Assembly (NCBI RefSeq): GCF_002149035.1
Contig: NZ_NGFP01000074.1
Span: 1-35,187 of the forward strand
Direction of reading: 5' to 3'
Source: Streptosporangium minutum
GTDB taxonomy: Bacteria; Actinomycetota; Actinomycetes; Streptosporangiales; Streptosporangiaceae
DNA: 35,187 nt
The position numbers and the translations under genes were made by a program. Below the pieces are notes generated by a model. That model searched no databases. It worked only from the letters and a program-made list of their open reading frames with translations, and was not told the DNA's origin. Of this stretch, positions 1-35,187 are shown in pieces (position 1 is the first letter of the stretch; the number at the start of each line of letters is the position of its first letter).

Positions 1-72
1 CCCCCCGCGCTCATCCCCCTCCGAGGCCGTAGCGGGCGATGCCCCGGCCCCGCCACTGACGACTGTCGCCAT
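1..72 (-). CDS. Possible 5' end of a gene running off the left edge
   Basis: On the minus strand an ATG at 72-70 is preceded by a strong purine-rich ribosome binding site (GGAGGGGGAG, 87-78) with a 5-nt spacer. The frame stays open for all 24 codons to the window edge and begins MATVVSGGAGASPATA. The visible part is too short and too low in complexity to assign a family. The spacing and quality of the binding site are the main support. It would be transcribed in the same direction as the carboxypeptidase operon, with about 300 bp of repeat-containing DNA between them. Confidence 0.35.
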   Translation of the reverse strand, partial: MATVVSGGAGASPATASEGDERGG

Positions 73-284
73 CTCAACTCCCCCTCCGGTATCGCACTGA
101 TCCGGACTGTCTCGGCTGGCTGATGACCAATGTTTCCGAGAGGGCTTGGGAAGCTCTTGTGGCTGACTTGTGGAGGTTCCTGGCGCGGGCCTTACCTGCG
201 AAATCGGTCGCCGAGGGTGGCGGAGACCGGCGGGATCATCCCCTTCCGTTCGGGAGGACCCCTGATTCCGGCTCCGGGAAACAC

Positions 285-395
285 GGCTCAGGCATGAGCA
301 CCGGCTCAGGCATGAGCGTCGAGTCAAGGCATGAGCACCGGCTCAGGCATGAGCACGGGGTCAGGGCATGAGCACCGGCTCAGGGTATGAGCGCC
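285..395. repeat. Six tandem 18-19 bp repeats at the 3' end of the carboxypeptidase gene
   Basis: Six head-to-tail copies of a unit close to GGCTCAGGCATGAGCACC occupy this stretch, starting at about 285, 303, 321, 340, 358 and 377. Each unit contains the inverted arms GCTCA and TGAGC, so each could form a small hairpin. The last copy overlaps the carboxypeptidase stop codon. Read on the minus strand, the unit encodes EPVLMP, and the enzyme ends in EPALIP. The array therefore looks like an expansion of the gene's own 3' end. The rest of 73-284 shows no gene I can support. Confidence 0.9.
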
Positions 396-1312
396 GGCTC
401 CAGGAGGCGCAGCCTGCCCGCCTCGGTGTCGAGCTGGGCCCTGACCCCGATCGGGTAGGTCTGCATCGCGATGCCGTGCCCGATGTCCGCCCCGGCGAGG
501 ACCGGCACTCCGAGGTCGCTCAGCCGCTCCACCAGCATGCGCTCCACGTCGCGCGGCTCGCCGCAGTTGGTGAACGTGCCGAGCAGGATCCCGGCCACGC
601 CGTCGCTGTAGGTGGCCCGGCGGAGCTGGGTGATGTAGCGGTCCATCCGGAACAGCTCCTCGTCCACGTCCTCCAGGAAGAGGATCGCCCCTCGGGCGGG
701 CAGCGAGGTGTCGGTGCCGATCGAGGCGGCCAGCAGCGTGGCCGTGCCGCCCAGCGTGTGGCCCTCCGCGACGCCGGGGACGACGGTCCTGGCGTCGGGG
801 AAGACCAGCTCGGTCACCGTCTCCGGGTGGAACAGCAGCTTCATCAGCTCGTCGAAGTCGTACTGACCCGGCCCCTCGTAGAAGCCGTCGCAGGCGACCA
901 TCGGCCCGAACAGCGACGCCCAGCCCAGCTTGACCGCGATCGCCTCCAGCAGCGCGGTCACGTCGGAGTAGCCCACCACGACCTTCGGCCTGGCCGCGTC
1001 GATCTTCGGCCAGTCGACCAGCTCCAGCGTGCGCTGCATGCCGTACCCGCCGCCGGCGCAGAAGACCGCGTCGAAGGCCGGGTCGCCGAGCGCCCTGGTC
1101 AGGTCGCCCGCCCGCAGGAGGTCGTCGCCCGCCAGGTAGTCGTACTCGGTCCCGCCGGCCCGCGAGGAGGCGAACACCTCGGGCTTGAGGCCGACCTCTT
1201 CCATCGCCGCCAGACCGCGGTCCAGGTTGGCCTGGTTGGGCGGGCTGCTCGCGGCGACGACGGCGACGCGGGCGCCGGGTCGCAGGGCGGGCGGACGGAG
1301 GAAAGCGGTCAT
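380..1312 (-). CDS. S66-family LD-carboxypeptidase (LdcA/MccF type)
   Basis: This 310-residue cytoplasmic serine peptidase belongs to the S66 family. Members remove the terminal D-amino acid from murein tetrapeptides (LdcA) or cleave processed microcin C-like peptide-nucleotides (MccF). The likely catalytic triad is Ser116 in VVVGYSDVT, Glu214 in LFLEDVDEE and His279 in ADIGHG. The length is usual for the family and no signal peptide is visible. The ATG at 1312 has an AAGGAG site 8 nt upstream. It is the last gene of the peptide-importer operon and follows the ATPase stop by 38 nt, which suggests that it processes imported peptides. Sequence alone does not separate LdcA from MccF activity. 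The 3' end runs into a tandem repeat. Confidence 0.88.
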   Translation of the reverse strand: MTAFLRPPALRPGARVAVVAASSPPNQANLDRGLAAMEEVGLKPEVFASSRAGGTEYDYLAGDDLLRAGDLTRALGDPAFDAVFCAGGGYGMQRTLELVDWPKIDAARPKVVVGYSDVTALLEAIAVKLGWASLFGPMVACDGFYEGPGQYDFDELMKLLFHPETVTELVFPDARTVVPGVAEGHTLGGTATLLAASIGTDTSLPARGAILFLEDVDEELFRMDRYITQLRRATYSDGVAGILLGTFTNCGEPRDVERMLVERLSDLGVPVLAGADIGHGIAMQTYPIGVRAQLDTEAGRLRLLEPALIP

Positions 1313-1350
1313 CGGAGTGCTCCTTCGGTGGACGGGTGCGGTGGACGGGT

Positions 1351-2304
1351 TCAGTGGACGAGATGGCAGGCGGCGAGGCTGGACCCCGACGGATCACCGG
1401 TCAGGACGGGCAGGTCGCGGCTGTCGCACAGCGTGTCCTGCTCGGCCGCCCTGAGCGGGCATCGAGGGTGGAAGCGGCAGCCGCCGGGGACGGCGGCCGG
1501 GTCCGGCGGCTCGCCGGTGAGCAGCACGGGCCGCTCGTCCGAGTCGGGCAGCACCGACAGCAGCGCCCTGGTGTAGGGGTGTTTGGGACGTAGCAGGACC
1601 TCTTCGACCGTGCCGGTCTCGACGATCCTGCCGAGGTACATGACCGCGACCCTGTCCGCGATGTTCCAGGCCAGTCCGAGGTCATGGCTGACGACCAGCG
1701 CGGACAGGCCGAGCGAGTCGCGCAGTTCCAGGATCAGTTTGAGGATCTCGCCCCTGACGGAGGCGTCGAGCGAGGCCACCGGCTCGTCGGCGACGATGAC
1801 CGAAGGTTCGAGCGCGAGCGCCCCCGCGATGACGACGCGCTGCTGCTGGCCGCCGGACATCTCGTGCGGGAAGCGCCCCGCGAACTCCTCGGGCGGCCGC
1901 AGCCCGGCTCTGGCCAGCGCGGCGTGCACCCGTTCGCCGAGCCGATCGGTCAGGCCGTGCAGCCGGGGCCCCTCGGCGACGGCGTCGAAGACGTTCTGCC
2001 TGGGGTTGAGCGCGCCGCCCGGGTCCTGCAGGACGAGCTGGGTGTGGCGGCGGTAGGCCTTCAGCGCGGCGGCGGAGTATCCGAGGGGCTCACCGCCGCC
2101 CAGCACCTGGCCGCCGGTCGGCTTGACCAGCCCGACCAGGGCTCTGGCCAGCGTGGACTTGCCGCACCCCGACTCGCCGACGAGCGCGACGATCTCGCCC
2201 TGCCGTACCTGCAGGTTCACCCCGTCGACGGCGCGCGCGGGCGCGGCGCCCCTGCGCGGTGGGTAGGTGACCATCAGGTCGCGGACTTCCAGCACGGGTT
2301 TCAC
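1351..2304 (-). CDS. Peptide ABC transporter ATP-binding protein, DppF/OppF type
   Basis: This 317-residue ABC ATPase energises the importer encoded upstream. It has Walker A GESGCGKST (about 43-51), Q-loop LQDP, signature MSGGQ (149-153), Walker B VIVADEP and switch His207 in VVSHD. The Opp/Dpp C-terminal tail is present, with HPYTRAL and the cysteine-containing CRFHPRCPL. I chose the GTG start at 2304 because it forms a GTGA overlap with the stop of the preceding ATPase and begins just before the conserved VLEVRDL. Longer upstream extensions in this frame are out-of-frame readings of the neighbour. Fourth of the transport genes to be followed by the carboxypeptidase. Confidence 0.9.
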   Translation of the reverse strand: MKPVLEVRDLMVTYPPRRGAAPARAVDGVNLQVRQGEIVALVGESGCGKSTLARALVGLVKPTGGQVLGGGEPLGYSAAALKAYRRHTQLVLQDPGGALNPRQNVFDAVAEGPRLHGLTDRLGERVHAALARAGLRPPEEFAGRFPHEMSGGQQQRVVIAGALALEPSVIVADEPVASLDASVRGEILKLILELRDSLGLSALVVSHDLGLAWNIADRVAVMYLGRIVETGTVEEVLLRPKHPYTRALLSVLPDSDERPVLLTGEPPDPAAVPGGCRFHPRCPLRAAEQDTLCDSRDLPVLTGDPSGSSLAACHLVH

Positions 2305-3449
2305 GTCCCGCTCCCTTCCAGCACGCGCAGGCACGCGGCCTCGCGCCGCGGACCGCTCGGCCACAGCTCCACGGTCTCGGTACGGCAGGCCGCCACGGCC
2401 TCGGAGCAGCGCGGCTCGAAGGCGCAGCCCCTGCCCTCGCTGAGCCTGGCCAGCTCGGACGGCGTGGGCGGGTCGCCGGGCAGCCCGGCGGGGGCGAGCC
2501 GTGAGGCCGGGTCGCCGATCGTCGGGAAGGCCCGGCCGAGCGCCCGCGTGTACGGGTGCCGCGGCTCGGCGATGAGCTGCCTGGACGGGCCGATCTCGGC
2601 GATCCGCCCCGCGTACATGACGGCCAGCCGCTCGCACATGTGCGACAGCACCGACAGGTCGTGGCTGATCATGATGACGCCGATGCCCGACTCGCGCACC
2701 AGCTCGCCGAGCAGCTCCAGCACCTGTGCCTGGACCATGACGTCGAGCGCGGTGGTCGGCTCGTCGGCGATGATCAGGTCGGGCCGGCAGGCCAGCGACA
2801 TCGCGATCATGATGCGCTGGCGCTGGCCGCCGGAGAACTCGTGCGGGTAGGAGCCCGCGCGCCGCGACGGCACGCCGACGCTGTCGAGCAGCTCGGCCGC
2901 CCGCCTGCGTGCCTCCCGCTGCCCGACCTTCTCGTGCAGCAGGATGGGCTCGCAGATCTGCTCGCCGATCGTGCGCACCGGGTTGAGCGCGCTCATCGCG
3001 CCCTGGAACACCACGGAGGCCGCCGACCAGCGCACCGCGCGCAGCCGCGCCCACCTGGCGGTCAGCAGGTCCTCGCCCTCGAACAGCACCTCGCCGCTCA
3101 CCTCGGCGGAGGGGGCCAGCAGCCGCAGCAGGCTGAGTGCCATCGTGGACTTGCCCGAGCCCGACTCCCCCGCGACGCCGAGGGTCTGGCCGCGGTCGAG
3201 GGTGAAGCTCACCCCGCGTACGGCGGGCACGGCGCGCTCGCCGTTGCGGTAGGTCACCCGCAGGTCGCGCACGTCGAGCATCGGAGTCCCGGGCCGCCCC
3301 TGCGGTGCCGGGGCCTGCCCGCTCGCCTCCCCGGGCGTCTCCGGCGTCCGGTCCTGCCCGCTCGCCGCGCCGGGCGTCTCCGGCACCCGGTCCGGTCCCC
3401 TCGTCGAGCCGGGCGTCTCCGGCGCCCGGGTCCGGTCCCTCGCCGTCAT
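2301..3449 (-). CDS. Peptide ABC transporter ATP-binding protein, DppD/OppD type, with repetitive N-terminus
   Basis: This ABC ATPase is 382 residues long from the ATG at 3449, which overlaps the permease stop as ATGA. It has Walker A GESGSGKST (94-102), signature FSGGQ (205-209), Walker B LIIADEP and His262 in MISHD. The C-terminal Opp/Dpp tail has HPYTRAL and CAFEPRCSEA. The conserved fold starts only at MLDVRDL (residue 57, ATG at 3281). Residues 5-45 are a low-complexity repeat of about 13 residues built on RxPETPG, absent from ordinary DppD proteins. Translation could instead begin at 3281, but the ATGA coupling favours the longer form. It should pair with the adjacent DppF-type ATPase as a heterodimer. 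Confidence 0.87.
   Translation of the reverse strand: MTARDRTRAPETPGSTRGPDRVPETPGAASGQDRTPETPGEASGQAPAPQGRPGTPMLDVRDLRVTYRNGERAVPAVRGVSFTLDRGQTLGVAGESGSGKSTMALSLLRLLAPSAEVSGEVLFEGEDLLTARWARLRAVRWSAASVVFQGAMSALNPVRTIGEQICEPILLHEKVGQREARRRAAELLDSVGVPSRRAGSYPHEFSGGQRQRIMIAMSLACRPDLIIADEPTTALDVMVQAQVLELLGELVRESGIGVIMISHDLSVLSHMCERLAVMYAGRIAEIGPSRQLIAEPRHPYTRALGRAFPTIGDPASRLAPAGLPGDPPTPSELARLSEGRGCAFEPRCSEAVAACRTETVELWPSGPRREAACLRVLEGSGT
3315..3437. repeat. Three tandem 39-45 bp coding repeats in the ATPase N-terminus
   Basis: Two 39-bp copies (3315-3353 and 3354-3392) and a longer third copy (3393-3437) share CCGGGCGTCTCCGGC and flanking CTGCCCGCTCGCC-like sequence. Each copy encodes the PETPG core. 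The array is in frame and lies just after the chosen ATPase start, before its conserved nucleotide-binding domain. Confidence 0.85.
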
Positions 3450-4345
3450 CGGCCTACCATCCTCGGGTTGAGCACGTGCTCGACGGCGCGGCCGACGAGC
3501 GTGAAGCCGAGCACGACGATGAGGATCGCGATGCCCGGCGGTATGAGGTACCACCACGCGCCCGCGGTGACCGCGCCGCCCGCGAACGCCGCCTGGAGCA
3601 TCGAGCCCCAGGTCACGCCGGTCGGGTCACCGAGGCCGAGGAAGGTCAGCGTGGCCTCCGACAGGATCGCCGAGGCGACGGTGAGCGTGCTGGAGACCAG
3701 GATCAGCGGCATGACGTTGGGCAGCACGTGCCTGACCATGATCTGGGTGTTGCCCGCGCCCAGCGCCCTGGCCCGTTCGATGAAGGGTCGCGCCTCGACG
3801 GCGAGCGTCTGGGCGCGCACGAGGCGGGCGGTCGCGGTCCACGAGGTGACCGCGATGGCGATCGTGATCGACGCCGCGCCCTGGCCGAGCACGGCCGACA
3901 GCGAGATGGCCAGCGGCAAGCTGGGCAGCGCGATGAACCAGTCGGTCACGTGCATCAGGCCCTGGCCGACCCGGCCCTGGTAGTGCCCGGCCAGCAGGCC
4001 GACCGCGCTGCCGAGGACCACGGTGAGCGCGGTGGCGATGATGCCGATGGTGAGCGACTCACGTGCGCCCCAGATGACCAGCAGCAGGACCGAGCGGCCC
4101 GCCTGGTCGGTGCCGAGCGGGTAGCCGTCGACGGGCGGGGAGAGCTGCGGGCCGTCCACCTTGATCACGTTGAGCTGGTCGTCGCCGATGAACAGCGGCG
4201 CGGCCAGGGCCAGCGCGCCGAACGCGACGAGCAGTCCGAGTCCGGCCAGGCCGGCGGGCCGCCTGGCGTAGGCGCGGCAGAACCGGCCGAACGCGTGGTG
4301 GCGTGGGACCTCGACCGCGGCCGGGGCGTGCGTGGCGGCGGTCAC
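3446..4345 (-). CDS. Peptide ABC transporter permease, DppC/OppC type
   Basis: This 299-residue inner-membrane permease has a cytoplasmic N-terminus, a first membrane span at about 32-52, the DppC hallmark LGTDQAGRSV (77-86), then about five further spans. The coupling loop that contacts the ATPases includes ERARALGAGN at about 190-199. The length is typical. The GTG at 4345 is the only start that fits the family N-terminus, and its ribosome binding site is weak. It lies 25 nt after the partner permease gene. Its stop overlaps the next ATPase start by 4 nt, consistent with translational coupling. Confidence 0.9.
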   Translation of the reverse strand: MTAATHAPAAVEVPRHHAFGRFCRAYARRPAGLAGLGLLVAFGALALAAPLFIGDDQLNVIKVDGPQLSPPVDGYPLGTDQAGRSVLLLVIWGARESLTIGIIATALTVVLGSAVGLLAGHYQGRVGQGLMHVTDWFIALPSLPLAISLSAVLGQGAASITIAIAVTSWTATARLVRAQTLAVEARPFIERARALGAGNTQIMVRHVLPNVMPLILVSSTLTVASAILSEATLTFLGLGDPTGVTWGSMLQAAFAGGAVTAGAWWYLIPPGIAILIVVLGFTLVGRAVEHVLNPRMVGR

Positions 4346-4370
4346 CGGACACCGTCCGGGGGAAGGCGTT

Positions 4371-5411
4371 TCATTGGGCTCGCACTCTCGGGTCGAGGAA
4401 GCGGTAGACCACGTCCGCCAGGAGGTTCATGATGATCACACTCGCGCTGAAGACGATGAAGGTGCCCTGGAGCAGGGGCAGGTCGGGGATCTTGAGCGCC
4501 TCGTAGGTCAGGTAGCCGAGGCCGGGCCAGGAGTAGACGGCCTCGACCGTGATCGCCCCGCTGACCAGGACGCCGAGATGCATGAAGATCATCGTGACCG
4601 AGGGCAGCAGCGCGTTCGGCACCGCGTGGCGCCGCCGTACGGCGTCGTCGGTCAGGCCCTTGGCCCTGGCGGTCAGCAGGTAGGGGCTGCCCATCTCGTC
4701 GATGATCGAGGTGCGCATCACCGTGACGTACTGGGCGAAGACCACCAGCACCATGGTCAGGCAGGGCAGCACGAGGTGCCTGGCCACGTCGACGACGTGG
4801 GTCCAGCCCTCCTGCGGCAGCGAGGGGTCGCTCATCCCGCCCGCGGGGAGCAGGCTCGGGATCGGGCCGACGCCCACGCTGAAGGTGACCAGCAGGATCA
4901 TGCCGAGCCAGAACGTCGGCACCGACCACAGCGTGAGCGAGGCGCTGGAGGCGATCCGGTCGAACAGGCTGCCGTGCCGCCAGCCGCTGCGGATGCCCAG
5001 CCACAGGCCGAGGGCGATCGACAGGACCGCGGCCGTGCCCATGAGGAGCAGGGTCGGCCCGAGCCGGTCGGCCACCAGCGACGAGACCGACTGCTGGAAC
5101 TGCCAGGAGTAGCCGAGCTCGCCCTTGAGCGTGTTGCCGACGAAGGTGAGGAACCGCTCCCAGATCGGGTCGTCCAGGCCGAGCTGGATCCGGATCTGGG
5201 CGAGCTGGGCCTCGCTGGTGGGACGGCCCCTGGTCAGGGTGCGGACCGGGTCGGCCGGCATCAGGCTGAAGATCACGAAGCCGATGACCAGCGTCACGAA
5301 GAAGCTGACCAGCGCCGCGACCAGCTTCGAGCCCAGGTAAGGCAGGAAGCCCGACCGCTTGACCCCCTGTCCCCTGACCTTGGCGGGGCCCGCGGCGGTG
5401 AGACTACTCAC
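4371..5411 (-). CDS. Peptide ABC transporter permease, DppB/OppB type
   Basis: This 346-residue permease has a first membrane span at about 30-51, the DppB-type external loop with MPADPVRTLTRG, and five more spans. The coupling loop is at about 240-270 (LLTARAKGLTDDAV, then NALLPSVT). It forms the heterodimeric channel with the DppC-type protein. The GTG start at 5411 lies 8 nt inside the binding-protein gene, so the two are translationally coupled. The N-terminal 25 residues are polar and slightly longer than in many relatives. Confidence 0.9.
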   Translation of the reverse strand: MSSLTAAGPAKVRGQGVKRSGFLPYLGSKLVAALVSFFVTLVIGFVIFSLMPADPVRTLTRGRPTSEAQLAQIRIQLGLDDPIWERFLTFVGNTLKGELGYSWQFQQSVSSLVADRLGPTLLLMGTAAVLSIALGLWLGIRSGWRHGSLFDRIASSASLTLWSVPTFWLGMILLVTFSVGVGPIPSLLPAGGMSDPSLPQEGWTHVVDVARHLVLPCLTMVLVVFAQYVTVMRTSIIDEMGSPYLLTARAKGLTDDAVRRRHAVPNALLPSVTMIFMHLGVLVSGAITVEAVYSWPGLGYLTYEALKIPDLPLLQGTFIVFSASVIIMNLLADVVYRFLDPRVRAQ

Positions 5412-7275
5412 GGTCGCCCGCGCCCGAGCGGCGCCTGAGCACGATCCCGCCGCCGACGAGTGCGACGAGCAGGACGCCCGCGCCGACCCACAGCCGGCCG
5501 CCGCCGCCCTCCTCCTCGGCCGAGGCGGCGGCCGGCTTGGCGGCGGGCGGCGCGGCCTTGAGGTAGCTCCAGAACGCGGTCTGCGCCGGGTACATGCCCT
5601 GCGCGTCCGGCTGCCCGGTGATCAGGCCGGTCACGGTGTCGGTGCGGGCGACGTCGAGGGTGTTGGCGTAGAAGTGGATCTGGTCGACGTCGGCCTTGTA
5701 CAGGATGTCCTGCATCTCGGCGACGACCTTGGCCCGCTCGTCCTGGTCGAACGTGGTGAGCTGCTTCTTGAACAGCTCGTCGTAGGCCTCGTCGCAGAAG
5801 AAGGCGTCGGTGTTGCCGCCGGTGCCGTCGTCCTTGGGCAGCGTGGCGCAGGTCTGGAGGCCGAGCAGGTAGGTCGGGTCGGGACCGGTGGTCCAGCCGT
5901 CCATCAGCAGGTCCCAGTCGCCCTTGGCCAGGTCGCTGTTGAGCGCGCTCATGCTCAGCGTCTGGATCTTGAGCTTGATCCCGATCGTCTCCAGCCAGCC
6001 CTTGAGGTAGGTGGAGATGCCCGCGTCGGCCGTGTCGTCGGAGTGGATGCCGAGGCGCAGCTCCAGCGGCCTGTCGCTCTTGGGGTCGACGCGGACGCCG
6101 TCGGCGCCCTTGGTGTAGCCGGCGTCGTCGAGGATCTTGCCGGCCTGGGCGAGGTCGAACGGCGTCTCCTGGCCCGCGGCCGGCTTCCAGCTCCACTGCG
6201 GCCAGGCCGGGGGCAGGTAGCCGGAGCCGACCACGCCCATGCCGTCGAGCACCTTGGTGACCAGTGTCTTCTTGTCGGTGGCCAGCGAGATCGCCCGGCG
6301 CAGCACCGGGTCGCCGAGCGCGGGGTGGCCGGTGCCGATCTTCTTGCCGCTGCGGGTGCGGGCGTTGTGGTTGACCTCGACACCGGTCCAGCCGTTGCCG
6401 ACCTCCTGGGCGGTCAGCAGGCTCTTGTCCGTCTGCAGGGCCTTGAACTGGGTCGGGTTCACACCGTTGATGTAGTCCAGCTGGCCGCTGCGGAGCGCGG
6501 CGACGGCGGCGTCGGTCGACTTGAAGCTCTGCTGGATCATGTGGTCGAAGCCGGGCCTGCCGAGGATGAAGTCCTTGTTGGCGTCGAACTTCGCGTACTG
6601 CTCGGGCTTGTACTCCGTGAGCGTCCACGGACCGTAGCCGACGACGGGGAAGGTGTCGTTCTTGGCGTCCTTGAGGTTCTTGGCCCGCGGCTCCCAGACG
6701 TGCTTCGGCACGATCGGGATGCCGCTGATCGGGATGCTCATGTAGACGACGTTGGCCTGCGGCGCCTTGGTCTTGATGACCAGCGTCGCGGGGTCGGGTG
6801 CGGTGACCGACTCGAAGTTGGCGACCAGCGAGCTGTTGGCGGTGCCCGCGACCGTGTCGGTCATGATCAGGTTGAGGGTCCAGGCGGCGTCCTCAGCCGT
6901 GATCGGCTTGCCGTCGCTCCACTTCAGGCCCTCCCTGAGCTTGAAGGTCCAGGTGAGCTTGTCCTCCGACGGCGTCCACGACTCGGCCAGGTACGGGCCC
7001 GGCTTGCCGTTCTCGTCCAGCGAGTTCAGCGTGGGGTAGATCGAGCCGAAGATGTCATAGGCGCCGTTGAAGAAGGCGAGGAACGGGTTGAGCGTGTCGA
7101 CGCCCGAGCCCGCCATCCTCACCCGCAGCGTGGTCTCCTGCGCCGCGGACACGGACGCGGCCGACGTGGCGGATTCGGCGGATGCGGCGCCGAAGGCGGT
7201 GGCACCGACCACCAGTGAACCGCTCAGCGCGCAAGCGGCAAGGGCCAGCCTGCGCCGCGGGTTGCCTGTCCCCAT
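5404..7275 (-). CDS. Family-5 peptide-binding protein with C-terminal membrane anchor
   Basis: This 623-residue extracellular receptor (SBP_bac_5 fold) captures peptides for the DppBCDF-type importer. Family signatures are TLNPFLAF near the start, YLAESWTPSEDKLTWTFKLR and LKWSDGKPITAEDAAWTL. The ATG at 7275 is chosen because AGGAG lies 7 nt upstream. The N-terminal signal peptide (RRR then a hydrophobic core ending near AASAESA) has a cysteine too early to be a convincing lipobox. Instead, the C-terminus has a Gly/Glu-rich linker, one hydrophobic span (about 595-613) and the stop-transfer RRRSGAGDRE. It is thus probably a membrane-anchored rather than a lipid-anchored receptor. It is the first gene of the operon. 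Confidence 0.9.
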   Translation of the reverse strand: MGTGNPRRRLALAACALSGSLVVGATAFGAASAESATSAASVSAAQETTLRVRMAGSGVDTLNPFLAFFNGAYDIFGSIYPTLNSLDENGKPGPYLAESWTPSEDKLTWTFKLREGLKWSDGKPITAEDAAWTLNLIMTDTVAGTANSSLVANFESVTAPDPATLVIKTKAPQANVVYMSIPISGIPIVPKHVWEPRAKNLKDAKNDTFPVVGYGPWTLTEYKPEQYAKFDANKDFILGRPGFDHMIQQSFKSTDAAVAALRSGQLDYINGVNPTQFKALQTDKSLLTAQEVGNGWTGVEVNHNARTRSGKKIGTGHPALGDPVLRRAISLATDKKTLVTKVLDGMGVVGSGYLPPAWPQWSWKPAAGQETPFDLAQAGKILDDAGYTKGADGVRVDPKSDRPLELRLGIHSDDTADAGISTYLKGWLETIGIKLKIQTLSMSALNSDLAKGDWDLLMDGWTTGPDPTYLLGLQTCATLPKDDGTGGNTDAFFCDEAYDELFKKQLTTFDQDERAKVVAEMQDILYKADVDQIHFYANTLDVARTDTVTGLITGQPDAQGMYPAQTAFWSYLKAAPPAAKPAAASAEEEGGGGRLWVGAGVLLVALVGGGIVLRRRSGAGDRE

Positions 7276-7468
7276 TGATGTCTCCTGGTCGTTCGGCATG
7301 CGTGTGTGAACGAATGCTGACGATCAGTGGGCACGGCCCCAAGAACCGTGAACGCTTTACGAGCTGAGCATCGAAAATCGTGACGCTCCCGCTCCACGCC
7401 TCCGCCTGCCCCTACCTTTGTCGCTACGCGGGACACTCCGTGCCGTAAGTGTCGGAGGGCTCTGATAC

Positions 7469-7822
7469 ATGTGGGCCATGGGTGTGAGCGTTGATGAGTT
7501 CCTGGAGATGCTGGACAGGCTGCCCGAGGTCGGGCAGAGCGAGGGCGGCGACTGGATCTCGCTGAAGGTGCGCGGCAAGGGTTTCGGTTACCTGTGGGAG
7601 AAGACGCGGACCGTGGGGCTCAAGGCGACGATCGAGGAGCAGATCGCGCTGGTGGCCGAGCGCCCGGAGGTGTTCGAGGTCCAGTTCACCGCGGGCCGGT
7701 TCGGCTGGGTCGTGGTGCGCCTTGAGAAGATCGACCCGGATGAGCTGTTCGAGCTGGTCACCGAGGCGTGGTGCCTGACGGCACCCAAGCAGCTGGTCAG
7801 CGCGCACGAGGCCGGGCGATAG
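7469..7822 (+). CDS. MmcQ/YjbR family protein
   Basis: This 117-residue cytoplasmic protein matches the YjbR/MmcQ family (double-wing DNA-binding-like fold). The family pattern is visible in the early DEFLEMLDRLPEV segment, the central SLKVRGKGFGYL strand and the C-terminal GWVVVRLEKIDPDELFELV, ending in the helix with TAPKQL. The biochemical role of the family is not well defined. The ATG at 7469 has GGAGGG 9 nt upstream. A second ATG at 7478 is possible but too far from that site. It is divergent from the peptide operon and convergent with the esterase, so it is probably a single-gene unit. Confidence 0.85.
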   Translation: MWAMGVSVDEFLEMLDRLPEVGQSEGGDWISLKVRGKGFGYLWEKTRTVGLKATIEEQIALVAERPEVFEVQFTAGRFGWVVVRLEKIDPDELFELVTEAWCLTAPKQLVSAHEAGR

Positions 7823-7829
7823 CCGTACG

Positions 7830-7862
7830 GCGCGGGCGGGCCGTGACCGGGCCCGCCCGCGC
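7830..7862. terminator. Bidirectional GC hairpin between convergent genes
   Basis: A perfect 13-bp stem (arms GCGCGGGCGGGCC at 7830-7842 and its complement at 7850-7862) closes a 7-nt loop. It starts 8 nt after the YjbR stop codon and ends 4 nt before the esterase stop codon. There is no T-tract on either side, as is common for actinomycete terminators. Its position suits termination from both sides. Confidence 0.8.
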
Positions 7863-7865
7863 GCC

Positions 7866-9992
7866 TCATCCGGTGGGGTCGACGGTGGCCAGGAACACGT
7901 CGCCGTTGCCGGGCGCGGTGCCGCCGCCGGGAGTCCCGTAGGTCAGCCCGGTCACCAGCACGTCCCCGGCCGGAGTCGGCGTCGCGTACAGGTTCGGCTC
8001 GGCGAACGGGTCGACGCCGTCGTCGCGTGCCGTGCCGAACTGGGCGGCCGCCTGCTGCCTTCCCGTGCCCGACAGGCGCACGGCCAGCACGTCGGCGCCG
8101 CCTGCCGCCACACCGATCCGGCCACGGGTGTATCCGATCACCTCGACGGCGCCGCCGGGCAGGGCGACCACAGCGGCTCCCGCGTCCGGGGCCTGGGTGG
8201 CGACGGTTCTGCGCCACTTCTGCTTGCCTCCGGAGGTGTACGCCACGGCCAGGAGGTCGCCGCCGCTCTCCCCGGTGGCCACCGCGAGCCCGTCCGTGGT
8301 CACCGTCACCGCGCTGAGCCGGTCGTCGCCGCCGCCGCCCGCGGCGGACACCCACCGCTGGGTGCCGTCCGCGCCGTATCCCGCGATCCAGCCGTCCAGC
8401 CCGCCGAGCGCCGGCGCGCCGGGCAGTCCCGCCGTGGCGCTGCCGGCCACGAAGACACCGGTGGCGTCGGCGGCCACACCGTAGGCCTTGTCCTCGCCGG
8501 CGCCGCCGAGCTGGCGTGTCCAGCCGAGCTGCCCGTCCGCGCCGATCCGGGTCAGGAAGGCGTCCTTGTCACCGCTGTTCGTCCCGGCGAGCGCGCCCTT
8601 GGTGTAGCCGACCAGGTAGCCTCCGCCGTCCGAGGTGGCGGTGAGCCCGTAGGCGCGATCCGCCGCGCCGGCCGCGCCGAACTGGGTCAGCCACCGGACC
8701 TCGCCGTTCGCGTCCAGCCGCACCACGAAGGCGTCGTCGGTGGTGTTGCCCGGATGGCGGCCGTCCAGGTCACCCCTGGTGTAGCCGGCGGCCAGCACGC
8801 CTCCGTCGGGCAGGGCGGCGACGCCGTACAGGCGCTCGTCGGCGGCGGTGCCGAGCTGTCTCGTCCACCGCGGAGTGCCGTCCGGACTCCGGCGGATCAG
8901 GACCGCGTCCAGCTTGCCCGCGTACGGCTGGCCGTTCACCGGGCCACCGGTAGCGAGTCCCAGCGTGGCCGAGCCGTCGGCGTGTGCCGCCACACCACCC
9001 GCCCAGTCGGTGCCGGCGGTGCCGTACAGCGGCGCGGGCAGCCCGGTCGGCGGGACCACGCTCAGCATGGGGCCGAGGTCAGCCATGCCCTGTTCGAACG
9101 CGGGGCCCCAGACGCTCCAGTCGTGGCCGCCGTCCAGGATGCGCATCTCCGCCGAGATGCCCGGTGCCCGCCGTACGGTGTTGTAGAGCGCCTCGGATTC
9201 GAAGTCGAGGTCGTGGCGGGCGTCGGCGGGGTCCGGGTTGGCGTACTCGTCGTCGCCTACCGCGACGAACAGCCGCACGGGCAGTTCGGGATCCATGCCG
9301 GGCAGCAGGTCCGGGTAGTTGAGCTTGCGGTACACGTCGTCGGCGAACTTCTGGTCGCCGAGGCCGAACGCGCCGTACTCGCGGGCCGACGAGTCCGCCG
9401 GCGGCAGCGGCGTGTAGACGGCGGGGCTGAGGACGAGTGCGCTGCCGAAGAGGTCCGGGTGGGCCAGGGTGAAGCGCAGCGCGCCGTAGCCGCCCATGGA
9501 GTAGCCGCCGACCATCCGCGCGTTGCGGATCGGCGCGGTGCGGTAGGCGGAGTCGACGTGGTTCACCAGGTCGCGGGTCAGCGCGGTCTCCACCGGCCGG
9601 CCGGGCGCGTCGGTACCGGTGTACCGCGAATCCACGTACCAGCTGCCGCCTCCGCTCCAGGGCGCGTCCGGCATGACCGCGATGAGACCGGGGATCCGCT
9701 TGTCCTGGATCAGCCGGTCCAGCGTGTCCTTGACCTGGGTCCATGCCTGCATCGTGTCTCCCCTGCCGTGGAGCAGGTAGAGCACCGGGTAACGCCGCGC
9801 GCCTCGGTCATAGCCGTGCGGCAGGTAGACGTTGTACGCGATGGACTCGCCGAGCGCGGCGGAGTGCGCCGAGCCCGTGGTGATCGTGCCGGCCCGGTCC
9901 CTGCCGACCTGCGCCTGACCGGGTACGGCCAGCACGGCGACAAGTGCCAGAGCTGCCAGAACACCGAGCCCGCGCCATCGCGAAACGGCCAT
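7866..9992 (-). CDS. Secreted esterase (Esterase D/Fes type) fused to an SBBP-like beta-propeller
   Basis: This 708-residue secreted protein has a signal peptide (residues 1 to about 27, cleavage after GQA). Residues about 40-310 form an alpha/beta-hydrolase of the esterase D/feruloyl-esterase group (PF00756-like), with nucleophile Ser165 in GGYSMGG, acid Asp247/248 in VAVGDDEY and His290 in GGHDW. Residues about 325-708 hold repeats of about 55 residues, each with W-(T)RQLG, a DGG turn, AGYT and DAFV/L-R-D, typical of SBBP beta-propeller repeats. The ATG at 9992 has AAGGAG 8 nt upstream. The substrate is unknown; carbohydrate esters are likely for the family. A perfect LacI-type operator lies just upstream. 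Relatives often consist of the esterase domain alone. Confidence 0.85.
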   Translation of the reverse strand: MAVSRWRGLGVLAALALVAVLAVPGQAQVGRDRAGTITTGSAHSAALGESIAYNVYLPHGYDRGARRYPVLYLLHGRGDTMQAWTQVKDTLDRLIQDKRIPGLIAVMPDAPWSGGGSWYVDSRYTGTDAPGRPVETALTRDLVNHVDSAYRTAPIRNARMVGGYSMGGYGALRFTLAHPDLFGSALVLSPAVYTPLPPADSSAREYGAFGLGDQKFADDVYRKLNYPDLLPGMDPELPVRLFVAVGDDEYANPDPADARHDLDFESEALYNTVRRAPGISAEMRILDGGHDWSVWGPAFEQGMADLGPMLSVVPPTGLPAPLYGTAGTDWAGGVAAHADGSATLGLATGGPVNGQPYAGKLDAVLIRRSPDGTPRWTRQLGTAADERLYGVAALPDGGVLAAGYTRGDLDGRHPGNTTDDAFVVRLDANGEVRWLTQFGAAGAADRAYGLTATSDGGGYLVGYTKGALAGTNSGDKDAFLTRIGADGQLGWTRQLGGAGEDKAYGVAADATGVFVAGSATAGLPGAPALGGLDGWIAGYGADGTQRWVSAAGGGGDDRLSAVTVTTDGLAVATGESGGDLLAVAYTSGGKQKWRRTVATQAPDAGAAVVALPGGAVEVIGYTRGRIGVAAGGADVLAVRLSGTGRQQAAAQFGTARDDGVDPFAEPNLYATPTPAGDVLVTGLTYGTPGGGTAPGNGDVFLATVDPTG

Positions 9993-10010
9993 CGGGTCAC
10001 TCCTTGATAG

Positions 10011-10030
10011 TGCTGTAAACGTTTACAGCA
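10011..10030. promoter_or_regulatory. Perfect 20-bp LacI-type operator
   Basis: TGCTGTAAACGTTTACAGCA is a perfect palindrome with the central CG and the GTAAACG/CGTTTAC half-sites typical of LacI/GalR-family operators. It is 18 nt upstream of the esterase ATG and downstream of a possible minus-strand -10 element TATACG (10044-10039). A bound repressor would therefore block early elongation. No LacI-family gene is present in the window. Confidence 0.8.
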
Positions 10031-10239
10031 AACTGGCCCGTATACCCGGACCTTGAGAATGGTTTTGGGTGAGTCTCTTCGGCCGTTCCGGCGATGTCAA
10101 TAGGCGTCTCTCCGGCCCGCGCGGGCGACGCGTCCTCATGTCCCCCGAAGCGGCCCGGCGCGTGCTCGCGGGTCAGGCCACCGCGACGATCACGGCGCGC
10201 GGGCCACACGGAACGCCGTCAGGATGGCATGCTGACAGC

Positions 10240-10980
10240 GTGGTCGAATGTGACATACATCTGCGTATCACCGCCGAACTGCTGCTGTTCCTGCCCGCGA
10301 GCCGCCGGCGCGAGTGGCAGCGGGTGGCGCCCGACGGGACGTCGACGCTGGGACACGTCGTGGAGTCGCTCGGCATCCCGCTGCCGGAGGTGGGGCCCAT
10401 GACCGTCGACGGCGCGGAGGTCGGCCCGTCCTACCAGCCCGCCGCCGGTGACGTGGTCCACGTCCACGCCGTGCCCCGCCCCCAGCGGGTGCCCCTCGAA
10501 CCTGGACGGCTCGCCCCCCGGTTCCTGCTCGACGTCCATCTCGGCACCCTGGCGCGACGGCTCCGGCTGCTGGGCCTGGACACGGCCTACCACAACGACA
10601 TGGACGACCCCTCGCTGGTCGTGCAGGCGAACGCGGAACGCCGCGTGCTGCTGACCCGCGACCGCGGGCTGCTGCGCCGCCGGGCGCTCTGGCTCGGCGC
10701 CTACGTCCGGGGCAGCAACCCGCACGACCAGCTCCATGACCTGCTGGAACGATTCGCACCGCCGCTGCGGCCGTGGACCCGCTGCACGGCCTGCAACGGG
10801 GAGCTGGAGCCCGTCGGCAAGCACGAGGTCGAACGCCTGCTGGAGGCCGGGACCCGGCGCACCTACGACGCCTACGGCCGCTGCCCGGAGTGCGGCCAGA
10901 TCTACTGGCGCGGCGCGCACAGCGAGCACCTGGAGGAGATCGTGCGGTCGGCGGCGCGCGCGGTCGGTTCCAGCCAGTAG
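10240..10980 (+). CDS. Mut7-C RNase-domain protein with N-terminal ubiquitin-like domain
   Basis: This 246-residue cytoplasmic protein has a ubiquitin-like domain at about 1-80 (Mut7-C ubiquitin type, IHLRITAELLLFLP...) and a Mut7-C PIN-like RNase domain at about 90-235. Likely metal-binding acidic residues include Asp98 in FLLDVHLG and Asp141 in LTRDRGLL. A zinc ribbon is formed by Cys182/Cys185 (CTAC) and Cys215/Cys218 (CPEC). The family is predicted to process RNA; its cellular targets are not established. I prefer the GTG at 10240 because homology begins there, although AGGATGG lies 12 nt upstream. The frame is open back to 10069, so a longer form is possible. The last codons are part of a 62-bp tandem duplication. 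Confidence 0.8.
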   Translation: MVECDIHLRITAELLLFLPASRRREWQRVAPDGTSTLGHVVESLGIPLPEVGPMTVDGAEVGPSYQPAAGDVVHVHAVPRPQRVPLEPGRLAPRFLLDVHLGTLARRLRLLGLDTAYHNDMDDPSLVVQANAERRVLLTRDRGLLRRRALWLGAYVRGSNPHDQLHDLLERFAPPLRPWTRCTACNGELEPVGKHEVERLLEAGTRRTYDAYGRCPECGQIYWRGAHSEHLEEIVRSAARAVGSSQ

Positions 10981-11052
10981 GTTCCCGGCCGGGACCTTCG
11001 GGCTCCTGGATTGTCGGCGGCGCGGTCGGTTCCAGCCAGTAGGTTCCCGGCC
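10959..11052. repeat. 62-bp-period tandem duplication across the Mut7-C gene stop codon
   Basis: A 32-bp sequence (10959-10990) recurs exactly at 11021-11052. The first copy encodes the last residues and stop codon (GSSQ*) of the Mut7-C protein, and the second lies in non-coding DNA. The spacer sequence (GGGACCTTCGGGCTCC) also recurs in altered form after the second copy, hinting at a decayed third unit to about 11080. Confidence 0.9.
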
Positions 11053-11442
11053 CGGCACCTGGAGGCTCCGGGCCGGTCGGTGACGCGATCACACGGACGC
11101 GGTTCCATCCCGGTCGGCGCATCCGCCCTGGTGCGGGAGGGCGGCCCGGAGCGGCCGCAGCGGTACGCCGTCTCCGGCGGCGCCCTGTGCCGACCGGAGC
11201 GACGTAACGATCACGTGTACCCTGTTCCGGAACTTGCTCCTGTCCGCCGGCAGGTCGCACCCCGGGTCGAGCGCCGGCCGGGGCCTCCCCACCCTGCCGC
11301 GTGACACTGCCTGACCATCGGCGTCGACGGCCGGCACGGCGACGCCGCGCCGGTCGAGGGCGTCCCCCACTGCGTCGCCCCTTCCCTCTGCTCCCATGTT
11401 CCCCTCTGCTCCCATGCCCCGACTCCGCAAAGGAGTGTTTCC
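11053..11442. other. Intergenic stretch before the GH35 gene
   Basis: About 390 bp without a gene I can support. It contains the tail of the 62-bp repeat, a 10-bp palindrome GTTCCGGAAC (11224-11233) that could be an operator, and a 15-bp direct repeat CCCTCTGCTCCCATG at 11384-11398 and 11402-11416 just upstream of the GH35 ribosome binding site. No clear -10/-35 pair was found. Confidence 0.5.
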
Positions 11443-13173
11443 GTGCGTGTCTTCTCCGTCGATGACGGCTCGTTCCAGCTGGACGGCACCCCGTTCAGGG
11501 TGTTGTCCGGCGCCCTGCACTACTTCCGGGTACACCGTGACCAGTGGGGGCACCGGCTGGCCATGCTGCGCGCGATGGGACTCAACACCGTCGAGACGTA
11601 CGTGCCGTGGAACCTGCACGAGCCCTGGCCGGGAGACTTCCGCGGGGTGGAGGAGCTGGGAGCGTTCCTGGACGCGGCGGCGGCCGAAGGGCTCCTGGCG
11701 ATCGTGCGGCCGGGGCCTTACATCTGCGCGGAGTGGGACAACGGCGGGCTGCCCGTCTGGCTGACCGGCCACCTGCGCACCAGCGACCCCAAGTACCTGG
11801 CCCACGTCGACCGCTACCTCGACCGGATCATGCCCCAGGTGGCCGAGCGGCAGGTCACCCGCGGCGGAAACGTGATCATGGTGCAGGTGGAGAACGAGTA
11901 CGGCTCCTACGGCAGCGACCACGCCTACCTGCGGCATCTGGCGGACGGGCTGGTCAGGCGGGGCGTCGAGGTGCCGCTGTTCACCTCCGACGGACCGGCC
12001 GACCACTACCTGACCGGCGGAACGATCGACGGTGTACTGGCCACGGTGAACTTCGGCTCCGAGCCCGAGCAGGCATTCGCCACGCTGCGCGCCCATCGCC
12101 CGGACGACCCGCTGTTCTGCATGGAGTTCTGGTGCGGCTGGTTCGACCACTGGGGGCACGAGCACGTCATCCGCGACCCCCGTGACGCGGCCGACACACT
12201 GGAGCGGATCCTGGCCGCGGGCGCGTCGGTCAACCTCTACATGGCGCACGGCGGCAGCAACCCCGGCACCCGGGCGGGCGCCAACCGCGACGGAGCGCAG
12301 GCCGACGGCGGCTGGCGCCCCACCGTGACCTCCTACGACTACGACGCCCCGATCGACGAGCGCGGCGCGCCGACGGAGAAGTTCTGGCGCTTCCGCGAGG
12401 TGCTCGCCGCCTACAACGAGGAACTGCCCGAGGTGCCCGCCGTGCCGGCCGTGCTGCCGCCCGCGACGCTCCACCCGGAGGGGTCCGTCCTGCTCCGGCA
12501 GGCCTTGGACGTCCTGGCGCGGCCGGAGGTGGTCGCGCCGGTGCCGCCGACCTTCGAGGAACTGGGGCTGGAGCACGGGCTCGTGCTCTACCGGACCACC
12601 GTGCCGGGGCCGCGTGAGCCCTACCCGCTGACGCTGCGCGAGGTGCGCGACCGCGCGCATGTGTTCGTCGACGGGCGGCCGGCCGGTGTGGTGGAGCGGG
12701 ACGCGGAGGTCCTGCCCGGACCGGTGGCGGGCGGGTTCGCCGTGGTCGAGGTGCTGGTGGAGTCGATGGGACGGACCAACTACGGGCCGCTGCTCGGCGA
12801 GCGCAAGGGGCTCCTCGGCGGGATACTCCACCACCAGCAGTACCTGCACGGATACGGGGCCCGCGCGATCCCGTTGGAGGACGTGTCGGCACTGGCCTTC
12901 GGACAGGGGACGGTGGACGAGGCGCCGGCGTTCTTCCGCACGGTGCTGGAGGTGACCGAGCCCGCGGATGCGTTCCTGATGCTGCCGGGCTGGGGCAAGG
13001 GCTACGTCTGGGTCAACAGGGTCCTGCTGGGCCGCTACTGGGACAGAGGGCCGCAGCGCACGCTCTACGTTCCCGCCCCGCTGCTGCGGGCGGGCCGGAA
13101 CGAGATCGTGCACCTGGAGCTCGATCGGGTGGGCTCGGTGCTCGAACTCCGCGCGGAGCCCGACCTCGGCTGA
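11443..13173 (+). CDS. GH35 glycoside hydrolase (beta-galactosidase family)
   Basis: This 576-residue enzyme has no signal peptide, so it acts in the cytoplasm. The GH35 TIM barrel covers about 5-330, with acid/base Glu152 in QVENEYGSYG and nucleophile Glu228 in CMEFWCGWFDHWG. The early TYVPWNLHEP and RPGPYICAEW motifs are also typical. The C-terminal 200 residues form beta-sandwich domains with YGPLLGERKGLLGG and GKGYVWVNRVLLGRYW. Most family members release terminal beta-galactose, but some are exo-beta-glucosaminidases, so the substrate is not fixed. The GTG at 11443 has AAAGGAG 8 nt upstream. A hairpin terminator follows, so it is probably a separate transcript from the ROK gene next door. 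Confidence 0.92.
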   Translation: MRVFSVDDGSFQLDGTPFRVLSGALHYFRVHRDQWGHRLAMLRAMGLNTVETYVPWNLHEPWPGDFRGVEELGAFLDAAAAEGLLAIVRPGPYICAEWDNGGLPVWLTGHLRTSDPKYLAHVDRYLDRIMPQVAERQVTRGGNVIMVQVENEYGSYGSDHAYLRHLADGLVRRGVEVPLFTSDGPADHYLTGGTIDGVLATVNFGSEPEQAFATLRAHRPDDPLFCMEFWCGWFDHWGHEHVIRDPRDAADTLERILAAGASVNLYMAHGGSNPGTRAGANRDGAQADGGWRPTVTSYDYDAPIDERGAPTEKFWRFREVLAAYNEELPEVPAVPAVLPPATLHPEGSVLLRQALDVLARPEVVAPVPPTFEELGLEHGLVLYRTTVPGPREPYPLTLREVRDRAHVFVDGRPAGVVERDAEVLPGPVAGGFAVVEVLVESMGRTNYGPLLGERKGLLGGILHHQQYLHGYGARAIPLEDVSALAFGQGTVDEAPAFFRTVLEVTEPADAFLMLPGWGKGYVWVNRVLLGRYWDRGPQRTLYVPAPLLRAGRNEIVHLELDRVGSVLELRAEPDLG

Positions 13174-13294
13174 GGGCGGGCGAGGACGGAGGTGCGGACG
13201 GAGCCGTCGGGCCGGCCGCCCGACCCACGGGCAGCCACACCCCGGCGGCCGTGGCCGGCCGCCGGTGGCGCGGCCGGCCGGCGGCTCTGCCCGT

Positions 13295-13321
13295 GATCCG
13301 GCTCCACGCCGGATCCTTTTT
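13295..13321 (+). terminator. Intrinsic terminator with T-tract after the GH35 gene
   Basis: An 8-bp stem (GATCCGGC at 13295-13302, GCCGGATC at 13308-13315) with loop TCCAC is followed directly by CTTTTT (13316-13321). It lies about 120 nt after the GH35 stop and just upstream of the ROK regulator start. Confidence 0.75.
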
Positions 13322-13339
13322 GCAAGGTGGCTTATTAAG

Positions 13340-13345
13340 TACGAT
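13340..13345 (+). promoter_or_regulatory. Candidate -10 element for a leaderless ROK transcript
   Basis: TACGAT matches the TAnnnT actinobacterial -10 pattern and ends 6 nt before the ATG at 13352, so transcription could begin at or within a base or two of the A of the start codon. No ribosome binding site is visible before this ATG, which agrees with a leaderless mRNA. No good -35 box was found. Confidence 0.4.
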
Positions 13346-13351
13346 GTGCCG

Positions 13352-14494
13352 ATGCATCAGCAGAGCGGCGACGCCTCACTCCTCCGGCGCCTCAACAGCG
13401 CCGCGATCCTGGGAATCCTCCGCAACACGGACGTGGCCACGCTGGCGGAGCTCGCCCGCGCGGCGCATGTCTCGCGTCCCACGGTCGAGGCGATCGTGGA
13501 TGACCTGCTGGTGGAGGGCTGGGTCGAGGAGTACACGGAGGAGTACGGCGGCCGCCAGCGTGGCCGGCCCGCCAAGCGCTTCCGCTTCCGCACCTCGGCG
13601 CGCAAGGTGGTCGGGCTCAGTGTGGGCGCCTACCGGTTGCACGCCATGACCGCCGACCTGGGCGGCACGATCATCGCTACGCGGCGGGTCGCCGTCTTCC
13701 AGGAGATGACGCCGGGCGAGCGCATCGACGAGATCACCCGGCTGGTGGGACAGTGCGCGGCCGAGGCCGGCGTCGAGACACGCGACCTGGCCGCCGTCGC
13801 GGTGGGGACCACGGGTGTGGTCGACGGGCAGGGGCAGGTGGTCAAGAGCAACGTGCTGCCCAACTGGGCCGGGGTGCCGCTGCAGGCCGAACTGTCGGCG
13901 CGGCTCTCGGTGCCGGTGCTGGTCGAGAACGACATGCGCCTGGCGGTGCTGGCCGAGCACTGGCGCGGCGTCGCGGAAGGGCGCAGCGACGTGGTCTACC
14001 TGTTCACCGGCAACCGGCTCTCGCTCGGGCTGCTCATCGGGGGCGCGCCCTACCGAGGGGCGCATTCCGCCTCAGGTGAGATCGGCGAGCCGGCGAAGGG
14101 CCTGTGGATGGCCTTCGGCCACGTCATCGAGTACGCCATGTCCGTCGAGCCGGGGGAGTTGCGTTCGCCCGCCCAGGCCGCGGAGTTCGCCTTCGCCCGG
14201 GCGCGGGAGGGGGAGGAGCGTGCCGCGAAGGCGGTCGAGGATTTCGCCACGACCCTGGCCGAGGGCCTGGCGACCGTCGTCAACCCGCTGGATCCCGAGA
14301 TGGTGGTGATCGGCGGCTCGCTCGCTCCCGGCGGCGAGTTGCTGGTGGAGCCGATCCAGCGGTATCTCGACCGGGTCTGCGTCTATCCGCCACGGGTCGT
14401 GGCCTCCCGGTTCGGCTCGGAGTCGATCGTGGTCGGAGCGGTCAGGGCCGCGCTCAACCACGCGGAGACCACCCTCTTTAGGAAAGATTCCTGA
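13352..14494 (+). CDS. ROK-family transcriptional regulator lacking the zinc motif
   Basis: This 380-residue regulator has an N-terminal winged helix-turn-helix (about 12-62, with TLAELARAAHVSRPTVEAIV) followed by a ROK/actin-like ATPase fold (about 85-378). Core motifs visible are TADLGGT, VGTTGVV and VENDMRLAVLAEHW, with Asp194 in the kinase catalytic position. The usual ROK zinc signature CxCGxxGCxE is missing after SGEIGE, and the kinase NDAN is NDMR. It is therefore probably a pure sugar-responsive repressor. The ATG at 13352 matches the family N-terminus; the longer frame from 13265 runs through the terminator. It lies between the GH35 gene and the importer operon and is the obvious candidate regulator of both. 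Confidence 0.88.
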   Translation: MHQQSGDASLLRRLNSAAILGILRNTDVATLAELARAAHVSRPTVEAIVDDLLVEGWVEEYTEEYGGRQRGRPAKRFRFRTSARKVVGLSVGAYRLHAMTADLGGTIIATRRVAVFQEMTPGERIDEITRLVGQCAAEAGVETRDLAAVAVGTTGVVDGQGQVVKSNVLPNWAGVPLQAELSARLSVPVLVENDMRLAVLAEHWRGVAEGRSDVVYLFTGNRLSLGLLIGGAPYRGAHSASGEIGEPAKGLWMAFGHVIEYAMSVEPGELRSPAQAAEFAFARAREGEERAAKAVEDFATTLAEGLATVVNPLDPEMVVIGGSLAPGGELLVEPIQRYLDRVCVYPPRVVASRFGSESIVVGAVRAALNHAETTLFRKDS

Positions 14495-14624
14495 ATAAAA
14501 ACCATCACGAAAATGTCACGTGCTCGCCTCAACCGTGCATCTTCGTACAGTTAGCCCCTGATTAAGCTAGTTATTTTCATAATTGCCGCGCTAGCCTCCT
14601 CTCACTCGCCAGAAGGGGGGCTCT
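14495..14624 (+). promoter_or_regulatory. AT-rich upstream region of the glycan operon
   Basis: This gap is much richer in A/T than its surroundings (for example 14560-14585). It holds a candidate -10 CATAAT (14578-14583) without a matching -35 box, and GCTAG/CTAGC arms (14566-14598). An AGGAA-AGA-TTCCT inverted repeat (14480-14492) overlaps the end of the ROK gene. It is the natural place for the operon promoter and the ROK operator, but neither can be fixed from sequence alone. Confidence 0.4.
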
Positions 14625-15264
14625 GTGGAAGGCCTGCGTATCGGTGTCCTCGGCCTCGGCCTGCACGCCAGCCTGACCAAGGCGGCACACCGGCCGGGCA
14701 AGGGGCCGGTGGCGGCGGCGCTCTGCGGCACCGGCCCTGAGGCCGTCGAACAGCACGGGGCCGACTGCGCGAGTCCGACCGGCCGCCCACCCGGCGGCGC
14801 GACCTCAACCACCGCATTGACGCCGAGGACCTCAGCGTCATGAACACGCGCCTGGACAACGGAGTCATCGCTGCTCACCAGCAGTGCCACTTCTCGCCGG
14901 ACCACTTCCGCGACTGCACCGTGATCGGGCCCGAGGGCAGGCCGGAGAGCTCCGGCGACCGCCCCGGCGACATGGTCAAGGTCTGGGACATCGGCCCGAC
15001 GGCCTACCGCGACGACTGCGACATCGCGTACGAGGCGCCCGAGGCGCTCGGCACACACGGCGGCGCCGGCCGCCACATCATCGCGGAGTTCCGCCGGTTC
15101 GGGAGGGCGGGCAGACCGGCACCTCCCCCGTGGCCGCCCGGATGAGCGCCGCCGCCGGCCGCACGACCACCCTCTCGCTACGGAACGGCGGCACGCCGTA
15201 CGGAGTGCCATCCCTGGACCCGGAACCGGTCACCTACTTCGACGGCGGCCGAACCCGCATCTGA
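14625..15264 (+). pseudogene. Decayed Gfo/Idh/MocA oxidoreductase, first gene of the glycan operon
   Basis: A GTG at 14625 with GAAGGGGGG upstream starts a Rossmann N-terminus (GLRIGVLGLGLHASLTKAAH) typical of the family. About 45 codons later, near 14770, the sequence jumps in another frame to the C-terminal half (HRIDAEDLSVMNTRLDNGVI, CHFSPDHFRDCTVIG, SYR-like DDCDIAYEAPEA). A second frame change near 15105 leads to TSPVAARMSAAAG and GGTPYGVPSLDPEPVTYF. About half of a normal 370-390 residue enzyme is missing, including the whole central part. The stop at 15264 abuts the binding-protein ribosome binding site, so this was once the operon's leading gene. Confidence 0.82.
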
Positions 15265-15278
15265 AAGGAGCATCCCCC

Positions 15279-16970
15279 ATGAAAAAGGTTGGATTCTCAG
15301 CCACAGCCGGCGCGCTGGGGCTGGCGTTGCTGCTGACCGCGTGCTCGCCGGGCACCTCGGGCGGTGCTCAGCAGACCTCCGGCAACGCTGCCGGCGGGAC
15401 GTCGGACTCCATCAGCCTGCGCATCAACAACGCCACCACGTACTCCCGCAACTTCAACATCTACTCCCCCTCCACCGACATCGCGCCGCAGATCAGCCTC
15501 ATCTACGAGCCGCTGGTGCGCCGCAACGTCCTCGACGGCGGCAAGCTGGAGCCGTGGCTGGCCGAGTCGTGGGAGTGGAGCGACGGCGACAAGACCGTCA
15601 CCCTCAAGCTCCGCACCGACGTGAAGTTCTCCGACGGCACGCCGATGACCAGCAAGGACGTCGCCTTCACGCTGAACATCTCGCTGGAGCACCCCGAGCT
15701 GAACACCGGCGGCCAGACCTACGTCTCGGCCGAGGCCACCGACGACCACACCGTGGTGGTCAAGTGGAAGAAGCCCGCACAGCTCGACTTCTACCGCTTC
15801 GCGCTCGGTGTCACCGGCTTCGCGCCCCGGATCGTGCCTGAGCACATCTGGAAGGACAAGGACCTCAAGACCTGGACGAACCCCGACCCGATCGGAACCG
15901 GCGTGGGCAAGCTCACCCAGTTCACCCCGCAGCAGTTCACCCTGGAGACGCGCGCGGACTACTGGGGCGGCCAGTTCCCCATGAAGACGATCAAGATCGT
16001 CGCGACCGGCGGGGACGACCAGACCAAGGCGCGCCTGCTCAAGGGTGACATCGACTACGCCACCATTTCCTGGCCGAACGGCGAGCAGGAATACACGGCC
16101 CGCAACCCGAAGACCAACGTCTACAAGACGTTCCACACCGGCGGGGAGGAGTCGCTGCTGTTCAACCTGGCCAAGGAGCCCTTCTCCGACGTCAACGTGC
16201 GCAAGGCGCTGGCCATGAGCGTGGAGCGTTCCAGCCTGCTCAAGCTCGCCCCCACCGGCCAGGAGCCGGCCAACGCCTGCGGCCTGGAGCCGCAGGTGTA
16301 CGCCGAGTTCATGGCTCCGGAGTGCAAGCCGCAGGCCCTCGACGTCGAGGGCGCCAAGAAGGCCCTGGCCGACGGCGGCTGGACCGTCGAGGGCGGCCGG
16401 CTCGCCAAGGACGGCAAGACCTACCCGCTGAGCGTCAAGGTCGTGCAGGAGTACGCCAACTGGATGGCCTACGGCAAGGGCATGCAGGACCAGTGGAAGA
16501 CCAACCTGGGCCTGGACGTGAAGGTCACGGCCATCCCCGAGGAGAACTACGACCCGCAGCTCAACGAGGGCGACTACGACATGGCCCTCTACTGGACCGG
16601 CAACTCCAACGGCCTGTACTCCGTCTTCGCCGACCAGCTCGACGCCGGCAAGTACAAGCCCATCGGCAAGGACGCCCAGTACCAGAACCAGAGCCGCTGG
16701 AAGGACGAGTCCACCACGCCGCTGCTCGACAAGCTGCGCGAGACCGTCGGCGACCCGGCCGCGCAGAAGGAGGCCGGCTACCAGCTCCAGAAGATCGTGC
16801 TGGACCAGGTGCCGTTCTCCCCGATGTTCACGGCCGACTGGTTCGTCGAGATGAACCAGGCCCGGTGGGTGGGCTGGCCCGAGACGGGCAAGACCGACCA
16901 CGTCCCGCACAGCGGCATCGGCCCTGACATCGTCATGACCCTCAAGGGTCTCAAGCCCGCAGGCAAGTAG
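15279..16970 (+). CDS. Lipoprotein solute-binding protein, family 5, of the glycan importer
   Basis: This 563-residue lipoprotein is the extracellular receptor of the Opp-type importer that follows. The signal peptide ends in the lipobox LLTAC (lipid-modified Cys22), followed by a Gly/Ser/Thr linker. SBP_bac_5 features include SLIYEPLV, WLAESWEWSDGDKTVTLKLR and VKFSDGTPMTSKDVAFTL. The ATG at 15279 has AAGGAG 8-9 nt upstream. This family is often annotated as peptide-binding, but the neighbouring GH35, GH20 and ROK genes argue for oligosaccharides, as known for cellobiose-, chitobiose- and xyloglucan-type members. Confidence 0.93.
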   Translation: MKKVGFSATAGALGLALLLTACSPGTSGGAQQTSGNAAGGTSDSISLRINNATTYSRNFNIYSPSTDIAPQISLIYEPLVRRNVLDGGKLEPWLAESWEWSDGDKTVTLKLRTDVKFSDGTPMTSKDVAFTLNISLEHPELNTGGQTYVSAEATDDHTVVVKWKKPAQLDFYRFALGVTGFAPRIVPEHIWKDKDLKTWTNPDPIGTGVGKLTQFTPQQFTLETRADYWGGQFPMKTIKIVATGGDDQTKARLLKGDIDYATISWPNGEQEYTARNPKTNVYKTFHTGGEESLLFNLAKEPFSDVNVRKALAMSVERSSLLKLAPTGQEPANACGLEPQVYAEFMAPECKPQALDVEGAKKALADGGWTVEGGRLAKDGKTYPLSVKVVQEYANWMAYGKGMQDQWKTNLGLDVKVTAIPEENYDPQLNEGDYDMALYWTGNSNGLYSVFADQLDAGKYKPIGKDAQYQNQSRWKDESTTPLLDKLRETVGDPAAQKEAGYQLQKIVLDQVPFSPMFTADWFVEMNQARWVGWPETGKTDHVPHSGIGPDIVMTLKGLKPAGK

Positions 16971-17975
16971 ATGAAGCAGGGCAGGTGGCGTTTCCTGACC
17001 AAGCGGGTGGCCTTCTACCTGGCCACCTCCTGGTCGGCGATCACACTGAACTTCCTCATCCCCCGGCTCATGCCGGGGGACCCCAGTTCGGTCATCGTCA
17101 GGCAGTTGCAGAGGCAGTCGGGCGAGTCCGTCTCGCCCGAGGCCGTGGCGGCGATCCAGAAGCTGTTCGGTGACCCCCGCGCCGGCCTTCTCCAGCAGTA
17201 CTGGGACTACCTCGTCAGCATCGCGCGCCTCGACTTCGGCCTGTCCGTCAGCCGCTTCCCGACCCCGGTCGGCGAGTTGCTGGCGGAGGGCCTGCCGTGG
17301 ACGCTCATGCTGGTCGGCGCCACCACGGTGGTGGCCTTCGTGCTCGGGACCGGCCTGGGGATCGCCGCCGGGTGGAAGCCGGGCGGACGGCTCGACGGGT
17401 TCCTGTCGCCCCTGTCGACGTTCCTGACCGCCGTGCCGTACTTCTGGGTGGCCCTGATCGCCCTGTACGTCTTCGGCCTGGTGCTCGGCTGGTTCCCGCT
17501 GGGCGGCGGGTACGACCCCGACCTGTACGGCAGGCCGGGCTTCGTGGGCAGCGTCCTGGAGTACATGGTGATGCCCGCCACGACGATCGTCTTCTCCGCC
17601 TTCGGCGGCTGGCTGCTCGGCATGCGCAACATGATGATCACAACCGTCAGCGAGGACTACGTCCTGCTCGGCAAGGCCAAGGGGCTGTCGGCCGGGCGCG
17701 TCATGTTCAGGTACGCCGCGCGCAACGCGCTGCTGCCCAGCGTCACCGGCTTCGCCATGGCGATCGGCGGCGTGCTCGGCGGCGCGCTGCTGACCGAGAT
17801 CGTCTTCTCCTATCCCGGCATCGGCTACCTGCTCTACGACGCGGTCAGCAAGCGTGACTACCCGCTGATGCAGGGCGTCTTCCTGCTGACGACGCTCACC
17901 GTGCTGCTGGCCAACTTCGTGGCCGACTCCGTCTATGTGATGATCGACCCGCGTACGAGAGAGGCAGGCCGATGA
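16971..17975 (+). CDS. Opp-type permease 1 (DppB-like) of the glycan importer
   Basis: This 334-residue permease has a first span at about 15-30, the DppB-type loop (LIPRLMPGDPSSVIVRQLQ) and five later spans. The ATPase-coupling loop includes YVLLGKAKGLSAGRVM and ALLPSVTGF. The ATG directly follows the TAG of the binding-protein gene with no spacing, and the stop overlaps the next start by 4 nt. The loop between about 180 and 200 carries an extra GGGYDPDLYGRPGF segment facing outside. Confidence 0.92.
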   Translation: MKQGRWRFLTKRVAFYLATSWSAITLNFLIPRLMPGDPSSVIVRQLQRQSGESVSPEAVAAIQKLFGDPRAGLLQQYWDYLVSIARLDFGLSVSRFPTPVGELLAEGLPWTLMLVGATTVVAFVLGTGLGIAAGWKPGGRLDGFLSPLSTFLTAVPYFWVALIALYVFGLVLGWFPLGGGYDPDLYGRPGFVGSVLEYMVMPATTIVFSAFGGWLLGMRNMMITTVSEDYVLLGKAKGLSAGRVMFRYAARNALLPSVTGFAMAIGGVLGGALLTEIVFSYPGIGYLLYDAVSKRDYPLMQGVFLLTTLTVLLANFVADSVYVMIDPRTREAGR

Positions 17976-18817
17976 AGGTCCGCATCGGCATCGGCATCAT
18001 CGTCTTCTTCTCGGTGATCGCGATCATCGGGCCGTGGCTCAACGACCTGATGGGCATCGGACCCTGGAAGATCGACTACGACGCGATCGCCGAGCCACCC
18101 GGCGCCGGCCACCTGCTCGGCACCACCAGCCAGGGCACCGACGTGCTCGCCCAGATGATCGCCGGGACGCGCAACTCGATGGTGGTCGGCTCGGTGGCCG
18201 GCGTCATCGGCGTGATCCTTTCGGTCGTGGTGGGCGTCACCGCCGGCTTCTTCGGCGGCAAGGTCGACGCGGTGCTGTCGTTCGTGACCAACATGTTCCT
18301 GGTCCTGCCCGTGCTCCCGCTCACCCTGATCGTCGCGGGTTACGTGCAGGACACCGGGCCCATCACGATCGCGCTGATCATCGGCCTGTTCGGCTGGGCG
18401 GCCGGCGCCCGCACCCTGCGGGCGCAGACGCTGTCCCTGCGCGGACGCGACTTCGTCATGGCGATGCGCATGATCGGTGAGAGCAAGCCACGGATGATCT
18501 TCGTCGAGGTGCTGCCGCACCTGGCGGGCTGGATCTCCGCGATGTTCCTGCACCTGGTCCTGGCCGCGATCCTGGCCGAAGCCGGCCTGGCCTTCCTGGG
18601 CGTCTCCTCGGCCGACACCATCAGCTGGGGCACCGTCATCGACCAGGCCAGGCAGGTGGCCCTGCTCAACGGCATGTGGTGGTGGTTCGTCCCGCCGGGC
18701 CTGTGCATCGCGCTGCTGGGCACCGCGACCGGCCTGGTCAACTTCGGCATCGACGAGGTCATGAACCCCCGCCTGCGCACGGCCGACATCAAGGCGATGA
18801 GAAAGGCGCTCGCATGA
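17972..18817 (+). CDS. Opp-type permease 2 (DppC-like) of the glycan importer
   Basis: This 281-residue permease has the DppC hallmark as LGTTSQGTDV (about 49-58) and six membrane spans. The coupling loop includes RDFVMAMRMIGESKPRMIF. It is slightly shorter than most OppC proteins because the cytoplasmic segment before the first span is almost absent. The ATG start overlaps the upstream stop (ATGA), and its own stop overlaps the next ATPase start in the same way. Confidence 0.92.
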   Translation: MKVRIGIGIIVFFSVIAIIGPWLNDLMGIGPWKIDYDAIAEPPGAGHLLGTTSQGTDVLAQMIAGTRNSMVVGSVAGVIGVILSVVVGVTAGFFGGKVDAVLSFVTNMFLVLPVLPLTLIVAGYVQDTGPITIALIIGLFGWAAGARTLRAQTLSLRGRDFVMAMRMIGESKPRMIFVEVLPHLAGWISAMFLHLVLAAILAEAGLAFLGVSSADTISWGTVIDQARQVALLNGMWWWFVPPGLCIALLGTATGLVNFGIDEVMNPRLRTADIKAMRKALA

Positions 18818-19788
18818 TCCTGGACGTCAAAGGGCTCAACGTCGACTACATCACGGCCAAGGGAGCCGTACGGGCCGTCAACGACGTGAGCTTCCAGCTG
18901 CGGCGCGGCGAGATCCTGGGCGTGGCGGGCGAGTCGGGCTGCGGCAAGTCCACCCTCATCATGGCGCTCATCCGGCTGCTGCGCCCGCCGGCGGCGATCA
19001 CCGGCGGCCAGGTGTGGCTGCATCCGCGCGAGGGCGAGCCGGTCGACATCGCGAGCCGGACCGACAGGGAACTGCGCAGACTGCGCTGGCGCAGCATGGC
19101 CGTGGTGCTGCAGAGCGCCATGGACGCGCTCAACCCGGTCGCCCGGCTGAGCGCCCAGTTCGCCGACGTGCTCAAGGAGCACGGGTACAAGAACACCGAG
19201 GAGCGCACCGCCGAGCTGCTGGAGATGGTCGGCATCTCGCCCGACCGCGCCCGCTCCTACCCGCACGAGATGTCCGGCGGCATGCGCCAGCGCGCCATGA
19301 TCGCGCTGGCCCTGGCCTGCGACCCCGAGCTGGTCGTCATGGACGAGCCGACCACCGCCGTCGACGTCGTCATGCAGCGGCAGATCCTCGCCCAGATCCT
19401 GGAGCTGCGCGAGCGGCTCGGCTTCTCCGTCGTGTTCGTCACCCACGACCTGTCGCTGCTGGTCGAGCTCGCCGACCGGATCGCCATCATGTACGGCGGG
19501 CGGATCGTGGAGCTGGGCGACGCCGCGGAGATCTACCGGGCGCCCCGGCATCCCTACACCAAGGGCCTGCGCGACTCCTTCCCCCCGCTGCACGCACCGG
19601 TCACCAGGCTGAACGGCATCCCCGGAACACCGCCCGACCTGCGCAACCTGCCCATCGGCTGCGCGTTCGAGCCACGCTGCCCGCGCCGCTTCGCCGACTG
19701 CGCCGAACGGCGTCCGGAGCTGCTCACGGTGGGCGACGCCCTGGCGGCCTGCCACCTGCATGACCGAGAGAGGACGGCCCATGCCTGA
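18814..19788 (+). CDS. Importer ATP-binding protein 1 (OppD-like)
   Basis: This 324-residue ABC ATPase has Walker A GESGCGKST (39-47), Q-loop VVLQSAMDALNP, signature MSGGMRQR (153-160, the OppD form), Walker B ELVVMDEP and His in VTHDLS. The C-terminal tail has HPYTKGL and CAFEPRCPRR. The ATG at 18814 is chosen because it overlaps the permease stop (ATGA) and begins MILDVKGLN, matching the family N-terminus. It should form a heterodimer with the next gene product. Confidence 0.93.
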   Translation: MILDVKGLNVDYITAKGAVRAVNDVSFQLRRGEILGVAGESGCGKSTLIMALIRLLRPPAAITGGQVWLHPREGEPVDIASRTDRELRRLRWRSMAVVLQSAMDALNPVARLSAQFADVLKEHGYKNTEERTAELLEMVGISPDRARSYPHEMSGGMRQRAMIALALACDPELVVMDEPTTAVDVVMQRQILAQILELRERLGFSVVFVTHDLSLLVELADRIAIMYGGRIVELGDAAEIYRAPRHPYTKGLRDSFPPLHAPVTRLNGIPGTPPDLRNLPIGCAFEPRCPRRFADCAERRPELLTVGDALAACHLHDRERTAHA

Positions 19789-20734
19789 GGAGACCCCGGT
19801 CCTGGCCGCGGAGGACGTGACCAAGCACTTCGACACCGGCCGGCAGACCGTGCGCGCGCTGGAGAACGTGACGCTGCGCCTCTACCGCGGCCGCATCGCC
19901 GCCCTCGTCGGCGAGAGCGGCAGCGGCAAGACCACGCTGGCCCGGCTGCTCGCCCAGTTCTACCCCGTCACCTCGGGCGAGATCCGGCTGCGCGGCGAGG
20001 TGGTGAGCGGTCCGGACAAGGATTTCTACGGTGAGGTCCAGCTCGTCTTCCAGGACCCCTTCGCCTCGCTCAACTCGCTGCGCAAGGTCGAGCACAACGT
20101 GCGCAGGGCGCTCAAACTGCACGGGCATGCGGCCGACGACGCGGCCGTGCACGAGCTGCTGGCCAAGGTGAACCTGACCCCGGCCGCCGACTTCGCCCGC
20201 AAGCTGCCGCACGAGCTGTCCGGCGGCCAGCGCCAGCGCGTGGCCATCGCCCGTGCGCTGGCCGTGCGGCCCTCGGTGCTGCTGGGGGACGAGCCGATCT
20301 CGATGCTCGACGTCTCCATCCGGCTCGACGTGCTCAACCTGCTGGCCAGGCTGCGCGAGGAGGAGGGCCTGGCGCTGCTGTACATCACCCATGACATCGC
20401 CAGCGCCCGCTACCTGTCCGACGACATCTATGTCATGTACGCCGGGCAGATGGTCGAAGGCGGTCCTGCCGAGTCGGTGATCCAGGAGCCCAAGCACCCC
20501 TACACCCGGCTGCTCCTCGACTCCTCCCCCGACCCGGAGCGGGCCGGCGGCAGCTCGGCGTTCACCGCGACGGCGAAGCTGGGCGAGCCGCCGAGCCTGG
20601 TGGACCCGCCGCCCGGCTGCCGCTTCCACCCGCGCTGCCCCTTCGCCAAGGAGCAGTGCAAGACGTCCTTCCCGCCACGCACCGAGTTCGCCGACGGTAG
20701 CTGGACCAACTGCTGGCTGCACAACGAGTCATGA
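19781..20734 (+). CDS. Importer ATP-binding protein 2 (OppF-like)
   Basis: This 317-residue ABC ATPase has Walker A GESGSGKTT (44-52), Q-loop VFQDPFASLN, signature LSGGQRQR (146-153), Walker B VLLGDEP and His in ITHDI. The C-terminal tail has HPYTRLL and CRFHPRCPFA. Two starts are possible. I prefer the ATG at 19781 because AGAGAGGA lies 8 nt upstream; the ATG at 19760 would add seven residues. It overlaps the preceding gene by 8 nt. Confidence 0.92.
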   Translation: MPEETPVLAAEDVTKHFDTGRQTVRALENVTLRLYRGRIAALVGESGSGKTTLARLLAQFYPVTSGEIRLRGEVVSGPDKDFYGEVQLVFQDPFASLNSLRKVEHNVRRALKLHGHAADDAAVHELLAKVNLTPAADFARKLPHELSGGQRQRVAIARALAVRPSVLLGDEPISMLDVSIRLDVLNLLARLREEEGLALLYITHDIASARYLSDDIYVMYAGQMVEGGPAESVIQEPKHPYTRLLLDSSPDPERAGGSSAFTATAKLGEPPSLVDPPPGCRFHPRCPFAKEQCKTSFPPRTEFADGSWTNCWLHNES

Positions 20735-22629
20735 CATATCACCTTCGCTACCAGGTGCTTCCCGGGAGGGACGCCGCCCCGCTGGCCCGATACTGCGCCG
20801 AGCACGGCATCCCCGAGATCGTGCTGATCTACAACTCGGAGGAACTGCACTCCGGCCATCCGACCGGCGCTGACGAGGACCTGTGGTTCGAGCACGTGGC
20901 CGCGGTCAAGCGCATGCTCGACGCGCACGGCGTCGGCGCCAGCCTGAACCCGTGGGTGACCGTCGGTCATGCCGACCGGGGCCGCACGCAGGACCGCGGT
21001 TTCGCCCCGATGGTCTCCCCGACCGGGCAGGTTTCCACGGCCACCGCCTCCTTCGCCTGCCCGGTCTGGCGCGCCTGGCTGGCCGATCACTACGGCCGCT
21101 TCGCCGAGCTCGGCTTCCGCGTGCTCTGGCTGGAGGACGACTTCCGCTTCCACAACCACTCCCCGCTCACCTGGGGCGGCGGGTTCGAGCCGGAGATGCT
21201 GGAGCGCTTCGCCCGGCTGTCGGGCCGGCGGGTGGAGCGCGAGGAGCTCGTCGCCGCGATCACCGCGCCGGGTCCCCCGCACCCCTGGCGGGCGCTGCTC
21301 CAGCGGACCTGGCGCGAGGCCCAGCTCGATGCGCTCGACCGGGTACGGCAGGCGGTCGCCGGGCGGGCCAAGCTCGGCCTGATGAGCTCAGGGCTCGGAG
21401 TCGCCTCGGTCGAGGGCCGGGACTGGGCGGCGCTGTTCGACCGGATCGAAGTGCATCGGCCGCACTTCGCCGCTTACCATGACGAGCCGGGCGAGGCGCT
21501 GGCGTACTCGATCGCCATGCTGGAGCTGCAGCGTCCACTGCGCCCGGCAGCCGTGGAGGTCGCCCCCGAGATCGAGAACTGGCCGCATACCGAATGGACC
21601 AAGTCCGACACCCAGACCTGGTCGGAGATGGTCACCGCGCGCCTGTCGGGGGCCGACGGCCTGCTCCTCGACGTGCATCCCTTCGTCACCGGCGATCCTG
21701 CTCGCTACCCGCGGATCGGGACCATGCTCGACCGCTCACGCGCCGCCCTCGACGCCACCGCATCCCCCGGCCTGCGGACCACCGGGGTGACGATCCCGTG
21801 GTGGCCTGACACGGCCGCGCGGATCCCGGGCGACGGCACGTTCGGCGGGCCGGCCGCCGACCCGCTGCGCGCGGCGCGTTACCTGCTGCCGTACGGCGTG
21901 CCGATCCAGGCCGGCGCCGGCGCCGTCACCGCGGTGTTCGGCACCGTCGCCTGGGGCGTGCCCGACTCCGAGGTGGAGACCCTGCTGTCCGGAGGCGTGC
22001 TGCTCGACGGGCACGCGGCGATGATCCTCACCGAGCGGGGCTACGGCTCGCTCCTCGGGGTGACGGTGGAGGAGGTGGCCCACCGGTCCACGCCGTCGCG
22101 GGACCCGTACAGCATGGAGCGGATCGCCGACGGCGGCGGGCTGCTGAGCGTCAACGTGCAGGAGGAGGTGGCCAGGCTCACCGCGGCGAGCGGGGCCGAG
22201 GTCTGGACGCGGATCCTCACCCCGCGGGAGGAGCACTGGGGCGACGGGCGGGTGGCCTCCGTCAACGCACTCGGCGGGCGCGTGGTCACGCTCGCCGCGT
22301 GCGCGCCGGAACGGCTCGGCCGCTGCGACGACGGGCGCCGCCTGGCACACCGTGCGATCAGCTTCCTCGGCGGTGACTTTCCCCTGGTCACCGGCGGCCC
22401 CCACCTTATGCCGCAGTTCGCGACGGTGAACGGGCGACGCCGCCTGGCCATCGTCAACGGCTCCGCCGACCCGGCCCGTCCGGTGGTGTCGGGTGTCCGC
22501 CCCGAGAAGGCGACGCTGCTCGCACCGCTGGAGGAGCCCCGGCCCGTCCCTGTACGCGAAGAATCCGGATATTTCGTTATCGATGCGGATGTGCCGCATC
22601 GCGGCTACGTGATCGTGGAGTGCGCATGA
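20731..22629 (+). CDS. Uncharacterised TIM-barrel glycosidase-like protein with C-terminal GATase-like domain
   Basis: This 632-residue cytoplasmic protein is not one I can place in a known glycoside hydrolase family. The first 345 residues look like a TIM barrel. Candidate catalytic acids are Glu135 in RVLWLEDDFRFHNH, at the end of a predicted fourth strand, and Glu280/Glu282 in VEVAPEIENWPHTEW. Residues about 385-450 (LLPYGVPIQAG, LLSGGVLLDGHAAMIL) resemble the GATase-like domain that follows the barrel in GH42-type enzymes. A beta-rich tail follows (about 560-632, with GYFVIDADVPHRGYVIVE). The ATG overlaps the ATPase stop, and its stop overlaps the GH20 start. The context says that it acts on an imported GlcNAc/Gal-type glycan. 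Confidence 0.7.
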   Translation: MTYHLRYQVLPGRDAAPLARYCAEHGIPEIVLIYNSEELHSGHPTGADEDLWFEHVAAVKRMLDAHGVGASLNPWVTVGHADRGRTQDRGFAPMVSPTGQVSTATASFACPVWRAWLADHYGRFAELGFRVLWLEDDFRFHNHSPLTWGGGFEPEMLERFARLSGRRVEREELVAAITAPGPPHPWRALLQRTWREAQLDALDRVRQAVAGRAKLGLMSSGLGVASVEGRDWAALFDRIEVHRPHFAAYHDEPGEALAYSIAMLELQRPLRPAAVEVAPEIENWPHTEWTKSDTQTWSEMVTARLSGADGLLLDVHPFVTGDPARYPRIGTMLDRSRAALDATASPGLRTTGVTIPWWPDTAARIPGDGTFGGPAADPLRAARYLLPYGVPIQAGAGAVTAVFGTVAWGVPDSEVETLLSGGVLLDGHAAMILTERGYGSLLGVTVEEVAHRSTPSRDPYSMERIADGGGLLSVNVQEEVARLTAASGAEVWTRILTPREEHWGDGRVASVNALGGRVVTLAACAPERLGRCDDGRRLAHRAISFLGGDFPLVTGGPHLMPQFATVNGRRRLAIVNGSADPARPVVSGVRPEKATLLAPLEEPRPVPVREESGYFVIDADVPHRGYVIVECA

Positions 22630-23972
22630 ACGAGCGGCCCGAAGTCGTCCCGGCCCTGCAGGAATGGACCGGCGGCACCGGCGAGTTCCGGCTCGGCCCC
22701 GAGTCCCGGGTCGTCTGCGCCGACGAGAGGCTCGGCAGCCGCCTCGCCGGTGAGCTCGGCATCGGACACGCCGCCGAGGGGCCGGGAGACGTCGTCCTGG
22801 AGATCGTCCCCTCCGACGGCAGCCCCGAGGGCTACCGGATCGAAGCCACGCCCGGCCACGTGACGATCACCGCGCCCACCGCCCGCGGCCTGTTCTACGG
22901 GACCCGCACCCTCGTGCAGATCCTCCGTACCGGCGCGGTCCCGTGCGGCGTGGCCCACGACTGGCCCGACTACCCGGTCCGCGGCTACATGCTCGACGTC
23001 GGCCGCCGCTACGTCACCCCCGGGCTCATCCACCGCCTCGTCCGCCTGATGGGCCGCTACAAGCTCAACGAGCTGCAGCTCCACCTCAACGACAATGAGA
23101 TCAAAGCCCCGGACGGCGACTGGAGCAAGGCTCTGCACGGCTTCCGTCTGCGCTCGCCCGCCTTCCCCGGTCTGGCGCCGGAGGAGTCGTACTCCCGCGA
23201 CGACTGGGACGGCTTCGAGGAGCTCGCCGCCGCCCACGCGATCACCCTCGTCCCCGAGATCGACGCCCCGGCCCACTCGCGCGCCTTCATCTCCTTCGAC
23301 CCCTCCGTGGGCCACGACGGCGGCAACTCCGACCACCTCGACCTGGCCAACCCGGCCGCGACCGAGCTGGTCAAGGCCGTGTTCACCGAGTTCGTGCCCT
23401 GGTTCCGCGGACCGGCTGTGCACTTCGGGGCCGACGAGTACTACCAGAGCAAGGCGTTGTGGAAGCGGTTCTTCAACGACATGGCCGCGCATGTGCGCTC
23501 GCTCGGCAAGCAGCCCCGCGCGTGGGGCGGGTTCACCCGCCTGTCCCCGACGGGTGACACCACCGGATTCGACCCCGACGTGGTGATCAACAGCTGGAAC
23601 AACGGCTTCTACGGCCCCGAGGGGGCTCACGAAGACTCCTACGCCCTGATCAACAGCAATGACGACCTGCTCTACATCGTCCCCGAGGCCGACTACTACC
23701 ACGGTGCCGGCCTCGACGCCGAGTGGCTCTACGACCACTGGGAGCCGCACGTCTTCGCCGACGGCCAATCCCTCGACCCGGGCGACCCCCGCCTGCTCGG
23801 CGCCATGCCGGCGCTCTGGAACGACCTGGTCAGGGCGGACTACACCGAGGAGAGGATGTACGAGCTCATCGAGCACAGCCTGGGCGTGCTCGCGCAGAAG
23901 ATGTGGAGTGGCGCCAAGGCCGGGCTGCCGTACCGGGACTTCGTCCGGTCGCTGCAGCGGTTGAACTCCTAG
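22626..23972 (+). CDS. GH20 beta-N-acetylhexosaminidase family enzyme
   Basis: This 448-residue enzyme has an N-terminal GH20b-like domain (about 5-112) and a GH20 barrel (about 117-440). Markers are VRGYMLDVGRRYVTPGLI, LQLHLNDNE and the catalytic Asp270-Glu271 pair in VHFGADEYYQ. In this family the Asp orients the substrate acetamido group and the Glu is the acid/base, removing terminal GlcNAc or GalNAc. There is no signal peptide, so it works in the cytoplasm on imported sugars. The ATG at 22626 overlaps the previous stop; a GTG two codons upstream is a possible alternative. Its TAG stop shares bases with the stop of the convergent gene. Confidence 0.9.
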   Translation: MNERPEVVPALQEWTGGTGEFRLGPESRVVCADERLGSRLAGELGIGHAAEGPGDVVLEIVPSDGSPEGYRIEATPGHVTITAPTARGLFYGTRTLVQILRTGAVPCGVAHDWPDYPVRGYMLDVGRRYVTPGLIHRLVRLMGRYKLNELQLHLNDNEIKAPDGDWSKALHGFRLRSPAFPGLAPEESYSRDDWDGFEELAAAHAITLVPEIDAPAHSRAFISFDPSVGHDGGNSDHLDLANPAATELVKAVFTEFVPWFRGPAVHFGADEYYQSKALWKRFFNDMAAHVRSLGKQPRAWGGFTRLSPTGDTTGFDPDVVINSWNNGFYGPEGAHEDSYALINSNDDLLYIVPEADYYHGAGLDAEWLYDHWEPHVFADGQSLDPGDPRLLGAMPALWNDLVRADYTEERMYELIEHSLGVLAQKMWSGAKAGLPYRDFVRSLQRLNS

Positions 23973-25729
23973 GAGGACGTGGTCACCTCGGGCAGGAGCA
24001 TGGAGCGGGAGGCGGGAAACACCACCACAAGATCTTCTCCCACCCCCTCGTCCAGCGTGCGGGTGTGCAGGCGAACCCGGTATTTCCCCGCCTTCGGAAG
24101 GGCGACTCCGACCTTGATTCCCCGGCCCTTCAGGTACACCCGTCCCGAGCCGAGAACCAGATCCGCGTCGACCACGTCGTCCCAGCCCTTGCGCCGGATC
24201 GGCGGGGCCGTACGCAGGACCTTCACGGTGACGCAGGTGGCGCCGTACTCCAGCGTCGTGCTGACCATGGCAGCACCCCTGCGGGCCACAAGCGGGCTGT
24301 CGGATTCGATGGTCTCGGCATAGAGCGCCTCCAGGCTCGCCTTGCGCCCGTCGAAGATGTGGTAGCCGTCCCAGTCGGTGGGCAGGTGAACGGCTGTGAC
24401 CTGGCGGGAGGTCCGTAGCGCGGGCCAGGGATCGCGGCAGCCGCTCACGTACTGAGCGGCCTCATCCGCCACCTCCTGCCTCCGCCGGGCTCGCTCCCTG
24501 GCCTCCCGCTGCCTGAGCTGAGCCGCCGTGAGCAGGAGGTCGGGACGGTCACGTGCGACGACTTCCGGGCACAGGTAGACCAGCGCCTCGGCCCTCACCT
24601 TGCCGTCGCCTGCCGCGCAGCTCTTCCAGCCCTTGCCCAGGAGCTGCTGGTCCGCGACCCTAGGCCCGCCTGCGCTCCAGAACCGTATGTTTTCGTAGAA
24701 CCGCCCGTTTCCGGCCAGGCACAGGTAAACGCGCCGGCGATCCCGCGGAGGGGTGTCGGCGAACAGAGGGATCGACGAGCAGTCGGCATCGAGCCAGGTA
24801 TAGGTCATGTGGGGTTTGGCCTCGGGGGCGATGACCGCCAGCGGAGCCAGGACCATCAGCGCGAGGAGCGGCCGGGGCGAGCGCAGGGGCTCGGGGTCCG
24901 GTGCGGTGCCGGGGCGGTTGAGCTCGTGGGCCGTCCGGGCGAGCCAGACCAACTGGAAGACGACCAGCACATCCAGCAAGTCGGACAGGACCACGCTCTC
25001 CGGAAAGCCGACGAGCTGGTTCAGGACGACGGTGACGGGGAGGGCCGCCAGCTGGCACGCTCCCAGGACCATCGTGGTCCTGGTCCAGCGGCCGTCGCGT
25101 CGCTGGGCGATGAGGATCATCAGAAACCAGGCCAGCCCCGCCGCCACGAGCGCCAGGCTCACAGCGGAGAGCACAGGTGCGGCCCAGTCGGCGTAGCTGT
25201 CCGGGGACACGGCTTCGAGCACCGATGAAAGCACCGTGCTCGCCAGGGCGGTGATGACCAGGATCAGGCGGAAGGCCGGCCCCGAGCGCGTCAGCACCTG
25301 CGCGAAGAGGATGACGATGGGCACCCACAGCACCACGTCGAACGCGGTCCCCACCTCGTCCGGGAGCGGCACCGGGATCAGTAGCCAGCCGACGTAGACG
25401 TAGAGCAGTCGACGCAGCCACAGCGCGCGTCGCGGCAACGGCGCAGCATCGGCCGGCCCCTGGAGCACCTGCCAGAACATCCACGAATTGACCGCGCCGA
25501 CCAGTAGCAGCCCGCCCAGCACCGCGAGCAGCGAGGTCTCGTCGGCGAAGCGGGGGGGCGGGTACCACTGGACCACGGTCCAGGCCGGTTCAAGGGAATC
25601 CCGGACCAGGCTGACGACGACCGCGACCACCACGGCCGCCATGTTGACGATTGCCGCTAACCGCCCCAGACGGGATCTCTGCACTGCATGCCGCCCTTTA
25701 CGCGCGAAAGAGCTGATCGTAACGCCCAC
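23969..25729 (-). CDS. Unknown multi-pass membrane protein with large C-terminal soluble domain
   Basis: I do not recognise this 586-residue protein. The first 305 residues hold about eight hydrophobic spans (for example near 24-45, 67-88, 106-123, 128-147, 153-172, 183-208, 219-240 and 290-305). The C-terminal 280 residues are soluble and contain five cysteines (in DADCSS, VYLCLA, KSCAAG, VYLCPE, SGCRDP), a charged helix (QLRQREARERARRRQEV) and a beta-rich end. The soluble part could lie outside, where the cysteines could pair. The start is uncertain: GTG 25729 lacks a binding site, whereas GTG 25684 has AAAGGGCGG upstream and would still leave the first span intact. It is convergent with, and overlaps, the GH20 gene. 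Confidence 0.65.
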   Translation of the reverse strand: MGVTISSFARKGRHAVQRSRLGRLAAIVNMAAVVVAVVVSLVRDSLEPAWTVVQWYPPPRFADETSLLAVLGGLLLVGAVNSWMFWQVLQGPADAAPLPRRALWLRRLLYVYVGWLLIPVPLPDEVGTAFDVVLWVPIVILFAQVLTRSGPAFRLILVITALASTVLSSVLEAVSPDSYADWAAPVLSAVSLALVAAGLAWFLMILIAQRRDGRWTRTTMVLGACQLAALPVTVVLNQLVGFPESVVLSDLLDVLVVFQLVWLARTAHELNRPGTAPDPEPLRSPRPLLALMVLAPLAVIAPEAKPHMTYTWLDADCSSIPLFADTPPRDRRRVYLCLAGNGRFYENIRFWSAGGPRVADQQLLGKGWKSCAAGDGKVRAEALVYLCPEVVARDRPDLLLTAAQLRQREARERARRRQEVADEAAQYVSGCRDPWPALRTSRQVTAVHLPTDWDGYHIFDGRKASLEALYAETIESDSPLVARRGAAMVSTTLEYGATCVTVKVLRTAPPIRRKGWDDVVDADLVLGSGRVYLKGRGIKVGVALPKAGKYRVRLHTRTLDEGVGEDLVVVFPASRSMLLPEVTTSS

Positions 25730-26305
25730 CTGGCGGCGCCTGTGCGCGAACCGTTCACAAGATGATCAACCGAGATTTTCTTCAAGCTGCAGGGGCGCGC
25801 AAAAGGCCGCGCGTGCGAGGAAAGACAGGTCGCGTCGTCGGCGGCCGGTCGGGGTGTGGCCGATCGTCAGTGGGGAGTCGCAGCTCAATAGGTGCGACGC
25901 CTGGTAGGGCCTGGTCCGGCTTCGGAGACGACGACGTGTCGGTCCCGTGAAGACGAGCCGGACGGGGGATGCCCACGACCTCGGGCAGGGTGTTCTTCAT
26001 CGGCAGCGATCTCCAGCCACACTGGTGCACCGGCACGGCTGTGCAGTCGAAATACCGCTCGGACTGCCGTCCGCGCAGCCGATACCGTGCGAACTCCGCT
26101 GCGGCGCCGACCTTCGATTCACGCGCGTTCAAGCTGCCCTCCGATCGGCGACGGTACCGGGCGGTGTCTGATCGATATCGTATGTGGCAGCCCGTCACGT
26201 ACCTGGCGGCGGCCGGTGACCGTTGTGCCGGGGTAGGTCGTCATGATCGGAATCGGTGCTGAGCGAGTCCGTGGACAGGGTGGGGTCGTTCACCGGTAAG
26301 CCTTT
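25730..26305. other. Intergenic stretch with a protease gene fragment
   Basis: About 575 bp without an intact gene. It includes the protease remnant described separately. No promoter, hairpin or further coding remnant could be supported on either strand. Confidence 0.5.
25954..26062 (+). pseudogene. Fragment of a trypsin-like serine protease gene
   Basis: The reading PTTSGRVFFIGSDLQPHWCT followed by GTAVQSKYRS is nearly identical to residues 100-128 of the secreted protease encoded at 32678-33718. At DNA level, 25971-26062 matches 32974-33062 with only a handful of substitutions, and a weaker match extends upstream to 25954 with a gap. The catalytic-His region (ATAGHC) and everything after it are gone. 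It is a broken duplicate or the remains of a paralogue. Confidence 0.85.
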
Positions 26306-26962
26306 TCAGCGGTGCCAGCGTTGAAGTTTGTCGGGATTCAGGACGATCCACACGGCGGTGACCTCGGCGTCGGCGACGCTCACGCTGGCCACCGCCACGA
26401 CCTGACCCGCCCGGCGCAGCACCAGGCCCGTCCTGCCGTTCACGGAACCGACCGACAGTTCGGTGCCGGGCTGGCCGATCAGCAGCGCCGTGACCATCCG
26501 GGCGACCGCGTCCGCGCCGTAGGCGGGGTGGACGGGGGCGCGCACCTTGCCGCCGCCGTCGCTCACGACGATCGCGTCGGCGGCCAGCACCGCCCGCAGC
26601 GCCGCCGCGTCTCCCGTACGGCAGGCGGCGGCGAACCGCCGGGCGACACGGTCGTGCCTGGCCGGCATCTCCCCGCCGGCCCTCACCGGGGGCGGGGCCG
26701 GCTCGGGCGCTTCGACCTCGGGAACGTGGAAGGGGGCGGTCAGGAGCTCCAGGCAGATGCTTCCCGCGGTCCGCATCAGCCAGGCGCGCGGTGTCGCGAT
26801 GCCGGCCCGTTCCTCGTCGTCGAGGGTGTACCAGCGGCGGTAGGTCTCCTGGACGACGTGGTCGGCCGCGAGCTCCGAGCCGAACATCCACAGCGCGATC
26901 TCGAGCAGGTGCTGCCGCTCGTCGAGCATCTCGGCCAGCGACTCGGCGCCGGCCTCGGTCAT
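26306..26962 (-). CDS. Sigma-factor-like partner: ECF41 C-terminal domain with sigma region 2 only
   Basis: This 218-residue protein resembles an ECF41 sigma factor with region 4 removed. Residues about 14-76 match region 2 (LLEIALWMFGS, VVQETYRRWYTL, TPRAWLMRTAGSICLELL). A Pro/Glu-rich linker (80-100) replaces region 4. Residues about 101-216 form the SnoaL-like domain, with the ECF41 signature motifs DGGGK (135-139) and NPDKL (209-213) intact. It lacks the part that binds the -35 element, so it is unlikely to act alone as a sigma factor. It could be a modulator of the neighbouring sigma factor, whose stop overlaps its ATG. Similar region-4-less proteins are known in actinomycetes, usually annotated simply as sigma factors. 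Confidence 0.75.
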   Translation of the reverse strand: MTEAGAESLAEMLDERQHLLEIALWMFGSELAADHVVQETYRRWYTLDDEERAGIATPRAWLMRTAGSICLELLTAPFHVPEVEAPEPAPPPVRAGGEMPARHDRVARRFAAACRTGDAAALRAVLAADAIVVSDGGGKVRAPVHPAYGADAVARMVTALLIGQPGTELSVGSVNGRTGLVLRRAGQVVAVASVSVADAEVTAVWIVLNPDKLQRWHR

Positions 26963-27864
26963 GGGCGTCCGCCCCGTGCGCGTGAGCGTTCGAAGGCCTC
27001 GATCTTGGCCGGGCTGACGATCCACATGAGGTGATGGATGCCGCTCGGCGAAGCGTCGATCGTGAGCAGCGTGACACCGTTGCGTCCGCGCGGGACGAGC
27101 ACGCCGGCGCGGCCGTTCATCTCCACCCACGTGATCCCGGCGCCCGGCCAGAACCGGGGCGCGAACGCCGCCATGAACCTCGCCACCCGGTTGCAGCCCA
27201 GCACGGGGAACCGCGCCGCCCCTCCGAGGCCGTTGCCGTCGGAGGTGCTGACGACGTCGGCGGCGAAGAGGCCTTCCAGGGCGCCGATGTTCCCCGTCTG
27301 GGCGGCGTCGACGAACGCCGCCAGGAGCCGCCGGTGCTCGACCTTGTCGACGGGCTCGCGGCGCACGGCGGTCAGGTGCTTGCGTGCCCGGCTCACGAGC
27401 TGCCGGATGTTGACGGTGCTGAGCTGGAGGATCTCCGCTATCTGCGGATAGGGGTAGTCGAAGGCCTCGCGCAGGACGTACGCGGCGCGTTCGGTGGGGG
27501 TGAGCCTTTCGAGCAGGAGCAGGAAGGCGAACTCGAGCGCTTCACCGCGTTCGGCGCCCACCGCTGGGTCGAGGCTGGTGTCGATGGGCTCCGGCAGCCA
27601 CGGCCCGATGTAGGACTCTCGTCGCACGCGGGCCGACTGGGCGACGTTGATGGACAGCCGGGTCGTGATCAGCGCCAGGAAGGCCGGCGGGTTCTCGACG
27701 GCCGCGCGGTCGGTGTCCTGCCAGCGCAGCCAGACCTCCTGCACGATGTCCTCGGCTTCGGTCGCGCTGCCGAGCATCCGGTAGGCGATGCCGAACAGCC
27801 GTGGCCGCAGTTCGATGAACGCGGTCGCGGCCCGCTCGAGTGCATGCATGTCCACCTGTGTCAT
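26959..27864 (-). CDS. ECF41-group sigma factor (SigJ-like)
   Basis: This 301-residue sigma factor has region 2 (about 17-80, with LFGIAYRMLGSATEAEDIVQ), region 4 (about 112-166, with LTPTERAAYVLREAFDYPY and an HTH ending VNIRQLVSRARKHL) and a SnoaL-like C-terminal domain (about 175-291), the ECF41/SigJ architecture. In this group the C-terminal domain controls activity in place of a separate anti-sigma factor. Here its two signature motifs are altered: DGGGK is DGNGLGG (209-215) and NPDKL is SPAKI (284-288). The ATG at 27864 touches the preceding remnant's stop codon. Likely targets are the NmrA-like and LtrA genes, which carry matching promoters. Confidence 0.9.
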   Translation of the reverse strand: MTQVDMHALERAATAFIELRPRLFGIAYRMLGSATEAEDIVQEVWLRWQDTDRAAVENPPAFLALITTRLSINVAQSARVRRESYIGPWLPEPIDTSLDPAVGAERGEALEFAFLLLLERLTPTERAAYVLREAFDYPYPQIAEILQLSTVNIRQLVSRARKHLTAVRREPVDKVEHRRLLAAFVDAAQTGNIGALEGLFAADVVSTSDGNGLGGAARFPVLGCNRVARFMAAFAPRFWPGAGITWVEMNGRAGVLVPRGRNGVTLLTIDASPSGIHHLMWIVSPAKIEAFERSRARGGRP

Positions 27865-28043
27865 CAGTGGTCGGTGGCGTCCAGGATAGTGGCGGTCACG
27901 GCGTCGGGCTGCGAGGCGCCGGCGACCTCGCGGGTTCCGCGTGAGCCGGCCCGCTCGGCCATGAACCGCAGCGCTTCGGCCGGGATGTCAGGTCGCGGTC
28001 GCCGTGGACGAACCAGGACGACGTGGTGTGCCAGGGCGCCGCG
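27864..28043 (-). pseudogene. C-terminal remnant of an alpha/beta hydrolase
   Basis: Read with one frame change near 27990, the minus strand gives APWHTTSSWFVHGDRDL, then IPAEALRFMAERAGSR, EVAGAS and SQPDAVTATILDA. This is the usual C-terminal third of an alpha/beta hydrolase, including the acid in HGDRD. The last catalytic His segment (ASH) is deleted between AGAS and SQPD. A short open frame from an ATG at 28121 covers this region and could be translated as a junk peptide coupled to the sigma factor. Its first part (LREHLRWAIELEH) vaguely resembles ferritin-like proteins. Confidence 0.65.
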
Positions 28044-28110
28044 CACGTGCTCCAGCTCGATCGCCCACCGCAGGTGCTCGCGAAGGCTGCCGAGCGTGCC
28101 GATCCGCGGC

Positions 28111-28347
28111 TCAGGCGACATGGCCGCCGGGCCGGGAGTCGTCTTCGTGGACCTCGACCTCCAGCACCTCGATCGCGGCGCGCAGGCCGCGCAGGCCGAT
28201 CTCCTCACGCTCCGCCTCCGTCGGATCGAACAGCCAGTCGGTGACCGGCAGTCGCATCGCCTCCTCCGCATGACTCGCCTGGACCTCGGTCAGTTCGATC
28301 TCGACCTCGACCTTGAGCTCACGCAGGAACTCGTGCTCGCCGCTCAT
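28111..28347 (-). CDS. Small acidic hypothetical protein
   Basis: This 78-residue, strongly acidic protein is not one I recognise. The ATG at 28347 has an excellent GGAGGAG site 4 nt upstream. The sequence is mostly predicted helix (FLRELKVEVEIELTEVQ, EAEREEIGLRGLRAAIEVLE) with a central LPVTDWLFDPT. There are no cysteines or membrane spans. It sits between two gene remnants, in the same direction as the sigma-factor genes. It may be a real small gene or a surviving fragment of a larger one. Confidence 0.5.
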   Translation of the reverse strand: MSGEHEFLRELKVEVEIELTEVQASHAEEAMRLPVTDWLFDPTEAEREEIGLRGLRAAIEVLEVEVHEDDSRPGGHVA

Positions 28348-28455
28348 GTCTCCTCCATATGTGGTTTGCGTGGATGTCCGGCCGGCTGACCGCGAGCAGC
28401 CCGGTCAGCTCCCGTTCGGTGGGAGAGTGGTTGCCCTCCGGAGCCTGCAGAACCT

Positions 28456-28626
28456 GCGGACCCCGGGCGACAGCTCGCACGCCTCGGCCAGCCAGGCCAG
28501 TGTCACCGGGCTCGCGCTGCCGCGACAGGCAGCCGGTACGGCATGCCGTATCCCGAGCTGCTCGACGGCGTCGGCGGTCCAGCCTGTGACATCGTCGAAC
28601 TCGGCGGCCGTCGCCGATGCGGTCAC
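28456..28626 (-). pseudogene. N-terminal remnant of a SAM-dependent methyltransferase
   Basis: A GTG at 28626 overlaps the NmrA-like stop codon as GTGA and opens a 57-codon segment that reads as the start of a class I methyltransferase (FDDVTGWTADAVEQLGI, then VTLAWLAEACELSPGVR). The similarity ends exactly where the SAM-binding motif (VLDLGxGxG) should begin, and the sequence continues as RFCRLRR. The rest of the gene is lost. The coupling to the NmrA-like gene shows that it was the next gene of that operon. Confidence 0.6.
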
Positions 28627-29387
28627 GGCACCTGCTTGCCGGGGGTGTTCTGGTCGAGCCACTCGCGGTAGGTGATCGTGCCGAGCGTGGCGCCGTCCCC
28701 TGGCACGAGCGTGCGCTCGCCCGGCACACTGCCGAAGTAGCGTGCCAGCGGGTCGGTGACCACCTCGCGCGAGTCGCCCCAGGCCGCCAGTGCCTTACGG
28801 AAGAACTCATCCATTTGGTACTGCTGAGGCCCGGCGACCTCGGTCCGGCCGTTCAGCGGCGTGCCCACCGCGGTCCGGCCGACAGCCTGCGCGACCTCGT
28901 CGCCCGCGATGGGCTGGAACCGCACGGGCGCGATCCGCACCTTGCCGTCGTTGGTGGCCTCGTCGGCGATGCTCCGCACGAACTCGAAGAACTGCGTCGC
29001 GTGGACCAGCGAGTACGGAATGCCCGACTTCTCGATGAGCTTCTCCTGGGCGATCTTCGCCGCGAAGTAGCCGTTCTCCGGCATCCGCTCCGTGCCCACC
29101 ACCGACACCGCGACGTGGTGGCCGACCCCTGCCGCCGCCTCCGCGGCCAGCAGGTTCCCCGTGGAGGTCTCGAAGAACTCCATCACCGCGGCGGGCTCGA
29201 ACGACGGCGAGTTCGACACGTCGACCACGACCTGCGCGCCCTTCAGCGCCTCGGCCAGCCCTTCGCCGGTGAGCGTGTTCACGCCGGTGTTCGGCGAGGC
29301 CGCCACCGCCTCGTGACCGTGCTCCGTCAGCTTGGTCACGAGCTTCGACCCGATCAGACCCGTCCCGCCGATGACCACGATCTTCAT
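28623..29387 (-). CDS. NmrA-like atypical short-chain dehydrogenase/epimerase
   Basis: This 254-residue NAD(P)-binding protein starts with the Rossmann motif VVIGGTGLIGSKLV (GGTGLIG at 7-13). It has VAVSVVGTER and Tyr107/Lys111 in NGYFAAKIAQEKL, and continues with an atypical SDR C-terminus (GPQQYQMDEFFRKAL). It is of the NmrA/SDR_a5 type, acting on an unknown small substrate. The ATG at 29387 has GAGGGG about 7 nt upstream and directly precedes the Rossmann fold. Oxidoreductases and epimerases of this kind are the typical partners of ECF41 sigma factors, and an ECF41-type promoter lies 56 nt upstream. Confidence 0.88.
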   Translation of the reverse strand: MKIVVIGGTGLIGSKLVTKLTEHGHEAVAASPNTGVNTLTGEGLAEALKGAQVVVDVSNSPSFEPAAVMEFFETSTGNLLAAEAAAGVGHHVAVSVVGTERMPENGYFAAKIAQEKLIEKSGIPYSLVHATQFFEFVRSIADEATNDGKVRIAPVRFQPIAGDEVAQAVGRTAVGTPLNGRTEVAGPQQYQMDEFFRKALAAWGDSREVVTDPLARYFGSVPGERTLVPGDGATLGTITYREWLDQNTPGKQVP

Positions 29388-29406
29388 GACAAACCCCTCT
29401 GTCGGC

Positions 29407-29431
29407 CCGGGGCGCCCCATGCGCGCCCCGG
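29407..29431. other. GC hairpin in the leader of the NmrA-like gene
   Basis: Arms CCGGGGCGC (29407-29415) and GCGCCCCGG (29423-29431) form a perfect 9-bp stem with a 7-nt loop. It lies between the inferred transcription start (about 29437) and the ribosome binding site, so it would sit at the very 5' end of the mRNA. Confidence 0.55.
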
Positions 29432-29442
29432 TCGCCAGCTAA

Positions 29443-29469
29443 GACAAGACAGCCCCCGCAGGTGTGACA
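29443..29469 (-). promoter_or_regulatory. ECF41-type promoter of the NmrA-like gene
   Basis: On the minus strand, TGTCACA (29469-29463) is followed after 16 nt by TGTCTT (from 29446). This fits the published ECF41 consensus TGTCACA at -35 and CGTC at -10, with one change in the -10. The same arrangement, with the same spacer length and the same TGTCTT, occurs upstream of the LtrA gene. Confidence 0.7.
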
Positions 29470-29479
29470 GCCACCGCGA

Positions 29480-29620
29480 AATTCCCTGGCGAGGGATCCG
29501 TATGATCGCCACGGGGTAGTCGGCGTGGTGCAGGACCGCCTGGCTGACCGAGCCGTGCAGAGCGCGCGGAGCCCGTGGCGGTGGTACGAGCCGACCACCA
29601 GCAGCGAGGCCAGGGTGGCG
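29480..29620 (-). pseudogene. C-terminal fragment of a universal stress protein
   Basis: The minus strand reads ATLASLLVVGSYHRHGLRAL and, after a one-base shift near 29555, LHGSVSQAVLHHADYPVAII. This is the UspA ATP-binding end (G-2x-G-9x-G-S/T) and final strand. The N-terminal half is missing and is replaced by flavoprotein sequence, so the two remnants are joined at about 29650. Confidence 0.7.
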
Positions 29621-29660
29621 GGGTGCGCCGGCGCCCTGCCCGGGCGGCCGGCGGGGGCCG

Positions 29661-30007
29661 GCTGCGCCGCCCGGTTGATCAGGGTTCGCTGGATCTCGAG
29701 TCCGGTGCAGTCCCCGGCGTAGGCGGTGCGCCGATAGGTGTGGGCGCCGATAGGTGTGGGCGCCGATAGGTGTGGGCGCCGAAGAACCACTGGGAGATCC
29801 GCCTGTCCTGCTCGCGGGTGAACGGCATGCCGTACCGCTCGGGATCCTCGATGCCGCGCGCGAGGTGTGCACGTCCGCCTTCGGCCGTTCGCCGACCGCG
29901 ATGGCGTCGACGCCGCGCTCGACGGGTTCGATGGCGGCCCGCGACCCGGCCCCTTCCGTCCCGATGACCAGTACGGACGCGGCAACCCGGTTCTCTGGCG
30001 CGTGCAT
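29661..30007 (-). pseudogene. N-terminal remnant of a fumarate reductase/succinate dehydrogenase-type flavoprotein
   Basis: An ATG at 30007 with AAGGAG upstream begins VLVIGTEGAGSRAAIE and RGVDAIAVGE, the FAD-binding Rossmann start of the SdhA/FrdA/NadB family. After a jump and frame change near 29870 the sequence resumes as ARGIEDPERYGMPFTREQDR, ISQWFFGAHTYRR, TAYAGDCTGLEIQRTLINRA. These are the conserved blocks that follow the FAD site. Roughly 60-80 residues between these parts are missing, as is everything after. A 16-bp triplication further shifts the frame. It lies 37 nt downstream of the LtrA gene on the same strand. Confidence 0.72.
29731..29778. repeat. Three perfect 16-bp tandem repeats within the flavoprotein remnant
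   Basis: CCGATAGGTGTGGGCG occurs three times head to tail. One copy encodes the conserved GAHTYRR block of the flavoprotein. The two extra copies (32 bp) are not a multiple of three and break the frame. Confidence 0.95.
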
Positions 30008-30044
30008 GGTTCTCCTTGCGCGCGTCGGCGACAGCAGCCGGGAA

Positions 30045-31259
30045 TCAAGACCGGACAGCGGCCCGGTTTGTGACGACCGCCCTCGCGAGCGTGCCGGCGA
30101 CGAGGGCGACGCAGACGACCGCGATGCCCGCGACCACGGCGGCCACCCCGATCCACGGCGTGGCTAGCGGCAGCAGCACGACGACCACGACGGCGCCCAC
30201 GACCGCGACGGGAGAGATAACCGGCCTCGCCGAGACGAGCGAGTGGACCGCCGCGAGCAGCGCGAGATACACCCCGACCGGGGCGGCGACCGCGAACCCG
30301 ATGGCCGCCACCTGATGTCTGCTCTGCTCGACCGCGACCTCCAGCCCCGCGCCGAGGGCCGCCAACGCGGCGAAGATGCCGTAATGCCCATACCCCCACC
30401 AGTACGACAGGTGACGGCGATCGCTCAGCCCCTCCCCTGCCGGGCAGAGGAAGTACAGCCACCACAGCGCGAACAGCAGCACGAGCCCGGAGCCGGCGAT
30501 GACGACGAAGGGCCCGCTGATCCGGCCCGCTTCGAGCGCCCCCTCGACTCCCCGGCTGGCGGCCAGCACGCTCTCCCCGAACAGGATGATCGTGAACAGC
30601 CCGTAGCGCTCGGCGATGTGGTGCGGGTGCCAGGTGGTCGGCCTGGCCCGCTCCGCCCACCGCGGCACCGCCAGCTCCAAGGCGGCCAGGAGGACGAAAA
30701 CGGGCAGCTGCCACGATGCCGGCAGGACGCCGGTCTCCACGAGCGCGAGCCGCAGTAGCCAGCCCACCTGGACGAGGCCGATCCCGGCGGCATAACGCAA
30801 CCCGGTGCGGCGACCGTCTGGATCTTCCAGCGCGGCCCGCAGCCACTGGGCTACGAGCCCGACTCGCATGATGAGGTATCCCAGCGTGATGATCCCGAGG
30901 TCGGACTCGCCGACCGCGGCGGGCACCCCCGCGGCGAGCACAAGCACGCCGGCCATCTGCACCATGGTCAGCAGCCGGTAGGGGACGTCGTCAGTGTCGT
31001 AGGAGGAGGCGAACCAGGTGAAGTTCATCCACGCCCACCAGATCGCGAAGAACACCTGGAGGAACGGGATCAGCCCGGCCCCCGCGTGACCACCGGCGAT
31101 GGAGTGCCCGAGCTGCGCGGTGACGGCCGCGACCGCCACCACGAACGTGAGGTCGAACAGGAGCTCCAGCGGGCTGGAGACTCGATGCGGCTCGTCGATG
31201 GGGCGTGAGCTCATCCGGACCCGGATCCGGATGAGGGTACTGGCTGGTAGCAAGGTCAT
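30045..31259 (-). CDS. LtrA-family membrane protein
   Basis: This 404-residue inner-membrane protein belongs to the low-temperature-requirement A family, whose function is not established. It starts the fold with SSPLELLFDLTFVVAV and has about 11 membrane spans. Conserved blocks include FFAIWWAWMNFTWFASSYDT, HHIAERYGLFTIILFGESVL and ALWWLYFL. I chose the ATG at 31259 because AGGAG/GGAG sites precede it. The ATG at 31214 (MSSRPIDEPHRVS) fits the family N-terminus at least as well. The frame is open to 31427 through a repetitive stretch (TGQ/TDQ repeats), but that part lies upstream of or within the inferred promoter and leader, so it is unlikely to be translated. Confidence 0.87.
   Translation of the reverse strand: MTLLPASTLIRIRVRMSSRPIDEPHRVSSPLELLFDLTFVVAVAAVTAQLGHSIAGGHAGAGLIPFLQVFFAIWWAWMNFTWFASSYDTDDVPYRLLTMVQMAGVLVLAAGVPAAVGESDLGIITLGYLIMRVGLVAQWLRAALEDPDGRRTGLRYAAGIGLVQVGWLLRLALVETGVLPASWQLPVFVLLAALELAVPRWAERARPTTWHPHHIAERYGLFTIILFGESVLAASRGVEGALEAGRISGPFVVIAGSGLVLLFALWWLYFLCPAGEGLSDRRHLSYWWGYGHYGIFAALAALGAGLEVAVEQSRHQVAAIGFAVAAPVGVYLALLAAVHSLVSARPVISPVAVVGAVVVVVLLPLATPWIGVAAVVAGIAVVCVALVAGTLARAVVTNRAAVRS
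31212..31233. repeat. Inverted repeat at the LtrA start region
   Basis: Arms CATCCGGA (31212-31219) and TCCGGATG (31226-31233) form a perfect 8-bp inverted repeat around a 6-nt centre. The repeat overlaps the alternative ATG at 31214 and lies just inside the coding region of the longer form. A hairpin here could affect which start is used. Confidence 0.6.
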
Positions 31260-31275
31260 GCTCCTGTCGCTCCGC

Positions 31276-31356
31276 AACGTCTGGTCCGTCTGGCCCGTCT
31301 GGTCCGTCTGGCCCGTCTGGTCCGTCTGGCCCGTCTGGCCCGTCTGGCCCGTCTGG
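31276..31356. repeat. 9-bp minisatellite in the LtrA leader
   Basis: Eight perfect head-to-tail copies of YCCGTCTGG (31285-31356, alternating T and C at the first base for the first six copies) follow a degenerate ninth copy (31276-31284). It occupies nearly the whole interval between the ECF41-type promoter and the LtrA start codon. Confidence 0.95.
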
Positions 31357-31358
31357 AA

Positions 31359-31385
31359 GACAGGGCAGCAGCGCGATCTGTGACA
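31359..31385 (-). promoter_or_regulatory. ECF41-type promoter of the LtrA gene
   Basis: On the minus strand, TGTCACA (31385-31379) is followed after exactly 16 nt by TGTCTT (from 31362). It is the same element as upstream of the NmrA-like gene. Transcription would start near 31353, within the first minisatellite units, giving a leader of about 95 nt. Confidence 0.7.
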
Positions 31386-31539
31386 ACAGGGCAACGAGAT
31401 CGCGTCACATGCGCTGCCGCGGGCCAACCATCCCTACACCTTCAAGCCTCGGTCATCTCCTCGAGTTCCTCGGCCACCGCCGGCCTCCATGCAGGACCAG
31501 GTCAGCCTCATGATTCTGCGGTGTTCAGCCACCAGCCGA

Positions 31540-32090
31540 CGCCGTTCGGCCGCTCGCACATCGACCGGACCGGCCCTGCCGGGCCCAGCAGCCGCCGCGG
31601 CAGCGCCGGATCGACAATGGCCCGAACTGGTCGAAAGCGAAACATCGGTCCACGGAACGGCTGGTGACCTCCTCGGTCCGGTCCGGTCCAGTTCGGCTTC
31701 ACGGGCCGGATCGGTGGACTCCTTCCAGGTCCGGGTCCGCTGGAAAGAGATCTCCCGGACGCGCAGCAGCTGCCGCAACCGTTCCCGGCCGACGGCGACG
31801 GTGCGCACCGGGTTGCCGGCCAGGTAAGCGGCCGGCTTTCGGATGCTCCAGTGCGTGAACCGGCCCAACTTCTCCGGGCGCGTCAGGGCCGTCTGAGCGA
31901 TGAACTCCACGTCATCGTCGCTGATCAGTCGGGGACGGCCGCCCGCCCATCTGAGGTCCGGCGCCTCCAGCCCTCGGGCGTTGAAGGCGTGGATGACCTC
32001 CCGCACGGTGTCGTCGGCGGCGGCGACCAGCTGCGGGGGCGCGCCACTGGCGGACGCCATGATGACCAGCGCTCTGCGGACCCGGATCGA
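31540..32090 (-). mobile_element. Broken IS630-family transposase
   Basis: The minus strand reads RVRRALVIMASASG, DDTVREVIHAFNARGLEA, RWAGGRPRLISDDDVEFI, HWSIRKPAAYLAGN and EISFQRTRTWKESTDP, which are the helix-turn-helix half of an IS630-type transposase. After a frameshift near 31650 the start of the DDE domain follows (CFAFDQFGPLSIR), then similarity fades. The N-terminal helices and most of the catalytic domain are absent, so the element is dead. Terminal inverted repeats and a TA duplication were not identified. Its 5' side is fused to the regulator remnant at about 32090. Confidence 0.8.
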
Positions 32091-32570
32091 GCCGAGAACG
32101 ACCGGCATGAGGACCAGCCCACCCGGACCGCGATTCACGACGCGCTCGGTCCGCCAGCGCGCTTCCTGAAGCATCAACCGGCCGTCGCACCAGTGCAGAT
32201 CCGGGTGCAGGCCGGTGAACAACCTCTCGGCACCGCCCGCGGCCAGCTGCTTGGCGCGATAGATGACGTCCGCATCGAGCACGGCCCGGATCCGTGACCA
32301 GTGCGGCGCGATGAGCCGGTCGTGTGCCGCCCGCAGTTCCGCGGCGATCGCCCGCAGGCCTGCCGCCGGCCGCGCGGCGAGTGCGGCGGCGGGGAGTTCT
32401 TCGCCGAACACGCGCCGGAGGCTGGCCCGCACCTGACGGGCGGTCGTCCTTTGCAACGCCGCCAGGTCGTCCTCGATGGATGCCCCTGCGCCGAGCGGGT
32501 CCGCAGCCAGGGAGGGACGGTCCATCGGCACCCCCGTATCGAACATGTGATCTAAAAACTCTGGGACCAG
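32091..32570 (-). pseudogene. Internal fragment of an ArsR-type regulator with DUF5937-like domain
   Basis: The reading LVPEFLDHMFDTG, IEDDLAALQRTTARQVRASL, APHWSRIRAVLDADVIYRAK and RLFTGLHPDLHW matches the middle of actinomycete ArsR-like regulators that carry a DUF5937 domain. The normal N-terminal part and the C-terminal helix-turn-helix are missing. The C-terminal break coincides with the start of the transposase sequence. A continuous frame runs from this remnant into the transposase, but it has no plausible start or family-like N-terminus. The region overlaps the start of the protease gene on the other strand only in spurious extension. Confidence 0.6.
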
Positions 32571-32677
32571 GACCCCGGTCAAGGTTACGATCTTGCTGTT
32601 CGCCGGCCGGGTCGATCGGCCGGCTCTCCATGCTGACGGGGTGCGAAGACGCCCCATGACTGGACGGGAGATCAACT

Positions 32678-33718
32678 TTGAGGCGTGCACTGATCGCGGT
32701 GGGTGTCGGCTTGAGCGTGTTGGGTTCCACTGTCATCACCGAGCCGGCTCAGGCCGCGAGTGTGCTGGCGGTCCCGTTGTCTCCCACTGTGACGGCGGCT
32801 CAGCAGGTCGCGAGGTTCTGGCTCGCCGACGGGGCCGCCAACCTGAAGAACGCCACGCCGTACGCCGTGCAGACTGCGGTCGGCGGGGAACACCTGTCCA
32901 CGGACATCGTCCCGGACGGCCCCCCGGCTTCCATCCCGCCATTGGAGGAGCCGGCCTCGCCGGAGGGGGAGCTGCCCACGACCTCGGGCAAGGTGTTCTT
33001 CATCGGCAGCGACCTCCAGCCGCACTGGTGCACCGGCACCGCTGTGCGCTCGAAATACCGGAACGTCGTCGCGACGGCAGGCCACTGCCTGCTGGACACC
33101 GAGGCCCCGGCCGGCCCGCTCACCAAGTGGGTCTTCGTCCCCGGCTACTCCGAGGGCATGACGCCGTTCGGCCTGTACGTCGGGAAGCAGGGCGTCGTTC
33201 ACTATGACTTCGACGACATCCGGGACCACGACCGCGACCTCGCCTTCGTCAACGTGTACCGCGGGGTCGTCTCCTCTTCTCCGGACGTGCTGACCGATGC
33301 CGGGAATCTGGCCGAGAACGTCGGCGGCCAGGGAGTCGCGTTCAACCAGCCGCTCGCGCCCACGGTCGACGTCTTCGGCTACCCCGCCGGCCCCAACCCC
33401 GACGGCAGCCGGCCCTACACGGGCGAGACCCTCGAACGGTCGACCGGGTCGGCATTCGCGATGAAGGTCACGGGCCTTCCCGTAGACCGGCCCATAGGCG
33501 TGAACTCCCCGTTCACCGGTGAAGGCTCTCTCGGTTCCTCGTGGCTGACCCATTACGCCAGCGACAGCCGTACCGGCTATCTCAACGGCATCACGATCAG
33601 CGTTTCCGACACCGATGGCGACAGTCGGTACGACACCGGCGTCTCACCGTACTTCGACGGTGAGCTGTTCACGGTCTACCAGAAGGCCGCCAACTACTGG
33701 ACTGGCTCCATCGCTTAG
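32678..33718 (+). CDS. Secreted trypsin-like serine protease
   Basis: This 346-residue secreted protein has a signal peptide (cleavage after AQA, about residue 26) and a propeptide-like segment to about 98. A chymotrypsin-fold domain follows with His136 in ATAGHC, Asp187 in DRDLAFV and Ser284 in GEGSLGSSW. Cys118 and Cys137 probably form the disulfide next to the His. The usual GxSGGP is here GSLGSS, with the Pro lost, so activity may be altered. The TTG start at 32678 is supported by GGAG 7 nt upstream and by the signal peptide that follows directly. A possible -10 element TACGAT lies at about 32585. A fragment of a close relative lies at 25954-26062. Confidence 0.85.
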   Translation: MRRALIAVGVGLSVLGSTVITEPAQAASVLAVPLSPTVTAAQQVARFWLADGAANLKNATPYAVQTAVGGEHLSTDIVPDGPPASIPPLEEPASPEGELPTTSGKVFFIGSDLQPHWCTGTAVRSKYRNVVATAGHCLLDTEAPAGPLTKWVFVPGYSEGMTPFGLYVGKQGVVHYDFDDIRDHDRDLAFVNVYRGVVSSSPDVLTDAGNLAENVGGQGVAFNQPLAPTVDVFGYPAGPNPDGSRPYTGETLERSTGSAFAMKVTGLPVDRPIGVNSPFTGEGSLGSSWLTHYASDSRTGYLNGITISVSDTDGDSRYDTGVSPYFDGELFTVYQKAANYWTGSIA

Positions 33719-33862
33719 CGGCCCTTCGTGGTGCCGTTCGGCATCGCGCCGGCCGTCTGCGCTCCCGTACATGGTCTACAGGATCGCTGTATGCACCGCC
33801 CCTGCCCCCGTCTCCCGAAGCCGCTCGTCTCCCTCCATCGCGTCGACCCGGTCAGGTGCTCA

Positions 33863-34411
33863 TTACCGCCGCCCGCCGAACTCCCAGTGGTGGACCTCGA
33901 TGTCGGCGTACCGGTCCAGAGTCAGGACGGCGCGTGCCGCATCCGGGTCCGGCGCCTGCACCAGCAGCGCCGTACCCAGCCAGGTGGTGCCGTCGTCGGA
34001 CAGCAACGGCCCATACGCGATCAGCTCGTCCAGGCCGGGCGGCGGGACGAGGTCGGCGGCCTGCCCGGAGCCGAGGCCCAGCACCAGATACCGGTTGCCG
34101 CCGTCTCGGCCGCCGGGGAAATCCCACATGGTGCGCCCCAGCACGTTGCGCCATCGGCGCAACACCACGTCCCGGTACACACCGGCCTGGTAGTTGGGCT
34201 CATCGAAGACGAACGCGCGCGCGGTGGCGAGATCCGGCAGGTCGACGATGTGCACGCTGCCGGTGGCCGTCTCGCCGTCGGGGCTCAAAGTGGGGCCGCG
34301 GGCGATCAGCTCCGCCGCGTACCGGTCCATGTAGGACCAATGCTCCTCCACCAACTGGTCGCGGAGGGTCGCGGAGCCGGGGCGATCACGGTGATAACAG
34401 AAGAACTCCAT
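33863..34411 (-). CDS. Protein with two YCII-related domains
   Basis: This 182-residue cytoplasmic protein contains two tandem ferredoxin-like YCII-type domains. The first (1 to about 92) has EEHWSYMDRYAAELIARGPT and GSVHIVDLPDLATARAFVFD. The second (about 105-180) has GLDELIAYGPLLSDDGTTWLG and ALLVQAPDPDAARAVLTLD, ending EVHHWEFGGRR. YCII proteins are small, probably enzymatic, and often accompany ECF sigma factors or catabolic genes; the exact role is unknown. The ATG at 34411 matches the family start, although the ribosome binding site is weak. It appears to be a single-gene unit. Confidence 0.82.
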   Translation of the reverse strand: MEFFCYHRDRPGSATLRDQLVEEHWSYMDRYAAELIARGPTLSPDGETATGSVHIVDLPDLATARAFVFDEPNYQAGVYRDVVLRRWRNVLGRTMWDFPGGRDGGNRYLVLGLGSGQAADLVPPPGLDELIAYGPLLSDDGTTWLGTALLVQAPDPDAARAVLTLDRYADIEVHHWEFGGRR

Positions 34412-34768
34412 GCCGAGTACCTACCATGAACCGCAACGAAAGCTCCATTTCGGTCATCCAAGTCATCGGTGGCCCTTCAGCGCCGGAGAGAGGTCTCACG
34501 CAGCAACGAAGGGCCGGGGGGGCCGGCCGCTCCGCTACCGTCGATGGTCTCTCCGGGGATGTCGTCAGTTCCTCCGGCCGCCCCGCACCACCCCGGCGGC
34601 CTGGGTGCCGGTACGCCCCCGTGCGGACAGGTCGGCCACGCCCGGCCGTCCCTTTTCACACTCGGCCCGTCGTCCGGCGGGCAGCCCGCCGCCTCACGCA
34701 ACCGCATGGACAGGGATACCGCGGTGGCCCGACCCTCTCACCGTCCGCAGAACATCACACTGCGAAAA
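34412..34768. other. Intergenic stretch without a supported gene
   Basis: About 357 bp. Short open frames exist on both strands, but none has a convincing start, ribosome binding site or family resemblance. I see no hairpin terminator for the downstream end of the secreted-protein gene. Confidence 0.5.
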
Positions 34769-35187
34769 TCAGCAGCCGAAGGCGTAGAACTTGGCGTCGA
34801 ATGAGTAATGATAGTACTTCCGCTTTGATATTTCGGTTACGCCACTGAACGGGCGGTTGCACTCGACGATGACGTCCTTGGCCTCGGCGAGGAGATCATC
34901 TCCGGCAGTGTCGTCTTCCCACACCTGGACCGTCACCTTCTCACCCGGTGAAAACTTGAGAGGGTTATGCGATGGGAATTCGACTATCTGGCCCTCTTCG
35001 TCCTCGTTGACGTCGACCGTGCCATCGATCGGGGCGAAGCGCTGACTTGCTCCATTACGCACGACCTTGATGAAGACTTCGTCGCCGTTGCTCCAGGTCC
35101 CCTCCTCGTCTATATCGTGAGCGTAGACGGTGATGCCGAGCTCGGTTTCGACGAGGGCGGCGGGCGCGGCGGGGGCGGCGACAGGAG
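34769..35187 (-). CDS. 3' part of a gene for a secreted hypothetical protein
   Basis: The minus-strand frame is open to the window edge, giving 138 visible residues with the start outside. The first visible residues (PVAAPAAPAALVETELGI) look like the end of a signal peptide. The mature part is beta-rich and acidic (ITVYAHDIDEEGTWSNGDEV, VNEDEEGQIVEFPSH) and ends YHYSFDAKFYAFGC. Two cysteines (in VECNRPF and the terminal FGC) may pair. The pattern resembles small secreted actinomycete proteins with a C2- or PLAT-like beta-sandwich, but I cannot assign a family. An internal GTG at 35062 is not a likely start, given the upstream coding continuity. Base composition is lower in GC than its neighbours. 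Confidence 0.7.
   Translation of the reverse strand, partial: PVAAPAAPAALVETELGITVYAHDIDEEGTWSNGDEVFIKVVRNGASQRFAPIDGTVDVNEDEEGQIVEFPSHNPLKFSPGEKVTVQVWEDDTAGDDLLAEAKDVIVECNRPFSGVTEISKRKYYHYSFDAKFYAFGC

Follow-up and report, generated by a model that had tools for sequence, protein, structure and literature searches.

Does a sigma factor of the ECF41 type control a membrane protein of the LtrA family? ECF41 is a widespread sigma-factor group, and LtrA proteins form a large family of membrane proteins for which, to our knowledge, no molecular function has been established. The question is raised by a 35,187-nt stretch of DNA, hereafter the window, from the soil bacterium Streptosporangium minutum (GCF_002149035.1, contig NZ_NGFP01000074.1, positions 1-35,187; the 9.58-Mb genome is labelled G000). 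Here, an initial annotation had placed two TGTCACA-N16-TGTCTT sites, one in front of an NmrA-like gene and one in front of an LtrA gene, and had assigned both to a SigJ-like factor. Both sites lie on the minus strand exactly where they had been placed, with the same 16-base spacer and an identical TGTCTT, and the SigJ-like gene likewise occupies the position given for it; a third site, however, had been missed (Table 1). Judged from sequence, we consider it likely, with a probability of about 0.86, that the three sites are promoters of a SigJ-lineage ECF41 sigma factor whose regulon comprises LtrA, NmrA and, in relatives, a flavoprotein.

Table 1. Positions of putative promoters, genes and repeat in the window.
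Feature	Position	Strand	Remarks
ECF41-type promoter (putative) of LtrA	31385-31359	-	TGTCACAGATCGCGCTGCTGCCCTGTC(TT), TGTCACA-N16-TGTC(TT); conserved upstream of LtrA orthologues
ECF41-type promoter (putative) of NmrA	29469-29443	-	TGTCACACCTGCGGGGGCTGTCTTGTC(TT), TGTCACA-N16-TGTC(TT)
Third promoter-like site	30075-30049	-	CGTCACAAACCGGGCCGCTGTCCGGTC, CGTCACA-N16-GGTC
LtrA (PF06772)	30045..31253	-	402 aa, TTG start; predicted TMEM175-like fold
9-bp tandem repeat	31278..31356	-	8.8 copies; fills most of the LtrA leader between -10 and ribosome-binding site
Open frame with start of flavoprotein-gene remnant	29384..30007	-	tblastn
NmrA-like NAD(P)-binding protein	28623..29387	-	254 aa, PF05368
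Small acidic protein	28111..28347	-	78 aa
SigJ-like ECF41 sigma factor	26959..27864	-	301 aa, WLPEP linker, full C-terminal extension
SigJ paralogue	26306..26962	-	sigma region 2 and SnoaL-like domain, no sigma region 4

The third site sits among the final LtrA codons and precedes a decayed gene for a fumarate-reductase-type flavoprotein. The pattern TGTCACAN{14,18}YGTC finds three matches in the window, compared with 0.17 expected from shuffles, and 22 in the genome, nine of them with exactly N16; the reversed pattern finds 11. A matrix trained on NmrA promoters, so that the LtrA site and the site at 30075 represent gene types outside the training set, assigns 39.1 to the NmrA site, 31.9 to the site at 30075 and 30.4 to the LtrA site; no other position among 70,314 exceeds 2.3. 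The extended motif YGTCACA-N10-CYGYCYKGTC occurs in G000 only at these three sites. The third match of the pattern in the window (28564-28591) is probably due to chance, with an N17 spacer, a matrix score of -3.3 and a position, by eye, in a coding remnant that may be methyltransferase-like.

In the passages of Wecke et al. (2012; PMC3426412) cited here, an ECF41 promoter consists of a -35 element TGTCACA, a 16-base spacer and a -10 element CGTC. TGTCACA and a spacer of 16 ± 1 bases are found in the present sites, the third of which begins with CGTCACA. The -10 element is not CGTC, since the base preceding GTC, at which the promoter pattern allowed any base, is T or G in all 21 NmrA and all 27 LtrA promoters; the sites are thus a variant of the ECF41 promoter and no plain members. 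From the TGTCACA/CGTC class that had been proposed for them, the -35 element and the spacing are retained, whereas the -10 element reads KGTC and is preceded by a mostly conserved CYGYC. LtrA is probably the target of a distinct ECF41 sub-regulon with KGTC instead of CGTC.

Whether relatives keep the motifs had been named as a test of the assignment, and the motif turned out to be conserved in several actinobacterial genera. The relaxed motif is present upstream of 27 of 80 named LtrA genes, with N16 in every case, and of 22 of 24 NmrA genes, compared with 70 of 6826 random stretches (1%) and, if reversed, none of the 80 LtrA regions; the strict motif is found in ten of the 80 and in 0 of 6807 random stretches. 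The NmrA-trained matrix picks out 31 of the 80 LtrA upstream regions at an empirical p<0.005, and 14 of these outscore the best of 2033 background stretches. Motif-bearing LtrAs account for 28 of the 43 rows in one clade and for none of the 38 other rows. SigJ or NmrA lies within the locus in 23 of 27 cases where LtrA carries the motif, as opposed to 10 of 53 where it does not. Among these ten loci, L114, L119 and L122 have a first-base variant missed by the pattern, L147 stands outside the clade, and L100, L101, L103, L135, L142 and L156 show no good site. A tree-corrected pairs test of motif against locus linkage, with only five usable pairs, was not significant.

Across 341 genomes of the family, the extended motif gives 319 matches in 140 genomes, and a reversed control eight matches. 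Motif and SigJ lineage (cut-off E≤1e-70) occur together in 103 genomes, the motif alone in 37, SigJ alone in 18 and neither in 183; the Fisher tests applied take no account of relatedness, and the direction of the co-occurrence is the same inside five genera. The genomes with only one of the two weigh against the link; eight of the 18 possessing SigJ without the motif belong to one genus. A matrix score of at least 10 is reached by 34 of 40 sampled LtrA genes from genomes with SigJ and by 8 of 20 from genomes lacking it; one of the six lower-scoring genes in the former set has a 17-base spacer. The SigJ rows, drawn from LtrA loci, motif loci and a genus search, fall into one clade in 39 of 41 cases, and this clade excludes all seven G000 paralogues. 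Conservation and co-occurrence together support the earlier proposal that LtrA is part of an ECF41 regulon, and from the co-occurrence we infer that SigJ, not another ECF41 factor of the same genome, drives the sites.

The sites could also be ECF41 promoters read in trans by another SigJ-like protein, in relatives perhaps by short SigJ forms. G000 contains seven other SigJ-like matches (E≤7.1e-28) and plain TGTCACA-N16 sites beside two of these (C36 and C533), the site is kept at the above-mentioned eight of 20 LtrAs from genomes without SigJ, and a short SigJ adjoins LtrA in L072 and L091. Yet the sites on C36 and C533 are devoid of the CYGYC which marks those of the window. Moreover, each of the seven genus mates that give no SigJ-lineage match encodes other SigJ-like proteins, but an extended site is missing from five of them (G008 has two, G011 one). 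This explanation is therefore unlikely.

A considerably smaller chance is given to an operator function, with a DNA-binding protein that represses or activates, and not a sigma factor, recognising the conserved element. The TGTCACA sequence is similar to one half of a CRP/FNR-type site, and in the divergent NmrA/LtrA loci L121, L128 and L138 the two TGTCACA-like elements adjoin each other and form a palindrome. The conserved part, however, consists of two blocks separated by 16 bases, whose distance to the gene is similar in most sampled loci, and its -35 element and spacing agree with those published for ECF41 promoters (PMC3426412). Least credible of all is that a few matches arose by chance in GC-rich DNA or were carried along with neighbouring genes by shared descent. 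Relatives do share ancestry, and for some of the loci sampled one assembly appears in both of two collections, but the motif is found at LtrAs which are ~60-93% identical to that of the window, with weakly conserved flanking columns, and the relaxed-motif, NmrA-matrix and reversed-control counts already contradict this explanation.

The preferred reader of the sites, the SigJ-lineage factor, has as its closest solved structure by sequence PDB 5xe7 (E 1.9e-44, residues 12-255), which we take to be SigJ of M. tuberculosis. Sigma regions 2 and 4 (PF04542, PF08281) score above cut-off, and the WLPEP linker characteristic of the group (Wecke et al. 2012) is present. So is the SnoaL-like C-terminal extension of ~100 aa, as SigX4 TIGR02957 matches over residues 15-291 with 324.4 bits (cut-off 323.25); SigJ NF007214 reaches 266.3 bits over residues 11-292, slightly below its cut-off of 271, and the Pfam profile search reports no SnoaL_2. 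Within the extension, DGNGL and SPAKI replace the DGGGK and NPDKL seen in the G000 paralogues L024 and L026. The latter pair are the canonical residues of the extension; full-length rows of the SigJ clade mostly show variant residues, canonical ones being present in L135. Like the partial decay of the window locus, the deviating residues count against the preferred explanation. The start of the sigma4-less paralogue overlaps the SigJ stop (ATGA).

Presumably, some signal acts via the C-terminal extension, which would then stop holding the sigma factor back. RNA polymerase with active SigJ would read TGTCACA as -35 element and KGTCTT with the preceding CYGYCY as -10 region. LtrA and NmrA would be transcribed as separate units of one regulon, joined by the flavoprotein wherever a relative has kept its gene intact. 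In front of sigJ there is no site in the window, and a score of at least 10 is found at one of 29 SigJ genes from named loci and at none of eight from genus loci (L069 left out); direct autoregulation is hence not general. As all window genes involved have the same orientation, with sigJ ~1.6-3.5 kb from the promoter-like sites, readthrough into sigJ could yield positive feedback.

The adjacent decarboxylase, oxidoreductase or epimerase gene expected at an ECF41 locus is represented by NmrA (PF05368), which corresponds to the 'epimerase' class of ECF41 targets (cited passages of Wecke et al. 2012, PMC3426412), and by the flavoprotein remnant. ATG 29387 is the most likely NmrA start. Pieces of the remnant, located by tblastn between 30007 and 29668 in more than one frame, correspond to residues 1-64 and 96-149 of the protein from a relative whose copy is intact, and the window locus is partly decayed; relatives possess intact copies, and Pfam analysis of that in L231 is part of the evidence for a flavoprotein. 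Judged by the motif, the regulon would exceed two genes, comprising NmrA, LtrA and the flavoprotein. Some relatives have further motif-bearing genes, namely those for the small acidic protein, whose gene lacks such a site in the window itself, the sigma4-less SigJ paralogue, a CMD, a cupin, a hydrolase and a P450.

LtrA matches PF06772 with 316.7 bits (cut-off 31.9). Its start is most likely TTG 31253, a codon that, by eye, relatives retain behind a GACAGGAG-like sequence; the leader repeat, likewise by eye, is far shorter in the nearest relative, L069. An AlphaFold model from 48 diverse sequences attained a pLDDT of 92.3, an earlier one from eight close sequences (52.5) having been discarded. 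The predicted fold resembles that of TMEM175 ion channels: in VIA-align, six chains with TMEM175 in their titles reach Z 19.2-24.1 over alignments of 297-357 residues, and the first unrelated structure appears at Z 8.7. The other four of its top ten (6w8n, 6w8o, 6w8p and 7lf6; Z 23.6-24.4, neutral titles, same residue range) we take to be TMEM175 as well. Foldseek yielded no match at E≤0.001 (best E 0.026), and the likeness therefore rests on VIA-align as a second look. By sequence, LtrA matches no PDB chain at E≤1 and none of the TMEM175 Pfam families. It shares ~10% identity with these channels, and its helix 1 has E-L-x-F-D (E30-L-L-F33-D34-L35, with F33 and D34 invariant across the 48 sequences) in place of the FSD motif. 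Counted by eye from D34, the position of the TMEM175 pore threonine carries A, S, G or T in most sequences. Since FSD in helix 1 is a feature of TMEM175 channels (PMC7176437, in the part cited), LtrA is not filed as a member.

Ecf41Bli of Bacillus licheniformis and Ecf41Rsp of Rhodobacter sphaeroides, as described in the cited passages of PMC3426412, share with the window sigma2-sigma4, the WLPEP linker and the C-terminal extension, as well as the TGTCACA -35 element, the 16-base spacer and a neighbouring NmrA/epimerase-type target. Their -10 element is CGTC, in contrast to KGTC with the mostly conserved CYGYC; moreover, Wecke et al. concluded that the target of an ECF41 factor is in general just one gene or operon, whereas the window has several genes with separate sites including LtrA. 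They knew of no inducing condition for ECF41, and LtrA is absent from the main text of their paper. RpoE9 of Sinorhizobium meliloti (PMC6180224, part cited) similarly has an adjacent target bearing the group promoter, yet only this one, a carboxymuconolactone decarboxylase. Going by the title of Dubey et al. (2020; cited in PMC8999054), RpoE10 of Azospirillum brasilense has effects beyond one enzyme gene, so that the single-target rule would already have had an exception, albeit in motility and lateral flagella. Within an open-access library, no paper was found that names ECF41 together with LtrA, in keeping with the earlier statement that this link had not been described, none linking low temperature requirement protein with an ECF sigma factor, none joining LtrA, NmrA and a sigma factor, and none naming TMEM175 together with LtrA; for low temperature requirement, LtrA and a sigma factor in combination, two Listeria papers came up. 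Control of LtrA by an ECF41-type switch, as suggested here, would not have been known before.

A more far-reaching reading, possible though with the odds against it, is that a branch of ECF41 in actinobacteria serves a multi-gene regulon around a TMEM175-fold LtrA, a channel or transporter switched on together with redox enzymes. There may be three forms of the sigma factor: the full-length sensor, a natural short form, and the sigma4-less form, perhaps a brake or ligand sink. The natural short SigJ ends just before the sensor domain, like a laboratory truncation which is ~20-fold more active. Natural short and sigma4-less forms would be ready tools for studying how an ECF41 factor is regulated through its extension. 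Apart from this reading, more handles for finding the ECF41 signal would come from a regulon that is conserved and combines several separate sites with a membrane protein, and a shared regulon in conjunction with a predicted channel-like fold would make the role of LtrA testable.

Both TGTCACA-N16-TGTCTT sites which the initial annotation had assigned to NmrA and LtrA are found exactly at the positions and on the minus strand indicated. The pattern TGTCACAN{14,18}YGTC matches three times within the window compared with 0.17 matches expected; in the whole genome it matches 22 times versus 11 times for the reversed pattern, so that the plain motif by itself provides only modest evidence at genome scale. 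Comparison of relatives enabled the recognition of a longer element. Written as YGTCACR-N10-CYGNCYKGTC, it occurs five times in the genome, three times inside the window, and its reversal yields no match in the whole genome. The tighter form YGTCACA-N10-CYGYCYKGTC (the extended motif) has the three window sites as its only genome matches, the third of which the initial annotation did not contain. As the pattern was picked after viewing relatives, the uniqueness of the two known sites is partly by construction, which applies neither to the third site nor to the counts in other genomes.

Genes and putative promoter sites of the locus within the window
Feature	Position	Direction or strand	Basis or location
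LtrA promoter site	31385-31359	-	TGTCACA-N16-TGTCTT
LtrA	31253-30045	leftward	PF06772, 316.7 bits
Third site	30075-30049	-	CGTCACA-N16-GGTC; last codons of LtrA, ahead of gene remnant
Flavoprotein gene remnant	from 30007	leftward	tblastn match to intact relative
NmrA promoter site	29469-29443	-	TGTCACA-N16-TGTCTT
NmrA	29387-28623	leftward	PF05368
Small acidic protein, 78 aa	28347-28111	-	conserved near SigJ and NmrA
SigJ-like sigma factor	27864-26959	leftward	SigX4 TIGR02957, slightly over cut-off
SigJ paralogue without sigma region 4	26962-26306	-	sigma region 2, SnoaL-like domain

The remnant corresponds (tblastn) to two parts, residues 1-64 and 96-149, of a flavoprotein 576 aa in length which is intact in relatives, where it comprises FAD_binding_2 and Succ_DH_flav_C; the window locus thus represents a partly decayed version. 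Within the remnant lies a 16-bp tandem repeat (3.4 copies, 29728-29782), and an IS630-type transposase-like gene (31434-32540, minus strand; NCBIfam 49.5 bits, below the cut-off of 100) adjoins the LtrA promoter upstream. SnoaL_2 in the paralogue lacking sigma region 4 scores 22.4, below its cut-off of 27. The small acidic protein is conserved near SigJ and NmrA and possesses its own site at loci L072, L103, L105, L109 and L239; a Pfam search with the L239 relative returned no family.

Inspection by eye of 14 LtrA genes of the genus reveals the element in nine and a worn form at locus L071; none was seen by eye ahead of four distant genus LtrA genes (L078-L081). Within the best 80 of a longer list of LtrA loci from one scan of genome contigs, the relaxed motif is present up to 200 nt upstream in 27, all with a spacer of 16; random 220-nt stretches drawn from those loci carry it in 70 of 6826 cases. 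The strict motif is present in 10 of the 80 loci versus none of 6807 random stretches, the reversed motif in none of the 80 upstream regions. The recurrence of the motif near ltrA in relatives, to which the initial annotation had looked for confirmation, is thereby borne out. The relaxed motif also precedes 22 of 24 NmrA genes more than 60% identical. A position matrix whose training set comprised exclusively NmrA promoters (21, taken from the best 80 LtrA loci) picks out 31 of the 80 LtrA upstream regions (empirical p<0.005), and 14 of these outscore every one of 2033 background stretches. Sampling of 60 further LtrA genes places most sites about 60-75 nt ahead of the aligned start; the window site is farther away since a 9-bp tandem repeat (8.8 copies, 31278-31356) fills most of the leader. 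In L069, the closest relative, this repeat is much shorter. At L121, L128 and L138, NmrA and LtrA are divergent with -35 elements which, by eye, abut and are palindromic, an arrangement that might hinder simultaneous binding by two polymerases.

A quick tree of 81 LtrAs places all 28 motif-bearing proteins (27 plus that of the window) within 43 rows (branch support 99) comprising Streptosporangium, Nonomuraea, Microbispora, Microtetraspora, Planotetraspora, Actinomadura, Kribbella, Embleya, Lentzea, Saccharothrix, Nocardia and Solirubrobacter. None of the remaining 38 rows, more than half of which are Microbacteriaceae, carries the motif. SigJ or NmrA is encoded in the locus of 23 of 27 motif-bearing and 10 of 53 motif-free rows of the best 80; a tree-corrected test of this linkage, with just five usable pairs, gave no significant result.

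Co-occurrence suggests which sigma factor probably reads the sites. When 48 SigJ-like proteins are arranged in a tree, 39 of 41 SigJ rows, drawn from LtrA loci, motif loci and a genus search and not all LtrA-linked, form one clade including the window SigJ (support 99); seven other proteins of the window's genome (G000) and those of L102 and L108 lie outside. Across 341 family genomes the extended motif yields 319 matches in 140 genomes versus eight reversed matches, and the SigJ lineage, defined by an arbitrary cut-off of E<=1e-70 to the window SigJ, is present in 121. Both occur together in 103 genomes, the motif only in 37, SigJ only in 18 and neither in 183; the association also holds inside each of five genera tested, related genomes being counted as independent. 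A matrix score of at least 10, counted as a site, is reached by 34 of 40 LtrA genes from SigJ-containing genomes (38 of the 65 having this LtrA type) versus 8 of 20 from SigJ-free ones (one gene each, 20 of 21 genomes, G309 left out). The SigJ-free genomes G001, G095, G097, G098 and G099 harbour, as judged by eye, a worn site, TGTCATAG or TGGCATAG, with a shortened spacer. We consider it very probable (roughly 0.86) that the sites are promoters read by ECF41 factors of the SigJ lineage and constitute separate units of one regulon; that the conserved element is an operator for a DNA-binding regulator instead of a sigma promoter appears highly improbable.

A search of 16 genomes of the genus returned 36 matches to the extended motif, distributed over 11 of them, and none to its reversal. 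Nameable frames 3' of such sites, some others being without name, include those of NmrA, LtrA, the flavoprotein, the small acidic protein and the paralogue lacking sigma region 4, together with genes for a carboxymuconolactone decarboxylase, for cupins, for an alpha/beta hydrolase and for a P450. Among named loci, scores of at least 10 are reached for NmrA (24/25), LtrA (28/54), this paralogue (3/4), flavoprotein (3/7), small protein (3/16), cupin (3/4) and SigJ (1/29). Where a gene has no site, one that does often lies upstream of it, which would fit putative operons.

Wecke et al. (PMC3426412) give TGTCACA-N16-CGTC as the ECF41 promoter and report target activation even by the full-length protein, an increase in activity of about 20-fold upon truncation after residue 204 and loss of activity once the whole extension is removed. 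By analogy, SigJ would be restrained by its own C-terminal extension and, after release, would transcribe the separate units. In contrast to the CGTC of that source, the -10 element is KGTC in all 48 NmrA and LtrA promoters and the preceding CYGYC is mostly conserved, suggesting that the SigJ branch probably has a promoter specificity of its own. Eleven short SigJs (L072, L091, L094, L096, L116, L121, L126, L128, L142, L156 and L229; 188-233 aa as measured from where the alignment begins) form one subclade, correspond to one change on the tree and are devoid of most of the extension; most end immediately before the DGGGK region, resembling the engineered, more active Ecf41Bli 1-204. The paralogue lacking sigma region 4 is found, besides the window, at L072, L089, L093, L109 and L130, with a site scoring at least 10 at L072, L093, L109 and L130. 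The six compared retain DGGGK (DAGGK in L109) and NPDKL, unlike the window SigJ, which shows variants at these positions. Both forms would fit the published truncation logic; that the short SigJ is always on and the paralogue a brake is speculation.

The confident LtrA structure model (pLDDT 92.3) is TMEM175-like along most of the protein, matching six TMEM175-titled chains (Z 19.2-24.1) and four neutrally titled structures (Z 23.6-24.4) which we take to be TMEM175 as well; the next structure has Z 8.7. Foldseek alone gives a best E of 0.026, the FSD motif is absent from LtrA helix 1 and Pfam gives no LtrA-TMEM175 link. A channel-like function, as suggested by the model, is a lead, not a result.

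An Azospirillum ECF41 study, to judge by its title, has reportedly already described effects wider than one gene, and given this precedent a multi-gene ECF41 regulon is in itself not new. In the open-access literature searched, which included neither the work of Wu et al. (2019) on ECF41 extensions nor a 2021 ECF reclassification, we found no publication combining ECF41 with LtrA and none combining LtrA, NmrA and a sigma factor. New, as predicted from sequence, would be ECF41 regulation with an altered -10 element, whose regulon is larger and includes a membrane protein, LtrA, as an unexpected target.
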